In this document: positions 1 through 64,000 of the stretch, piece after piece
How the letters are laid out: every line of letters starts with the position of its first letter
Numbering within the stretch: the first letter of the stretch is position 1
Assembly: GCF_030254645.1 (NCBI RefSeq)
Contig: NZ_CP116346.1
Span: 3,885,001 to 3,949,000, forward strand
Direction: 5' to 3'
Length of the DNA stretch: 64,000 nucleotides
DNA from: Paucibacter sediminis
Lineage (GTDB): Bacteria > Pseudomonadota > Gammaproteobacteria > Burkholderiales > Burkholderiaceae_C
Translations under genes and position numbers: made by a program
Notes under the pieces: model-generated
What the model was told of the DNA's origin: nothing
The model's database searches: none
The model's input: only the letters and a program-made list of their open reading frames with translations

Positions 1-455
1 TCAGTTCCTTTGCTGTCGGTTCGCTGGACCCGATATCGCCCAGCGCGTCCTTTTCCAACACGGTGACCGGCTCGTTCAGCGACACCTGGACCTTCAATCT
101 GGGCACCGCCTCCATCGTCGCTGCCTCGATCACCAACGTTGCCATCACCTTCGGTAGTTCGACCTTTGGCGAGATTGCCAATTTCTCGGCGCTGCTGAAC
201 GGCGTGCCCTTGCTGCTGGGCGGCAGCTCTCAATCGAGCAATGGCGTGACCGTGGCCACGCAGATCCTGGCGGGTAGCACCACGCTGCCGGCTGGCTTCT
301 ATCAGCTGAAGGTGTCCGGTACCGCGGTGGGCGCAACGGCCTCCTATGGTGGCAATATCGTCGCCACCCCGGTGCCCGAGCCCGAAACCTATGCCATGCT
401 GCTGGCGGGCCTGGGCGTGGTGGGCTTTCTGGCGCGCCGCCGCCAAAACGTCTGA
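1..455 (+). CDS. PEP-CTERM sorting-domain protein (5' end outside the window)
   Basis: The reading frame is open from base 3, so the N-terminus lies upstream of the window. The visible part is a Ser/Thr/Gly/Ala-rich beta-type extracellular domain (for example FSDTWTFNLGTAS). It ends in a PEP-CTERM signal: VPEPETYAM, a hydrophobic stretch of about 14 residues (LLAGLGVVGFLA) and a basic RRR tail. In this family the tail directs exosortase/archaeosortase-type processing and export to the cell surface, usually in exopolysaccharide-producing bacteria. No exosortase gene is present in this window. The specific role of the protein is unknown; the body resembles FxDxA-type PEP-CTERM proteins but this is only an impression. 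Confidence 0.85.
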   Translation, partial: SSFAVGSLDPISPSASFSNTVTGSFSDTWTFNLGTASIVAASITNVAITFGSSTFGEIANFSALLNGVPLLLGGSSQSSNGVTVATQILAGSTTLPAGFYQLKVSGTAVGATASYGGNIVATPVPEPETYAMLLAGLGVVGFLARRRQNV

Positions 456-490
456 AAAGCGCCTGATCCAGTCTTTGCCCTGAACCAGCA

Positions 491-517
491 AGCGAGCCTC
501 GGCTCGCTTTTCTTTTG
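491..517 (+). terminator. Rho-independent terminator of the PEP-CTERM gene
   Basis: An 8-bp perfect stem (AGCGAGCC / GGCTCGCT, 2-base loop) is followed by TTTCTTTT, 36 bases after the stop codon. It lies between two convergent genes. Confidence 0.85.
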
Positions 518-519
518 CC

Positions 520-978
520 CTACCAGCGGCTGAAGGGGTGGGCGGCCAGGGCCGAGTTGAAGTAGCGCAGATCGTCGGTGACCTCGGCACCCACCCAGGG
601 CGGGCATTCGAAGCCCTGGTCGGCATGCAGCAGCTCGAGCTCGGCGACGACGAGGCCGGCGTTCTCGCCCAGGAACTCGTCCACCTCCCATTGCATGCCG
701 GCATAGGGAATCACGCGGCGTAGCTTCTCGACGCGCGGGCCCTCGCAAAGGCTTAGCAGCGCCACCGCATCGTCTACCGGGATCGGGTACTCGAACTCGG
801 CGCGGCTGGCGCCCACGCTCTGGCCCTTGATGGTCAGGAAGGCTGCATCGCCGGCGATGCGCACGCGTACCGTGCGCGCCGGGTCGCGGCTCAGATAGCC
901 CTGGCTCAGCAGCTGCGCCGGCCAGGCCTTCCAGTCCTCGCCGCGCACCAGGAATTTGCGCTCGATCTCGATGCCCAT
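520..978 (-). CDS. CYTH domain protein (probable triphosphatase)
   Basis: A 152-residue protein with the CYTH signature ExExK at the N-terminus (IEIERKFLV) and the alternating charged strands of the triphosphate tunnel fold (RVRIAGDAAFLTIKG, EFEYPIP, WEVDEFLG). Short stand-alone bacterial CYTH proteins mostly hydrolyse inorganic triphosphate or nucleoside triphosphates with a divalent metal; adenylate cyclase activity is known only in some members. I chose the ATG at 978 because it puts the ExExK motif at the usual place and starts 5 bases after the pyrD stop. The longer frame (from 1011) would overlap pyrD. It is probably cotranscribed with pyrD. Confidence 0.85.
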   Translation of the reverse strand: MGIEIERKFLVRGEDWKAWPAQLLSQGYLSRDPARTVRVRIAGDAAFLTIKGQSVGASRAEFEYPIPVDDAVALLSLCEGPRVEKLRRVIPYAGMQWEVDEFLGENAGLVVAELELLHADQGFECPPWVGAEVTDDLRYFNSALAAHPFSRW

Positions 979-983
979 GACGT

Positions 984-2024
984 TCAGGGCCGGGCCATGG
1001 CCATGGCGCATTCATGCACCAGGGCCGAGCCCTTGTAGATCAGGCCGGTATAGAGCTGCACCAGGTCGGCGCCGGCCTGCAGCTTGGCGCGCGCATCCGC
1101 GCCGCTCAGCACCCCGCCCACTCCGATGATGGGGTAGTGGCTGCCCAGCGCGGCGCGCAGCAGCCTGATCACCTTGTTGCTGGCCTCGAACACCGGCTTG
1201 CCCGAGAGACCGCCGGTTTCTTCCGCATGCGGCAGGCCCTGCACGGCCTCGCGGGAGATGGTGGTGTTGGTGGCGATCACGCCATCGATGCCGTTGTTCT
1301 GCAGGGTCTGGGCGATCACCGCCACCTGGGCCTCGTCCAGGTCGGGCGCAATCTTCACGAACATCGGCACCACGCGGCCCGAGCTCGCCTGCAATTGCAG
1401 CTTGCGCGCCTGCAGGGCGCCTAGCAAGGCGTCCAGCGCCGCGTCGCCCTGCAGCGCGCGCAGATTCTTGGTGTTGGGGCTGGAGATGTTGATGGTGATG
1501 TAGTCGGCATGCGGGAACACCCCGTCCAGGCCGATCAGGTAATCGTCCACCGCCTGCTCGATCGGCGTGGCGGCGTTCTTGCCGATGTTTAGGCCCACCA
1601 GGCCGCCGGCGGCGCGGAAGCTGTGGGCGCGCTGCACATTCGCCAGAAAACTGGCCAGGCCCTCGTTGTTGAAGCCCAGGCGGTTGATCAGGGCCTGGGC
1701 CTCGGGCAGGCGAAAGATGCGCGGCTTGTCGTTGCCGGGCTGGCCCTTGGGCGTGACGGTGCCCACCTCGATGAAACCGAAGCCCATCGCCCCCAGGCCG
1801 TCGATGCAGCGGCCGTTCTTGTCCAGGCCGGCGGCCAGGCCGATGCGGTTGGGGAACTTGAGCCCCGCCAGCTCGACCGGGTCGGCCACGCGCGGCTGGG
1901 ACCACAGCGTGGCGGCCGCGGTGTTCTGCAGCCTGGCGATGCTGTCGAGGGTCAGTTCGTGCGCCCGCTCGGGGTCCAGCTTGAACAGGAAGGGGCGGGC
2001 AAGGGCGTAAGGCAGCAGCGACAT
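984..2024 (-). CDS. pyrD: Dihydroorotate dehydrogenase (quinone), class 2
   Basis: A 346-residue enzyme that oxidises dihydroorotate to orotate with electron transfer to quinone (pyrimidine synthesis, inner face of the cytoplasmic membrane). It has the N-terminal amphipathic extension of class 2 enzymes ([20 protein letters not shown]), FMN-site motifs ([38 protein letters not shown]) and the C-terminal phosphate-binding [11 protein letters not shown]. The class 2 catalytic Ser lies in the NISSPNT region. A GACAAT box just upstream of the ATG on the minus strand could be its -10. It is divergent from aroG with 63 bases between starts and is followed by the CYTH gene. Confidence 0.97.
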
Positions 2025-2087
2025 AGGGCAGGGATTGTCGCATCGCTGGCGATAATGCCGGATCTGCAGTTTACGGACGCGCCCGCC
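2025..2087. promoter_or_regulatory. Divergent pyrD / aroG promoter region
   Basis: This is the only space between the two divergent genes. On the plus strand GATAAT (2051-2056) is a good -10 box and would start transcription near 2063, leaving a leader of about 25 bases before the aroG ATG at 2088. On the minus strand GACAAT near 2037 fits a -10 for pyrD. No convincing -35 boxes are visible. Confidence 0.45.
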
Positions 2088-3212
2088 ATGAAGCCCCTGG
2101 ATGATCCCCGACATGACCGCGAAGTTGGTAGCCGTGACGCCACGCGCGACACCACCCGCACCGACGATACCCGCATCGGCGCGGTGCGGCCGCTGATCTC
2201 GCCGGCCCTGTTGCTCGACGAACTGCCGCTGCCCGACGCCTCGCTCAGCCTGGTGGAGCGTGCGCGCGTCGAGATCAGCGATGTGCTGCACGGCCGCGAC
2301 GACCGCCTGCTGGTGGTGGTCGGCCCCTGCTCGATCCATGATCACGACCAGGCGATGGACTACGCGCGCCTGCTGAAGAATCTGCGCGATGAGTTGAGCC
2401 AGGACCTGCTCGTCGTGATGCGCGTCTATTTCGAGAAGCCGCGCACCACGGTGGGCTGGAAGGGCTATATCAACGACCCGCGCCTGGACGGCAGCTTCCA
2501 CATGAACGAGGGCCTGCGCCTGGCCCGCCAGCTGCTGCTGGACGTGACCGCCCTGGGCCTGCCGGCCGGCACCGAGTTCCTGGACCTGCTCTCGCCGCAA
2601 TACATCTCCGACCTGATCGCCTGGGGTGCGATCGGCGCGCGCACCACCGAAAGCCAGAGCCATCGCCAGTTGGCCAGCGGCCTGTCCTGCCCGGTGGGCT
2701 TCAAGAACGGCACCGATGGCGGCATCAAGGTGGCTTCCGACGCGGTGCTGGCCGCCAGCGCCAGCCATGCCTTCATGGGCATGACCAAGATGGGCGCGGC
2801 CGCCATCTTCGAGACGCGCGGCAACGACGACTGCCACATCATCCTGCGCGGCGGCAAGGCACCCAACTACGACGCCGCCTCGGTGCAGCAGGCCTGCGAT
2901 GCGCTCAAGGCCGCGGGCCTGCGCGAGCAGGTGATGATCGACTTCTCGCATGCCAACTCCAGCAAGAAGTTCGAGCGCCAGATCGAGGTCGGCCACGACG
3001 TGGCTGGCCAGATCAGCGGCGGCGATGCGCGCATCACCGGCGTGATGATCGAGTCGCACCTGCAGGCCGGCCGCCAGGATCTGGCCGAGGGCCAGACCAA
3101 GGCCGACCTCAAGCCCGGCGTGTCCATCACCGACGCCTGCCTGGGCTGGACCCAGACCGAACCCCTGCTGCGCGAACTCGCGGCCGCCGTGCGCCAGCGC
3201 CGCAACACCTGA
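2088..3212 (+). CDS. aroG: 3-deoxy-7-phosphoheptulonate synthase (DAHP synthase), class I
   Basis: First enzyme of the shikimate pathway: condenses phosphoenolpyruvate with erythrose 4-phosphate. The AroFGH-type motifs are all present: [51 protein letters not shown], and the metal-ligand regions [10 protein letters not shown] and GVMIESHLQ. It has 374 residues, with an N-terminal extension of roughly 25 residues before the conserved [11 protein letters not shown]. The ATG at 2088 is preferred over the in-frame ATG at 2055, because the latter sits inside a likely -10 box. Which aromatic amino acid inhibits it cannot be told. rpiA follows after 21 bases, probably as one operon; both act around pentose/tetrose phosphates. 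Confidence 0.95.
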
Positions 3213-3233
3213 CCCCCTGACGAGCAAGAACCC

Positions 3234-3899
3234 ATGTCACTGACCCAAGACGAACTCAAGACCCTGGTCGGCCAGGCCGCCCTTCAATACGTCACGCCCG
3301 GCACCATCGTCGGCGTGGGCACCGGCTCGACGGTGGACAAGTTCATCGACGCGCTGGCCGCCAGCGGCTTGGCAGTTGCCGGCGCCGTCTCCAGCTCGGT
3401 GCGCTCCACCGAGCGCATGAAGGCCCTGGGCATCCGCGTGCTGGAGGCCGGCGAGGTGACGAGCCTGCCGGTCTATATCGATGGCGCCGACGAGATCGAT
3501 CACGCCGGCCATATGGTCAAGGGCGGCGGCGCGGCGCTGACGCGCGAGAAGATCGTGGCCGATCTGGCCGAGCGCTTTGTCTGCATCGCCGACGAATCCA
3601 AGCTGGTGCCGGTGCTGGGCGCCTTCCCGCTGCCGGTGGAGGTGATCCCGATGGCCGCCGCCCAGATCGCACGCCGCTTCGCCGCCCTGGGCGCCCAGGC
3701 CACGCTGCGCGCCGGCGTGGTGACGGACAACGGCTGCCAGATCCTCGATGTGCGCGGCCTGCAGATCACCGACCCCAAGGCCTTCGAGGCCGATGTGAAC
3801 CAATGGCCCGGCGTGGTGACGGTGGGCGTGTTCGCGCGCAACCGCGCCAGCGTCTGCCTGCTGGGCACGGCCGCGGGCGTGAAGACGCTGGTCTTCTGA
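3234..3899 (+). CDS. rpiA: Ribose-5-phosphate isomerase A
   Basis: A 221-residue enzyme interconverting ribose 5-phosphate and ribulose 5-phosphate. Motifs: [12 protein letters not shown] (phosphate/substrate loop), [13 protein letters not shown], the catalytic DGADEID, and [11 protein letters not shown] (catalytic Lys region). Length is normal for bacterial RpiA. It lies directly downstream of aroG and ends 20 bases before a bidirectional terminator. Confidence 0.97.
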
Positions 3900-3918
3900 G
3901 CCAGGCCTCGCCCCATAA

Positions 3919-3945
3919 AAAAAGCGCCCCGCGGGGCGCTTTTTG
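3919..3945. terminator. Bidirectional terminator between rpiA and the M4 protease
   Basis: AAAAAGCGCCCC-GC-GGGGCGCTTTTT forms a 12-bp perfect stem with A-tract and T-tract flanks, so it can work on both strands for the convergent genes. Confidence 0.93.
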
Positions 3946-3960
3946 TCGAGTGGACCAGGC

Positions 3961-5529
3961 TTAGTTGACGCCCACCGCCGACCAAGCCGCCGCCACCGCG
4001 TTGGCGGTGGCGCTGCCGGCGCCGTAGAGGTCGTTGGCCGCCGCGATGGTGGCCGCACGCGCACCGGCGTAGTTGGTGTTGGAGGTCATCTTGGTGCTCA
4101 GCGCGCGGTACCAGATCTTGGCCGCGGCGTCGCGGCCGATGCCGCTCAGCACCGCATTGCCGGTGGCCACGCGGGTGTCGCCGGCCTGGCAGGTGGGGCT
4201 GGTGCCGTAGCTGCTGTTGGTGCCTTCGGCCAGGATGAAGTACAGGTGGTTGGCCACGCCCGAGCTGTAATGCACGTCCAGGCTGCCCACGCCGGAGTAC
4301 CAGCAGTCGGCCGAGGCGCCATCGGCGCTGGGCTTGATCATGCTGCGCATCCAGGGCGACTTGATCATGATCTTTTCGCCGATCAGGTAGTCGCCCGCGT
4401 CATTGCTGTTGTTGGCGTAGAACTCGACCATGGTGCCGAAGATGTCGGAGGTGGCTTCGTTGAGGCCACCGGACTCGCCGGAGTAGGTCAGGTTGGCGGT
4501 ACGGGCGGTGACGCCATGGGTCATTTCATGGCCGGCCACGTCCAGCGACACCAGCGGGCGCAGGCTCGTGCCATCGCCGTCGCCATAGGTCATGCAGAAG
4601 CAGGAGTCCGACCAGTAGGCGTTGTTGTAGCTGCGGCCGTAGTGCACTTGGTTGTAGGCGCCCTTGCCGTCGTTGCCGATGCCGTTGCGGCCATGCACGT
4701 TCAGGTAATAGTCCCAGGTCACGGCCGTGCCGTACTGCGCGTCCACACCGGCCGATGCGGTGTCGCTGGTGGCGTTGTTGCCCCAGACGTTGTCGCTGTC
4801 GGTCATGATCGAGCCGCCGCGGGTCTTGCCGGCGAGGTTCTTCGTGTAGGTGCCGCCGCGGCTCGGGTCGCGCAATTCGTAGCCACCTGTAACGCTGTTG
4901 GTGGTGAGCGTCACATTGCCGCTGTACAGGCTCTTGCCGGTGCCGTTGGCGGCGGCGGTGTGCACGTCGTCCCAGGCGTCCAGCAGGGTGCCCAGCTGGG
5001 CGTCGACGATCACATGCTTCTCGCTGGGCGTGCCGTCGGCGCCTTCGCTGAAGACGCGCACATCCCAGGCCAGACGGGGCAGGTCACCGCGCGCGTAGAC
5101 CAGCAGTTCGGGCGCATGGCCCTGGTCGTCACCCTGGTAGCGCTGTGCCACCAGGCGCTTGGCCTGGCCCTGCGACACGCCGGGCTTGTCGTCCACCTTG
5201 GGCTCGCGTGCCAGCGTCAGCGAGATGTCTTCCAGCACGCCCTGGCCGTTCGAGCGCACCACCAGGTCGCCGCCTACCACGCGCAGGCCCTTGAAGCGGC
5301 GGTTGAAGCGCACATGCTCGGTGCCGTTGGCATCGACGATCAAGTCCTGCAGCTCGTAGCTCTGGTCGGCGCCGTGGAGGCTGCGGCCGGCGAAGTCGGC
5401 GATATGGCCGCGGGCGCGGGCCTCGGCCTTGCCGGGGGCGGCAATGGCCAGCGAGGAAGCGAGGGCAAGACCGAGCGCCAGGGCGGCGGCAGCGGCGGGA
5501 CGGACAGCAAACTTGGACCTGGATGTCAT
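3961..5529 (-). CDS. Secreted M4 (thermolysin-family) neutral metalloprotease
   Basis: A 522-residue preproprotein. Residues 1-31 form a Sec signal peptide with an Ala-rich core, ending near AIAA. The propeptide (about 32-190) contains FTP and PepSY-like segments. The mature catalytic domain carries zinc-binding HEMTH at 334-338, the third ligand in GGLNEATSD (E358, with D362), and the transition-state His in DVHYSSG (H420). All key thermolysin residues are present, so an active zinc endopeptidase released to the medium or periplasm is expected. The ATG at 5527-5529 starts a proper signal peptide; the longer frame does not. About 180 bases before it, reaching to mnmC, are non-coding and AT-richer near 5680-5710 and may hold its promoter. 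Confidence 0.95.
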   Translation of the reverse strand: MTSRSKFAVRPAAAAALALGLALASSLAIAAPGKAEARARGHIADFAGRSLHGADQSYELQDLIVDANGTEHVRFNRRFKGLRVVGGDLVVRSNGQGVLEDISLTLAREPKVDDKPGVSQGQAKRLVAQRYQGDDQGHAPELLVYARGDLPRLAWDVRVFSEGADGTPSEKHVIVDAQLGTLLDAWDDVHTAAANGTGKSLYSGNVTLTTNSVTGGYELRDPSRGGTYTKNLAGKTRGGSIMTDSDNVWGNNATSDTASAGVDAQYGTAVTWDYYLNVHGRNGIGNDGKGAYNQVHYGRSYNNAYWSDSCFCMTYGDGDGTSLRPLVSLDVAGHEMTHGVTARTANLTYSGESGGLNEATSDIFGTMVEFYANNSNDAGDYLIGEKIMIKSPWMRSMIKPSADGASADCWYSGVGSLDVHYSSGVANHLYFILAEGTNSSYGTSPTCQAGDTRVATGNAVLSGIGRDAAAKIWYRALSTKMTSNTNYAGARAATIAAANDLYGAGSATANAVAAAWSAVGVN

Positions 5530-5708
5530 CAGAAGGGGCTCCGAACTTGTGGTTGTTGACGGCTGCCATGCAGAACCTGATGGGTCCGGCGGCGAGCACG
5601 GCGGCACTGTGCGTTATGCGTGCCGGCCGCGCATCCCTGCTATCCCTCTTGGGAGCAGCACCGCTTGCCAAGCTGGGATGAATAAAGTAATGCGGGCATA
5701 ACCAAAAC

Positions 5709-7631
5709 TTATGTATCAGTTTGTGTCTTCCGGACCCGGGCAAACCGCGCCGGGTCGAGCGCATCCACCAGATCGGCTTCCAGCGGCAGCGGGGCCCCGG
5801 TCAGCTGGGCCGCGACGATGCGCGCGCACAGCTGGGCCCAGGCAATGCCGCGCGAGCCCAGCCCGGTGCAGAGCACCAGCCCGGGCAGGCGCGGCAGCAG
5901 GCGCAGCTGATCGCGGCGCCCCTGGTAGGCCGGGTCGGCCAGGCCGCCGACCAGGGGCAGGCGGTCGGGCGTGGTGAGGCGCCAGCCCACGCGGCCCTGC
6001 AGCGGCGCTTGCCAGGCCGCGGCCGGCAGGGGCAGGCCGCTGAGCTGCTCGTACTGCTGCAGATTGTGGGCGTGGTCGGCGGGGCGCAACCGGTCATCCT
6101 CGTCGCCGTCCTGGGCGGTGGCGCCGCACCACAGGCCGCCCAGGCCGTCGCCGATGGCATAGCCGCTGCCGGCCACCGGCAGCAGCGGCACGCGCAGGCC
6201 CGGCACGGCCGGCAGCATGCTGAGCTGGCCGCGCTGGGGCATCAGCGGCCAGGGTTGCTGCGCCGCCAGGCCGCGCAGCAGCGGCAGGCTGGCGTGGCCC
6301 AGCGCCAGCACCACCGCCTCGGCCTCGGCCAGGCACTGCCCCTGCGCGTCCAGCGCCTGCCAGCCGGCCGCCGTGCGGCGCAGCGCCGCCACCTGCACGC
6401 CATAACGCACCGGCGTATCGGCCAGCCAGGCCCGCACCAGGGCGGCGGGCGGCGCGGCGCCGCCGCCCGGATAGAACCAGGCGGGCTGCGTCAGGGCCAG
6501 GCCGCTGCGCGCGGCGGCGTCGCTGGCGGACAGCGCCTGCACATAGTCGGCGGGCAGGGCCAGGCGCTCGATCTGGGCCTGCATCTCGGCCAGGCTGCGG
6601 CGCGTTTCCAGCCTCAGCAGGCCGCGCTGCAGCCAGGGCATTTGGCCGGCCAGCGCCGCGATGCCGCGCTCGGCCTGCAGGGCCGCGGCGCGGTTGAATC
6701 GGGCATGGGTGCCATCGTCGGGGTTGAGGGTGCCGTGGAACAGCCCGCCCGGATTGCCCGAGGCGCCCTGGGCGGGCCCGCCGCGCGCCTCCAGCACCGT
6801 CACCTGCAGGCCCTGCTCGCGCAGCGCCGCGCTGCAGGCCGCGCCGGCCAGGCCCGCACCCAGCACCAGCACCTGCCGGGCCTGGGGCGCCAGCGGCAGG
6901 CGCGCGGCCGGGCGCTGCAGGGCATGGCGTGGCAGGTAGCGCGCCACCGTCATATGCCATTTGCTGCCCAGGCCGGGGCGCCTGCGCACCTCGAATCCGG
7001 CGGCGGCCAGGCCGTCGCGCACCGGCCGCGCCGCGCTCCAGGTGGCGGCGGTGGCCTCGGGCGCCGCCAGGCGACCCAGGCGCTTGAGCAGATAGGGATC
7101 CCAGATCTCGGGGTTGAGCGCGGGCGCGAAGCCGTCCAGGTAGAAAGCGTCGACCTCGGCCACCAGTTCGGCCAGCCAGTCGCGCGCATCGCCCAGGGCT
7201 AGCAGCAGTTCGACGCGGCCGTTCTCAAAACCGAGGCGATGCAGGTTGTGCGTCAGCGCCGGCCAGGCCTGCAGCAGTTGCGCCGCCAGCTCGGGCGCGG
7301 GCGAGCCGGCATGCGCGCGTGCCATGTCGGCGCGCGTGAGCGGGTGCTTTTCGATGCTGATGAACACCAGGCGCTCGGCGCGCTGCGGATCGGCCTGCCA
7401 GGCCGCCCAGCTGGCCAGGAAGTTGTTGCCCAGGCCGAAGCCGGTCTCCAGGATCACGAAGCGGCGCCGCCCGCGCCAGCGCTCGGGCAGGCCGTTGCCG
7501 CGCAGGAAGACATGGTCGGCCTGCGCAAAGGCGCCGCTGCGGGCATGGTAGACATCGCCATACGTGGCCGGACTGGGCGCTTGCGGGTCCGAGAAATCGA
7601 GCTGGGCAGGATGGATGGGGTGGGACTTCAT
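5709..7631 (-). CDS. mnmC: Bifunctional tRNA 5-methylaminomethyl-2-thiouridine synthase MnmC
   Basis: A 640-residue fusion completing mnm5s2U34 in tRNA. The N-terminal half is the SAM-dependent methyltransferase domain (MnmC2, LETGFGLGNNFLASW, then DAFYLDGFAPALNPEIWDP). The C-terminal half, from about residue 250, is the FAD oxidoreductase domain (MnmC1) starting with [17 protein letters not shown], with SGNPGGLFHGTLNPDDG and the C-terminal GLGSRGI. It starts 4 bases after the stop of the DUF4010 gene and is the last gene of a four-gene minus-strand operon. Stop codon TAA. Confidence 0.95.
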   Translation of the reverse strand: MKSHPIHPAQLDFSDPQAPSPATYGDVYHARSGAFAQADHVFLRGNGLPERWRGRRRFVILETGFGLGNNFLASWAAWQADPQRAERLVFISIEKHPLTRADMARAHAGSPAPELAAQLLQAWPALTHNLHRLGFENGRVELLLALGDARDWLAELVAEVDAFYLDGFAPALNPEIWDPYLLKRLGRLAAPEATAATWSAARPVRDGLAAAGFEVRRRPGLGSKWHMTVARYLPRHALQRPAARLPLAPQARQVLVLGAGLAGAACSAALREQGLQVTVLEARGGPAQGASGNPGGLFHGTLNPDDGTHARFNRAAALQAERGIAALAGQMPWLQRGLLRLETRRSLAEMQAQIERLALPADYVQALSASDAAARSGLALTQPAWFYPGGGAAPPAALVRAWLADTPVRYGVQVAALRRTAAGWQALDAQGQCLAEAEAVVLALGHASLPLLRGLAAQQPWPLMPQRGQLSMLPAVPGLRVPLLPVAGSGYAIGDGLGGLWCGATAQDGDEDDRLRPADHAHNLQQYEQLSGLPLPAAAWQAPLQGRVGWRLTTPDRLPLVGGLADPAYQGRRDQLRLLPRLPGLVLCTGLGSRGIAWAQLCARIVAAQLTGAPLPLEADLVDALDPARFARVRKTQTDT

Positions 7632-7635
7632 GCGT

Positions 7636-8946
7636 TCAGGGCAGGGCGGGCATGGCCAGCAAGGCCAGCATGGATAGACCGAGGGACAGCAACAGCGCCG
7701 TCAGCACGCGGCGTGCAAACAGGGCGCCGCCGCTCAGCAGCGCGGTGAGGCTGCGCGTGACGCTGTTGCAGGCCAGTGCCAGCAGCACGCCGTGCATCAG
7801 CGCGTCCAGGCCGATCTTCGCGGAGGCTTGCAGGGCGGCCAGCGAGGCCACCGGGGCATGGGCATCGGCCAGTGCGGCCAGGCCCACGGCGGTGTAGAGG
7901 CCGCTGCTGCCGAAGCGTTGCAGCGCCCAGTTGACGGCCAGGCTGACGCCGCTGAGCAGGGCCGCGATCAGCAGCGCCTCGCGCACGCGCAGCGGGCCGC
8001 GCGAGGCCTGTGCCAGCGGCGCCGGCACGCCATCGCGCGCTGCCGTGCCGTCGGCGGTCTGGGCCTGGCGCAGCAGCCGCCAGGCGATCAGGCCCGCGCT
8101 GGCGGCGCCCGTCAGGGCCAGTGGCCAGAAGCGCGCCGCCGCGGCCGGCGCCAGCGCCGCCAGCATCAGCAGGGACAGCAACCAGGTGGCGGCGGTGGAC
8201 ATGATGGCGCCCGCCGCGCAGGCCGCCTGCAGCGCCGGCTGGTCCGGGTGCTGGCGTGCGCGCGCGCCCAGGCTGGCGATGGTGGCGGTGCTGGAGACCA
8301 GCCCGCCCAGCAGGCCCGAGAGCGTCAGCCCGGCGCCGGGGCCGGCCAGGCGCAGCGCCACATGGCCCAGGGCCTGCAGCAGCAAGAGCAGGAGCATCAG
8401 CCCCATCAGCGCCGAGGCCTTCATGCCGCCCAGCCAGGGCAGGGGCTCCTTGGGCATCAGCGGCAGCACCACCAGGGCCAGCGCGCCCAGCAGCAGGCCA
8501 TCGTGCAGCTCGTCCTCGTGCAGCAGCTGGGTGGCAAAGCGGTGCAGGCGGCTGCGCGCGGCCAGCAGCGCGGTGGTGGTGATGGCGGCGGGGGCGCCCA
8601 GCAGCGGCGCCTCCACGCACAGCGCACCGATCAGGTAAGTGAGAAAGAGCGCCATCGCGGTGGTGAGCCCGGGATCGCTGCCGCGCCGGCGCGAGTAGGC
8701 CAGCGCGCCCAGCAGGGTCACCGCCAGCGCGCCCACCGCCACCAGGCCGGGCTGCTCCAGCCCACGCGTGAGTGCGCCGCACAGCGCGGCCAGCGTGAAG
8801 GTGCGCAGGCCGGCGGGTTCGCGCGACGGACCCTGGCCCTTGCTGCGCTCGCGCTCCAGGCCGATCAGGGCGCCGCTGCCCAGGGCCGCCAGCCAGCCCA
8901 TCACCAGGCCGGCCTGTGCGCCAAGCAATTGCTGCAGCCAGTTCAC
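7636..8946 (-). CDS. MgtC/SapB-type DUF4010 integral membrane protein
   Basis: A 436-residue protein with about twelve hydrophobic helices. The N-terminal third resembles the MgtC/SapB fold (GSGALIGLERERSKGQG and LRTFTLAALCGAL, in which the conserved basic/acidic loop is seen). The rest matches DUF4010 (SGLLGGLVSSTATIASLG). Substrate and function are not established for this family. The start is GTG at 8946, overlapping the upstream stop as GTGA, so translational coupling to the metallo-beta-lactamase gene is likely. Confidence 0.85.
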   Translation of the reverse strand: MNWLQQLLGAQAGLVMGWLAALGSGALIGLERERSKGQGPSREPAGLRTFTLAALCGALTRGLEQPGLVAVGALAVTLLGALAYSRRRGSDPGLTTAMALFLTYLIGALCVEAPLLGAPAAITTTALLAARSRLHRFATQLLHEDELHDGLLLGALALVVLPLMPKEPLPWLGGMKASALMGLMLLLLLLQALGHVALRLAGPGAGLTLSGLLGGLVSSTATIASLGARARQHPDQPALQAACAAGAIMSTAATWLLSLLMLAALAPAAAARFWPLALTGAASAGLIAWRLLRQAQTADGTAARDGVPAPLAQASRGPLRVREALLIAALLSGVSLAVNWALQRFGSSGLYTAVGLAALADAHAPVASLAALQASAKIGLDALMHGVLLALACNSVTRSLTALLSGGALFARRVLTALLLSLGLSMLALLAMPALP

Positions 8947-10298
8947 AGCGGCACAGTCTCTCCATGCTGGGGCACGCGCACGCGCCAGCCCAGCTCGTCC
9001 TGGATGCGGCTGCGCAGCGCATCGCTGGCGGCCGGCTCGCCATGCACCACGAAGGTCTGCGCGGGCGGCTGCTCGAAGCTGCGCAACCAGGCCATCAGGC
9101 CGTCGGCATCGGCATGGCCGGAGAAGCCTTCCAGATGGCTGACCTCGGCATTCACCGGCACGTACTCGCCATGCAGCTTGATCTCGCGCGCGCCCTCCAC
9201 CATCTTGGCGCCGCGGCTGCCGCCGACCTGGAAGCCGGGGAACACGATGTGGTGGCGCGCCTGCGGCGCCATCGTCTTGAGGTAGTTGAGCACGCGCCCG
9301 CCGGTGGCCATGCCGCTGGCCGAGATGATGACGGCGGGCTTGCGGCTGGCGGCCTGCTTGAGCGAGTCCGCCGGCTTGGTGACGAGCGTGACGCCATCGC
9401 GCAGCCCGGCCAGCTCGCGCGCGCTGACGCGCAGCAGGCGCTGGTGCTTGAGCATGATCTCGGTGGCCTCGATGGCCATCGGGCTGTCAAGGATGATGGG
9501 CACCTCGTAGTCCAGCTCGCCCGCCTGGCGCATGCGCTGCAGCACCAGCAGCAGCGCCTGGGCCCGCCCCACCGCGAAGCTGGGCAGCAGCACGCTGCCG
9601 CCGCGCTTGAGGGTGTTGCGCACGATCTGGGTGAGGCGCTGCTGCACGTCCTCGGCCGGATGCAGGCGGTTGCCGTAGGTGGATTCGATCAGCAGCACGT
9701 CGGCGCGCTGCAGATGCTGGGGCGCGGGCATCAGCAGATCGTTGTCGCGCCCGACGTCGCCCGAATAGACCAGGGTCTTGCCGCCCGAGGTCACGCTGAT
9801 GGCCGAGGCGCCCAGCAGATGGCCCACCGGCGTGAAGCGGATCTCGGCCTTGCCGAGGCGTAGCCTGCCGTCGCGCGGCAGGCCGACGAAATGCGCCAGC
9901 GCCTTCTTGGTGTCGGCCAGGCTGTAGAGCGGCAGGGCCTTCTCGTGCCTGGAGGTGCCGTAGCGGTTCGCGCGCTTGGCGTCTTCCTCCTGCAGATGTG
10001 CGCTGTCCTTCAGCAGCACGTCGCAGAGTTCGCGCGTGGCGCCGGTGGAGAAGATCTGGCCCTTGAAGCCCTGGCGCACCAAGGCCGGGATATAGCCGCT
10101 GTGGTCCAGATGCGCATGCGAGAGCAGCACCGCGTCGACGCTGTAGGGCGAGACGCCGAACGGCGCCCAGTTGCGCTCGCGCAGCACCTTGTAGCCCTGG
10201 AACAGGCCGCAGTCCAGCAGCAGACGCTGGCCGTTCACGTCCAGCAGATGGCGGGATCCGGTGACGGCGTCCGCGGCGCCGAGAAAGCTGATTTTCAT
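8943..10298 (-). CDS. Beta-CASP metallo-beta-lactamase-fold RNA nuclease
   Basis: A 451-residue protein of the CPSF73/YSH1-like bacterial group. The metal site HAHLDHSG (H61, H63, D65, H66) is intact, followed by VGHLLGAS and YSGDVGRDND. The beta-CASP part has LLIESTYGNR, SFAVGRAQ, ISASGMATGGR and FSGHADA, and ends with VVHGEP. Relatives are zinc-dependent endo/exoribonucleases. It overlaps the preceding gene by 4 bases (ATGA) and the next by 4 (GTGA). Its RNA target is unknown; neighbourhood with mnmC suggests RNA metabolism but does not prove it. Confidence 0.92.
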   Translation of the reverse strand: MKISFLGAADAVTGSRHLLDVNGQRLLLDCGLFQGYKVLRERNWAPFGVSPYSVDAVLLSHAHLDHSGYIPALVRQGFKGQIFSTGATRELCDVLLKDSAHLQEEDAKRANRYGTSRHEKALPLYSLADTKKALAHFVGLPRDGRLRLGKAEIRFTPVGHLLGASAISVTSGGKTLVYSGDVGRDNDLLMPAPQHLQRADVLLIESTYGNRLHPAEDVQQRLTQIVRNTLKRGGSVLLPSFAVGRAQALLLVLQRMRQAGELDYEVPIILDSPMAIEATEIMLKHQRLLRVSARELAGLRDGVTLVTKPADSLKQAASRKPAVIISASGMATGGRVLNYLKTMAPQARHHIVFPGFQVGGSRGAKMVEGAREIKLHGEYVPVNAEVSHLEGFSGHADADGLMAWLRSFEQPPAQTFVVHGEPAASDALRSRIQDELGWRVRVPQHGETVPL

Positions 10299-10969
10299 GA
10301 GGCCCCCAGGGTTTGCAGTTCGGCCGATTCCAACACCTGGACGGCCGGCCCGCGCTGCGATAGCGCAAGCATCATCGCGCGTGCCACGCGCTGCGCCCGG
10401 ACGGGGCGCCAGCGCGCCGGGATCAGGCCGCTCAGCGGGCGCAGCAGGGCCAGGGTGCAGCGCTCGGCCAGGCGGCTGGGCTGGCCCAGCGCCGCGCGCT
10501 CGCCGTCCAGCAGCGAGGGCCGCGCAATCACCAGGCGCTCGAAGCCCAGGCCCCGCAGGCTCTCCTCCATCTCGCCCTTGACGCGGTTGTAGAACACGGC
10601 CGAATGGCGGTCGGCGCCCAGCGCCGAGACCACCGCGCAACGCCTGACCCCGAGCACGCGCGCGGCGCGCGCGACGTTCAGCACGGCGTCGTGATCGACC
10701 GCATGGAAGGCCTCGCGCGAACCCGCCTGGGCGATCGTGCTGCCCAGGCAGATGTAGAGCGCATGCGCCGGCGGCAGCGGCCCGCCGAGATCGGCGCGGC
10801 GCAGGTCCACGCGGTGCTGGCGCAGCCGCGGGCTGCTTTCCAGCTCGGCGATGGGCTTGCGCACCAGCGCATGCACCTGCAGCGGCGTGCGCAGCAACTC
10901 CTGCAGCAGCGCGCGCCCCACCAGGCCGCTGGCCCCCGCCACCCAGACCGATTGTGTGATGTGACTCAT
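10295..10969 (-). CDS. NAD(P)-binding Rossmann-fold protein (atypical SDR, HTATIP2/YbjT-like)
   Basis: A 224-residue protein with an N-terminal dinucleotide-binding motif (VAGASGLVGRALLQELL), followed by LVRKP and a short-chain-dehydrogenase-like core (HDAVLNVARAARVLGVRRCAVVSALGAD, YNRVKGEMEE). The YxxxK pair is present as Y-N-R-V-K. Substrate unknown; relatives are NADPH sensors or nucleoside-sugar epimerase-like proteins. It is the first gene of the operon with the metallo-beta-lactamase, DUF4010 protein and mnmC. Confidence 0.85.
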   Translation of the reverse strand: MSHITQSVWVAGASGLVGRALLQELLRTPLQVHALVRKPIAELESSPRLRQHRVDLRRADLGGPLPPAHALYICLGSTIAQAGSREAFHAVDHDAVLNVARAARVLGVRRCAVVSALGADRHSAVFYNRVKGEMEESLRGLGFERLVIARPSLLDGERAALGQPSRLAERCTLALLRPLSGLIPARWRPVRAQRVARAMMLALSQRGPAVQVLESAELQTLGAS

Positions 10970-10986
10970 GCGCGCATCGTAGGTGC

Positions 10987-11020
10987 AAACAAAAAGGCCC
11001 GGCGCTTGCGCGTCGGGCCT
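10987..11020 (-). terminator. Terminator of rhlE
   Basis: An 11-bp stem (10995-11005 with 11010-11020, one G-T pair) followed on the minus strand by a T-rich run. It lies 23 bases after the rhlE stop codon. Confidence 0.88.
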
Positions 11021-11042
11021 GATGCCTGGCGGTGTTGCCGCT

Positions 11043-12533
11043 TCAGCGCTTGGGTTGCGTCAGGCGCGGGCCATTGTTGTGGCGCGGCGCGGCGCCATTG
11101 GGCTTGGGCGCGGCCGGGCGGGCCGGCTGCGCATGGCGGGGCTGGCCCTGCTGGGGCTTGGCGCCACCGTGGCCGGCATGCGCCGCACCGGGGCCGGCCG
11201 GGCGCTTGGCGGCCGGCGCGCCATGGCGGGCACCGTCGCGTCCGCCGTCACGGCCAGCGCCATCGCGCGGGGCGCCACGGCCACCGCCGCCACCGCCGCG
11301 CGAGGGCGCACCGCGGCCACCGCCGCTGCGGCTGCCATTGCCGTTCAGCACCATGCGGCCCAGCACGATGGGCTCGGGGCGCTCGCTCGGATCGGGCGCG
11401 AAACCGGGCACGATTTCCTTGGGGACCTCGCGCTTGATGAGCTTCTCGATCTCGCGCAGGAAGCCGTTCTCGTCCACGCACACCAGCGAGACCGCTTCTC
11501 CCACAGCGCCGGCGCGGCCGGTGCGGCCGATGCGGTGCACATAGTCCTCGGGGACGTTGGGCAGCTCGTAGTTCACCACGTGGGGCAGCTGGTCGATATC
11601 GATGCCGCGGGCCGCGATGTCGGTGGCCACCAGGCAGGTCAGATCGCCGCTCTTGAAGTCGGCCAGCGCCTTGGTGCGCGCACCCTGGCTCTTGTTGCCG
11701 TGGATGGCCATGGCGCTGATGCCCTGGTCATTCAGGTAGTCGGTGAGGCGGTTGGCACCATGCTTCATGCGCGTGAACACCAGCACCTGGTGCCAGTCGC
11801 CGCTCTTGATCAGGTGAACCAGCAGCTCCTTCTTGCGCTCGCGGCCCACCGGGTGGACCTTTTGCGCGATCGACTCGTTGGTCTGGTTGCGGCGCGCCAC
11901 TTCGATCAGCGCGGGCTGGTTCAGCAGACGATCGGCCAGGGCCTTGATCTCGTCGCTGAAGGTGGCCGAGAACAACAGGCTCTGCTTCTTGGCGGGCAGG
12001 AGCGCGAGCACCTTCTTGATGTCGTGCACAAAGCCCATGTCCAGCATGCGGTCGGCTTCGTCCAGCACCAGGATCTGCACCTGGCTCAGGTCCAGCGTGC
12101 CCTGCTGCGCGTGGTCCAGCAGGCGGCCGGGGGTGGCCACCAGGATGTCCACGCCATCGCGCAGGCGGTTGATCTGCGGCTGCATGCCGACGCCGCCGAA
12201 CATCACCATGCTCTTGAGCGGCAGGTACTTGCCATAGGTCTTGACGCTTTCCTCCACCTGGGCCGCGAGTTCGCGGGTGGGGGTCAACACGAGGGCACGG
12301 ATGGCGGGCTTGCCGCGCTTGTTCAGCACCGGGCCGCCCGCCGCGAGGCGGTGCAGCATGGGCAGCGTGAAGCCGGCCGTCTTGCCCGTGCCGGTCTGTG
12401 CGCCAGCCAACAGGTCACCGCCTTGGAGAACGGCGGGGATCGCTTGGCTCTGGATGGGGGTGGGGGTGGTGTAGCCGGCGTCGGCGATGGCCTTGAGAAG
12501 GGGGGCGGCCAGGCCCAGAGAATCAAAACTCAT
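11043..12533 (-). CDS. rhlE: DEAD-box ATP-dependent RNA helicase RhlE
   Basis: A 496-residue helicase. All core motifs are visible: F/Q region ([17 protein letters not shown]), [23 protein letters not shown] in [13 protein letters not shown] in [10 protein letters not shown], the RhlE hallmark regions, and [10 protein letters not shown]. The last 115 or so residues are low complexity, rich in Gly, Arg, Ala and Pro ([17 protein letters not shown]), a typical disordered RNA-binding tail. RhlE helps ribosome maturation and RNA degradation, mainly at low temperature. The start at 12533 gives the family N-terminus; the longer frame adds 15 unrelated residues. The leader contains a strong hairpin with U-tract (see 12625-12665), suggesting regulation by premature termination or 5'-end stabilisation. 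Confidence 0.95.
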
Positions 12534-12624
12534 TGAGTGCGATTTGCGCACGGTGCCCATGGTGTGCAGCCGCGCCACTGAGAATGGCGCCAGTCTTCGG
12601 GCTGCGCAAGGAGCGTGCTTGAGC

Positions 12625-12665
12625 TAAAAAAAGAAACGCCGCGCAAGACTGAGAAGCGCGGCGTT
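12625..12665 (-). terminator. Terminator-shaped hairpin in the rhlE leader
   Basis: On the minus strand AACGCCGCGC pairs perfectly with GCGCGGCGTT (12656-12665 with 12635-12644, 11-base loop), followed by TCTTTTTTT. It stands about 90 bases before the rhlE ATG, and no minus-strand gene lies upstream that it could serve. It begins 7 bases after a TATAAT box, i.e. at the predicted +1. Confidence 0.75.
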
Positions 12666-12672
12666 GGCCCGC

Positions 12673-12678
12673 ATTATA
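12673..12678 (-). promoter_or_regulatory. Probable -10 box of rhlE
   Basis: A perfect TATAAT on the minus strand, in the context CCCTATAATGCGGGCC. No good -35 box is visible at 16-18 bases upstream. Predicted start of transcription near 12666. Confidence 0.5.
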
Positions 12679-12905
12679 GGGCCAGCGCCGTCTGCCCGCC
12701 CGGTGATAGTGCACCGTATCGCGGAGCGGCCGAGCGCGCCGCTTTCGTCAAGCCTCGAGGAGCTCCAACCACCCGATTCGAGGGGTGTGAATGCTGCGAT
12801 CCGCGACAAACTCGCAGCCCCGATGCGACAAGCGGTGCAGGGCAGGGCCTTGCGAGCGGTGCGGCTGGCAGAATCGCCCGCAGCAGTCCCGTGTTGTTCG
12901 CATTC

Positions 12906-13493
12906 ATGTCGCCCGGCTATCCGCGTTCTTGGTTCCTCGCTGTCAGTCGCTTCCGCGGCCTGCTGGTGCTGCGGCTGTGGCTGGCCCTCAGCCTGAGCCT
13001 GGGCATGGGCGCGACCCAGGCCCAGTCCGTGGCCATCGCCGAGACGCCCCTGAGCCCCGCTGCCATCGTGATGGGGATGCTGGGCTACACGAGCTGGCCC
13101 GGGCCGGCACGAACCCTGAAGCTTTGCGTCAGCCGTGGCGCCCCCGATGCCGCGGCGCTGGCTGGCGCCATCGAACAGGCACGCGCGACACGGGCGCTGG
13201 AGCTGGTGATCATCGAGGTGGACCAGGTGCCGGCCAGCGCCTGTGACTTGGTCTACTTTGACGGCTGGGACGCCGAGCTGCAGCGCAAGGCCTTGCGTGC
13301 GCTGGCCGCGCGGCCGGTGCTGAGCATTGGCTGGGGCGCCGAGTTCTGCTCGGACGGCGGCTTGTTCTGCCTGGAGCGTGGCGAGGCGCAGACGCGCTTC
13401 GAGGTCAATTTGGATGCGGTGGCGCGCAGCGGGCTGCGCGTCAATGCGCTGGTGCTGCGCCTGGCCAAGCCGCGCAAGGTGGCGGGCTCATGA
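12906..13493 (+). CDS. yfiR: YfiR-family periplasmic repressor of a diguanylate cyclase
   Basis: A 195-residue secreted protein with an N-terminal hydrophobic signal (about 1-40, ending ATQAQ) and the DUF4154/YfiR fold. Four cysteines, C74, C113, C148 and C155, are spaced by 39 and 7 residues. To my knowledge these are the same spacings as the two disulfide pairs of Pseudomonas YfiR, which tune its folding to periplasmic redox state. In that system YfiR binds the periplasmic part of YfiN and holds the cyclase inactive. The gene order yfiR-yfiN-yfiB follows here, with the stop overlapping the yfiN start by 4 bases (ATGA). The start at 12906 gives a plausible signal peptide. Confidence 0.88.
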   Translation: MSPGYPRSWFLAVSRFRGLLVLRLWLALSLSLGMGATQAQSVAIAETPLSPAAIVMGMLGYTSWPGPARTLKLCVSRGAPDAAALAGAIEQARATRALELVIIEVDQVPASACDLVYFDGWDAELQRKALRALAARPVLSIGWGAEFCSDGGLFCLERGEAQTRFEVNLDAVARSGLRVNALVLRLAKPRKVAGS

Positions 13494-14722
13494 TGACGCC
13501 GGTCAGCCTGTCCAGCTTGTTGCAGCGGGCGCAGCTGCGTGTCGCGCTGGTGGCTTTGCTGGCGGTGGGCGCGGTGCTGACGCTGGCCTCGGTGGCCTAT
13601 CTGCGCAGCACCACGCTGCGCAATCTGGAACTGGTCGGCCGCTCGATTGCCTATTCCGCCGAGGCCGCCGTCGTGTTCCGGGATGCCGATGCCAGCCTTG
13701 AGTTGCTGCACCAGATCGTCGAGCGCGAGGGGCTGTCGGCCGCGCGCATCGTGCTGGGCGGGGGGCAGACACTGGCCACCTACCGGCGCGCGCGGCCGCC
13801 CGGCTGGCAGTTGCAGCTGTCGGAGCGGCTGTTCGCCATCGGTGCGCGCAGCGTGATCGAGGTTGAGGGCAGGAGCCTGGCTCAGGTCGAGGTGGAGGGC
13901 GACGGCACGGTGTTCCTGAGTCTGCTGGGCTGGTGCATGGCGGGCGTGGCGCTGGGCATGTTGCTGACCGCACTGGGCATCAGGCTGGTGTCGCGGCGCC
14001 TCGAGCACAGCATCGTGGCGCCGCTGCGCGCGCTGTCGGCGCACACCCGCGCGGTGCGCGAACAGCGCGCCTATGCGCGCCGCCTGCCACCCGCGGCGGT
14101 GAGCGAAATCGACGCGCTGAGTGCCGATTTCAATGCGCTGCTGGCCGAGGTGCAGGCGCATGAGGCCGAGTTGCTGCGGCATCAGGAGGCGCTGCGCACC
14201 GACAACGACAGCCTGTCCTTCCAGGCGCAACATGACGCGCTCACCGGGGCCTGCAGCCGTGCCTATTTCGAGGAGTGCCTGGCCGACGCGGTGACGCGGG
14301 CGGGGCAGCGCGGCGGCCGCGTGGGCCTGCTGTTCATCGACGCGGACAAGTTCAAGCGTGTCAACGATGAGCATGGGCATGAAATTGGCGACCGCCTGCT
14401 GTGCGTGCTGGCCGAACGCCTGCGTGCGGGCGTGCGTGAAAGCGACCTGGTGGGGCGCCTGGGGGGCGATGAGTTCGTCGTGCTCATCGACCCGCTGCGT
14501 CATGCCGAGGATGCCCAGCGGGTGGCCGAGCAGGTGCAGCAATCGGTGCGGCAGGGACGCGTGCAATTGGCCAGCGGTGAGGAGCTGCGACCGGGCATCA
14601 GCGTGGGCGTGGCCATCTATCCCGATGACGGCGCCGACGCGGACGCACTGCTGCGCTATGCCGATGTCGAGATGTATCGCCACAAGCTGCGCCAGCGTGG
14701 CAATGACCCGGCGCGGGTGTGA
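13490..14722 (+). CDS. yfiN: YfiN-type membrane diguanylate cyclase (CHASE8-HAMP-GGDEF)
   Basis: A 410-residue inner-membrane enzyme making cyclic di-GMP. Layout: transmembrane helix about 18-38, a periplasmic segment of about 100 residues (40-140), a second helix about 142-164, a HAMP linker with coiled coil to about 240, then GGDEF domain. The active site is intact: FIDADKFKRVND metal residues near 284-292 and GGDEF at 325-329. An RxxD inhibitory site (R316-D319) sits exactly 5 residues before GGDEF, so product inhibition is expected. Two adjacent ATGs (13490 and 13493) are possible starts. Expected to be repressed by the upstream YfiR and activated when YfiB sequesters YfiR. Confidence 0.93.
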   Translation: MMTPVSLSSLLQRAQLRVALVALLAVGAVLTLASVAYLRSTTLRNLELVGRSIAYSAEAAVVFRDADASLELLHQIVEREGLSAARIVLGGGQTLATYRRARPPGWQLQLSERLFAIGARSVIEVEGRSLAQVEVEGDGTVFLSLLGWCMAGVALGMLLTALGIRLVSRRLEHSIVAPLRALSAHTRAVREQRAYARRLPPAAVSEIDALSADFNALLAEVQAHEAELLRHQEALRTDNDSLSFQAQHDALTGACSRAYFEECLADAVTRAGQRGGRVGLLFIDADKFKRVNDEHGHEIGDRLLCVLAERLRAGVRESDLVGRLGGDEFVVLIDPLRHAEDAQRVAEQVQQSVRQGRVQLASGEELRPGISVGVAIYPDDGADADALLRYADVEMYRHKLRQRGNDPARV

Positions 14723-14750
14723 TGCCGCCGGTAGACAGGAGTAGCAGTCG

Positions 14751-15260
14751 ATGCGTTTTGCCTCTCAATCCCTCGCGGCCTTGGTGTTGATCAGCGCCGC
14801 CTTGCTGGGTGGATGCCAGCATGGCGAGAACCCTGGTGGATCGAATGCCTTTGTGGTGACGCCCTCGCAGCGTCAGGTTCTCAGCGCGCTGGGCTTCGTG
14901 GAAGCGGCCGAGGGCTGGGAACTCAATCTGGGCACGGGCCTGCTGTTCGACTTTGACTCGGACCAGCTCAGCGGGGCGCAGTTGCAGCGCTTGCGCCAGA
15001 TCGCTCAGGGCCTCGCTGGCGTTGGCATCGACGGCCTGCGCGTCGAGGGCCACAGCGACAACGTCGGCAACGAGGAGTACAACCTGCGTCTGTCGGAGCG
15101 GCGCGCCGAGGCTGTCGGGCGCGCGCTGGCCGCGGCGGGCATGGCGCCGGCGCGCTTGCGAGTACGCGGCTTCGGTGCCCTGAAGCCGATTGCAGACAAT
15201 GCCAGCGAGGCCGGACGGACGCAGAACCGGCGCGTCACGCTGATCGCGCCGTCTGCCTGA
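14751..15260 (+). CDS. yfiB: YfiB-like outer-membrane OmpA-family lipoprotein
   Basis: A 169-residue lipoprotein: signal peptide with lipobox LLGGC (Cys22, followed by Q, so outer-membrane sorting is expected), a linker of about 30 residues, then an OmpA-like peptidoglycan-binding domain (LLFDFDSDQLS, VEGHSDNVGNEEYNLRLSERRAEAV, NRRVTL). In the known YfiBNR system this protein binds peptidoglycan, and when activated captures YfiR, freeing the cyclase YfiN. It begins 28 bases after yfiN and completes the module. Confidence 0.9.
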   Translation: MRFASQSLAALVLISAALLGGCQHGENPGGSNAFVVTPSQRQVLSALGFVEAAEGWELNLGTGLLFDFDSDQLSGAQLQRLRQIAQGLAGVGIDGLRVEGHSDNVGNEEYNLRLSERRAEAVGRALAAAGMAPARLRVRGFGALKPIADNASEAGRTQNRRVTLIAPSA

Positions 15261-15269
15261 ACGCGCTGG

Positions 15270-16862
15270 CTATTTGCCCACATTCACCCAGGCCACCTCC
15301 AGCCAGTTGTCGCTGCGGTGTACCGCCGTGACGTTCTGGCGCACCGCCCAGGGAATCATCTGGCGGTGCAGGGGGATCACATGGATGCCGTCCTTGAACT
15401 CCTTCAGCGCCGACTTCACCATGGCCTCGCGCTTGACCGGGTCGGGCTCGGTGCTGGAGGCGGCGGCGAGCTGGTCGAACTTGTCGTTCTTCCAGCCGCC
15501 GAAGTTGTTGTAGCCGACGCCGTTGTCGCCGCGGTTGCGCCACACCGGGTTCATGATGATCTCGGCGTCGGTGATGGAGCCGCCCCAGCCGTAGAGGTAG
15601 AGGCTGGTGTCCTGCTTCTCCAGCTTGGGGAAGGTGATGACGCGCGGCTGCGCGTTCACCTTGACCTTGACCTTGAGCTGCGCCCACATCGAGGCCAGCG
15701 CCAGGCAGATCTCCTCGTCGTTGACATAGCGGTTGTTGGGGCAGTCCATCGTGACCTCGAAGCCATCGGGATAGCCGGCCTCGGTCATGAGCTTCTTGGC
15801 AGCGGCCATGTCGTGCGGCAGGCGCGCCTCGATGGCCGGATCCTCGTAGGAGCCCTTGGCCGAGGGCGTGAGGCCGCCGGTGGGGGCCGAGAGCCCGTTC
15901 ATCAGCTTGGTCTTGATGGCCTCGATGTCGATGGCCTGGTAGAGCGCGCGGCGCACGCGCAGGTCCTTGAAGGGGTTTCTATCTTGTCCATTTAGACCGG
16001 GCACATTCGCGTAGAGCAGCTTGTCGCGCTGCTGGTCCATGCCGACGAAGATGAGGCGGTTCTCCAGCCCCTCCAGCACCTTCACTCCGGCGGTATTGCG
16101 CAGGCGCGGCACGTCGCGCGGGGCCGGGTCCAGCACCAGGTCGATCTCGCCCGACACCAGCGCCGCCAGGCGTGTGGCGTCGTTGCCGATGGGCGAATAG
16201 ACGATCTCCTGCACATTGCCGTCGAACTTGCCCCACCAGGCCGGGTTGCGCTTGTAGGTGGTCTTGATGCCGGGGGCGCGGCTCGCCAGCACATAGGGCC
16301 CGGTGCCGTTGGCATTCAGCGAGGCATAAGTCTCTTCCTTGTCCTTGAAGTTCAGCGGCTTCACGACCTTGTGCGCCTCGCACCAGCTCTTGCTCATGAT
16401 GAAGAGCGTGTTGATGTGCTGCAGAAAGATCGGATTGACCTTGTCGAGCTGGAACTCCACCGTCAGAGGGTCGATCTTCTTGGGCGTGCCCACGGCATTG
16501 GCGTAGACGCGGATCTGCGAATTGATGTCCTTGGCGCGGTTGATGGAGAACACCACATCGTCGGCCGTGAAGGACGAGCCGTCATGGAACTTCACGCCGG
16601 GGCGCAGCTTGAAGCGCCAGACCAGCGGCCCGACCTGCTTCCATTCCAGCGCCAGACCCGGCCCCGGCTTGAGGCCGGCGTCGAGCTTGGTGAGGGTCTC
16701 GTAGACCTGGCCGTTCATCATGTTCGTCATGGACTCGTTCTGCGAATGCGGGTCCATGGTCTGCGGATCGCCCTGGCTGGCCCAGCGCAGGGTCTGGGCT
16801 TGCAGGCCCAGGGCCAGCGCGAGGCCGGCGGCGAGCAGGGTGAGCTTGAGGGTCTTGTGCAT
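15270..16862 (-). CDS. Periplasmic solute-binding protein, ABC family 5 (peptide/nickel type)
   Basis: A 530-residue protein with signal peptide 1-22 (ending LGLQAQ), the family signature region VWRFKLRPGVKFHDGSSFTADDVVFS, and the typical C-terminal two-lobe pattern (LRVRRALYQAIDIEAIKTK, YLYGWGGSITDAE). It probably binds an oligopeptide or similar solute, but no permease or ATPase gene accompanies it, so the substrate is open. Odd point: codons 290-295 (15978-15995) are CTA AAT GGA CAA GAT AGA, AT-rich and rare in this genome, and fall in a short extra loop just before NPFKDLRVR. The gene faces yfiB tail to tail (9 bases apart) and is divergent from ettA. Confidence 0.9.
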   Translation of the reverse strand: MHKTLKLTLLAAGLALALGLQAQTLRWASQGDPQTMDPHSQNESMTNMMNGQVYETLTKLDAGLKPGPGLALEWKQVGPLVWRFKLRPGVKFHDGSSFTADDVVFSINRAKDINSQIRVYANAVGTPKKIDPLTVEFQLDKVNPIFLQHINTLFIMSKSWCEAHKVVKPLNFKDKEETYASLNANGTGPYVLASRAPGIKTTYKRNPAWWGKFDGNVQEIVYSPIGNDATRLAALVSGEIDLVLDPAPRDVPRLRNTAGVKVLEGLENRLIFVGMDQQRDKLLYANVPGLNGQDRNPFKDLRVRRALYQAIDIEAIKTKLMNGLSAPTGGLTPSAKGSYEDPAIEARLPHDMAAAKKLMTEAGYPDGFEVTMDCPNNRYVNDEEICLALASMWAQLKVKVKVNAQPRVITFPKLEKQDTSLYLYGWGGSITDAEIIMNPVWRNRGDNGVGYNNFGGWKNDKFDQLAAASSTEPDPVKREAMVKSALKEFKDGIHVIPLHRQMIPWAVRQNVTAVHRSDNWLEVAWVNVGK

Positions 16863-16998
16863 GGGCAATGCTCCTGGCTGGGACAGTGCGCTTTGTACCT
16901 CAATCGAGGAGCGCCATGCGAAGCTGCGACAATAGCCGGTTTGGCGCTGGCGCAATCTGCCGCGGGCGCCGGCACCGCACCATCACACAGGACCCTTC

Positions 16999-18663
<1,665 letters not shown>

Positions 18664-18684
18664 GCTTGATCAGCAAGTCCGAGC

Positions 18685-18710
18685 AAAGGAGCCCGCGGGC
18701 TCCTTTCTTC
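18685..18710 (+). terminator. Terminator of ettA
   Basis: A perfect 22-base palindrome with arms AAAGGAGCCC / GGGCTCCTTT, followed by CTTCATTCTTC, 21 bases after the stop codon. Confidence 0.85.
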
Positions 18711-18797
18711 ATTCTTCACAGATCTTTACGGCACCCGCACAAGCGCCTCACTTGACGGCGCGAACATGCTTCCATCGCAACCCGGATGGAGAATGAC

Positions 18798-19268
18798 ATG
18801 AGCAAGCTCAAGTTCGCAGCCCTGGCCCTGGTGATGGCCGGCAGCCTCTCGATGGCCCAGGCCCAAGGCCATGGCCCGCGCGGCGGCATGATGATGGGTG
18901 GCCCCGGCATGATGGGCGGCCACGCCGAACACATGCTGGACGCGGTGGACGCCAGCGATGCCCAGCGCGCCCAGATCAAGCAGATCATGGATGCGGCGCG
19001 CGCCGACCTGAAGGCCACGCATGACAGCGCCCGTGCCTTGCATGCGCAAAGCCTGACCCTGTTTGCCGCCGCCAATATCGACGCGGTCTCCATCGAGGCG
19101 CTGCGCCAGCAGCAGCAGGCCCTGCATGAGACCATCAGCAAGCGCATGAGCCAGGCCTTCATCGATGCGGCACGCGTGCTCACGCCGGAGCAGCGCGCCA
19201 AGCTGGCCGAGCGCATGAAGAAGCAGCAGGCCCGCATGGCCGAGCGCATGAAGGCGCGCGGCAACTGA
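18798..19268 (+). CDS. CpxP/Spy-like periplasmic LTxxQ protein with Met/Gly/His-rich segment
   Basis: A 156-residue secreted protein. Signal peptide 1-22 (SLSMAQAQ). Residues 23-46 are very rich in Gly, Met and His (GGMMMGGPGMMGGHAEHM). The rest is helical with the family LTxxQ motif in VLTPEQRAKL (128-137) and a Lys/Arg/Met-rich end. CpxP/Spy proteins are periplasmic chaperones or sensors that damp a two-component system; here a response regulator and sensor kinase follow directly, so it probably acts with them. The Met/His cluster looks like a soft-metal site, which is inference. Start 18798 has GGAG at good spacing; an in-frame ATG at 18786 is less likely. Confidence 0.85.
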   Translation: MSKLKFAALALVMAGSLSMAQAQGHGPRGGMMMGGPGMMGGHAEHMLDAVDASDAQRAQIKQIMDAARADLKATHDSARALHAQSLTLFAAANIDAVSIEALRQQQQALHETISKRMSQAFIDAARVLTPEQRAKLAERMKKQQARMAERMKARGN

Positions 19269-19362
19269 GGGCACTATGCTTCAGGCTTACGCCCACTCAG
19301 ACGGCGCCGCCCGCCAGCAACGCGAGTTGGCCAGGGCGCGCGGCGCCACCCATGCGAGAACC

Positions 19363-20079
19363 ATGAGTTCCAGACTGCTGTTGATCGACGATGACGCCCG
19401 CCTCACCGGCATGCTGGGGGACTATCTCCGCCATGCCGGTTTCGAGGTGGAGGCGGCCGGCTCGTTGGCCGAGGGGCGTGCCGCGCTGGATGCTGCCCTG
19501 CCTGATCTGCTGGTGCTGGACCTGATGCTGCCCGATGGCGACGGCCTGGATTTCTGCCGCGGGCTGCGCGGCGACAAGCGCTTCAAGCGCCTGCCGGTGT
19601 TGATGCTGTCGGCGCGCGGCGAGCCCATGGACCGCATCCTGGGCCTGGAGCTGGGCGCCGACGATTACCTCGCCAAGCCCTTCGAGCCGCGCGAGCTGCA
19701 GGCCCGCATCAAGGCCATGTTGCGCCGCTTGGAGCCCGACCTGCCCACCGACGAGGTGCTGCGCTTCGGCCGCCTGGAGATCGATCTGGCGGCGCGCCTG
19801 GCGCGCCTGGACGGCAAGGTCTGCGACCTCACCAGCCACCAGTTCGACCTGCTGGTGGTGCTGGCGCAGAGCCCCGGCCGGGTGCTCTCGCGCGACCAGA
19901 TCATGGATTCGCTCAAGGGCCATCCGCTGGAGGCCTTCGATCGCTCCATCGACGTGCATATCTCGCGCATCCGCTCCGTCATCGAGGACGACCCCAAGGC
20001 CCCGCGCCGGGTGCTGACGGTGCGTGGCGCCGGCTATGTGTTCGCGCGCAAGCAGGACGCGGAAGGCAGCGGCGAGTGA
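19363..20079 (+). CDS. OmpR/CpxR-family response regulator
   Basis: A 238-residue DNA-binding response regulator. Receiver domain with acidic pocket IDDDARL, phospho-acceptor D53 (LVLDLMLPDGDG) and K105 (LAKPFEP). Then a winged-helix effector domain (about 140-230, ending RRVLTVRGAGYVFAR). It overlaps the kinase gene by 4 bases (GTGA). With the CpxP-like gene 94 bases upstream it forms a CpxPRA-type cassette. ATG at 19363 chosen because it begins the receiver domain. Confidence 0.93.
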   Translation: MSSRLLLIDDDARLTGMLGDYLRHAGFEVEAAGSLAEGRAALDAALPDLLVLDLMLPDGDGLDFCRGLRGDKRFKRLPVLMLSARGEPMDRILGLELGADDYLAKPFEPRELQARIKAMLRRLEPDLPTDEVLRFGRLEIDLAARLARLDGKVCDLTSHQFDLLVVLAQSPGRVLSRDQIMDSLKGHPLEAFDRSIDVHISRIRSVIEDDPKAPRRVLTVRGAGYVFARKQDAEGSGE

Positions 20080-21449
20080 GGTCGCTGTACTGGCGCATCT
20101 ACCTGACCCTGGTGGTGGTGCTGGCGGCGTTCGCGCTCGGCTCCGGCTGGCTGTTCCATCACCAGATCGAGCAGGAGCGCGGCAACTTCGAGGTGGCGGC
20201 CAAGGACAGGCTGACCGCGATGGCGCAGCTGATCCAGCGCGTGCTGCCGGCGGCCGATGCGCCGCGCGAGCAGCAGGCCGCGGTGCTGGAGGAATGGGGC
20301 GAGCGCCTGCGCCTGGCGATCGCGCTGGACGATGTCCGGGGCGAGCGCATCGCCGCCACCGAGCTGTTCGAGCGCCGCGAGGAGGGCGCCGGCGGCCGCG
20401 CGCTGCAGATCAGGCTGGACGATGGCCGCAGCATCAGCTTCATGCGCGGCTGGCGGCCTCCGCCGGGCGGCCCGATGGCGCGCGATGGAGGCGGTGGTGG
20501 TGGCGAGCGGCCGCCGCGGCCGATGATGCGGCGCGACGAACCCGGCTGGGCGGCGCTGCCGCTGCTGGGCCCGCGCGCCAATGGCGAGATGCTGGCGGCC
20601 CTGCTGGTGCTGCTGTTCGTGGGCGTGGCGGCGGGAGCCTTTCCGGTCGTCAAGCGGCTCACGCGCCGCCTGGAGGCGCTCAAGCGCGGCGTGGAACAGT
20701 TCGGCGAGGGCCAGCTGAGCCATCGCGTCGACGACCAGGGCAATGACGAGGTCAGCGCCCTGGCGTTGAGCTTCAACCGCGCGGCCGAGCGCATCGAATC
20801 GCTGCTGCGCTCGCACCAGAGCCTGCTGGCCAATGCCAGCCACGAGCTGCGCTCGCCGCTGGCGCGCTTGAAGATGGCCTTCGCGATGCTGGACGAGGCC
20901 GGCCCGGCGCAACGCGCCAAGCTGCAGGCCGAGATCCACACCAATATCGGCGAGCTCGATGCGCTGGTGGAGGAGGTGCTGCTGGCGAGCCGGCTGGAGG
21001 CCGGCCAGCAGGAACCGCTGCCGGAGGCCGTGGATCTGCTGGCCCTGGCCGCCGAGGAAGCGGCGCGCAGCGGCGCCCAGTTCGAACCCGAGGACGGCGC
21101 GGCCGAGCTGGCCTTGCGCGGCGAGGAACGCCTGCTGCGCCGCGCCTTGCGTAACCTGCTGGAGAACGCGCGCCGCTACGGCGGGCCCGAGGTGCTGCTG
21201 AAGCTGGGCCGGCGCGGCGCCATGCTGGAGTTGCGCGTCTGCGACCGCGGACCCGGCGTGCCCGAGGCCATGCGCGAACGCATCTTCGAGCCCTTTTTCC
21301 GCCTGCCCGGCCATGCCGAGCAGGCCGGCGGCGTGGGCCTGGGTCTGAGCCTGGTGAAGCAGATCGCCCAGCGCCATCGCGGCCAGGTGCGCTGCGAGCC
21401 GCGCGCAGGCGGCGGCAGCGAGTTTGTGCTCAGTCTGCCGCTGGCCTGA
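20076..21449 (+). CDS. CpxA-type sensor histidine kinase
   Basis: A 457-residue membrane kinase with a GTG start overlapping the regulator stop. Transmembrane helices about 8-28 and 171-191 enclose a periplasmic sensor of about 140 residues. The membrane-near part of that sensor is unusual, being Pro/Gly-rich (GWRPPPGGPM, then six Gly in a row, then RPPRPMM, about 125-152). HAMP domain about 190-243, dimerisation/phosphoacceptor with H256 (ANASHELRSPLARL), and ATPase domain with NLLENARRYGG and GVGLGLSLVKQI. It should phosphorylate the adjacent regulator. The 3' end overlaps the convergent MATE gene by 20 bases. Confidence 0.92.
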   Translation: MRSLYWRIYLTLVVVLAAFALGSGWLFHHQIEQERGNFEVAAKDRLTAMAQLIQRVLPAADAPREQQAAVLEEWGERLRLAIALDDVRGERIAATELFERREEGAGGRALQIRLDDGRSISFMRGWRPPPGGPMARDGGGGGGERPPRPMMRRDEPGWAALPLLGPRANGEMLAALLVLLFVGVAAGAFPVVKRLTRRLEALKRGVEQFGEGQLSHRVDDQGNDEVSALALSFNRAAERIESLLRSHQSLLANASHELRSPLARLKMAFAMLDEAGPAQRAKLQAEIHTNIGELDALVEEVLLASRLEAGQQEPLPEAVDLLALAAEEAARSGAQFEPEDGAAELALRGEERLLRRALRNLLENARRYGGPEVLLKLGRRGAMLELRVCDRGPGVPEAMRERIFEPFFRLPGHAEQAGGVGLGLSLVKQIAQRHRGQVRCEPRAGGGSEFVLSLPLA

Positions 21450-22827
21450 GCTGCTCTCTGGCTTCCACGCGGTGCACATAGGCCAGCAGCGCGCCGAGCG
21501 CTGCGGCCGCGGTGACCAGGCCGGCGGTGGCCGCCACCCAGAAGCCGGGCGCGCCGCGCCAGGCCTGGGGCGCGCCAGGTACATGACCGAAGGCCAGCGC
21601 ATAGCCGCCGCCCAGGCCCAGGCCCGCCACCGCCACCGCGTAGATCACCATCGGCGCGTTGGCCACATGGTGGGCGCGCAGCACAAAGGCGGCCACGGTC
21701 TGGCCGGCATCGCCCATATGGAACAGCCATACCCACAGCAGCAGGGGCAGGGCGGCGGCGATGATGGCGGGATCCTGGGTGTAGAGGTTTAACACCTGCT
21801 CGCGCGCGAAGAACACCAGGCCGCCCAGCAGGCAGGACAGCGCCAGCGCGATCTCCAGGCTGTGCCAGCCCAGGCGGCGCGCATCCGCCGCGTCATGCGC
21901 GCCGACGCGCTGCGCCACCAGGGTGCCGGCGGCATTGCCCAGCGCCATCGGCATCATGAACATCAGCGCGATCATGTTCACCGCCAGCTGGTGGCCGGCC
22001 ACCGGCGTGGCGCCCAGGCGGGCGATGAAGATGGCCATGAAGGTGAAGCCGGTGACCTCGATCAGGATGGCGCCGCCCATCGGCAGGCCCAGCTTGAGCA
22101 GCTGGCGCATCGCCTGCAGGCGCGGCCGGTGCAGGCCGCCGTCGTGCAGGCCGAAGCGGGCGTAGAAGCCGTCGCGGCGCAGGATCGCCAGCGAGATCAA
22201 GACCTGACCCCACATCACGATGGCGGTGGCGATGCCGCAACCCACCGCGCCCAGGGCGGGCACCTGCCAGCCCGCCACGCCGAAGCCGTGTACCAGCAAC
22301 GCGCTGAGCGGCAGCTTGAGTGCCAGGCCGCCCACCTGCAGCACCATCACCGCCTTGGGCCGCGACACCGCGGTATTGAAGCCGCGGTAGGCGGTGAAGA
22401 TCAGATTGGCCGGCAGCGAGACGCTCAGGGCCAGCAGATAGCCGCGCACCTTGGCCTCGACCTCGGGCGTAACCTGAGCGATCGCCAGCAAGGGGCCGGG
22501 GAACAGCAGCACCAGCTCGCCTACCAGCGTGAGCAGCAGGGCCAGCCAGATGGCCTGGTGCAGTTCGTCGCCGGCCTCGCGCAGCCGGCCGGCGCCGAAC
22601 AGCTGGCCCACCACGGGCGAGACCGCCAGCACCACACCCATCAGGCCGATGAAGATGGTCATGAAGACGGCCGAGCCCACCGACAGCGCGGCCAGGTCGA
22701 TGGCCGAGTGGCGCGCCACCAGGATGGTGTCGACAGTGGAGTAGCCCAGCACCGCCAGCTGGCCCACGAACACCGGCCAGGCCAGCGGCAGCAGGCGCCG
22801 CAGGCTGTCGAGATGCCCTGCGCTCAA
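21430..22827 (-). CDS. MATE-family multidrug/cation antiporter
   Basis: A 465-residue inner-membrane transporter with about 12 helices and MATE signatures (LAWPVFVGQLAVLGYSTVDTI, LPMGGAILIEVTGF, AVNMIALMFMMPMALGNAAGTLVAQRVGA). It exports cationic compounds using Na+ or H+ gradients; substrates are not predictable. The start appears to be TTG at 22827, overlapping the stop of the DUF1289 gene as TTGA. No in-frame ATG lies near the conserved N-terminus. It is the last gene of trpS-DUF1289-MATE. Confidence 0.92.
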   Translation of the reverse strand: MSAGHLDSLRRLLPLAWPVFVGQLAVLGYSTVDTILVARHSAIDLAALSVGSAVFMTIFIGLMGVVLAVSPVVGQLFGAGRLREAGDELHQAIWLALLLTLVGELVLLFPGPLLAIAQVTPEVEAKVRGYLLALSVSLPANLIFTAYRGFNTAVSRPKAVMVLQVGGLALKLPLSALLVHGFGVAGWQVPALGAVGCGIATAIVMWGQVLISLAILRRDGFYARFGLHDGGLHRPRLQAMRQLLKLGLPMGGAILIEVTGFTFMAIFIARLGATPVAGHQLAVNMIALMFMMPMALGNAAGTLVAQRVGAHDAADARRLGWHSLEIALALSCLLGGLVFFAREQVLNLYTQDPAIIAAALPLLLWVWLFHMGDAGQTVAAFVLRAHHVANAPMVIYAVAVAGLGLGGGYALAFGHVPGAPQAWRGAPGFWVAATAGLVTAAAALGALLAYVHRVEAREQLRPAAD

Positions 22828-23285
22828 GCGCCGGCTCCCGGTTGGCGCTGCGGATGGTCGATGCCGACGAACTCGCGCGCGCGCTCCGCATAGCGGTTGA
22901 AGCGCCAGGCCGTGGCCTCGATGGAGATGCGGCGCCAGGTGACGCGCTTCTCGGCCGGTGTCATCACCGGCCAGTTCTGCACCTCGTCAAAGCTGCGGCC
23001 GCAGCCCTTGCAGATGGCGTCGCCCTGGCTGGTGGAGCAGATCGCGATGCAGGGCGCGTCGGGGGTGCTGTCGTACCAGGCCAGCCAGGCCTGTTTGGCG
23101 GCGGCGGGCATGCTGTCTTCGTCGCACTCGCTCTCGCGGTAGTAGACCAGCAGCCCATAGACCTCGGCCAGCGCACGCACGGCGGCGCAGGCGCGCAGGC
23201 CGTCGGAGGGCTCGCGCTCGCGCCACCAGTTGATGGCGGCCTCGATGTCGGTGATGTGGATGGCGGCCATGGCGGGCGTCTGCAT
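22824..23285 (-). CDS. DUF3717-DUF1289 fusion protein
   Basis: A 153-residue cytoplasmic protein. Residues 8-70 resemble DUF3717 (ITDIEAAINWWRERE). Residues 78-125 are a DUF1289 module with four conserved Cys (PCIAICSTS, ICKGCGRSFDEV, then WPVMTPAEKR), probably a small metal-binding knuckle. This fusion is common in Burkholderiales. Function unknown. It starts directly at the trpS stop (base 23286) and overlaps the MATE start by 4 bases. MAAIHITDIE (start 23270) is an alternative beginning. Confidence 0.85.
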   Translation of the reverse strand: MQTPAMAAIHITDIEAAINWWREREPSDGLRACAAVRALAEVYGLLVYYRESECDEDSMPAAAKQAWLAWYDSTPDAPCIAICSTSQGDAICKGCGRSFDEVQNWPVMTPAEKRVTWRRISIEATAWRFNRYAERAREFVGIDHPQRQPGAGA

Positions 23286-24308
23286 TCAGTAGGCCAGGCC
23301 CATCGCCGCGCGCACCTCGCGCAGGGTCTTGCGCGCCACCGCGCGCGCGCGCTCGGTGCCCACCTCGACGATCCAGTGCACATGCTTGGGATTGGCGAGG
23401 AACTCGTCGGCGCGTGCGCGCCAGGGCGCCTGTTCCTTCACGATGGCATCGATCACCGGCTGCTTGCAATCCAGGCAGCCGATGCCGGCGCTCTTGCAGC
23501 CGGCCTCGGCCCAGGCCTGTGTGCCCGCATCGGAGTAGAGCTGGTGGAACTCCCACACCGGGCAGCGCTGCGGGTCGCCGGGGTCGCCGCGACGCACGCG
23601 CTGCGGGTCGGTGGGCATGGTGCGGATCTTTTCTTCCACCAGCGCCGGCGCGTCGCGCATCGCGATGGTGTTGCCATAGCTCTTGCTCATCTTGCGGCCG
23701 TCCAGGCCGCCCAGGCGCGAGGTCTCGGTCAGCAGGGCCTGGGGCTCGGGCAGGATGGGGGCCTCGGCGCAGTAGATGTTGTTGAAGCGGCGCGCCACCT
23801 CGCGCGTCACCTCCACATGGGCGGCCTGGTCCTCGCCCACCGGCACCAGGGCGGCCTTGTAGATCAGGATGTCGGCGGACTGCAGCAGCGGGTAGCCGAG
23901 GAAGCCGTAGGTGGCGAGTTCACGGTTCTTCTCCACCTGGTCCTTGTAGCTGGGCATGCGCTCCAGCCAGCTGGAGGGGGTGCTCATGGCCAGCAGGGTG
24001 AAGAGCTCGGCATGCTCGGGCATGCGGCTCTGGATGAAGAGGGTGGCCTGCTCAGGGTCCAGGCCGGCGGCCAGCCAGTCCACCACCATGTCGTAGACAT
24101 TCCTCTCCACCACTTCCTTGCTCTGGTAGTGGGTGGTGAGCGCATGCCAGTCGGCCACGAAGAAGAAGCAGTCGTAGTCGGACTGCAGGCGCACCCAGTT
24201 CTTCAGCGCGCCGTGGTAGTGACCCAGGTGCAGGGCACCGGTGGGGCGCATGCCGGAAAGCACGCGCTGGCGCGGCGCGGCGGGGATGTGGGTGGCTTGT
24301 TCGCTCAT
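23286..24308 (-). CDS. trpS: Tryptophanyl-tRNA synthetase
   Basis: A 340-residue class Ic enzyme charging tRNA-Trp. HIGH-type motif in TGALHLGHYHGAL (about 23-35) and KMSKS in GRKMSKSYGNT (about 203-213). Length is normal. Head of a three-gene operon and divergent from purN with only 36 bases between starts. Confidence 0.97.
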   Translation of the reverse strand: MSEQATHIPAAPRQRVLSGMRPTGALHLGHYHGALKNWVRLQSDYDCFFFVADWHALTTHYQSKEVVERNVYDMVVDWLAAGLDPEQATLFIQSRMPEHAELFTLLAMSTPSSWLERMPSYKDQVEKNRELATYGFLGYPLLQSADILIYKAALVPVGEDQAAHVEVTREVARRFNNIYCAEAPILPEPQALLTETSRLGGLDGRKMSKSYGNTIAMRDAPALVEEKIRTMPTDPQRVRRGDPGDPQRCPVWEFHQLYSDAGTQAWAEAGCKSAGIGCLDCKQPVIDAIVKEQAPWRARADEFLANPKHVHWIVEVGTERARAVARKTLREVRAAMGLAY

Positions 24309-24344
24309 AGGAGCGTGGATTGTAGGGAGCTACACTGCCGCCCC
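24309..24344. promoter_or_regulatory. Compact divergent promoter region of trpS and purN
   Basis: Only 36 bases separate the two starts. TACACT on the plus strand and TACAAT on the minus strand fit -10 boxes, so both -35 regions would have to lie inside the opposite gene. The two promoters probably interfere, or the mRNAs have very short leaders. Confidence 0.4.
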
Positions 24345-24971
24345 ATGAAAAGCATCGTGATCCTGATCTCCGGTCGTGGCTCGAATATGGAGGCCATCGT
24401 CAAGGCCTGCGCGGCCGAGGGATGGCCGGCGCGCATCGCCGCGGTGATCAGCAACCGCCCGGATGCGGCCGGGCTGGCCTTTGCCGCCAGCCATGGGATT
24501 GCCACCGCGGTGGTGGATCACAAGGCCTTCCCCGACCGCGCCAGCTTCGATGCCGAACTGGCACGCGTGATCGATGGCTACACGCCCGATCTGCTGGTGC
24601 TGGCCGGTTTCATGCGCATCCTCACGCCCGAGTTCACGCGGCATTACGAGGGCCGCATGCTCAATATCCATCCCTCGCTGCTGCCGGCCTTCACCGGCCT
24701 GCACACCCACCAGCGCGCGCTGGAGGCGGGGTGCCGCTTTGCCGGCGCGACGGTGCACTTCGTCACCGCCGAGCTGGACCATGGCCCGATCGTGGCGCAG
24801 GCGGTGGCGCCCATCCTGGCGGGCGACGACGAGGCGGCGCTGTCGGCGCGCGTGCTCGGGCTGGAGCACCGGATGTACCCGCGCGCGGTGCGCTGGTTCG
24901 TGCAGGATCAGCTGCGCATCGAGGGTGGGCGCGTGCAGCAGCTGGCCGGCGAGTCCCAGAGCTTCAGCTGA
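24345..24971 (+). CDS. purN: Phosphoribosylglycinamide formyltransferase
   Basis: A 208-residue enzyme transferring a formyl group from 10-formyl-THF to GAR in purine synthesis. Motifs: ISGRGSNMEAI (phosphate loop), AGFMRIL, the catalytic Asn-His-Asp set in LNIHPSLLPAFTGLHTHQRAL and HFVTAELDHGPIVAQ. The N-terminus is at the ATG that begins MKSIVILIS. The 3' end overlaps the convergent DUF1345 gene by 8 bases. Confidence 0.97.
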   Translation: MKSIVILISGRGSNMEAIVKACAAEGWPARIAAVISNRPDAAGLAFAASHGIATAVVDHKAFPDRASFDAELARVIDGYTPDLLVLAGFMRILTPEFTRHYEGRMLNIHPSLLPAFTGLHTHQRALEAGCRFAGATVHFVTAELDHGPIVAQAVAPILAGDDEAALSARVLGLEHRMYPRAVRWFVQDQLRIEGGRVQQLAGESQSFS

Positions 24972-25608
24972 TCAGCCCGGCCAGGATGTTGATGGTCAGG
25001 GCCAGCACGCCGGTGTTGAAGACAAAGGACAGCACCGCCTGCACCAGCACCAGGCGGCGCATCGGGCGCGTGCTCACCGCCACGTCCGAGGTCTGCGAGG
25101 TGGCCGCCAGCGTCACCGCGAAGTAGAAGAAATCCAGGTAGTCCGGATGGCCCTTGAGGCCGGGGAATTCCAGCCCGTTGGCGCCGCCGGCCTCGCGGTG
25201 ATAGAGGCTGGCGTAGGCGAGCGAGAACTCCACCGGCAGCAGCAGCCAGGAGCCCGCCACCGTGGCGATAGCCAGCAGCAGATAGGGCCAGCCCTGCACC
25301 GCGTTCACGCCATGCCGGACCTGGGCCATTTCCAGCGTGATGGCCGCCAGGCTGGCGAAGGCACCCACCATCGCCAGCAGCAGCACCACCGCCATGCTGT
25401 CGCCCAGCAGGCGGGCGCGCTGCTGCAGATGCGCGGCATCGGAGCGGCTCATCATCCACAGCACCAGGGTCAGATAGGTCCAGACGCCGGTATTCCAGCC
25501 CAGCAGCAGGCGCGTCAGCCAGGGCAGGGCGATGGGCCACAGCAGGGCCAGCAGCAGCCCGATGGCGCAGCCCACCAGCAGGCGCGGGCGCGCGCGCAGC
25601 AGGCTCAC
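24964..25608 (-). CDS. DUF1345 integral membrane protein
   Basis: A 214-residue protein with about five or six hydrophobic helices. The family pattern is visible: WNTGVWTYLTLVLWMM, then the conserved DYLDFFYFAVTLAATSQTSDVAV and VLSFVFNTGVLALTINI. No function is established; the late segment resembles ion-channel pore surroundings, which is only an impression. It overlaps the DUF1653 gene by 4 bases on its 5' side. Confidence 0.85.
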   Translation of the reverse strand: MSLLRARPRLLVGCAIGLLLALLWPIALPWLTRLLLGWNTGVWTYLTLVLWMMSRSDAAHLQQRARLLGDSMAVVLLLAMVGAFASLAAITLEMAQVRHGVNAVQGWPYLLLAIATVAGSWLLLPVEFSLAYASLYHREAGGANGLEFPGLKGHPDYLDFFYFAVTLAATSQTSDVAVSTRPMRRLVLVQAVLSFVFNTGVLALTINILAGLIS

Positions 25609-25847
25609 GCCGCCTCGCAGGGGCTGAAGCGCAGCACCTCGCGTCCCTCATGCTGCAGGCTGCCAAAGAACATCGCATGCGGGCGCAGCCACAGGCCGGC
25701 ATCGCCGTAAAGCGGACGGTAGATGACCATGGGCTCCAGCGTCTCGCTGTGCCGGCCGACCCCGATCACCTCGTATTCACCGCCCTTGTAGTGGCGATAG
25801 CGGCCGGTGGGTGTGGCGGGCAGGGGGGTGAGTTCGGTGCTACTCAT
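25605..25847 (-). CDS. DUF1653 family small protein
   Basis: An 80-residue protein with the DUF1653 core (GRYRHYKGGEYEVIGVGRHSET, then MVIYRPLYGDAGLWLRPHAMF). It is a small beta-rich cytoplasmic domain of unknown function. The ATG at 25847 gives the usual N-terminus; the longer frame adds 18 unrelated residues. Likely cotranscribed with DUF1345, divergent from the methylase gene. Confidence 0.85.
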   Translation of the reverse strand: MSSTELTPLPATPTGRYRHYKGGEYEVIGVGRHSETLEPMVIYRPLYGDAGLWLRPHAMFFGSLQHEGREVLRFSPCEAA

Positions 25848-25895
25848 TTGACGGCGCGGCAAGGGATGCAAGGGACGGCAATGGATAATTGGCGC

Positions 25896-27167
25896 ATGCA
25901 TCCTAATGCCCTTCTAGATATGAGCTGCGAGCTGCTGCGCGCCGTGCTCAAGTTCGACTCGCCCGCCGATGGCGTGGTTTCCGCCTATTTCCGCAAAAAC
26001 AAGGGCCTGGGCCAGCGCGAGCGCGGCACCCTGGCCGAGACCGTCTACACGGTGCTGCGCAAGCGCCTGCTGCTGCAGCATCTGGCGCAATCGGGCTCCG
26101 GCCCGATGGAACGCCGCCTGGTGATACTGGGCTGGGCCGGCAGCGAGGCCTTTCTGCATAGCGCGCTGAGCCCGCAAGAGCGCCAATGGCTGGATCAGCT
26201 CAAGACCATTGACCATGCCAATCTGGCGCCCAAGCTGCGCCACAACCTGCCCGACTGGCTGGCCGAGCCGCTGCTGGCACGCCTGGCCAAGGACGGCGAC
26301 GAAACGGAATTCTGGGCCCTGGCCGCGGCCATGAACGAGGCCGCACCGCTGGACCTGCGCGTCAACCTGCTCAAGGCCAAGCGCGAAGAGGCGCAGGCGG
26401 CGCTCAAGGCCGCCGGGATTGAGGCCGAGGCCACGCCTTTCTCGCCCTGGGGCCTGCGCGTGCAGGGCAAGCCGGCGCTCAACAAGCTGGAGGTCTTCAC
26501 CAACGGCACGGTGGAGGTGCAGGACGAGGGCAGTCAGCTGCTGGCGCTGCTGCTGGACCCCAAGCGCAGCGAGATGGTGGTGGACTTCTGTGCCGGCGCC
26601 GGCGGCAAGACCCTGGCCCTGGGCGCGGCGATGCGCAACACCGGCCGGCTCTATGCCTTCGATGTGTCCGGCCATCGGCTGGATGCGCTCAAGCCGCGGC
26701 TGGCGCGCAGCGGCCTGTCCAACGTCTATCCGGCCCAGATCGCGCATGAGCGCGACGACCGCGTCAAGCGCCTCACGGGCAAGATCGACCGCGTGCTGGT
26801 CGATGCGCCCTGCTCGGGCCTGGGCACCCTGCGCCGCAACCCCGACTTGAAATGGCGCCAGTCGCCGCAAGCTGTGAAGGAGTTGCAGGTCAAGCAGGCC
26901 GCGATCCTGGAAAGCGCGGCGCGCCTGCTGAAGTCGGGTGGCCGCTTGGTGTACGCGACCTGCAGCCTGTTGAGCGCCGAGAACGAGGAGATCGCGCAGG
27001 CCTTCAGCGCCGCGCATCCGGAGTTCGAGCCGCTGGCCGCGCAGGACTGCCTGGAGCGCGCCCATGTGGCCAATGCCGCCAGCCTGTGCGAGCATGGTTT
27101 TGTGCGGCTGTGGCCGCACCGTCATGGCAGCGATGGCTTCTTCGCGGCCGCTTGGCAGAAGAAGTAA
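25896..27167 (+). CDS. RsmB/NOL1/NOP2-type RNA m5C methyltransferase
   Basis: A 423-residue SAM-dependent methyltransferase for cytosine C5 in rRNA (or tRNA). The N-terminal NusB-like/RNA-binding part is followed by the methylase core: VVDFCAGAGGKTLALGAAM (SAM loop), AFDVSGHRLDAL, VDAPCSGLGTLRRNPDLKW (first catalytic Cys) and YATCSLLSAENEEI (second Cys). I place the start at MHPNALLD as in relatives. An in-frame ATG at 25881 has an AGGGA five bases upstream and is a real alternative. A 13-base tandem repeat lies at the stop codon. Confidence 0.9.
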   Translation: MHPNALLDMSCELLRAVLKFDSPADGVVSAYFRKNKGLGQRERGTLAETVYTVLRKRLLLQHLAQSGSGPMERRLVILGWAGSEAFLHSALSPQERQWLDQLKTIDHANLAPKLRHNLPDWLAEPLLARLAKDGDETEFWALAAAMNEAAPLDLRVNLLKAKREEAQAALKAAGIEAEATPFSPWGLRVQGKPALNKLEVFTNGTVEVQDEGSQLLALLLDPKRSEMVVDFCAGAGGKTLALGAAMRNTGRLYAFDVSGHRLDALKPRLARSGLSNVYPAQIAHERDDRVKRLTGKIDRVLVDAPCSGLGTLRRNPDLKWRQSPQAVKELQVKQAAILESAARLLKSGGRLVYATCSLLSAENEEIAQAFSAAHPEFEPLAAQDCLERAHVANAASLCEHGFVRLWPHRHGSDGFFAAAWQKK

Positions 27168-27180
27168 GCAGAAGAAGTAA
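27155..27180 (+). repeat. 13-base tandem duplication at the methylase stop codon
   Basis: GCAGAAGAAGTAA occurs twice in direct succession. Each copy contains the TAA, so the protein end is unchanged. It looks like a slipped-strand duplication. Confidence 0.8.
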
Positions 27181-27290
27181 GCACGCTTTGCACCGCTGGC
27201 GCGAGCGGCCGTTTAGAGCCGCTCGCCTACAATCAGGGCTTGGCAAAGATAACAACCATGACGCTCATTGGTGGGCAAGGCAAGGTCTGA

Positions 27291-28514
27291 ATGATTGAAT
27301 TGATGAGCGTGCGCGACGCGCTGGTGCAGTGGCTGTCCGACGGCCTGACCGGCGCCAGCTTCTGGCAGATCGTCGCGTACACCCTGGTGGTGACGCACTT
27401 CACCATCCTGGGCGTGACGATCTTCCTGCACCGGGCGCAAGCGCACCGTGCCCTGGATCTAGGCCCCGTCCCGGCGCATTTCTTCCGCTTCTGGTTGTGG
27501 CTCACCACCGGCATGGTGACCAAGGAATTCGTGGCCGTGCACCGCAAGCACCACGCCAAGTGCGAGACCGAGGAAGACCCGCACAGCCCGCAGACGCGCG
27601 GCCTCAAGGCCTTGCTGCTGACCGGCGTGGAGCTCTATCGCGCCGAAGCCCAGAACAAGGAAACCATTGCCAAGTTTGGCCTCGGCACGCCGGACGACTG
27701 GATCGAGCGCAATCTCTACACGCGCTATTCCTGGCAGGGCGTGGGCCTCATGCTGGTCATCAACCTGGCCCTGTTCGGCGCCATCGGGGCCACCATCTGG
27801 GCGATCCAGATGGCCTGGATCCCGGTGTGGGCCACCGGCGTCATCAACGGCATCGGCCACTACTGGGGCTATCGCAACTTCGAGGCGCAGGATGCGTCGA
27901 CCAATGTGTCGCCCTGGGGCATCCTGATCGGCGGGGAGGAGTTGCACAACAACCACCACACCTACCCGACCTCGGCCAAGTTCTCGGTCAAGCCCTTTGA
28001 ATTCGACATCGGCTGGGGCTATATCCGCGCCTTCGAGATGCTGGGCTGGGCCAAGGTGCGCAAGACCGCACCGCAGATGCGCATGGGCGAGGTCAAGCCG
28101 GTGGCCGACAAGGACACGCTGGAAGCCATCATTGCGAATCGCTATGAGGTGATGGCCAAGTACGGGCGCGAGCTCAAGGCGGCCTGCGCCGTGGAGCTGG
28201 CGCGCCTGAAGGCGCAGGGTGAGCAGCACAGCGCCCGTTGGGCCGAGCTGAAGCTCGCCAAGCGCTGGCTGCATCGCGATGCCGACCGCATCCCGAGCGC
28301 CTATCTGGCCCAGATTGCCGGCGCCCGCGCCGCCAGCCCGGCGCTGGACAAGCTGATGCTGATGCGCGAGGAGCTGCGCCAGCTGTGGACTCGCACCAAT
28401 GTGTCGGCCGAGCAGTTGGTGAGCGACTTGCAGGCTTGGTGCCGCAAGGCCGAGGAAAGCGGTATCGCCGAGCTGCGGGCGTTTGCCATCGGGCTGCGCG
28501 CGGTGCGCGTCTAG
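27291..28514 (+). CDS. Acyl-lipid/acyl-CoA fatty acid desaturase with long C-terminal tail
   Basis: A 407-residue membrane di-iron enzyme. The three histidine boxes are present: HRAQAHR (47-53), HRKHH (84-88) and HNNHH (about 218-222), with hydrophobic helices between. It should insert a cis double bond into fatty acyl chains using O2 and an electron donor, adjusting membrane fluidity. From about residue 270 a hydrophilic helical tail of about 135 residues extends the core (relatives called DesA in Burkholderiales have it). TACAAT near 27228 is a possible -10 and AAGG lies before the ATG. A terminator follows. Confidence 0.9.
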   Translation: MIELMSVRDALVQWLSDGLTGASFWQIVAYTLVVTHFTILGVTIFLHRAQAHRALDLGPVPAHFFRFWLWLTTGMVTKEFVAVHRKHHAKCETEEDPHSPQTRGLKALLLTGVELYRAEAQNKETIAKFGLGTPDDWIERNLYTRYSWQGVGLMLVINLALFGAIGATIWAIQMAWIPVWATGVINGIGHYWGYRNFEAQDASTNVSPWGILIGGEELHNNHHTYPTSAKFSVKPFEFDIGWGYIRAFEMLGWAKVRKTAPQMRMGEVKPVADKDTLEAIIANRYEVMAKYGRELKAACAVELARLKAQGEQHSARWAELKLAKRWLHRDADRIPSAYLAQIAGARAASPALDKLMLMREELRQLWTRTNVSAEQLVSDLQAWCRKAEESGIAELRAFAIGLRAVRV

Positions 28515-28537
28515 GCGCTGCGAGTGTTGCTTGACGT

Positions 28538-28566
28538 AAAGGGCGCCCAGGTGGCGCCCTTTTTGC
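28538..28566 (+). terminator. Terminator of the desaturase gene
   Basis: A 10-bp stem AAAGGGCGCC / GGCGCCCTTT with a 5-base loop followed by TTTTG, 24 bases after the stop codon. Confidence 0.92.
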
Positions 28567-28608
28567 GTATTCTCGATATGCGTCTTGATGATGCATGGAG
28601 GGCCTGTC

Positions 28609-29100
28609 ATGAAGTCCCATACATTGCGAAATCTCTGCTGGCTGCTCGCGCTGGGATTTGCCGGTTCTACGGCGCTGGCGGCGGCCGAGGTCAAATTCAT
28701 CCATCCGGAAAACTTCGCGGATGCCGGCGAATCCGGGCGCGACCGCGAACAGCATCTGCAGCAGATCGCCGAGCATCTGCAGCGTCAGGCGGAGAAATTC
28801 GCACCCGGCAAGCAGCTGACGTTTGAGGTGACGGATGTAGACCTTGCGGGCGAGATCGAGCCCGTGGGGCGGCGCATGGAGCGCTTGCGCGTGATGCGCA
28901 GCGTGACCTCACCGCGCATCGAGTTCCGCTACCTGATCCGCGAGGCGAATCAACCCGATCGCCAGGGCGAGGCGCAGTTGCGCGACCTGGGCTACCAGAT
29001 GCGCGGTTCGCGTTACTGGGATTCCGACCCCATGCGTTACGAGAAACGCCTGCTCGACGACTGGTTCCAGGCCGAGTTCGTGCCGCCCAAGAAGCCCTGA
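28609..29100 (+). CDS. DUF3016 periplasmic protein
   Basis: A 163-residue protein with signal peptide 1-25 (ending STALAAA) and the DUF3016 pattern: EVKFIHPENFADAG, TFEVTDVDLAGEIEP, IEFRYLI, the charged QLRDLGYQM, and YEKRLLDDWFQAEF near the end. Function unknown; periplasmic location is inferred. GGAGG before the ATG at 28609 supports this start. Transcribed alone, with a terminator before and one after it. Confidence 0.85.
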   Translation: MKSHTLRNLCWLLALGFAGSTALAAAEVKFIHPENFADAGESGRDREQHLQQIAEHLQRQAEKFAPGKQLTFEVTDVDLAGEIEPVGRRMERLRVMRSVTSPRIEFRYLIREANQPDRQGEAQLRDLGYQMRGSRYWDSDPMRYEKRLLDDWFQAEFVPPKKP

Positions 29101-29121
29101 GTTGAGAGTATTCCTGGCATG

Positions 29122-29156
29122 AAAAAACCCGCCGGCTTGCGCGGGCGGGTTTTTCT
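29122..29156. terminator. Bidirectional terminator between the DUF3016 gene and rpmG
   Basis: AAAAACCCGCC and GGCGGGTTTTT form an 11-bp stem with A- and T-tract flanks, lying between convergent genes. Confidence 0.92.
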
Positions 29157-29184
29157 TAAGGCTGCTGCATGCTCAGCGGCTGAA

Positions 29185-29355
29185 TTACTTCAGCTTGATT
29201 TCCTTGTACAGGACATGCTTGCGTGCCTTGGGGTCGAACTTCATGAATTCGAGCTTTTCGGGCGTCGTCTTCTTGTTCTTGTTCGTGGTGTAGAAGTGAC
29301 CGGTACCCGCGGTGGATTCCAGCTTGATCTTCTCGCGTCCGCCTTTGCTTGCCAT
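29185..29355 (-). CDS. rpmG: 50S ribosomal protein L33
   Basis: A 56-residue protein read from the ATG at 29353-29355: [19 protein letters not shown], then [10 protein letters not shown], and ending EIKLK. This is a cysteine-free (zinc-independent) L33, normal for proteobacteria. It is 29 bases downstream of rpmB, the classical pair. Too short to be detected by length alone, but the match to L33 is clear. Confidence 0.97.
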
Positions 29356-29384
29356 GATGAGACTCCTTGATGTTCAGCGGTTGA

Positions 29385-29618
29385 TCAGAGCTCGCCCTTG
29401 GCGCGCAGATCGGCAACGACTTGCTCGATGCCGACCTTGTCGATCAGGCGCAGAGCAGCATTGGACACGCGCAGACGCACCCAGCGGTTTTCGGTTTCGA
29501 GCCAGAAACGGCGGTACTGCAGATTCGGCAGGAACCGACGCTTGGTTTTGTTGTTGGCGTGAGAAACATTGTTTCCCACCATCGGGCGCTTACCCGTAAC
29601 TTGACAGACGCGTGCCAT
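29385..29618 (-). CDS. rpmB: 50S ribosomal protein L28
   Basis: A 77-residue protein starting [20 protein letters not shown], with the family core [13 protein letters not shown] and [16 protein letters not shown]. The start at 29618 is the only one that gives L28; the frame stays open further upstream. Cotranscribed with rpmG. The leader of about 150 bases holds a perfect inverted repeat. Confidence 0.97.
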
Positions 29619-29715
29619 GACGCTACTCCGGTTTGAACTGTTGACCAGTCGCCCGGGATTGCCTTGCAAACCCCGGCGCGACCACATGACCGCTTTATGC
29701 AAGCTAAACCCTGTT

Positions 29716-29777
29716 GCCTTGGACGTCGTCCAAGGCCGTCGAGCGCGGTCCATCCAGCAAGCAAGCCGGCGAGTATA
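29716..29777 (-). promoter_or_regulatory. rpmB leader: -10 box and perfect inverted repeat
   Basis: TATACT on the minus strand (29772-29777) is a good -10 box, giving a start of transcription near 29765. About 30 bases into the leader GCCTTGGAC pairs with GTCCAAGGC (29728-29736 and 29716-29724, 3-base loop). There is no U-run, so it is not a terminator; it could be an RNA structure for ribosomal-protein feedback or a protein-binding palindrome. Confidence 0.4.
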
Positions 29778-29815
29778 GCCTGATTTTGGCGCCTGCACCA
29801 GGCGCCACGCCTGCA

Positions 29816-30820
<1,005 letters not shown>

Positions 30821-30838
30821 CTATCTACGGCCTACACC

Positions 30839-30879
30839 CTATAGAGAACCGTGAACAAGTTGGCACAATGCCGGCATTC
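30839..30879. promoter_or_regulatory. Symmetric -10 and palindrome between trxB and the Crp/Fnr gene
   Basis: CTATAG (30839-30844) can be read as a -10 on both strands (TATAGA plus, TATAGG minus). Twenty bases on is the perfect 12-base palindrome AATGCCGGCATT (30867-30878), preceded by TTGGCAC. GG and GC here are 10 bases apart as in sigma-54 promoters (TTGGCAC-aatgc-CGGCA), although the -12 half is imperfect. Confidence 0.35.
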
Positions 30880-30944
30880 TAGGCAAGAGGCCGCAGGCTT
30901 GCGCTTACGGCACATCAACAGACCACAGTCTCAGGAGGTAGTTC

Positions 30945-31610
30945 ATGGCAATGCTGTCCAATCTGGACCTGATCCGCAGGGTCCCCTTGTTCTCCCTGCT
31001 GACGACCGATCAGGCGCAGTCCATTGCGGACAGTGTGGTGAAGCGTCGCTTCAAGCGCGGCGAGATGATCGTCGAGCAGGGCACCAAGTCGAACGCCCTG
31101 TTCATCCTGCTGAACGGGCGCGCCCGCGTGCTGACCGCCGATACGCGTGGCCGCGAGGTCATCCTCGCGGTGCTGCAGCCCGGCGACTATGTGGGCGAGA
31201 TGAGCCTGATCGACGGCGAGCCGCATTCGGCCACCGTGCGCGCCGAGGTACAGACCGACATGCTGGTGCTGGGCCGCATGGAGTTCTCGCGCTGCCTGCC
31301 CGACAGCAGCAGCCTCTCCTACGCCATCCTGCGCGGCCTGGTGGCACGCCTGCGCAATGCCGACCGCCAGATCGAATCGCTGGCGCTGCTGGATGTCTAT
31401 GGCCGCGTGGCGCGTACCCTGCTGGACATGTCCGAGGAAGAGAAGGGCATCAAGATCATCCGCGGCAAGGTCTCGCGCCAGGACATGGCCAAGGTGGTGG
31501 GCGCCTCGCGCGAGATGGTCAGCCGCGTCATGAAGGACCTGGAGGACCGCGGTGTCATCGAGACGCTGGAGAACGGCTCGGTGGTCATCAAGGAGCGCCT
31601 GCACGACTGA
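30945..31610 (+). CDS. Crp/Fnr-family transcriptional regulator
   Basis: A 221-residue regulator. Cyclic-nucleotide-binding-type beta barrel (about 20-130; QPGDYVGEMSLIDGEPHSATVRA corresponds to the phosphate cassette), a long dimer helix, then a winged helix-turn-helix (SRQDMAKVVGASREMVSRVMKDL, about 177-199). The Ser/Arg of GEMSLIDGEPHSATVRA resembles cAMP binders, but the ligand cannot be decided. No Fnr-type Cys cluster, so not an oxygen sensor. A near-ideal AGGAGGT lies 6 bases before the ATG. Confidence 0.9.
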   Translation: MAMLSNLDLIRRVPLFSLLTTDQAQSIADSVVKRRFKRGEMIVEQGTKSNALFILLNGRARVLTADTRGREVILAVLQPGDYVGEMSLIDGEPHSATVRAEVQTDMLVLGRMEFSRCLPDSSSLSYAILRGLVARLRNADRQIESLALLDVYGRVARTLLDMSEEEKGIKIIRGKVSRQDMAKVVGASREMVSRVMKDLEDRGVIETLENGSVVIKERLHD

Positions 31611-31661
31611 GGCGCGCGGCCCCTCGGCTGAGGCCCCGGCAAGCTGAGCCACAATCGGGCC

Positions 31662-34028
31662 ATGAGTTTTCCCCTGGATTCCATGCTGGGCGGCGAAGGC
31701 AGCCCGCCCAGCGAAAAAGTCTACAAGCGCCAGCCCAAGAAGGCGGCGAAGCCGGCGGCGCCCGTCGCCAGCCCCTTGCGCACGCCCCTGTGGCTGGTCG
31801 CGGGTGGCCTGCTTTGGTGCCTGGTCGTGCTCGCGCTGCTGACGCATGACCGCGCCGACTCGGCCTTCAGCATCGCCGGCAACCGCGCGCTCTATGCCAA
31901 CCGCGTCGGCGCCCTGGGTGCCTGGGTGTCCGATCTGCTGCTGTTCGGTTTCGGCTATTCCTGCTGGTGGTTCGTGCTGGTGGCGCTGCGCGCCTGGCTC
32001 GGCAGCCTGGCGGGCTTGCTGCGGGTCGAGGCACCCCAGGTGCTGCCGCCCGAGCAACGCCTGCGTTCGCGCGGTCTCTGGTGGCTGGGCCTGCTGCTCC
32101 TGATCGCCGCCAGCTGCACGCTCGAATGGAGCCGTCTCTATGGCTGGGAGGCCCGGCTGCCGGGTCATGCCGGGGGCGTGCTGGGCTACACCCTGGGCCC
32201 GCTGAGCATGAAGGCCCTGGGCTTCGCCGGTTCGGGCGTGCTGGCGATCACCGCGCTGCTGACCGGTATCTCGCTGGCGCTGGAGTTCTCCTGGCTGCGC
32301 CTGGCCGAGCTGATCGGCACCCGCATCGATGAGTTACGCAACCGCCAGGTGGCCAAGCGTGAGATCAAGGAAGACCAGCGCGTCGGCAAGGCTGCCAAGC
32401 GCGAGCGCGAGCAGGTGGTGGAGGTGGAGCGCCAGGTGGTCGAGGAGCACCAGCCCATCGTCATCGAGGCGCCGGTGGTCGAGGTGCCCAAGTCCACGCG
32501 CGTGGCCAAGGAGCGCCAGCAGACCCTGTTCACCGACGTCACCGATACCAAGCTGCCGCAGGTGGACCTGCTGGATGCGCCGCCCACGCGGGTGGAGTCG
32601 GTCACGCCCGAGTCGCTGGAAATGACCAGCCGCATGATCGAGAAGAAGCTGCGCGACTTCGGCGTCGAGGTGCGCGTGGTGGCGGCCTCGCCCGGCCCGG
32701 TGATCACGCGCTACGAGATCGAGCCCGCCACCGGTGTGAAGGGCTCGCAGATCGTCAACCTCGCCAAGGACCTGGCGCGCTCGCTGAGCCTGGTGAGCAT
32801 CCGTGTGGTCGAGACCATCCCGGGCAAGAATTTCATGGCGCTGGAGCTGCCCAATGCGCGCCGCCAGACCATCCGCTTGTCGGAGATCCTGGGCTCGCAG
32901 ATCTATGCCGACGCGGCCTCGATGCTGACCATGGCGCTGGGCAAGGACATCATCGGTGCGCCGGTGGTGGCGGATCTGGCCAAGATGCCGCATTGCCTGG
33001 TGGCCGGTACCACCGGTTCGGGCAAGTCGGTGGGCATCAACGCGATGATCCTCTCGCTGCTCTACAAGGCCGAGGCGCGCGACGTGCGCCTCATCATGAT
33101 CGACCCCAAGATGCTGGAAATGAGCGTCTACGAGGGCATCCCGCATCTGCTGGCCCCGGTGGTCACCGACATGAAGCAGGCCGCCAACGCGCTCAACTGG
33201 TGCGTGGGCGAGATGGAGCGCCGCTACAAGCTGATGTCCAAGATGGGCGTGCGCAATCTGGCCGGCTACAACAAGAAGATCGACGAGGCCACCGAGCGCG
33301 GCGAGAAGATCGGCAACCCCTTCAGTCTCACGCCCGAGGAGCCCGAACCGCTGGAGCGCCTGCCCCACATCGTGGTGGTGATCGACGAGCTCGCCGACCT
33401 GATGATGGTGGTGGGCAAGAAGATCGAGGAGCTGATCGCGCGCCTGGCGCAGAAGGCGCGTGCCGCCGGCATCCACCTGATCCTGGCCACCCAGCGGCCC
33501 TCGGTGGACGTGATCACCGGCCTGATCAAGGCCAATATTCCGACCCGCCTGTCCTTCCAGGTCAGCTCGAAGATCGACAGCCGCACCATCCTCGACCAGA
33601 TGGGCGCCGAGGCCTTGCTGGGCATGGGCGACATGCTCTATATGCCCTCGGGCACCGGCCTGCCGATCCGCGTGCACGGCGCCTTCGTCAGCGACGACGA
33701 GGTGCACCGCGTGGTGACCTATCTGAAGGAGCAGGGCGGTGAGCCCAACTACATCGAGGGCATTCTGGAAGGTGGCGTGCTGGAAGGCGAGGGCGGTGAA
33801 CCGCCCGCGCCCGGTGAGGCCAACGGCGAAGCCGACCCGATGTACGACCAGGCGGTGGCCGTGGTGCTGCAGCACCGCCGTGCCTCGATCTCGCTGGTGC
33901 AGCGTCATCTGCGCATCGGCTACAACCGCGCCGCGCGCCTGCTGGAGCAGATGGAGAAATCCGGCCTGGTCTCCAGCATGGCCACCAATGGCAACCGCGA
34001 CCTGATCATCCCCAAGCGAGACGAATGA
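31662..34028 (+). CDS. ftsK: DNA translocase FtsK
   Basis: A 788-residue membrane-anchored hexameric translocase of the division septum that moves chromosome termini and activates XerCD at dif. Four to five N-terminal helices (about 43-215), a short charged linker (about 225-300, shorter than in E. coli), then the motor: [14 protein letters not shown] (Walker A, about 448), [12 protein letters not shown] (Walker B), [18 protein letters not shown]. The C-terminal gamma winged helix (about 725-785, [25 protein letters not shown]) reads KOPS sequences. It overlaps lolA by 4 bases. Confidence 0.97.
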
Positions 34029-34639
34029 GATTCACCAAGATACTGCTGGGCGCGGCGCTGCTGCTGGCCAGCCTGGCCGCCCGTGCCGACGCGATCGCCG
34101 CGCTGAACGAATTCGCCAGCGCGGCCAAGAGCGGCCGCGCCGTCTTCACCCAGACCGTGCTCTCGCCGGATGGCAAGCGCAAGAAGAGCTCCTCGGGGAC
34201 CTTCGAGTTCCAGCGCCCCAACCAGTTCCGCTTCGCCTACCTGAAGCCCTTCGAGCAACTGATCGTGGGCGATGGACAGAAGGTCTGGCTGTTCGACCCC
34301 GACCTCAACCAGGCCAGCTCGCGCCGCATGAGCCAGGCCCTGGGCGCCACGCCCGCCGCCCTGCTGGCGGGCGGACAGATCGGCCGCGATTTCGAATTCA
34401 AGCTGCTGCCCAACGAGCGCGGCCTGGAATGGGTGCAGGCTTTGCCGCGCCAGAGCGATGGCAGCATCCAGGAGCTCAAACTGGGCTTCCGCGGCAAGGA
34501 GCTGGCGGCGCTGGAGCTGGTGGACGGCTTCGGTCAGCGCTCCCAGCTGGAGTTCAGCGAGTTGCAGCTGAACGTCAAGCTGGCGGCGGAGCGCTTTCGC
34601 TTCGTGCTGCCGGCCGGTGCCGATCTCGTGGAGCAATGA
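34025..34639 (+). CDS. lolA: Outer-membrane lipoprotein carrier protein LolA
   Basis: A 204-residue periplasmic chaperone that ferries lipoproteins from LolCDE to LolB. Signal peptide 1-21 (LLASLAARA). The open beta-barrel pattern is seen: [54 protein letters not shown]. Lies between ftsK and rarA with ATGA overlaps on both sides, the usual ftsK-lolA-rarA order. Confidence 0.95.
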
Positions 34640-35982
34640 CTAACAGTTCAGAGTTGTTCCCCGAGCTGGTGCCGGCATCGGCGCCCGCCGACGCGGCCCT
34701 GCCGTCACAGCCCCTGGCCGAGCGCCTGCGTCCGCGCAGCCTGAACGAGGTGATCGGCCAGCAGCATCTGCTGGGCCCCGGCATGCCACTGCGCGTGGCC
34801 TTCGAGGCTGGCCGCCTGCATTCGATGATTCTGTGGGGCCCGCCAGGGGTGGGCAAGACCACCCTGGCACGGCTGATGACGCAGGCCTTCGATGCCCAGT
34901 TCATCACCATCTCGGCGGTGCTGGGCGGGGTCAAGGAGATCCGCGAGTCGGTGGAGCGCGCACAGGCGGTGGCGGCGCAGGGGCGGCGCACCGTGGTGTT
35001 CGTGGACGAGGTGCACCGCTTCAACAAATCGCAGCAGGATGCCTTCCTGCCGCATGTGGAGGCGGGCCTCTTCACCTTCATCGGCGCCACCACCGAGAAC
35101 CCCAGCTTCGAGGTCAACTCGGCGCTGCTCTCGCGCGCCACCGTGCATGTGCTGAAGGCGCTGGACCAGGGCGAGCTGCTGGACCTGGTGCAGCGCGGCC
35201 AGCAGGCGCTGGCCTGCCCGCCCTTCAGCAAGGCCGCGGCCGAGCGCCTGGCAGCCTATGCCGATGGCGACGCGCGCCGCCTGCTGAACGCGGTGGAGGC
35301 GGCGGCCAGCCTGGCGCCCAAGGGCGCCAGCGAGATCGACGAGGCGGCGCTGGAGCGCGCCCTGGGCGAGCAATTGCGCCGCTACGACAAGGGCGGCGAA
35401 CAGTTCTACGACGTCATCTCGGCGCTGCACAAATCGGTGCGCGGCTCCGATCCGGATGCGGCGCTCTACTGGCTGGTGCGCATGCTGGACGGCGGCGTGG
35501 ATGCGCGCTACATCAGCCGGCGTCTGATACGCATGGCCAGCGAGGACATCGGCCTGGCCGACCCGCGCGCGCTACGCCTGTGCCTGGACGCCGCCGAGAC
35601 CTACGAGCGCCTGGGCTCGCCCGAGGGCGAGCTGACCCTGGCGCAGGCGGTGATCTATCTGGCCATGGCGCCCAAGTCGAACGCGGCCTACAGCGCCTAC
35701 AACGCCGTGCGCGCGCTGGTGAAGGGCGATCAGAGCCGCCCCGTGCCCATGCATTTGCGCAATGCGCCCACCAAGCTGATGAAGGGCCTGGGCTATGGCC
35801 AGGCTTATCGCTACGCGCATGACCATCCGGGCGGCTTCGTGCCGGGCGAGCAATACCTGCCCGATGGGCTGGAGGGCGAGCGCTTCTACGAGCCGGTGCC
35901 GCGCGGCCTGGAAATCCGCATCGGCGAGCGCCTGAGCGAGCTGCGGAGGCTCAATGCCGAGGCTCGGGAACAGGAAAGCTAG
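34636..35982 (+). CDS. rarA: Replication-associated recombination protein A (MgsA) AAA+ ATPase
   Basis: A 448-residue clamp-loader-like ATPase acting at stalled forks. PLAERLRPRSLNEVIGQQHLLG, Walker A GPPGVGKTTLARL, Walker B VVFVDEVHRFNKSQQD, sensor 1 GATTENPSFEVN, arginine finger region LLSRA, and the C-terminal tetramerisation domain (SALHKSVRGSDPDAALYW, YRYAHDHPGGFV). Length normal. Confidence 0.96.
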   Translation: MTNSSELFPELVPASAPADAALPSQPLAERLRPRSLNEVIGQQHLLGPGMPLRVAFEAGRLHSMILWGPPGVGKTTLARLMTQAFDAQFITISAVLGGVKEIRESVERAQAVAAQGRRTVVFVDEVHRFNKSQQDAFLPHVEAGLFTFIGATTENPSFEVNSALLSRATVHVLKALDQGELLDLVQRGQQALACPPFSKAAAERLAAYADGDARRLLNAVEAAASLAPKGASEIDEAALERALGEQLRRYDKGGEQFYDVISALHKSVRGSDPDAALYWLVRMLDGGVDARYISRRLIRMASEDIGLADPRALRLCLDAAETYERLGSPEGELTLAQAVIYLAMAPKSNAAYSAYNAVRALVKGDQSRPVPMHLRNAPTKLMKGLGYGQAYRYAHDHPGGFVPGEQYLPDGLEGERFYEPVPRGLEIRIGERLSELRRLNAEAREQES

Positions 35983-36021
35983 CACGCCGGCCCCGCGCCA
36001 TGTTGCGGGTAAGCACCGACG

Positions 36022-36049
36022 GGAGTGCGGAATCCCGCACTCCTAGAAT
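36022..36049 (+). promoter_or_regulatory. Dyad and -10 box upstream of the liv operon
   Basis: GGAGTGCGG and CCGCACTCC (36022-36030 and 36035-36043) form a perfect 9-bp inverted repeat. It is immediately followed by TAGAAT (36044-36049), a plausible -10. The dyad would cover the -35/spacer region, fitting a repressor or activator site. It lacks a T-tract, so it is not a terminator. Which gene it controls is not proven; livH is the only plus-strand gene downstream. Confidence 0.4.
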
Positions 36050-36080
36050 CCCTTCAGCCTGCAGGACCAGATGGCACCCG

Positions 36081-36108
36081 GCCCGCCGACCCTTAGGCGG
36101 GCTTTTTT
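36081..36108 (+). terminator. Terminator between rarA and livH
   Basis: GCCCGCC / GGCGGGC (7-bp stem, 8-base loop) followed by TTTTTT. It lies about 100 bases after rarA and about 70 before livH. If the TAGAAT at 36044 is a promoter, this hairpin would be inside the liv leader, about 25 bases after +1. Confidence 0.8.
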
Positions 36109-36179
36109 CTGTGCTGTCGAACTGCCAAATGAAAACGGCCTCGCCCTGACCGGCGAGCGAGCCGAACCGGAGAGTGTGT

Positions 36180-37103
36180 ATGGAAACCTTGATCCAGCAG
36201 ATCATCAACGGGCTGGTGCTCGGTAGCATGTATGCGCTGGTGGCCCTGGGCTACACGATGGTGTACGGCATCATCAACCTCATCAACTTCGCCCATGGCG
36301 AGATCCTGATGGTGGGGGCGCTGGTGAGCTGGACCGTGGTCACCGCGCTGGCGGACAGCGGCCTGCCCGGCTGGGCCCTGATGGCCATCGCGCTGGCCTG
36401 CGCCATCGTGGTCTGCACGCTCCTGAACTTCCTGGTCGAGAAGATCGCCTACCGGCCGCTGCGCAACGCGCCGCGGCTGGCACCGCTGATCACCGCGATG
36501 GGCATGTCGCTGCTCTTGCAGACCCTGGCGATGATCGTCTGGAAGCCCAATCCCAAACCCTTCCCGCTGCTGCTGCCGACCACGCCCTTCGACCTCGGCG
36601 GGCCGGTGATCACCGTGACCCAGGTGCTGATCCTGGTGACCACGGTGGTGATCCTGGGCGGCCTGCTGTTCCTGGTGAACCACACCAAGCTGGGCCGCGC
36701 GATGCGCGCCACCGCCGAGAACCCGCGCGTGGCCGGCCTGATGGGCGTGAAGCCCGACTTCGTGATCTCGGCCACCTTCGTGATCGGTGCGGCGCTGGCC
36801 GCCGTGGCGGGCCTGATGTGGGCGGCCAACTACGGCACGGTGCAGCACTCGATGGGCTTCATGCCCGGCCTGAAGGCCTTCACCGCCGCGGTGCTGGGTG
36901 GCATCGGCAACCTCGCCGGCGCGATGCTGGGCGGGGTGGTGCTGGGCCTGATCGAGGCCATCGGTGCCGGCTACCTGGGTGACCTCACCGGCGGCATCCT
37001 GGGCAGCCATTACGCCGACATCTTCGCCTTCGTGGCGCTGATCCTGGTGCTGACCCTGCGCCCCTCGGGCCTGCTGGGCGAGCGCGTGGCCGATCGTGCC
37101 TGA
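36180..37103 (+). CDS. livH: Branched-chain amino acid ABC transporter permease LivH
   Basis: A 307-residue inner-membrane permease with eight or more helices and the LivH pattern (METLIQQIINGLVLGSMYALVALGYTMVYGIINLINFAHGE at 1-41; LGRAMRATAENPRVAGLMGVKPDF, the ATPase-coupling loop). With LivM it forms the channel for Leu/Ile/Val or related amides. First gene of livHMGF. Confidence 0.94.
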   Translation: METLIQQIINGLVLGSMYALVALGYTMVYGIINLINFAHGEILMVGALVSWTVVTALADSGLPGWALMAIALACAIVVCTLLNFLVEKIAYRPLRNAPRLAPLITAMGMSLLLQTLAMIVWKPNPKPFPLLLPTTPFDLGGPVITVTQVLILVTTVVILGGLLFLVNHTKLGRAMRATAENPRVAGLMGVKPDFVISATFVIGAALAAVAGLMWAANYGTVQHSMGFMPGLKAFTAAVLGGIGNLAGAMLGGVVLGLIEAIGAGYLGDLTGGILGSHYADIFAFVALILVLTLRPSGLLGERVADRA

Positions 37104-37125
37104 GCCAAGGAATATGGAGACCGCG

Positions 37126-38211
<1,086 letters not shown>

Positions 38212-38228
38212 GCAGAGGGAGCACCCAT

Positions 38229-39008
38229 ATGAGCGAAGAATCCGTTCTCAAGGTCGCCGGCGTCTCCAAGCGCTTTGGCGGCCTGCAAGCCCTCTCGGAC
38301 GTGGGCATCCAGATCAACAAGGGCCAGGTCTATGGCCTGATCGGCCCCAACGGGGCCGGCAAGACCACCTTCTTCAACGTCATCACCGGGCTCTACACGC
38401 CCGATGCGGGCACCTTCGAGCTGGGCGGCGCGCCCTATGCGCCGACGGCGGTGCACCAGGTCGCCAAGACCGGCATTGCGCGCACCTTCCAGAACATCCG
38501 CCTGTTCGCCGAGATGACGGCGCTGGAGAACGTGATGGTGGGTCGCCATGTGCGCACCGGCTCGGGCCTCATCGGCGCGGTGTTCCGCACCCCTGGCTTC
38601 AAGGCCGAAGAGGCCGCGATCGCCAAGCGTGCCCAGGAGCTGCTCGACTACGTGGGCATCGGCAAGTACGCGGAGTTCAAGGCCCGCACCCTGAGCTATG
38701 GCGACCAGCGCCGCCTGGAGATCGCGCGCGCCCTGGCCACCGACCCCAAGCTGATCGCGCTGGACGAACCGGCCGCCGGCATGAACGCCACCGAGAAGGT
38801 GGTGCTGCGCGAGCTGATCGACCGCATCCGCAACGACGGCCGCACCATCCTCTTGATCGAGCATGACGTCAAGCTGGTGATGGGGCTGTGCGACCGCGTC
38901 ACCGTGCTGGACTATGGCAAGCAGATTGCCGAAGGCACGCCGGCCGATGTGCAGCGCAACGAGAAGGTGATCGAGGCCTATCTGGGCGCCGGTCACAAGG
39001 CCCACTGA
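38229..39008 (+). CDS. livG: Branched-chain amino acid ABC transporter ATP-binding protein LivG
   Basis: A 259-residue ATPase: Walker A GPNGAGKTTFFN, Q-loop FQNIRLF, signature LSYGDQRRLEIARAL, Walker B LIALDEPAAGMN, H-loop IEHDVKLV. The LSYGDQ signature and AAGMN after Walker B are typical for LivG. 17 bases after livM. Confidence 0.95.
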   Translation: MSEESVLKVAGVSKRFGGLQALSDVGIQINKGQVYGLIGPNGAGKTTFFNVITGLYTPDAGTFELGGAPYAPTAVHQVAKTGIARTFQNIRLFAEMTALENVMVGRHVRTGSGLIGAVFRTPGFKAEEAAIAKRAQELLDYVGIGKYAEFKARTLSYGDQRRLEIARALATDPKLIALDEPAAGMNATEKVVLRELIDRIRNDGRTILLIEHDVKLVMGLCDRVTVLDYGKQIAEGTPADVQRNEKVIEAYLGAGHKAH

Positions 39009-39027
39009 GGCAGGACGGACAAGGCAA

Positions 39028-39750
<723 letters not shown>

Positions 39751-39751
39751 A

Positions 39752-39780
39752 AAAAAGGCGGCTCCAAGAGCCGCCTTTCT
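39752..39780. terminator. Bidirectional terminator between livF and the leucine dehydrogenase gene
   Basis: AAAGGCGGCT / AGCCGCCTTT (39754-39763, 39769-39778) with A- and T-rich flanks, right after the livF stop and before the convergent gene's stop. Confidence 0.92.
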
Positions 39781-39800
39781 TCATGCGCTGGCCTGCGATC

Positions 39801-40919
39801 TCAGGCGGGCTTCACCAGCTTGGAGCGTGCCCAGATGTCGGACTCGCGCGCGGGCGTGTTGCCGCTGGCCTTGACGCGGCCCAGCAGCTCTTCCACGCGG
39901 CCGGCGATCCTGCTGACCTCGGCCATCACTGCCTGCTCTTCGCCCTCGTTGCGGTACTCGCGTGCCACGCTGATGATGCCGCCGGCATTCACCAGATAGT
40001 CCGGCAGGTAGAGGATGCCACGGGCCTGCAGCGCGTCGCCATCGGCGGCGGTGGCCAGCTGGTTGTTGGCGGCGCCGGCGATCAGCTTGGCGCGGATCTG
40101 CGGCACGCTGCCCAGGTTCAGCACCGCGCCCAGGGCGCAAGGGGCCAGCACGTCGACATCGGCGGTCAGGATCTCGTGCACGCTGACGGCTTGTGCACCG
40201 AACAGCTCCTGTGCGCGCGCCACCTTGGCGGCGTCCACATCGGCCACCACCAGCTTGGCGCCGGCCTTGTGCAGGAACTCGGCCAGATGCCAGCCCACCG
40301 CGCCCAGGCCCTGCAGGGCCACGCGCACGCCGTCCAGCGAGGCGCGCTGCAGATGCAGGCGCACGCCGGCTTCGATCGAGACGAACACGCCCCAGGCCGT
40401 CTTGGGGCTGGGGTCGCCACCGAAGGCGCCGGCGCGCGGGATGCCGCTCACGTATTGCGTGTGTGCCTGCATGCCCAGCATGTCGGCGGTGGTGGTGCCG
40501 ACGTCTTCGGCGGTGATGTAGGCGCCGTCCAGCGACTGCACGGCACGGCCGAAGGCGGCGAACAGGGCGGCGCGGTCGAACTGGCCGGCCGGCTTGATGA
40601 TCACGGCCTTGCCGCCGCCGAAGGGCAGATCGGCCAGGGCGTTCTTCAGGCTCATGCCTTGCGAGAGGCGCAGCGCGTCGTTCAGCGCGGCGAGTTCGTT
40701 GTCATAGCTCCAGAAGCGGCAGCCGCCGAAAGCGGGGCCGCGGGCGGTGCTGTGCACGGCCAGGATGGCCTTCAGACCGGTCTGCTCATCGGCGGCCAGC
40801 AGCACACGTTCGTGCGGGGCTTGATCGGGCAGGCCGAACAGCGAGCTGGGAAGGGAGGAGGGGGCTGCCTCGCTGAGGGCGCGGGCGAGATCGGACGAGC
40901 GGTCGAAAGGAGCGTTCAT
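39801..40919 (-). CDS. Leucine/valine/phenylalanine dehydrogenase family (Glu/Leu/Phe/Val DH)
   Basis: A 372-residue NAD-dependent amino acid dehydrogenase. Substrate-site pattern GPAFGGCRFW, catalytic lysines in GMSLKNALADLPFGGGKAVI (K92, K104), and dinucleotide-binding GLGAVGWHLAEFL with VVADVDAAK. It should deaminate a branched-chain or aromatic amino acid to the 2-oxo acid. Convergent with livHMGF, consistent with use of imported Leu/Ile/Val, but the exact substrate is not decided by the sequence. A hairpin with U-tract precedes it. Confidence 0.9.
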   Translation of the reverse strand: MNAPFDRSSDLARALSEAAPSSLPSSLFGLPDQAPHERVLLAADEQTGLKAILAVHSTARGPAFGGCRFWSYDNELAALNDALRLSQGMSLKNALADLPFGGGKAVIIKPAGQFDRAALFAAFGRAVQSLDGAYITAEDVGTTTADMLGMQAHTQYVSGIPRAGAFGGDPSPKTAWGVFVSIEAGVRLHLQRASLDGVRVALQGLGAVGWHLAEFLHKAGAKLVVADVDAAKVARAQELFGAQAVSVHEILTADVDVLAPCALGAVLNLGSVPQIRAKLIAGAANNQLATAADGDALQARGILYLPDYLVNAGGIISVAREYRNEGEEQAVMAEVSRIAGRVEELLGRVKASGNTPARESDIWARSKLVKPA

Positions 40920-40941
40920 GGCGTTTGCACTTGTGATGCCG

Positions 40942-40968
40942 AAAAAAAGCACCCGGCTTGGCGGGTGC
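40942..40968 (-). terminator. Hairpin with U-tract upstream of the leucine dehydrogenase gene
   Basis: On the minus strand GCACCCG / CGGGTGC (7-bp stem, 6-base loop) followed by TTTTTTT. It lies 115 bases after the stop of the dioxygenase gene and only about 25 bases before the dehydrogenase ATG. It can terminate the dioxygenase transcript or, with the TAAACT box at 40999-41004, form a leader hairpin for the dehydrogenase. Confidence 0.8.
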
Positions 40969-41083
40969 CTGCGTGCGGGCTTGTGGCCCGAGGCTCGCAG
41001 TTTACGGCCTGCGCCGCGCCTTGTGCCACGGCCGGCTCAGCGCATCTGGCATGGCGTGATGCCTGCCACGCATCAGGGATCCA

Positions 41084-41824
41084 TCAGGGATCTTGAAAGC
41101 CGCCGCGCCTGAGCGTCACCACCAGGGTGTCGCGATAGCCATGCTCGGCCACTGGCTGGATCGGCGTGGTCTCATGGATCACGCGCTCGTCGTCCAGCAG
41201 CAGCAGGGTCCAGGGCTCGCTCATGGTGAAACGCTGGCCGCGCGGGCCGCTGGCCTCGAACACGCGCGATTCACCGCCCTTGATGCTAGCGCGGCCCACC
41301 AGGAACACCGCCACCAGGTCCACGCCATCGCGGTGCGCGCCCTCGGGCGTGGGCCGGCCGATGCCGTCGGTGGTGTCGATGCGGAACTGGTGCGCCTCGG
41401 CATACCAGGGCTGCGCGCCGCGCAGGCGGTCGGCCGCGGCGGCCAGGGCCAGCAGCAGCTTGGGCCAGATGGGCAGGGCGGTGGCGGCCTGCGCCATCGG
41501 CTCGAACCAGCGCTCGAGCCCGCCGTGCAGGGCGTTGTAGTCCAGCGGCTGCCAGTGGGCGCGGTGCGGCACCTGCTGCACCGGCTCGGCAGCGCGGCTG
41601 TCCAGCACAAAGCTGCCGTGGCGGCGGAAGCGGTAGCGCCCGCCGTCGCGCAGGTACAGGTCGGGCGGCAGATCGTTCCAGAACGGCGCCAGCGCGGCCA
41701 GCTCGGCCTCCTCGCAGCCCAGCCAGTGGCGCAGGCTTTCGGGTGCCATCACGGCCGAACCCTGCTCGCGCAACTGCTGCTCGAACTGGGCGGCGCTGGA
41801 ATAGGGCGGGCTGAAATGCTGCAT
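41084..41824 (-). CDS. 2-oxoglutarate/Fe(II) dioxygenase, BsmA / isoleucine 4-hydroxylase family
   Basis: A 246-residue protein of the 2OG-Fe dioxygenase family (Pfam PF10014) that includes L-isoleucine dioxygenases. The iron triad is visible: H164 and D166 in EGAHRDGVDLVAVFL, H217 in DDERVIHETTP. R231 in YRDTLVVTL is the likely 2-oxoglutarate anchor. HQFRIDTTDGIGRPTPEG is the conserved family block. Members hydroxylate free aliphatic amino acids. The nearby liv transporter and leucine-dehydrogenase-family gene make a branched-chain substrate plausible (inference). It starts 34 bases after the reductase gene, likely the same transcript. Confidence 0.87.
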   Translation of the reverse strand: MQHFSPPYSSAAQFEQQLREQGSAVMAPESLRHWLGCEEAELAALAPFWNDLPPDLYLRDGGRYRFRRHGSFVLDSRAAEPVQQVPHRAHWQPLDYNALHGGLERWFEPMAQAATALPIWPKLLLALAAAADRLRGAQPWYAEAHQFRIDTTDGIGRPTPEGAHRDGVDLVAVFLVGRASIKGGESRVFEASGPRGQRFTMSEPWTLLLLDDERVIHETTPIQPVAEHGYRDTLVVTLRRGGFQDP

Positions 41825-41858
41825 GGCGGCGGTTCCTGGTTGAGAGGGGCGGCCGGGG

Positions 41859-42911
41859 TCAGGCCTTGCCTTGCTTGTCCAGCTCGGAGGTGAAGGCGTC
41901 GGCGTAGAACTCCTCGGCGGGCAGGCCGGCCTTGGCGACGAAGTCCGCCTGGGCCGACTCCACCATGATGGGCGCGCCGCAGGCATAGACCTGGTGGCCG
42001 CTGAGGTCGGGCAGGTCGGCCAGCACGGCCTGGTGCACGAAGCCGGTGCGGCCACTCCAGCCGTCCTCGGGCCTGGGCTCGGAAAGCACTGGCACATAGC
42101 GGAGCTGCGGCATGCTGGCGGCGGCCTGCAGGGCCCAGTCGTGCAGATAGAGGTCGGCCTTGCTGCGGCAGCCCCAGTAGAGGGTGGTGGGGCGGCTGAA
42201 TCCGGCACTCTGCCCCAGATGCTGCAGTCGCTCGATGATGGCCTTGATGGGTGCGAAGCCGGTGCCGCTGGCCAGCAGCACGATGGGCTTGTCGCTGTCC
42301 TCGCGCAGGAAGAAGCTGCCGAACGGCCCTTCCATGCGCAGGATGTCTTTTTCCTTCATCGCGCCGAACACATGGTCGGTGAACTTGCCGCCCGGCATGT
42401 GGCGCACATGCAGCTCGATCGCCGGCGGCGTGCCCAGGTTGCTGGGCGCGTTGGCCATCGAATAGCTGCGGCGTGCGCCATCGCGCAGGATGAATTCCAC
42501 ATACTGGCCGGCGTGGAACTGGAAGTTCTGGTTGGCCGGCAGTTGCAGGCGCAGCAGCGCCACGTCGGGCGCGGGCTTGGCGATGCTGATGACGCGGCTG
42601 GGCAGCTTGAGCACCGCGAACTCGCCCGCGCCCGGCACGGTGCGCGCTTCCAGCACGCAATCGGTCTGCGGCGTGGCACAGCAGGTCAGCACGAAGCCGG
42701 CGGCCTCCTCGGCCTCGGTGAGGGTCTTGGCCTGGTGCGCGCCGTGGATCACCCTGCCCTCCAGCAAGCGGCTCTTGCAGGAGCCGCAGGCGCCGTCCTT
42801 GCAGCCATAGGGCAGGCCCACGCCCTGGCGGATGGCCGCGCCGAGCAGGGTTTCATCGCGTTCGACCGAAAACTCGCGGCCGCTGGGCTGCACGGTGACC
42901 TGGAAATTCAT
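41859..42911 (-). CDS. Plant-type ferredoxin/FAD-NAD reductase (CDP-6-deoxy-glucoseen reductase-like)
   Basis: A 350-residue electron-transfer protein. N-terminal 2Fe-2S domain with C37, C42, C45 and C77 (YGCKDGACGSCKSRL, LTCCAT), then FAD domain (RRSYSMANAPS) and NAD domain (LASGTGFAPIKAII, YWGCRSKADLY, VYACGAPIMV). Annotated relatives are called CDP-6-deoxy-delta-3,4-glucoseen reductase, but no deoxysugar genes are nearby. General NAD(P)H-to-acceptor reductase is the safe description. A terminator-like hairpin lies in its leader. Confidence 0.9.
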   Translation of the reverse strand: MNFQVTVQPSGREFSVERDETLLGAAIRQGVGLPYGCKDGACGSCKSRLLEGRVIHGAHQAKTLTEAEEAAGFVLTCCATPQTDCVLEARTVPGAGEFAVLKLPSRVISIAKPAPDVALLRLQLPANQNFQFHAGQYVEFILRDGARRSYSMANAPSNLGTPPAIELHVRHMPGGKFTDHVFGAMKEKDILRMEGPFGSFFLREDSDKPIVLLASGTGFAPIKAIIERLQHLGQSAGFSRPTTLYWGCRSKADLYLHDWALQAAASMPQLRYVPVLSEPRPEDGWSGRTGFVHQAVLADLPDLSGHQVYACGAPIMVESAQADFVAKAGLPAEEFYADAFTSELDKQGKA

Positions 42912-42930
42912 GGTGTGGATGGCTGGGCTC

Positions 42931-42965
42931 AATAAAAACTCGGCCCGCGAGGTGCATCGCGGGCC
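42931..42965 (-). terminator. Terminator-shaped hairpin in the reductase leader
   Basis: On the minus strand GGCCCGCGA / TCGCGGGCC is a perfect 9-bp stem (6-base loop), followed by GAGTTTTTATT. It lies 20 bases before the reductase ATG and downstream of no other minus-strand gene, since the next gene is divergent. TTTATC (42975-42980) is a possible -10 about 9 bases before the stem. Confidence 0.7.
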
Positions 42966-43010
42966 GTGGCGACCGATAAACTCAGGCGCCATTTTGCCTG
43001 ACGATCACCC

Positions 43011-43904
43011 ATGCCCACTTTGCACGCGCGCCGGCCCCGCCTCCTCATCGTCGGCTGCGGCGACGTCGGCCTGCGCGTGCTGCGCGAGCTGCACGGGCGC
43101 CTGCCCGTGCTGGCGCTGAGCTCCAGCCCGGCACGCGCCCAGGCGCTGCGCGCGGCCGGCGCCTTGCCCCTGCTGGGCAATCTGGACGACCCCGCCAGCC
43201 TGGCGCGCCTGGCCGGCCTGGCCGACTGGGTGCTGCACCTGGCGCCACCCGCCGCCCAGGGCGCGGAGGACCGGCGCACCCTCAATCTGCTGCGCGCGCT
43301 GGCGCGCTCGCCGCGCACCACGCGCCTGGTCTATGCCAGCACCACCGGCGTGTACGGCGATTGCGCGGGCGCGCGCTTCGACGAGACCCGCAGCCCCAGG
43401 CCCGCCACCGACCGCGCGCGGCGCCGCGTCGATGCCGAGCAGCGGCTGCGCTGGTTCGGCGCCAGCCTGGGTGTGCGCGTGAGCATCCTGCGCGTGCCCG
43501 GCATCTACGCCTGGGATCGCGAGGGCGGCCATCCGCGCGAACGCCTGGCCAAGGGCGCACCGGTGCTGCGGCGTGAGGACGATGTCTACACCAACCACAT
43601 CCATGCCGACGACCTGGCGCGCGCCTGCCTGGCGGCGCTGGCGCGCGGCAAGCCGCAGCGCATCGTGCATGCCTGCGACGACAGCGAACTGCTGATGGGC
43701 GACTACTTCGACCTGGCGGCCGAGCTGTGCGGCCTGCCGCGGCCGCCGCGCATCAGCCGCGAGCAGGCGCGGGAGCAGATGTCGCCCATGCAGCTGAGTT
43801 TCATGGGCGAATCGCGCCGCCTCGACAACGGGCGGCTCAAGCGCGAGCTGCGCCTGCGGCTGCGCCACCCCGAGGTCAATACCGGCCTGCTGGCCGGCGC
43901 CTGA
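43011..43904 (+). CDS. NAD-dependent epimerase/dehydratase-like SDR (YeeZ-like)
   Basis: A 297-residue extended SDR. N-terminal LLIVGCGDVGLRVLREL matches the GxGxxG motif. LVYASTTGVYGD holds the S-T-T of the active site, followed by later typical blocks (RVPGIYAW, NHIHADDLARACLAAL). The catalytic YxxxK is not obvious (DRARRRVDAE at the expected place), so activity is uncertain. Function unknown. It ends exactly where the convergent rhomboid gene ends (adjacent stops). Confidence 0.85.
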   Translation: MPTLHARRPRLLIVGCGDVGLRVLRELHGRLPVLALSSSPARAQALRAAGALPLLGNLDDPASLARLAGLADWVLHLAPPAAQGAEDRRTLNLLRALARSPRTTRLVYASTTGVYGDCAGARFDETRSPRPATDRARRRVDAEQRLRWFGASLGVRVSILRVPGIYAWDREGGHPRERLAKGAPVLRREDDVYTNHIHADDLARACLAALARGKPQRIVHACDDSELLMGDYFDLAAELCGLPRPPRISREQAREQMSPMQLSFMGESRRLDNGRLKRELRLRLRHPEVNTGLLAGA

Positions 43905-44486
43905 TCAGCGGCGGCGCGCGCCGCGCCAGTAGTTCATCATCAGCCAGGCGCCCAGCATGCCGCCCAGGTGGGCGAAGTGGGCGATGCCGCTGCTGCCCAT
44001 CAGGCCGAGGAAGAGTTCCAGCCCGCCGAACAGCGCGACGAAGTACTTGGCCTTCATCGGGATGGGCGGGAACAGCGGCATGATGATGCGGTCCGGGAAG
44101 ATCATGCCGAAGGACAGCAGCAGGCCGAACAACGCACCCGACGCACCCACGGTGGGCGAGCGCGAGCCGATCAGCAGGGTGAAGATGAGCTGGGCCGCGG
44201 CAGCGGTGAGCGTGCTGGCGATCAGCAGGTGCGCATAGCGCTTGCTGCCCCAGACGCGCTCCAGCTCCGAGCCGAACATCCACAGGCCCAGCATGTTGAA
44301 GAACAGGTGCCAGACATCACCATGCAGGAAGGCATAACTGAGTGGCTGCCAGGGCATGAACAGGCCCGTGCTCAGGGGCCATAGCGCGAAGTAGACCTCG
44401 AACTGCGGCGGCAGCAGCGTGAACAGGCAGAACAGGCCCACACAAGCCAGCATGAAGGCCTTGGTAACCGATGGGATAGGGGACAT
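43905..44486 (-). CDS. Rhomboid-family intramembrane serine protease
   Basis: A 193-residue six-helix protein. Family marks: WQPLSYAFLHGDVWHLFFNMLGLWMFG (loop 1 and helix 2), GASGALFG with catalytic S116, and HFAHLGGMLGA with catalytic H173. It should cut transmembrane segments of unknown substrates within the inner membrane. Start 44486 gives the normal N-terminus. Its leader (44509-44543) can fold into a bulged hairpin (CTCTGG / CCAGAG outside, CGCGGT / ACCGCG inside). Confidence 0.93.
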   Translation of the reverse strand: MSPIPSVTKAFMLACVGLFCLFTLLPPQFEVYFALWPLSTGLFMPWQPLSYAFLHGDVWHLFFNMLGLWMFGSELERVWGSKRYAHLLIASTLTAAAAQLIFTLLIGSRSPTVGASGALFGLLLSFGMIFPDRIIMPLFPPIPMKAKYFVALFGGLELFLGLMGSSGIAHFAHLGGMLGAWLMMNYWRGARRR

Positions 44487-44594
44487 GAAGCTCGACTCTG
44501 TTGTGGTGCTCTGGCGCGGTGGCAACCGCGCTGAGGGCCAGAGTGTAGGGGCAGGAGATACCCCGGCAAGAACGTATGCATCATGTGTTTCTGG

Positions 44595-44679
44595 TGGTGC
44601 CCGGGGCCGGACTCGAACCGGCACACCTTGCGGCGGGGGATTTTGAGTCCCCTGCGTCTACCGATTTCGCCACCCGGGC
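44595..44679 (-). tRNA. tRNA-Leu (anticodon CAA)
   Basis: An 85-base class II tRNA on the minus strand. Acceptor arms GCCCGGG / CCCGGGC, discriminator A, encoded CCA, anticodon stem GGGGA / TCCCC with loop CTCAAAA, so the anticodon is CAA (UUG codons). It has a long variable arm and a standard T arm (CCGGTTCGAGTCCGG). CATAAT (44711-44716 on the minus strand) may be its -10. Confidence 0.97.
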
Positions 44680-44753
44680 CAGAAACCATGCATCGCTGCG
44701 TGAGCCGCGGATTATGCCATGCAAACTTTGGCGCCGGCTGAGACAATCCGCCC

Positions 44754-45665
44754 ATGAGCGAAAAGACCTACCCCAGCCTTGAAGACGTCATCGGCAACAC
44801 TCCCCTGGTGCGCTTGCAGCGCGTGCTGGGGTCAGATCTTGCCTCCCGCGGCAACGTGCTGCTGGCCAAGCTGGAGGGCAACAACCCGGCCGGTTCGGTG
44901 AAGGACCGCCCCGCCATCAGCATGATCCGGCGCGCCGAGGAGCGGGGCGAGATCAAGCCGGGCGACACCCTGATCGAGGCCACCTCCGGCAACACCGGCA
45001 TCGCGCTGGCGATGGCCGCGGCGATGCGCGGCTACCGCATGCTGCTGATCATGCCCGAGGACCTCTCGATCGAGCGCGCCCAGACCATGAAGGCCTTCGG
45101 CGCCGAGCTGATCCTCACGCCGCGCTCGGGCGGCATGGAATATGCCCGCGACCTGGCCGAGCAGATGCAGCGCGACGGCAAGGGCCGCGTGCTGGACCAG
45201 TTCGGCAACGAGGACAACCCGCGCATCCATTACGAGACCACCGGCCCCGAGATCTGGCGCGACACCGGCGGCGAGATCACCCACTTCGTCAGCGCCATGG
45301 GCACCACCGGCACCATCACCGGCACCTCGCGCTTTCTGAAGGAGCAGAACGCCGGAATCCGCATCGTCGGCGCCCAGCCGGCCGAGGGCTCGCGCATCCC
45401 GGGCATTCGCAAATGGCCCGAGGCCTATATGCCGCGCATCTACAAGCCCGAGACGGTGGACGAGCTGGTGCTGGTGAGCCAGTCCGACGCCGAGGAGATG
45501 GCGCGCCGGCTGGCGCGCGAGGAGGGCCTGTTTGCCGGCATCTCGGCCGCGGGCGCCTGCTGGGTGGCGCTGCAGCTGGCGCGCACGCTGGAGAACGCCA
45601 CCATCGTCTTCATCGTCTGCGATCGCGGCGATCGCTACCTCTCCACCGGCGTGTTCCCTGCCTGA
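44754..45665 (+). CDS. cysM: Cysteine synthase B (O-acetylserine sulfhydrylase B)
   Basis: A 303-residue PLP enzyme making cysteine from O-acetylserine and sulfide or thiosulfate. PLP lysine K50 in NPAGSVKDRPA, substrate loop EATSGNTGIA, phosphate loop MGTTGTITG, and AEGSRIPGIRKWP, which fits CysM better than CysK. First of cysM-nudix-tusA; the neighbours (TusA-like sulfur carrier) agree with sulfur metabolism. Confidence 0.95.
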   Translation: MSEKTYPSLEDVIGNTPLVRLQRVLGSDLASRGNVLLAKLEGNNPAGSVKDRPAISMIRRAEERGEIKPGDTLIEATSGNTGIALAMAAAMRGYRMLLIMPEDLSIERAQTMKAFGAELILTPRSGGMEYARDLAEQMQRDGKGRVLDQFGNEDNPRIHYETTGPEIWRDTGGEITHFVSAMGTTGTITGTSRFLKEQNAGIRIVGAQPAEGSRIPGIRKWPEAYMPRIYKPETVDELVLVSQSDAEEMARRLAREEGLFAGISAAGACWVALQLARTLENATIVFIVCDRGDRYLSTGVFPA

Positions 45666-45673
45666 GCCGCGCG

Positions 45674-46216
45674 GTGAGCCAACTGCCCGCCTACCGCTTC
45701 TGCCCGCTCTGCGCGAGCGAGCTGCGCTGGCGCACCGAGCTGGAAGACGGTGGGCCCAAATCGAGGCTGCGCTGCAGCAGCTGCGACTTCACGCATTGGA
45801 ACAACCCGACCCCGGTGCTGGCCGCGGTGGTGGAATGCGTGGACCGCGAGGGTCAGGTCTTGCTGGCGCGCAACGCGGCCTGGCCGGGGCGCCTCTTCGG
45901 CCTCATCACCGGCTTCATGGAGGCGGGCGAATCACCCGAGCAGGGGCTCAGGCGCGAGGTGATGGAGGAGACCGCGCTGCAGGTCGAGTCGCTGGACCTG
46001 ATCGGCGTCTACGACTTCCAGCCCATGAACCAGGTGATCATTGCCTACCATGTGGCGGCGCGTGGCGAGATCCGCCTGTCGCCCGAGCTGGCCGAAGCCA
46101 AGCTGCTGGCACCGCAGAAGCTCAAATGCTGGCCCGCCGGCACCGGCCAGGCGCTGGCGCAATGGTTGCGCTCGCGCGGCATCGAACCCCAGTGGTTCGA
46201 GCCGGGGCCGGCCTAG
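45674..46216 (+). CDS. NUDIX hydrolase with N-terminal zinc ribbon
   Basis: A 180-residue protein, GTG start 8 bases after cysM. Zinc ribbon C10-x2-C13 and C34-x2-C37 (FCPLCASEL, LRCSSCDF). The Nudix box is complete from G80 to E99 (GFMEAGESPEQGLRREVMEE). The ribbon plus Nudix layout resembles NudC, but the SQPWPFPxS NADH signature is missing (VYDFQPMNQVI instead), so the nucleotide substrate is open. Confidence 0.9.
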   Translation: MSQLPAYRFCPLCASELRWRTELEDGGPKSRLRCSSCDFTHWNNPTPVLAAVVECVDREGQVLLARNAAWPGRLFGLITGFMEAGESPEQGLRREVMEETALQVESLDLIGVYDFQPMNQVIIAYHVAARGEIRLSPELAEAKLLAPQKLKCWPAGTGQALAQWLRSRGIEPQWFEPGPA

Positions 46217-46242
46217 AATCCCTTGCAACCCGAGGACGAGAC

Positions 46243-46470
46243 ATGGACGTACACAAGGAACTGGACACGCGCGGCCTGAACTGCCCGCTGCCCATACTCA
46301 AGGCCAAGAAGGCCCTGGCGGAGATGGAGAGCGGTCAGTTGCTGAAGGTGTTCTCCACCGACCCGGGCTCGACGCGCGACTTCCAGGCCTTTGCGCGCCA
46401 GACCGGCAACGAGCTGGTCGAGCAGAGCAGCCAGGCCGACGAGTTCGTGCACGTGCTGCGGCGCCGCTAG
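46243..46470 (+). CDS. TusA-family sulfur carrier protein
   Basis: A 75-residue SirA/TusA fold with the sulfur-accepting Cys14 in DTRGLNCPLPILKAKKAL (CPxP) and the typical SGQLLKVFSTDPGSTRDF. It can pass persulfide sulfur to tRNA thiolation, molybdenum cofactor or oxidation pathways. Third gene after cysM; TAGAAT at 46214-46219 may give it its own promoter. Confidence 0.92.
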   Translation: MDVHKELDTRGLNCPLPILKAKKALAEMESGQLLKVFSTDPGSTRDFQAFARQTGNELVEQSSQADEFVHVLRRR

Positions 46471-46494
46471 AGCGGCGCCAAACCCTCACAACCC

Positions 46495-47361
46495 TCAGAT
46501 ATCGAGGCTCTTCAGATAGGCGCGGAAGCCGGGACCCAGGTCGGGGTGGGCAAGCGCCAGTTCCACATTGGCCTGCAGGAAGCCTTCCTTGCTGCCGCAG
46601 TCGTAGCGCTTGCCGTCATAGCGGTAGGCGAACACCTTCTCGCGGCGCAGCAGGCCGGCGATGCCGTCGGTGAGCTGGATCTCGCCGCCCACGCCGCGCG
46701 GCTGGCTGGCGATCTCGTGGAACACCCCGGGCGTGAGGATGTAGCGGCCGGCCACGCCCAAGCGTGAGGGCGCCACCTCGGGCGCGGGCTTCTCGACGAT
46801 GCGGCTCACGTCCATCAGCTTGTCGTTCACCGGCGTGCCGGCCACGATGCCATAGCGGCGCGTGTGCTCGGCCGGCACCTCCTGCACCGCCAGGATGGAG
46901 GCGCGCCATTCGGCGTACTGTTCCACCATCTGCTTGAGCACGGGAGGCTCTCCCACCATCAGGTCGTCGGCCAGCAGCACGGCGAAGGGCTCGTTGCCGA
47001 CGAGTCGCTGACCGCACAAGACCGCATGGCCCAAGCCCAGCGCCTGGGCCTGGCGCACATAGATGCACTCCATGTCGTCGGGCTTGACGCTGCGCACCAC
47101 CTCGAGCAGCTCCTTCTTACCCGCCTGTTCAAGGGCTATCTCGAGCTCGAAAGTCATGTCAAAGTGATCTTCGATGGGGCGCTTGTGGCGGCCCGTCACA
47201 AAAATCATTTCGCGTACGCCGGCGGCATAGGCTTCTTCCACCGCGTACTGAATGAGGGGCTTGTCCACCACGGGCAGCATTTCCTTGGGCTGGGCCTTGG
47301 TGGCCGGCAGGAAGCGCGTGCCAAGACCTGCAACAGGGAAGATCGCTTTCGTGACTTTCAT
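46495..47361 (-). CDS. galU: UTP-glucose-1-phosphate uridylyltransferase
   Basis: A 288-residue nucleotidyltransferase making UDP-glucose for polysaccharides and lipid A core. Signature [53 protein letters not shown], and [14 protein letters not shown]. Start at 47361 by family N-terminus ([12 protein letters not shown]). Convergent with tusA (24 bases apart), divergent from the dehydrogenase homologue. Confidence 0.96.
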
Positions 47362-47447
47362 ATCCGTACACTCTCCGGTTTGCGTTGGCGCGCATTGTGG
47401 CATTGCCGCATAGCCGTGCCGCGGATCCCGAACCCCCTAAATAGCGC

Positions 47448-48425
47448 ATGAGCCTGCTGATCCTGGAGCCACTCGAGCTGGAAGTGATGCAATGGTTGTC
47501 CGAGCGGCATCCGGTGCATTACGCCCCCGAGCTCGCGCTGGAGCCGCAGGCCTTGAAGGGGCTGCTGCACCAGGCCCAGGGTCTGGTCTTGCCCCCCTCG
47601 GTGGCGCTGGACGCCAGCCTGATACGCATGGCGCCCAAGTTGCGCGTGGTCGGGCGCATGAGCGCCGGGGCCGAAAACATCGATCTCGAGGCCTGCCGGG
47701 CGGCGCGCGTGGAGGTGGTGCGCAGCCTCACCGCCACCGCGGCGGCCGAGGCCGAATTCGTGATCGGCGCCTTGCTTGCGCTGCTGCGGCGTGTGCCGGT
47801 GCAGTCCACCGACGGCATGTGGGTGGGGCGCGAGCTGGGCTGCGCCACCATCGGTCTGATCGGCATGACGCCGGCCTCGCGCATGCTGGCGCAGATCCTG
47901 CCGGTGTTTGGCACGCGCGTGCTGGGCTATGACCCCAGCCTGCACCAAAACGACCCGCTGTGGGCGCAATGGGGCATCGAGCCCCTGCCGCTGAAGGACC
48001 TGATGGAACAGTCCGACGGCGTGAGCGTGCAGCTGGCCTATTTCCAGCGCTACCGCGGCCTCATCGGCGAGCGCGTGCTGGGCTTCGCCAGGCCCTCGCA
48101 GGTGCTGGTGAGCCTGGGCCATTCGGCCCTGTTCGACGAGCAGGCGCTGGCCGAGGCCCTGCACAGCGGCCGCGTGCTGGCCGCCTGGTTCGACAGCGTC
48201 GAGCCCGGCCTGATGGAGCCGGGGCGGCCGCTCTACGGCGCGCCGGGCCTGCAGGTGACGCCGCGCGTGGCCAGCACCACGCGCGAGTCGCGCACGCGCG
48301 CCGCCTGGGGCATTGCGCGGCGCATCGACGAGCTGCTGATGATTCCGCCCGAACCCGCGGCGGAATTCCGTTCGACTACGCCAGCCGCGCTGCCTGATCC
48401 TGTAGCCGAGCAACGGTGGCGCTGA
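47448..48425 (+). CDS. Degenerate D-isomer 2-hydroxyacid dehydrogenase homologue
   Basis: A 325-residue protein with the two-domain D-2-hydroxyacid dehydrogenase fold ([56 protein letters not shown]). Key residues deviate. The catalytic Arg of the usual N-x-x-RG block is His225 ([14 protein letters not shown]). The catalytic His of TPH is Arg273 (VTPRVASTT). The GxGxxG motif reads G-M-T-P-A-S (139-144). Only the Glu (E252) remains. Normal dehydrogenase activity is therefore doubtful; a pseudo-enzyme or altered chemistry is possible. The C-terminal tail overlaps valS by 50 bases tail to tail. Confidence 0.85.
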
Positions 48426-51198
48426 ACTCGGCCACGCGCTGACGCTCCTGCTCCACCACGGCGGCGGGCGCGCGCGCCACGAAGCTCTCGTTGGTCAGCT
48501 TGCCTTGGGCCTTGCTGATCTCACCCTGCAGACGCGCGATTTCCTTGGCCAGGCGGGCCTGCTCGGCCGCCACGTCGATCTCCACCTTGAGCGCCAGGCG
48601 TGCCTCGCCATGCACCAGCACCGGCGAGCTGGCGCTGGCCTTGGCGAACTCGGCCTCGTCGGCGATCAGCTGCACATCGGCGAGCTTGGCCAGCGCCTTC
48701 AGCAGCAGCGCCGCTTCGGCGATGAAGCCGGTGTCGCCGCCCACCAGGAGCGGCACGCGCTCCGAGGGGCTCAGCGCCATCTCGCTGCGCAGGCTGCGGC
48801 AGGTGCCCACCAGCGCCTTCAGATTGGCCACCCAGGCCTCGGCCTTTGCGTCGATGCGCTCGGGCTGTGCCAGCGGGTAGGGCGCGTTGACGATGTAGTC
48901 GGTATTCTTGCGTCCGGCCAGCGGAGCCACCGTCTGCCACAGCTCCTCGGTGATGAAGGGCGCGATCGGGTGCAGCAGGCGCAGCATGGTTTCCAGCGTG
49001 CGCACCAGGGTGCGGCGGGTGGCGCGCTGCTGCGCTTCGTCGCCGCTCTGGATCTGCACCTTGGCGATTTCCAGGTACCAGTCGCAGTACTCGTCCCACA
49101 CAAAGGAGTAGATCGCGTTGGCGACGTTGTCCAGGCGGTAGTCGGCAAAGCCCTGGGCCACCGCCTGCTCGACGCGCTGCAGCTCGCTGGCGATCCAGCG
49201 GTCGGCCTGGCTGAAGCTCATATAGCCGGGCGGGCATTGGCCCTGCTCATGCGCGAGGCCGCAATCCTGGCCCTCGGTGTTCATCAGCACGAACTTGGTG
49301 GCGTTCCAGAGCTTGTTGCAGAAGTTGCGATAGCCCTCGCAGCGCTTGCTGTCGAAGTTGATGTTGCGACCCAAGGACGCCAGCGAGGCGAAGGTGAAGC
49401 GCAGCGCATCGGCACCGAAGCCGGGAATGCCCTCGGGGAACTCCTTCTCGGTGGCCTTGCGCACCTTGGGCGCCGTCTCGGGGCGGCGCAGGCCGGTGGT
49501 GCGCTTGTCCAGCAGGGGGCCGAGCTCGATGCCGTCGATCAGGTCCACCGGGTCCAGCACATTGCCCTCGCTCTTGCTCATCTTCTGGCCCTGCGAGTCG
49601 CGCACCAGGCCATGGATGTAGACATGCTTGAACGGCACCTTGCCGGTGAAGTGCGTGGTCATCATGATCATCCGGGCGACCCAGAAGAAGATGATGTCGT
49701 AGCCGGTCACCAGCACCGAGGAGGGCAGGAAGAGATCCTGTTCCAGCGTCTGCTCGGGCCAGCCCAGCGTGGAGAAGGGCACCATGGCCGAGGAGTACCA
49801 GGTGTCCAGCACATCCTCGTCGCGCGTCAGTGCGCCGCTATAGCCGGCGGCGGCGGCCTTGGCGCGCGCCTCCTCCTCGCTGCGTGCCACGAACAGCTCG
49901 CCACCGGTGCCGTACCAGGCCGGGATCTGGTGGCCCCACCAGAGCTGGCGCGAGATGCACCAGTCCTGGATGTTGTTCATCCAGTGGTTGTAGGTGTTGA
50001 CCCATTGCTCGGGGTAGAACTTCACCGAGCCGTCGGCCACCACCTCGGTGGCGCGCTGGGCGATGCTCTTGCCATCCTTGCCCGGCTTGCTGACGGCCAT
50101 GAACCACTGGTCGGTCAGCATCGGTTCGATCACCTGGCCGGTGCGCTCGCAGCGCGGCACCATCAGCTTGTGCTTCTTCACCTCGACCAGCAGGCCCAGG
50201 GCCTCCAGATCGGCGACGACCTTCTTGCGCGCGACAAAGCGGTCCAGGCCGCGGTAGGCCTCGGGCGCGTTGTCGTTGATGGTGGCGTCCAGCGTCAGCA
50301 CGCAGATCATCGGCAGGCCATGGCGCTGGCCCACCGCGTAGTCGTTGGTGTCGTGGGCGGGCGTGACCTTGACCACGCCGGTGCCGAATTCGCGGTCCAC
50401 ATAGTCGTCGGCAATCACCGGGATCTCGCGCCCGGTGAGCGGCAGCGTCACCCGCTTGCCGATCAGCGCCTGGTAGCGCTCGTCCTCGGGGTGCACCATC
50501 ACCGCCACGTCGCCCAGCATGGTCTCGGGGCGGGTGGTGGCCACCACGATCTCGCCCGCGCCATCGGCCATCGGGTAGCGGATATGCCAGAGGAAACCGT
50601 CCTCCTCCTCGCTGCTGACCTCCAGATCGGAGACGGCTGACTTCAGCACCGGGTCCCAGCTCACCAGGCGCTTGCCGCGGTAGATCAGGCCGTCGTCGAA
50701 CAGCTGCACAAAGGTCTCCGTCACCACCTTGGAGAGCTTCTCGTCCATGGTGAAGTACTCGTGCTCCCAGGAGACCGAGTCGCCCATGCGGCGCATCTGG
50801 CGCGTGATGGTGTTGCCGGACTCCTGCTTCCACTCCCAGACGCGCGCGACGAAGTTCTTGCGGCCCAGGTCGTGGCGGGTTTTCTCACCTTCTACGCCGC
50901 GCTCCTGCAGCTGGCGCTCCACCACGATCTGGGTGGCGATGCCGGCATGGTCGGTGCCCGGCACCCACAGGGTGTTGTGGCCCCGCATGCGGTGGTAGCG
51001 CGTCAACGAGTCCATGATGGTCTGGTTGAAGGCATGGCCCATGTGCAGGGTGCCGGTCACATTGGGCGGAGGCAGCTGGATGCAGAAAGACTCGCGCGCC
51101 TTGTCCAGGCTGGGCTTGTACAGACCCTTGGACTCCCACAGGGGGCCCCAATGGGCTTCCAGGGCGGCGGGTTCGAAGGACTTGGCGAGTTCGGTCAT
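48376..51198 (-). CDS. valS: Valyl-tRNA synthetase
   Basis: A 940-residue class Ia enzyme. HIGH motif in [15 protein letters not shown] (about 45), CP1 editing domain, KMSKS in [14 protein letters not shown] (about 537), anticodon-binding domain, and a C-terminal coiled coil (about 875-940, [22 protein letters not shown]). ATG at 51198 preferred; a GTG at 51210 is in frame. It lies 90 bases after guaC on the same strand, with a hairpin between. Confidence 0.97.
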
Positions 51199-51226
51199 GG
51201 CAAGGTTCACTTCAATACAAAGGCAA

Positions 51227-51258
51227 AGGGGCGAACTCCCGGTCCGGGAGCCGCCCCT
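51227..51258 (-). terminator. Hairpin between guaC and valS
   Basis: AGGGGCG / CGCCCCT outside and CTCCCGG / CCGGGAG inside form a long stem. On the minus strand it is followed by TTGCCTTTG, a weak U-tract. It may be a weak guaC terminator or a valS leader structure. Confidence 0.5.
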
Positions 51259-51288
51259 GGCGTGGAGACGGGGGATGCCCCGATTGTC

Positions 51289-52266
51289 CTACATGAACAG
51301 ATGCTCCCCGGCGTTTTCACCCCCGAGGATCACGTAGTTCACCTTGCGCAGATCGGCGAGCTGCTTGCCGCCTGAGTAGGAGACCGAGCTCTGCACGTCC
51401 TCCTGCATCTCGCGCAAGGTGTCGGCCAGCTTGCCCTTCACCGGCTCGAGGATGCGCTTGCCCTCGACATGCTTGTACTCGCCCTTGTTGAAGTCCGAGG
51501 CCGAACCGTAGTACTCCTTGAAGAGTTTGCCGTCCACCTCGACGGTGGCGCCGGGCGACTCCTCATGGCCGGCGAACAGCGAGCCCACCATCACCATGGC
51601 GGCGCCGAAGCGCACACTCTTGGCGATGTCGCCATGGTGGCGGATACCGCCGTCGGCAATGATGGGCTTGGTGGCCACGCGCGCACACCATTTCAGCGCC
51701 GAGAGCTGCCAGCCGCCGGTGCCGAAGCCGGTCTTCAAGCGCGTGATGCAGACCTTGCCCGGGCCGATGCCCACCTTGGTGGCGTCGGCGCCCCAGTTCT
51801 CCAGGTCGATCACGCCCTCGGGCGTGCCCACATTGCCGGCGATCACGAAGGCCTTGGGCAGCTTCTGCTTGATGTGCGCGATCATGCGCTGCACGCTGTC
51901 GGCATGGCCGTGGGCGATGTCGATGGTGATGTAGTCGGCGCCCACACCATCGGCGGCCAGGGCATCGATCACCGCGTAGTCGGCCGGCTTGACGCCCGAG
52001 CTGATCGAGACGAACAGGCCCTTGTCGCGCATGCTGCGCGCGTAGGCCACGTTGTCGAGATCGAAGCGGTGCATCACGTAGAAGTAGCCATTGGCGGCCA
52101 GGTATTCGGTGATGCTTTCATCCACCACCGTCTTCATATTGGCCGGCACCACCGGCAGCTTGAAGCGGCGCGGGCCGAATTCGATCGAGGTGTCGCATTC
52201 GGCGCGGCTTTCCACGCGGCATTTGCGCGGCAGCAACAGGATGTTGTCGTAGTCAAAAATTTCCAT
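51289..52266 (-). CDS. guaC: GMP reductase
   Basis: A 325-residue enzyme converting GMP to IMP with NADPH. IMPDH/GMPR barrel with the catalytic Cys173 in [34 protein letters not shown] (phosphate loop), and the GuaC-specific FAGHEESPG. There are no CBS domains, and N- and C-termini fit GuaC rather than GuaB. Start at [11 protein letters not shown]. The leader of about 150 bases contains a hairpin followed by six U, so premature termination or 5'-end control is possible. Confidence 0.94.
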
Positions 52267-52387
52267 GACGGAAGTCCAAGTTCGCAAGGTCGGGATGCGT
52301 TCGTGCAGTGCATGCCCTGGGCTGCGAGCGCTTGACTTGGAGCCCGGCCGGCCCGCGAAGCCGTCCGAGGCAAGGGACGGTGCAGGC

Positions 52388-52431
52388 ACAAAAAACCGGG
52401 CGCCAATATTTGGGCCCGGTGCCCGATTCTA
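52388..52431 (-). promoter_or_regulatory. guaC leader: -10 box directly followed by hairpin and U-tract
   Basis: On the minus strand TAGAAT (52426-52431) is followed after 5 bases by ACCGGGC / GCCCGGT (52414-52420 with 52395-52401, 12-base loop) and TTTTTTG. The stem starts at the predicted +1. It lies 122 bases before the guaC ATG, and no minus-strand gene is upstream, since the next gene is divergent. The same layout occurs before rhlE. Confidence 0.55.
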
Positions 52432-52539
52432 CGCAGATTCCACCGCCATGCTGAACACCCTTAAGCGGTGCCTGCATAGCGGTCGCTACACTTCCGGCAC
52501 CGCCCGCCCGCCTGGTGGGCACCAGAATCCGAGATTCAT

Positions 52540-53661
52540 ATGCATGCAGTCGTCATCAGCGGCACCGGCATCTACACGCCGCCGCACACCATCAGCAACG
52601 CCGAGCTGGTGCAAGCCTTCAACCAGTACGTGGACCTGCAGAACGCCCAACATGCCGAGGCCATTGCGGCCGGCACGCATGAGGCGCTGACGCATTCCAG
52701 CGTCGAGTTCATTGAAAAGGCCTCCGGCATCAAGCAGCGCTATGTGATCGAGAAAGAGGGTGTGCTCGACCCCACCCGCATGTACCCGCGCTTTGCCGAG
52801 CGCGCCGACGATCAGCTCTCGCTGATGGCCGAGATCGCCGTGGTGGCGGCCCGCGACGCGCTGGCCGCGGCCGGCAAGCAGGCCAGCGAGGTGGACGCGA
52901 TCTTCTGCGCCGCCGCCAATATGCAGCGCGCCTACCCGGCCATGGCGGTGGAGATCCAGCAGGCCCTGGGCGCCGGCGGCTACGGCTTCGACATGAACGT
53001 GGCCTGCTCCTCGGCCACCTTCGCGCTCGAGCAGGCCTATAACGCGGTGCGTTCGGGCGCCAGCAAATGCGTGCTGGTGGTGAACCCCGAGATCACCTCG
53101 GCCCACCTGGAGTGGAAGGACCGCGACTGCCACTTCATCTTCGGCGATGTCTGCACCGCCATCGTGGTCGAGCGTGCCGACACCGCCACCGCCGCCGAGC
53201 AATGGGAGGTGCTGGGCACCAAGCTGGCCACGCAGTTCTCCAACAACATCCGCAACAACTTCGGTTTCATGAACCGCAGCGAGGACAGCGACCCGCTAGC
53301 ACGCGACAAGACCTTCCGCCAGGAGGGCCGCAAGGTCTTCAAGGAAGTGGTGCCGATCGCCGCCGCCCATATCGAGGGCCATCTGAAGGCGCTGGACAAG
53401 GCCCCCACCGACGTGCGCCGGTTCTGGCTGCACCAGGCCAATCTGGGCATGAACCAACTGGTCATCAAGCGCCTGGTCGGCGGTGAAGCCGGCTCCGACG
53501 TGGCGCCGCTGATCCTGGACGAGTTCGCCAACACCGCCTCGGCCGGCTCCATCATCGCCTTCCACCGTCACCGTGCCGACCTGGCCCCGGGCGATCTGGG
53601 CGTGATCTGCTCCTTCGGCGCCGGCTATTCGGTCGGCAGCGTGATCGTCAGGAAGCGATAG
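52540..53661 (+). CDS. Beta-ketoacyl-ACP synthase III (FabH-like, long form)
   Basis: A 373-residue thiolase-fold condensing enzyme. Catalytic triad Cys156 (NVACSSATF), His298 (LHQANLGMN) and Asn331 (FANTASAGS). It is about 50 residues longer than E. coli FabH, with an extra N-terminal stretch (SNAELVQAFNQYVDLQNAQHAEAIAAG) and a middle insert (SNNIRNNFGFMNRSED). Stand-alone, away from a fab cluster, so it may prime fatty acid synthesis or serve a special acyl pathway. TACACT (about 52488) is a possible -10. It meets mrcA stop to stop. Confidence 0.88.
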   Translation: MHAVVISGTGIYTPPHTISNAELVQAFNQYVDLQNAQHAEAIAAGTHEALTHSSVEFIEKASGIKQRYVIEKEGVLDPTRMYPRFAERADDQLSLMAEIAVVAARDALAAAGKQASEVDAIFCAAANMQRAYPAMAVEIQQALGAGGYGFDMNVACSSATFALEQAYNAVRSGASKCVLVVNPEITSAHLEWKDRDCHFIFGDVCTAIVVERADTATAAEQWEVLGTKLATQFSNNIRNNFGFMNRSEDSDPLARDKTFRQEGRKVFKEVVPIAAAHIEGHLKALDKAPTDVRRFWLHQANLGMNQLVIKRLVGGEAGSDVAPLILDEFANTASAGSIIAFHRHRADLAPGDLGVICSFGAGYSVGSVIVRKR

Positions 53662-55968
53662 CTAGATCCCAGGGGCCGAGGCCGGCGGCGAACTGGCCGC
53701 CGCATCCAGGCCGATGAAGCGGATGCCGGCCTCGCCGGCAAACTCCTCGAAGCTCCAGTCGCCACCCTCGGGTCGCACCAGGCCCTCGGTGGGCGGCGCG
53801 ATCTCGGCCACCGGCACGCCCTTGAGCGCCACGCTCATGAAATCGATCCAGGCCGGCAGGGCCATGCCGCCACCGGTCTCGCGGTCGCCCAGGCTGCGCG
53901 GGTTGTCATAGCCGATCCACACCACCGCCGCCAGGCTCGGTTGGTAGCCGGCAAACCAGGCGTCCACCGCATCGTTGGTGGTGCCGGTCTTGCCATAGAT
54001 GTCGGGCCGGCGCAGGCTGGCCTGGGCGCGCGCCGCGGTGCCGCTGCGCGCCACCTCCTGCAAGAGGCTGCTCATCACGAAGGCGTTGCGCTCGGGAATG
54101 GCGCGGTTGTCCTCGCTGATGGCGGGGGCCTCGGCCTCGAACAGCGGCACTCCCTTGGCATCGGTGATGCGCGTGATGATGAGGGGCTTGAGCGCATGGC
54201 CGCCGTTGGCAAACACCGCGTAGGCGCTGGCCATCTGCAGCGGCGTCACCGAGCCCGAGCCCAGCGCCAGCGTGAGGTTGTCGGGCTGCTTGTCCTGGTC
54301 CAGGCCGAAACGGCCGGCCCAGGCCTTGGCGCGCTGCGGGCCCAGCTGTTCCAGCACTCGGATCGTCACCATGTTCTTGGAACGCGCCAACGCCTGGCGC
54401 ACCGTCATCGGGCCGTCGAAAGTGCCGTCGTAGTTCTTGGGCTCCCAGTCGCCGGCCACGAAGGGCGCGTCGTTCACCAGGGTGGCGGGCGAGACCCCCA
54501 GCTCCAGCGCCGACGAATAGACGATGGGCTTGAAGCTCGAGCCCGGCTGGCGCCAGGCCTGGGTGACATGGTTGAACTGGTTGCGCGCGAAATCGAAGCC
54601 GCCCACCAGCGCGTGCACGCGCCCGCTGCCGGGCTCCAGCGCCACTAGCGCGCCCTCGGCCTCGGGCGCCTGGGTGATCAGCCAGGCGCCTTGCGGCTCG
54701 GCCTTGCTGGGCGCGCCGCGCAGCACGCGGATGATGCTGCCGCTGCGGATGCGCAGCTCGCTCCTGGCCTTGTCGGACAGCGCGGCCTGCACCGAGCGCA
54801 GGCCTTCGCCCGTGATCACCAGATCCTCGCCGCTCTGCAGGCTGGCCAGCACCTTGGCGGGCGAGGCCTGGGTCACCACCGCGGCGCGCAACTCGTCCTG
54901 GTCGGGGTGCTCGGCGAGCGCCTGGGTGATGGCAGCGTCCTGCTCGGCGGCATCGCCGGGCAGGTCCACATGGCCCTCGGGGCCGCGGTAGGGCTTGCGG
55001 CGCTCGTATTCCATCAGGGTCTTGCGCAGCGCCTTGTAGGCGGCCTGCTGCTGCTCGGCCACCAGGGTGGTGTAGACCTTCAGGCCGCGGCTGTAGGCCT
55101 CGTCGCCGTACTGCGCATGCACCACGGCGCGCGCCATCTCGGCCGCGTACTCGGCATGCAGGCGCGGGTCCTGGGCCGAGCGGATATGCAGCTTCTCGGC
55201 CTTGGCGGCGGCATAGTCCTCGGGGCTGATCAGGCCGGTGTCGTGCATGCGCTCCAGCACGATCAGCTGGCGCCGCGTGGCGCGCTGGAAGTTGCTGATC
55301 GGGTTGGCGTAATAGGGGTTCTGCGGCAGGCCGGCCAGCATCGCGGTCTCGGCAATGCTCAGCTCCTTCAGGCTCTTGCCGAAGTAGGCCGCCGCCGCCG
55401 CTTCGAAGCCGTAGGCCCGCTGACCCAGATAGATCTGGTTCATATAGACCTCGAGGATCTGCTGCTTGCTCAGCTGGCTCTCGATCTTCAGCGCCAGCAT
55501 CATCTCGACGAACTTGCGCGTGTAGAGCTTCTTCTTGGTGAGGTAGAGATCGCGCGCCAGCTGCTGCGTGATGGTGGAGGCGCCCTGGCTGCGCGAGCTG
55601 AACAGATTCGCCAGTGCGGCACGCGCGATGCCCGGGTAGTAGAGCCCGCCATGCTCGTAGAAGCCGGTGTCCTCGATCGCCAGCAGGGCGTCCTGCATGC
55701 GCTTGGGAATGTCCTTGAGCGGCAGGTAGTGGCGGCGCTCGGCGCCGAACTCGCCCATCAGCTGGCCATCCGCGGTGTAGACGCGCAGGGGCTGGCGCGG
55801 CTGGTAGTCGGTGAGGTTGTCGATCGAGGGCAGGTTGGGGTAGACCAGGGCCGCGGCCATCGCCAGCAGCAGCACCAGCAGCGCGGCCGTGGCGGCCAGG
55901 ATGATGAGCAGGCGTTGCCAGGCCAGGCCGGACTGGGACGCGAAGGAGTGGCTGAAGCGTGTGCGCAT
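53662..55968 (-). CDS. mrcA: Penicillin-binding protein 1A (bifunctional transglycosylase/transpeptidase)
   Basis: A 768-residue membrane protein for septal/lateral peptidoglycan. One N-terminal anchor (about 20-42). Glycosyltransferase domain GT51 with EDTGFYEHGG (catalytic Glu, about 96) and GASTITQQLARDLYL. An OB-like insert. Transpeptidase with SSFKP (SxxK, about 476), SKN and KTGT (about 659). Start ATG at 55968; a TTG just before it is also in frame. Divergent from sbcB, adjacent stop to the KAS III gene. Confidence 0.95.
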   Translation of the reverse strand: MRTRFSHSFASQSGLAWQRLLIILAATAALLVLLLAMAAALVYPNLPSIDNLTDYQPRQPLRVYTADGQLMGEFGAERRHYLPLKDIPKRMQDALLAIEDTGFYEHGGLYYPGIARAALANLFSSRSQGASTITQQLARDLYLTKKKLYTRKFVEMMLALKIESQLSKQQILEVYMNQIYLGQRAYGFEAAAAAYFGKSLKELSIAETAMLAGLPQNPYYANPISNFQRATRRQLIVLERMHDTGLISPEDYAAAKAEKLHIRSAQDPRLHAEYAAEMARAVVHAQYGDEAYSRGLKVYTTLVAEQQQAAYKALRKTLMEYERRKPYRGPEGHVDLPGDAAEQDAAITQALAEHPDQDELRAAVVTQASPAKVLASLQSGEDLVITGEGLRSVQAALSDKARSELRIRSGSIIRVLRGAPSKAEPQGAWLITQAPEAEGALVALEPGSGRVHALVGGFDFARNQFNHVTQAWRQPGSSFKPIVYSSALELGVSPATLVNDAPFVAGDWEPKNYDGTFDGPMTVRQALARSKNMVTIRVLEQLGPQRAKAWAGRFGLDQDKQPDNLTLALGSGSVTPLQMASAYAVFANGGHALKPLIITRITDAKGVPLFEAEAPAISEDNRAIPERNAFVMSSLLQEVARSGTAARAQASLRRPDIYGKTGTTNDAVDAWFAGYQPSLAAVVWIGYDNPRSLGDRETGGGMALPAWIDFMSVALKGVPVAEIAPPTEGLVRPEGGDWSFEEFAGEAGIRFIGLDAAASSPPASAPGI

Positions 55969-56064
55969 CAAGGCGGGTCAGACAAGCGGGGACAGGTGAT
56001 TATCGCGACCCTTCGGTGAAGGCCTGCTGAAGCGGCGGGGCAGCGATCGGTTATCGTGCCGGCC

Positions 56065-57513
56065 ATGCAAGCCCTGACCTTCTACTGGCACGATTACGAA
56101 ACCTTCGGTCGCGTGCCGCGCCGCGACCGCCCCTCGCAGTTCGCCGGCATCCGCACCGACGCCGAACTCAATGAGATCGGCGCGCCCCTGATGGTGTACT
56201 GCCGGCCCGCGCCCGACTACCTGCCCGAGCCCGAGGCCTGCCTGCTCACCGGCATCCTGCCGCAGACCTGCCTCGAACAGGGCCTGGCCGAGCATGAGTT
56301 CGCCGCCGCCATCGAGGCCGAGCTGGCAAGACCTGGCACCGTGGGCCTGGGCTACAACACCATACGCTTTGACGACGAGGTGACGCGCCATCTGTTCTGG
56401 CGCAACCTGATGGACCCCTATGCGCGCGAGTGGCAGAACGACTGCGGCCGCTGGGATCTGCTGGACGTGGTGCGCTGCGCCTACGCGCTGCGCCCCGAGG
56501 GCATTGAATGGCCCAGGCACGAGGACGGCCGCCCCTCCTTCAAGCTGGAGCATCTCAGCGCCGCCAATGGCCTCGCCCACGAGGCGGCGCACGACGCGCT
56601 CTCGGACGTGCGCGCCACCATCGCGCTGGCGCGCCTGCTCAGGAGTGCCCAGCCCAAGCTGTTCGAGTTCTGCCTCAGGCTGCGCAAGAAGGAGGCGGTG
56701 TGGGCCGAGATCGGCGTGGGCCGCCCCTTCCTGCACATCTCCGGCATGTATGGCGTGGAGCGCGGCTGCATGGCCCTGGTGTGGCCGCTGGCGCCGCACC
56801 CGAGCAACAAGAACGAGCTGATCGTCTGGGACCTGGCCAGCGATCCGGCCGAGCTGCTGACGCTCAACGCCGAGGCGATCCGCGCACGCATGTTCGTCAA
56901 GCAGGAGGCGCTGGAGGAGGGCGTGACGCGCTTGCCCATCAAGACCATCCACGTCAACAAATCGCCCATCGTGATCGGCAATCTGAAGACGCTCAGCTCC
57001 GCCATGGCCGAGCGCTGGGGGCTGGACCTGGCGCAGGGCCTGCGGCATGCCGAGCTGCTGGCGCGCGAGGGCCAGCTGCTGGCCGGGCTCTGGGGCGAGG
57101 TGTTCCAGCGCCCCGCGGCGGCCGGGCCGGTGGACGTGGACGAGGATCTCTATGGCGGTTTTCTGAGCCCCGACGACCGGCGCCTGCTGAATCGCCTGCG
57201 CGGCCTCGATGCCGCGGCCCTGGCCGAGCGCGTGGCGCAGGGCAAGGCGGCGTTCCAGGACGCGCGCCTGGCCGAGCTGCTGTTCCGCTACCGCGCCCGC
57301 AACTTTCCCGCGTCGCTCAGCGATGCCGAGCAGGCGCAGTGGCAGGCGCATTGCGCCGCGCGCCTGCATGCCGGTGCGGGCGGCGCGCAGACGCTGGCGC
57401 AGTTCTTCGAGCGCATCGACGCGCTGGGCGAGAGCGCCGAGGACGAGCGCAGCGAGGCCATCCTCGGCGCGCTCTACGACTACGCCGAGCAGATCGCGCC
57501 GCCGCCGCCGTGA
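56065..57513 (+). CDS. sbcB: Exodeoxyribonuclease I
   Basis: A 482-residue 3'-5' single-strand DNA exonuclease. DEDDh core: D10 and E12 in YWHDYETFGR, GYNTIRFDDEVTRHLFWRN, and HEAAHDALSDVRATIALARL. The SH3-like and helical ExoI C-terminal domains follow (LPIKTIHVNKSPIV). ATG at 56065 begins the conserved strand; a GTG at 56056 is in frame. Acts in recombination and mismatch repair. Confidence 0.95.
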   Translation: MQALTFYWHDYETFGRVPRRDRPSQFAGIRTDAELNEIGAPLMVYCRPAPDYLPEPEACLLTGILPQTCLEQGLAEHEFAAAIEAELARPGTVGLGYNTIRFDDEVTRHLFWRNLMDPYAREWQNDCGRWDLLDVVRCAYALRPEGIEWPRHEDGRPSFKLEHLSAANGLAHEAAHDALSDVRATIALARLLRSAQPKLFEFCLRLRKKEAVWAEIGVGRPFLHISGMYGVERGCMALVWPLAPHPSNKNELIVWDLASDPAELLTLNAEAIRARMFVKQEALEEGVTRLPIKTIHVNKSPIVIGNLKTLSSAMAERWGLDLAQGLRHAELLAREGQLLAGLWGEVFQRPAAAGPVDVDEDLYGGFLSPDDRRLLNRLRGLDAAALAERVAQGKAAFQDARLAELLFRYRARNFPASLSDAEQAQWQAHCAARLHAGAGGAQTLAQFFERIDALGESAEDERSEAILGALYDYAEQIAPPPP

Positions 57514-57526
57514 ATGCGGCGGTCTG

Positions 57527-58372
57527 CTAGAGCCAGTCCTTCCAGCGCAGGCGGATGCGCTCCAACTCGCCATTGCGGGCGATCACCTCCTGGCCCCGAT
57601 CCATCAGCTCGCGCAGGGCCTGGTGCTGGGGGCGTGACTTGGCCATTGCGAAATGCAGGGGCATGCGCTCCAGGGCCGGCTCCATCCAGACGAATTGCGC
57701 GGCCGCGCCTTTCAACTCGGTATTGATGAGGTAGCGCGCCACGCCCTTGTCGATCAGCACCAGATCTACCCGGCCGGCCAGCAGCTTGCGCAGATTGGTG
57801 AGGTCATCGCGCGCCGGGTCGGCCTTCGCACCCAGTTGCACCGCCTGCTCGAAGGCCTTGGGGTTGGCATAGCCCTGCACGGTGCCGATGTGCAGACCGG
57901 CAAGGTCCGCGGGCAGCTGGTTCTTGGCCGCGTTGCGCTGCGTGGCCAGGCCGAAATAGCCGACCTGGTTGTCGATGCCCATGGGCTTGGCGAAATCCAT
58001 GACGCGTTCGCGCTCGGGCTGGTACCAGGCGCCGATCACGCCGTCGTGCTGGCCCGCCTCCAGCTCGGTGAGGGCGCGCGCCCAGGGGCGGAACGCGACC
58101 TGCAGGCGCCAGCCCTGGCTGGCCAGGGCGGCACGCGCGATCGCCACCGGCACGCCTTGCTCGGGCAGTTTCTCGCCCATATAGGGCGCGAATTCGGTGG
58201 TGACCAGATGAAGCACCGGCGCATCGGCTGGCATGGCTTCCGGCTGCGCGCTGCCGGCCTTGCTATAAGCAGCGCAGGCCAGCATGGCCAGGCTGCATAG
58301 CCAACGCCGCCGGTGCCAGGTCTTGCCTGCGGCGCGCTTGCTTGCGGTGCTCGCGGTGATGCGCGGATTCAT
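57527..58372 (-). CDS. Periplasmic solute-binding protein, family 3 (amino-acid type)
   Basis: A 281-residue protein with a long basic N-terminus then a hydrophobic signal (about 24-42, CSLAMLACAAYSKAGSA). The periplasmic binding fold shows VTTEFAPYMGEKLPEQGVPVAIARAAL, the hinge DGVIGAWYQPERERVMDFAKPM, and DLVLIDKGVARYLI. Ligand unknown and no transporter genes adjacent. Many such orphan proteins in betaproteobacteria serve other roles. Divergent from the NTF2-like gene. Confidence 0.85.
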   Translation of the reverse strand: MNPRITASTASKRAAGKTWHRRRWLCSLAMLACAAYSKAGSAQPEAMPADAPVLHLVTTEFAPYMGEKLPEQGVPVAIARAALASQGWRLQVAFRPWARALTELEAGQHDGVIGAWYQPERERVMDFAKPMGIDNQVGYFGLATQRNAAKNQLPADLAGLHIGTVQGYANPKAFEQAVQLGAKADPARDDLTNLRKLLAGRVDLVLIDKGVARYLINTELKGAAAQFVWMEPALERMPLHFAMAKSRPQHQALRELMDRGQEVIARNGELERIRLRWKDWL

Positions 58373-58426
58373 GCCTGCTTGCCCAACGTCGTTCTTGTCA
58401 CCCCACACCCATCCGGAGGTCTTGCC

Positions 58427-58939
58427 GTGAATCGTAGCGATCAGTACATCGGATTGTGCCGCCTATTGATGCTCGCCCTGCTGGGGGGATCGGCCATGGC
58501 CGGCGAGGTGCCCGCCGGCGGCGCGGCGGATCTGCGCGCCCAGGTCTGGGCCGCGGAATGCGCGTTCGCGCGCAGCATGGCCGAGCGCGATCTGCCGGCC
58601 TTCGAGCGCCATCTCTCCGAGCAGGCGCTGTTCTTCGGCTCCAGCCAGGTGCACCGCGGCAAGCCGGCGGTGCTGGCGGCCTGGAAAGGTTTTTACGAGG
58701 GCGCGCAGGCGCCGTTCTCCTGGGCGCCCGATTCGGTCGAGGTGCTGGGCGACGGCACGCTGGCCCATTCCACCGGGCCGGTGCGCAATCCCCAGGGCGA
58801 GCTGGTGTCGCGCTTTGCCTCGGTGTGGCGGCAGGAGGCGCCGGGCCAATGGCGCATCGTGCTCGACAAGGGCGTGCCGCTCACGGCCGCCGAGCGCGAG
58901 CGCGCCAAGGAGGCGCCGGCCAAGCCGCTGTGCCCCTGA
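58427..58939 (+). CDS. Secreted NTF2-like (SnoaL/DUF4440) protein
   Basis: A 170-residue protein, GTG start with a strong GGAGGT six bases upstream. N-terminal signal (about 8-25, LLMLALLGGSAMAG). NTF2-like cone: AECAFARSMAERDLPAFERHLSEQALFFG, then GKPAVLAAWKGFYEG, and WRQEAPGQWRIVLDKGVPL. The family binds small ligands or acts as ketosteroid-isomerase-like enzymes; function here unknown. Its stop lies three bases before the stop of the convergent amidohydrolase gene. Confidence 0.85.
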   Translation: MNRSDQYIGLCRLLMLALLGGSAMAGEVPAGGAADLRAQVWAAECAFARSMAERDLPAFERHLSEQALFFGSSQVHRGKPAVLAAWKGFYEGAQAPFSWAPDSVEVLGDGTLAHSTGPVRNPQGELVSRFASVWRQEAPGQWRIVLDKGVPLTAAERERAKEAPAKPLCP

Positions 58940-58942
58940 AAT

Positions 58943-60289
58943 TTACCGGGCCGTGGCCGGGTAGCGCTGCTGGTATTTGTCGCGCAGCCGGGTCTGGCGG
59001 TCTTCCAACGCCAGCTCGCGGCCGGCGATGAAGATGCGCTCGATGCGGGTGCCGGCCTCCAGCGGATCGCCATCGGCGACGAACAGATTGGCCAGCCGGC
59101 CCGGCTGCAGCGAGCCCAGCAAGGCCTCGGCGCCGAGGATCTGCGCGGGGTAGAGCGTGATGGCCTTGAGCGCTTCGGCGCGCGGCAGGCCATGGGCGAC
59201 GGCGGTGGCGGCCTCGAAGGGCAGGCGGCGCTCGTTGGCCGCATCGCCCTCCGCGCCGCCGCGCGCGATGCAGTAGCGCAGCCCGGCCGCATGCAGGCGC
59301 GCGGCCAGGCGCAAGGGCGCGTCCGCCGCATCGTCGCGGCGCAGCGGCAGCCGGTGCACGCCGGCAATCACCACCGCGGCATCGGCCGCCTTGAGGGCGT
59401 CGGCCAGCAGCGGGGCGTCGTAGCCGCCCACGATCACCAGCTTCAGATGGTGGCGCTGGGCCAGGCCCAGGGCCCAGCGTATCTGCGCCGCCTCGTCGGC
59501 ATGCACGAACACCGGCAGCTCGCCGCGCAGCGCCGGCAGCATCGCCTCCCAGCGCGTGTCCGGCGCCAGGCCGGGTTCGGCGCTGCGCGCCTTCAGATAG
59601 GCGGCGGCCTGCTCGAAGCTCTCCTCCAGGCTTTGCAGACGCTGGCGCGCCAGGCGCTTGTAGTCGGCCAGCCTGGCCTCGTCCAGCATCGGCAGCAGCT
59701 GCGCATTGGCGCGCAGCGAGGGCGGGCGCACATGCAGGCCCACGGCGGGGCGCAGCGCCATGTCCTCCCAGTTCCAGCCGTCCAGTTGCAGCAGGGCCGA
59801 GGTGCCCGAGATCAGGCCGGCCGGGCCGCTGCGCGGCACCGTCTGCGTGGCCAGCACGCCGTTGGCGCGCGTCACCGGGATCAGCTCGCTGTCGGCATTC
59901 ACCGCCACCAGCGCGCGCGCGTTCGGATTCAGGCTGCCGGCCTCGGCGGTGTCGACGGTGGCGCGCACCGCGGCCACCTCCACCAGGCCCAGGGCCGAAT
60001 TGGCGGCGATGAAACCGGGGTAGACATGCTTGCCGGGCAGGGCCAGGCGCTCGGTGCCGGCGGGCAGCTGGAGGGCCTCGCCCTCGGCGGCCACCGCGCT
60101 GATGCGGCCCTGCTCCAGCAGCAATTGGCCGCGCTCCAGCACCGCGCCGCTGACGGTGTGCAGGGTTGCGCCGCTGATCAGCAGCGGCCGGCTCTGCGGC
60201 GCGGGCGGCACATTGGGCGTGCCGTGCACAGCGCCGCTGGTGAGCAGCGCTGCCAGCCAAATAGTCGTGATGCTGGCCCCGCGCTTCAT
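58943..60289 (-). CDS. Secreted amidohydrolase-like protein lacking metal ligands
   Basis: A 448-residue protein with signal peptide (1-23, ending SGAVHG) and amidohydrolase composite fold: [30 protein letters not shown] (urease-like beta sandwich), barrel, and C-terminal [20 protein letters not shown]. The metal site that normally reads D-x-H-x-H is FIAANSALG here (N97 and A99 instead of His). The later His and Asp ligands are also mostly missing (only FVHADEA keeps a His). A non-catalytic partner or scaffold is likely. The gene overlaps the larger amidohydrolase by 4 bases (ATGA). Confidence 0.85.
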
Positions 60290-63200
60290 GGTGCGTCCTC
60301 CGTGCATTCATGCCAGGCCCCGCCGGCCCAATAGCTGCCACGCAGGCGCGTGGCCTGGTGGACCTCGTTCTGCAAGGCCAGCCAGTCCAGCAGCTCGCGC
60401 ACCGGGCTGCCGCCCGCGGCCGCGGGGCGGCCGGCGGGTGCCGCCTGCAGCGCGGCCAGGCGCTCGGGCAGGGCCTTGGCCAGCAGGCGCTGGCGTTCGC
60501 GCTCGGCGGCCTGGCGCAGCTCGGCATCGCGCGCCAGGCTGTAGCTGCGGCGGCCGTCGATCCAGGTCTGCTCGGCACGGCTGTAGCCGGACAGCGGCGG
60601 GCCGCTCCAGATCACGAAGTCGGCGTCCTTGCCGGGTTCTAGCGAGCCGACGCGCTGCTCCACGCCCAGCTGGCGCGCCGGGTTGATGGTCACCAGCTTG
60701 AGCGCCTCGGGCTCGGACATGCCACCGTACTTGACCGCCTTGGCGGCCTCGGTGTTGAGGCGGCGCGCCAGTTCGTCGCTGTCGGAGTTGAAGCTGGACA
60801 GCACGCCGGCGCGCGTCATGATGACGCCGTTGTAGGGCACGGCGTCCTGTACCTCCATCTTGTAGGTCCACCAATCGCTGAAGGTGGAGGCGCCGGCGCC
60901 GATGCTGGCGATCTCGCTGGCCACCTTGTAGCCCTCCAGCACATGCTGGAAGGCCGCCACGCGCAGGCCGAATTCCCTGGCCAGGCGGGTGAACATCAGG
61001 ATCTCGTCGGCGCGGTAGGCATGGATGTGGATGGCGCGCTTGCGCTCCAGCAGCTCCACCAGGGTCTCCAGCTGCAGATCGCGGCGCGGCTCGGCGATCG
61101 CCTTGGGGTTGCCCTGCCAGCGCGCGCGCTCGCGCTGGTAATGGCGCGCGGTCTGGAAGGCGTCGCGCAGCAGCTGCTCCACGCCCATGCGGGTCTGCGG
61201 GTAGCGGCTGCTCGCGGCCTCCCAGCTCTGCTTGACGTTCTCGCCCAGCGCGAACTTGATGCCGGGCAGGGCGCCCTTGAACTTCAGCGCCTCGGCGTCC
61301 TGGCCCCAGCGCAGCTTGATCACCTGGCTCTGGCCGCCGATGGTGTTGGCCGAACCATGCAGCAGATTGGCGGTGGTGAGGCCGCCGGCCAGCTCGCGGT
61401 AGAGGTTGATGTCGGTGGCGTCCAGCACATCGCCCACCCGCACCTCGGCGGTGATGGAACTGCTGAACTCGTTGATGCCGCGCGCGATCGCGGTATGCGA
61501 ATGCGCGTCGATCAGGCCCGCGCTGACATGCTTGCCGGCCAGCTCCAGCAGCTCGGCGCCGGCCGGGGCCTTGAGGTCCTGGCCGATGGCGCTGATCTTG
61601 CCGTCCTGCACCAGCAGGTCGTGGTTCTCCAGCTTGCCGGCGGGGCCGCTGGTCCAGAGCGTGGCATGGCGCAGCAGCAGGGCCGCGGGGCGTGGCGCCA
61701 GGGTTTCGGCCAGCGCGCCGGCCGGGTAGCCGGCCGAGGGCGGGGGCGGCAGGGCTTCCGCCTTGGGCGGGGCCGCCTCGCCGGCCTGGTGCGGCGCCAC
61801 GCGCCGCGCCTCCCAGCTCTGCCGGCTGCCATCGGGCCGCAGCAGCTGGCCGCTGAGGCGCTCGCCATCGAGCTCGGCCACCAGCTGCTGCCATTGCGCG
61901 GGCTCGACCTGGCCGCAGGGCAGGCGCAGCAGCAGCTGGCGGCCCTGCTGGCGCAGCTCGCAGCGCGCATCGCCCAGGCTCAGCTCGGGCTTGGCCGCGC
62001 TGCCGCCAATCTGCCAGCTCGCGTCGGCGAGCTGCCAGCGCCCGCGCAGATCGGGGCGCGCGGCGGCTTCCAGCGCATAGGGCTGGCCATCGACAAAACT
62101 CCACTCCGGCTCGGCCTGCTCGTCGCGGAACAGGTCGCCGCGGGCGATCAGCAGATTCGCCAGATGGCCCGGCTCCAGGCTGCCCAGTCGTGCGCTTTCG
62201 CCCACCAGCCGGGCCGGCACGGTGGTCAGCGCGGCCAGGGCCTGCTCGGGCGCCAGGCCGCGGCGCACCGCCTGGCGCAGGCGCGGCCAGAACTCGCGGC
62301 GCGGCTCCTTGAGCCCATGGGCCGAGAGTGCGAACTCCAGGCCCTGGGCCGCCAGATAGGCCGCGTTGGAGGGCGCCTGCTCCCAATGCTGCAGGGTCTC
62401 CAGGCCCACATCCAGCGCGGCATCGGGCTGCTCCAGCTCGGGCGCGGGCGGGAAGTTGAGCGGCAGCAGCAGCGGCGCGCCCAGCGCCTTGAGCTGGGCC
62501 GCGCGACGGTATTCGTGGCCATTGCCCTGCAGCACCAGTCTGAAGCCGAACTCCTCGCGCAGGCGGCCGATGCGCGCATAGTCCTGCTCGTCGTCGGCGG
62601 CGAAGAACACCGGCTGGCGCCCGGCCACCGCGTCCTGCAGCGCCGCCAGGCCGGCATGGGCGGCGATGCGCTCAATGCCCTGGGGGCCGCCACGGGCGGC
62701 CTGCTGCGCCTGCCCGTACCAGCGCGTGTCCGACCAGGTCTGGCGCAGCAGCGCGATGCTGCCCATCAGCGAATTGGGATAGGCGCGCCCGTTGTCCACA
62801 TCCAGGCCCAGATGCTGGGCCACGCGCTCGGCCAGCAGCAGGCGCTTGGCGTCACCGCCATCGCCCAGGTTCAGCAGCGCGCTCTGGCCGCGGAAGATGC
62901 CCACCGAGGGCGCGGCCAGCACGGTGGTGAAACCCAGCTCGCGCGCGGCCTTGAGCTCATCGGCCTTGAGTTCCAGCTGCGTGCCCACCTGCTGTTCGGC
63001 GCGCAGCATGGTGTTGGACGCCGCCAGGCCGCGGCCCGTCAGCGGCGGGATCGGCCGCGCGGCGGCCGGCGGCGCGTCGGCGCCGGGGCCCCAGCGCGGG
63101 TTGACGGGCGGCCGCTCGCGCAGGGCCGCGGGCACGCCCAGGCTGCTGGCCAGGTCGATGAAGCCGGCATAGACGGTGCGGCCGGGCAGGGCCCAGACGC

Positions 63201-63462
63201 GCGCACCCGCCGGCACCGGCAGCTGGGCGCCGACGGCCACGATCAGGCCGTCGCGCATCACCAGGGTGCCGCGTTCGATCACCTTGCCGGGCGCCAGCAC
63301 CAGGCGCGCCTCGGTGATGGCGTGCCAGCGCGGGCTGTGGTCGTGCAGGCCTTCGACGCGCTCGACGCCGGGCTGGGCCGCCGCCGTCAGCACCAGCGCG
63401 CCGGCCGCCAGGGCGAAAACAGACCGCGGCGCGCGTGGCGCACCGCATCGATGGCTGGGCAT
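60286..63462 (-). CDS. Secreted tandem amidohydrolase (inactive N-terminal unit, metal-competent C-terminal unit)
   Basis: A 1058-residue protein with signal peptide (about 1-29). Unit A (30-470) has the amidohydrolase outline ([27 protein letters not shown]) but reads DLASS at 103-107 where ligands should be. A middle segment (470-600) has a beta-rich part and a Pro-rich linker. Unit B (595-960) is complete: DAHSHTA (H654, H656), HIHAYR (H812, H814), FQHVLEG (H840), FNSDSDE (D894 or D896), [14 protein letters not shown]. Imidazolonepropionase-like periplasmic hydrolase; natural substrate unknown (peptide-like amides are usual in relatives). AAGGAGG five bases before the ATG at 63462. Confidence 0.88.
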
Positions 63463-63725
63463 GGCATCCTCCTTGGGCCCGGCTAGGGCGGGTCTTGCTG
63501 GCAGGCACTCTAGGGGCTGGGCAGCGACCCGGCCATGCGGGATTGCGTGGGGCCGCCGCCGCGGCGTGCGAATGCTGAACCAGTCAAACAAGGTCTTGTT
63601 CGGGCTTTTCAGGCAGGCGCAAACGCGGTACACCCTCAAGCATGGCCCGCTGCGTGTCGAAAAGTCCTGCTGACGCCGGCGCCGAGACCATGGCCAATAC
63701 CATGGTCAATACCAAGGAGAACCGA
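63463..63725. other. 263-base divergent intergenic region with repeats
   Basis: It separates the amidohydrolase gene and the PAS gene. It holds AACAAG-GT-CTTGTT (63587-63600), a near-palindrome, and a 12-base direct repeat CCATGGCCAATA / CCATGGTCAATA (63688-63711) just before the AAGGAGA ribosome-binding site. No coding frame of substance. Confidence 0.5.
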
Positions 63726-64000
63726 ATGCAAGCCACCACCCCCGCGGCCAGCGAGCCCGCAGCCGATGTGATCGCCGCCCGCATGCGCGCCCTGCTGGTG
63801 CGTGCGCCGATGGCGGTGGCCTTCGTCAGCGGGCCCGGCTTCGAGGTGGTGAGCGAACAGTTCAACCACCTGTTCGGCCATGGCGACGAGACCGATCTGT
63901 GCGGGCAGACCACGCGCAGCGTGCATGTCTCGGACACCGCCCATGCCGGCGTGCTGGAGCGCCAGGGCGCCGCCTTTGCGGCCGGCCGGCCGCTGGACGA
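63726..64000 (+). CDS. Start of a probable PAS-domain signalling protein (3' end outside the window)
   Basis: The frame opens at the ATG behind AAGGAGA and stays open to the end of the window (91 complete codons). From about residue 20 it reads like a PAS domain (MRALLVRAPMAVAFVSGP, FEVVSEQFNHLFGHGDETDLCGQ), the kind that precedes a histidine kinase or diguanylate cyclase output domain in this group. The output domain is not visible, so the call is tentative. Confidence 0.6.
   Translation, partial: MQATTPAASEPAADVIAARMRALLVRAPMAVAFVSGPGFEVVSEQFNHLFGHGDETDLCGQTTRSVHVSDTAHAGVLERQGAAFAAGRPLD

Follow-up and report, generated by a model that had tools for sequence, protein, structure and literature searches.

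Why should a bacterium maintain three amidohydrolase-like units in two adjoining genes when only one of the three has a full set of metal ligands? The question is raised by a gene pair in the window, by which we mean the whole stretch of 64,000 nucleotides of Paucibacter sediminis DNA that was analysed. Gene 1 encodes two of the units (A and B) and gene 2 the third (C); the coordinates of both genes and their features are collected in Table 1. A frame opening at an upstream ATG at 60307 would extend the product of gene 2 to 454 aa (58943-60307, minus strand). The beta-rich domain between units A and B has no Pfam match. On the plus strand a small convergent gene (58415-58939) with a DUF4440/SnoaL-like domain and a signal-like start ends a few bases from the end of gene 2, and it does not recur among the 80 named loci described below.

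Table 1. Features of the two overlapping genes (positions in the window; residue numbers of P0001 where given)
Feature	Position	Strand	Basis
Gene 1, A-B protein P0001, 1058 aa	60286..63462	-	Open frame; 61-row alignment A4; model pLDDT 87.1, pTM 0.87
Signal-peptide-like N-terminus of gene 1, end approximate	63373..63462	-	Sequence; hydrophobic stretch in relatives (heuristic)
Unit A, amidohydrolase-like, without metal ligands (about residues 45-465)	62068..63330	-	phmmer to 3ooq; ligand table
Unit A, HxH position, A-S-S	63142..63150	-	Alignment
Beta-rich domain between A and B (about residues 474-557)	61792..62043	-	Predicted strands in model
Unit B, ligand-bearing amidohydrolase (about residues 590-976)	60535..61695	-	Pfam PF01979; 3ooq match
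Unit B, HxH, H654 and H656	61495..61503	-	121/121 B units
Unit B, K736, candidate carboxylated lysine	61255..61257	-	121/121 B units; strand 734-738 in model; carboxylation inferred
Unit B, H814	61021..61023	-	121/121 B units
Unit B, H840	60943..60945	-	121/121 B units
Unit B, D894	60781..60783	-	121/121 B units
ATGA overlap, gene 1 stop and likely gene 2 start (ATG at 60289)	60286..60289	-	Sequence
Gene 2, C protein P0002, 448 aa from MKRGAS (likely start)	58943..60289	-	Open frame
Unit C, amidohydrolase-like pseudo-unit	58970..60187	-	3ooq E 1.1e-22; PF01979 26.6 bits; ligand table
Unit C, HxH position, N-S-A	59993..60001	-	Alignment
Unit C, H269 (beta-5 His), sole ligand position retained	59501..59503	-	Alignment

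The best sequence match of A, B and C alike is one solved protein, 3ooq, and the three are therefore homologous rather than alike by chance. Much the strongest match is that of unit B (E 3.4e-57), with nearly the whole unit aligned to the structure (VIA Z 45.8 over 369 residues, rmsd 2.0); unit C matches with an E of 1.1e-22 over 3ooq residues 7-385, so that its homology runs over the barrel, and unit A with an E of 1.9e-8 (phmmer). Against a cut-off of 25 bits, P0001 scores 84.2 bits with Pfam PF01979, its best stretch (646-956) lying in unit B, and unit C scores 26.6 bits. As a guide to substrate, NCBIfam gave matches that all fell far below cut-off; neither the Xaa-Pro dipeptidase model (NF051886, 93.9 bits with 500 needed) nor that of imidazolonepropionase (hutI, TIGR01224, 74.7 bits with 298 needed) reached its threshold.

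The preliminary description of this DNA had read HxH, two further His and Asp in unit B, and all are present; to these ligands of the amidohydrolase superfamily we add Lys, K736, as a candidate not named before. A carboxylated lysine that bridges two metals is a feature of dipeptidases and dihydroorotases, and by analogy K736 would be carboxylated and play the same part here. Unit A of the window has kept none of the six ligands and unit C one. The earlier readings at the HxH position (IDLASSLG in A, IAANSALG in C) are as claimed; the further claim that both units lack the later ligands is true of A but not of C, which retains H269, as the beta-5 His is retained in 50 of 110 C units.

Relatives were gathered in three ways: 40 loci were retrieved through C, 80 named loci by two B peptide patterns, one with HSH and one with Lys, and Bacteroidota through a profile, with ligands read at 20 loci picked for open-frame size from the 148 genomes searched. 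The 80 named loci are drawn from the Pseudomonadota, Bacteroidota, Planctomycetota, Acidobacteriota, Verrucomicrobiota, Armatimonadota, Ignavibacteria, Zixiibacteriota, Eisenbacteria, Marinimicrobia and KSB1. Units truncated at the end of a contig, those of fewer than 330 residues and those below score limits were left out; the window, the 40 loci and the 80 loci then gave 85 A, 121 B and 110 C units, and the 20 Bacteroidota loci a further 11 A, 20 B and 19 C. The set H654, H656, K736, H814, H840 and D894 is complete in 121/121 B units of the first count, although HxH and Lys were partly selected for at the 80 loci by the patterns used to retrieve them, and in 19/20 of the further Bacteroidota loci; of these 141 B units the one that falls short (L210) is masked over the Asp. 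Two of the six is the most that any of 96 A or 129 C units retains: the first count gave none, one or two ligands in 73, 10 and 2 A units and in 47, 47 and 16 C units, respectively, and the Bacteroidota loci gave at most two in 11/11 A and 19/19 C. The original picture of one ligand-bearing unit beside ligand-free homologues thus extends well beyond the window, and orthologous sets in which every unit keeps its ligands were sought among all these units and none was found. At the beta-6 His position Gly is found in 103/110 C and 65/85 A units. In unit C of two loci (L114 and L087) the HxH position still reads AHSH or AHTH with the other ligands gone, and we regard these motifs as relics of an active ancestor.

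The dead units travel with the living one. Among 398 Pseudomonadota genomes drawn, B (E up to 1e-60) is present in 62, the genome of the window among them, in 63 copies; C lies downstream on the same strand for all 63, and no genome of the 398 has C without B. Of the 148 Bacteroidota genomes, 94 have B and 93 have C, and these are the same genomes save for one (G464), in which the DNA downstream of B is masked. In both phyla, then, an inactive homologue is inherited with the active unit, as a heteromer would lead one to expect. The set is not peculiar to the genome of the window, and the ligand losses are alike in at least 10 phylum-level groups. Unit A was found elsewhere in none of 30 genomes with the two-gene (B and C) arrangement, the matches there being copies of B or C, and the same search recovered A in two positive controls (G212, 575 bits; G396, 607 bits), so that A is not generally needed, a point that tells somewhat against the reading we prefer. 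We think it probable that these genes encode a secreted hetero-oligomeric amidohydrolase in which B is catalytic, with C and A as pseudoenzyme subunits standing in for the other members of an ancestral homo-oligomer.

That A and C are instead copies in the course of decay in the lineage of the window is scarcely credible. The dN/dS of C does reach 0.84 between the window and one relative (NG86, with dS unreliable in such GC-rich DNA), as decay would have it, but the frames are intact, the losses are identical across the phylum-level groups just mentioned, and in comparisons with three relatives (L063, L064 and L065) dN is below dS in all nine, a result subject to the same unreliability of dS.

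Gene order offers a further indication of association. It is invariably A-B-C, laid out as AB+C, A+B+C, A+BC or B+C, and at many loci the B and C genes overlap or almost touch. The 80 named loci comprise 63 with AB+C, seven with AB alone, five with A+B+C and two with A+BC, together with single cases of B+C (cut by a contig end), A+AB+C and C+B+C; the 40 loci and the window comprise 12 with AB+C and 29 with B+C. Of the 20 Bacteroidota loci, 10 have the three units as separate genes, nine a B+C pair of a second kind and one a masked A-B. Natural B-C fusions occur in the Acidobacteriota (L129:4902-7514 and L130:4878-7709) with a separate A gene upstream. At one locus (L161:2536-6260) unit A is spread over two overlapping frames, possibly through a frameshift or a sequencing error. 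The second, more distant two-gene pair of the Bacteroidota (L201-L209) follows the same rule, its B-like unit having six ligands and its C-like unit none or one, and A being absent. These layouts bear on the proposal, to which we give only a small chance, that C and A have acquired an activity of their own (metal-free chemistry, or the binding or delivery of a ligand) and serve the same pathway as B without sharing a complex with it. Such a role would explain why conserved positions of C and A are unlike those of B, and why C can lie apart from AB, as it does in six genomes (of the seven loci with AB alone, L126 stops at a contig end and the other six all have C elsewhere in the genome); it sits poorly with the natural B-C and A-B fusions and the constant order. 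Nor is a third pathway gene linked: when 381 flanking frames at the 80 loci (L103-L182) were clustered, no neighbour was conserved across lineages, and the clusters were lineage-local only, the largest covering eight loci.

The hetero-oligomer that we prefer leaves the question of what its dead subunits contribute. It is possible, though rather unlikely, that C and A sit in the complex while taking no part in catalysis, the heteromer having been fixed by neutral mutation after duplication of a homo-oligomer and the dead subunits being now impossible to lose, since exposed interfaces or folding have come to rely on them; complexity of this kind after duplication is the subject of a modelling study (PMC11066126). 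Neutral entrenchment accommodates the obligate co-inheritance and the loss of catalytic residues without any single replacement motif, and it also fits the faster evolution of the pseudo-units (mean pairwise identity 0.363 in A and 0.349 in C, with 0.488 in B). This last pattern would equally arise from relaxed constraint, which counts to some extent against a working hetero-oligomer. However, the non-glycine residues that C keeps as its own (E110, D119, N137, S140, R147 and R360, each in 0.90-1.0 of 110 units) would not be needed for mere filling of a surface.

How the dead units arose is best judged from an 84-row tree, rooted between B and the rest by imposing B as outgroup. Its B side has the form (second Bacteroidota pair, (two-gene pair, trio)) and its C side (second Bacteroidota pair, (two-gene pair, (A, C of trio))), so that the B and C trees have the same three-part shape. 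Because the C side mirrors the B side, we favour a single old duplication, with the metal site lost once, before the system spread, and with dead C then duplicated to give A. Unit A stands beside the C of the trio with a support of 87, and most simply descends from dead C; the rival split, with all C apart from A, gave AU p values of 0.039 and 0.040 in two runs, a marginal rejection. When six far amidohydrolases served as outgroup in a first tree, A and C both fell on the same side of B (support 88), but C formed a side of its own with a support of only 29 and the place of A was not resolved; the case for where A came from therefore depends on the 84-row tree and the marginal AU test. Positions common to A and C as against B, for example R at column 691 and G at 705 and 840 (B numbering), agree with a common dead ancestor, and descent of A from dead C is favoured without being settled. 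A recent triplication is rejected on the distribution and the tree, and the triplication with loss in two units that was first suggested is less favoured by the phylogeny than a single loss in the ancestor of C and A and a later duplication of the dead unit.

The same description had placed an active-plus-pseudoenzyme assembly in the periplasm. A hydrophobic signal-like stretch, called by a heuristic rather than a signal-peptide predictor, precedes the domain in 65/66 AB, 7/7 A, 6/6 B, 2/2 BC and 69/70 C proteins, in keeping with that location, and the persistent linkage and natural fusions suggest the assembly; contact between the proteins is predicted indirectly, through pTM. The AlphaFold2 model of the A-B protein of the window (61 rows) has a mean pLDDT of 87.1 and a pTM of 0.87, which is not an interface score, and that of the natural B-C fusion of L130 (43 rows) a pLDDT of 85.1 and a pTM of 0.84, with its linker (467-526) below pLDDT 50. 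For two barrels of equal size that are not confidently placed relative to each other we would expect a pTM of about 0.5, although homologous halves such as those in both models can favour pseudo-symmetric packing.

In the mechanism that we propose, catalysis would fall to B alone, a TIM-barrel hydrolase in which HxH, carboxylated Lys, His, His and Asp probably make up a two-metal centre. Its substrate may be a small amide, peptide or cyclic imide, cleaved on the outer side of the inner membrane, a class suggested by the nearest folds only. C would be a pseudoenzyme paralogue of ancient origin and the partner of B, and A a second pseudoenzyme, which probably arose by duplication of C and in the lineage of the window is fused to B. 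Both most likely occupy positions that in the ancestral homo-oligomer belonged to identical subunits, and on them B may depend: they could make B more stable, form part of its active site or close over it, and perhaps also bind a ligand. It is conceivable, if somewhat short of probable, that the A/B/C genes represent a widespread secreted class, fixed in at least 10 phylum-level groups, whose active unit never occurs without a dead sister and whose core is an ancient half-dead heterodimer with a pseudoenzyme that completes or gates the active site of B and was later duplicated as A and fused to B.

With a dead paralogue tied to its living counterpart in many phyla, several gene layouts that serve as natural tests by fusion, and a dead unit that seems to have undergone a second duplication, the system lends itself to clean comparison on the question why cells retain inactive enzyme copies, be it for allostery, stability or through neutral entrenchment. 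It is also a warning that many of the proteins that carry an amidohydrolase annotation are probably no enzymes on their own. No published account of the A/B/C system was found in a literature search that was thin on subscription journals, and the system may be new to the literature.

Among known proteins, 3ooq, the solved amidohydrolase of Thermotoga maritima MSB8 whose entry title gives no function, has HxH, Lys, His, His and Asp residues that align with those of B, but unlike the A-B protein it is a single unit; no literature pairing the code 3ooq with 'amidohydrolase' was found. Isoaspartyl dipeptidase, the prolidase 3n2c and the L-Lys/L-Arg carboxypeptidase Cc2672 (3mtw) have the same fold as B (Z 22-24, identity 15-21%) and carboxylated-lysine two-metal centres, and we know of no pseudoenzyme subunit in any of the three. 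The nearest tested precedent for the proposed mechanism is the aspartate transcarbamoylase of Pseudomonas aeruginosa, which needs an inactive dihydroorotase chain for activity and stability (PMC7053772). There too an inactive chain of amidohydrolase fold stands beside an enzyme, with a need for the partner that in the present case is our proposal; but the dead amidohydrolase of P. aeruginosa serves an unrelated transcarbamoylase (PMC7053772), whereas the dead chain here would partner an active amidohydrolase paralogue.
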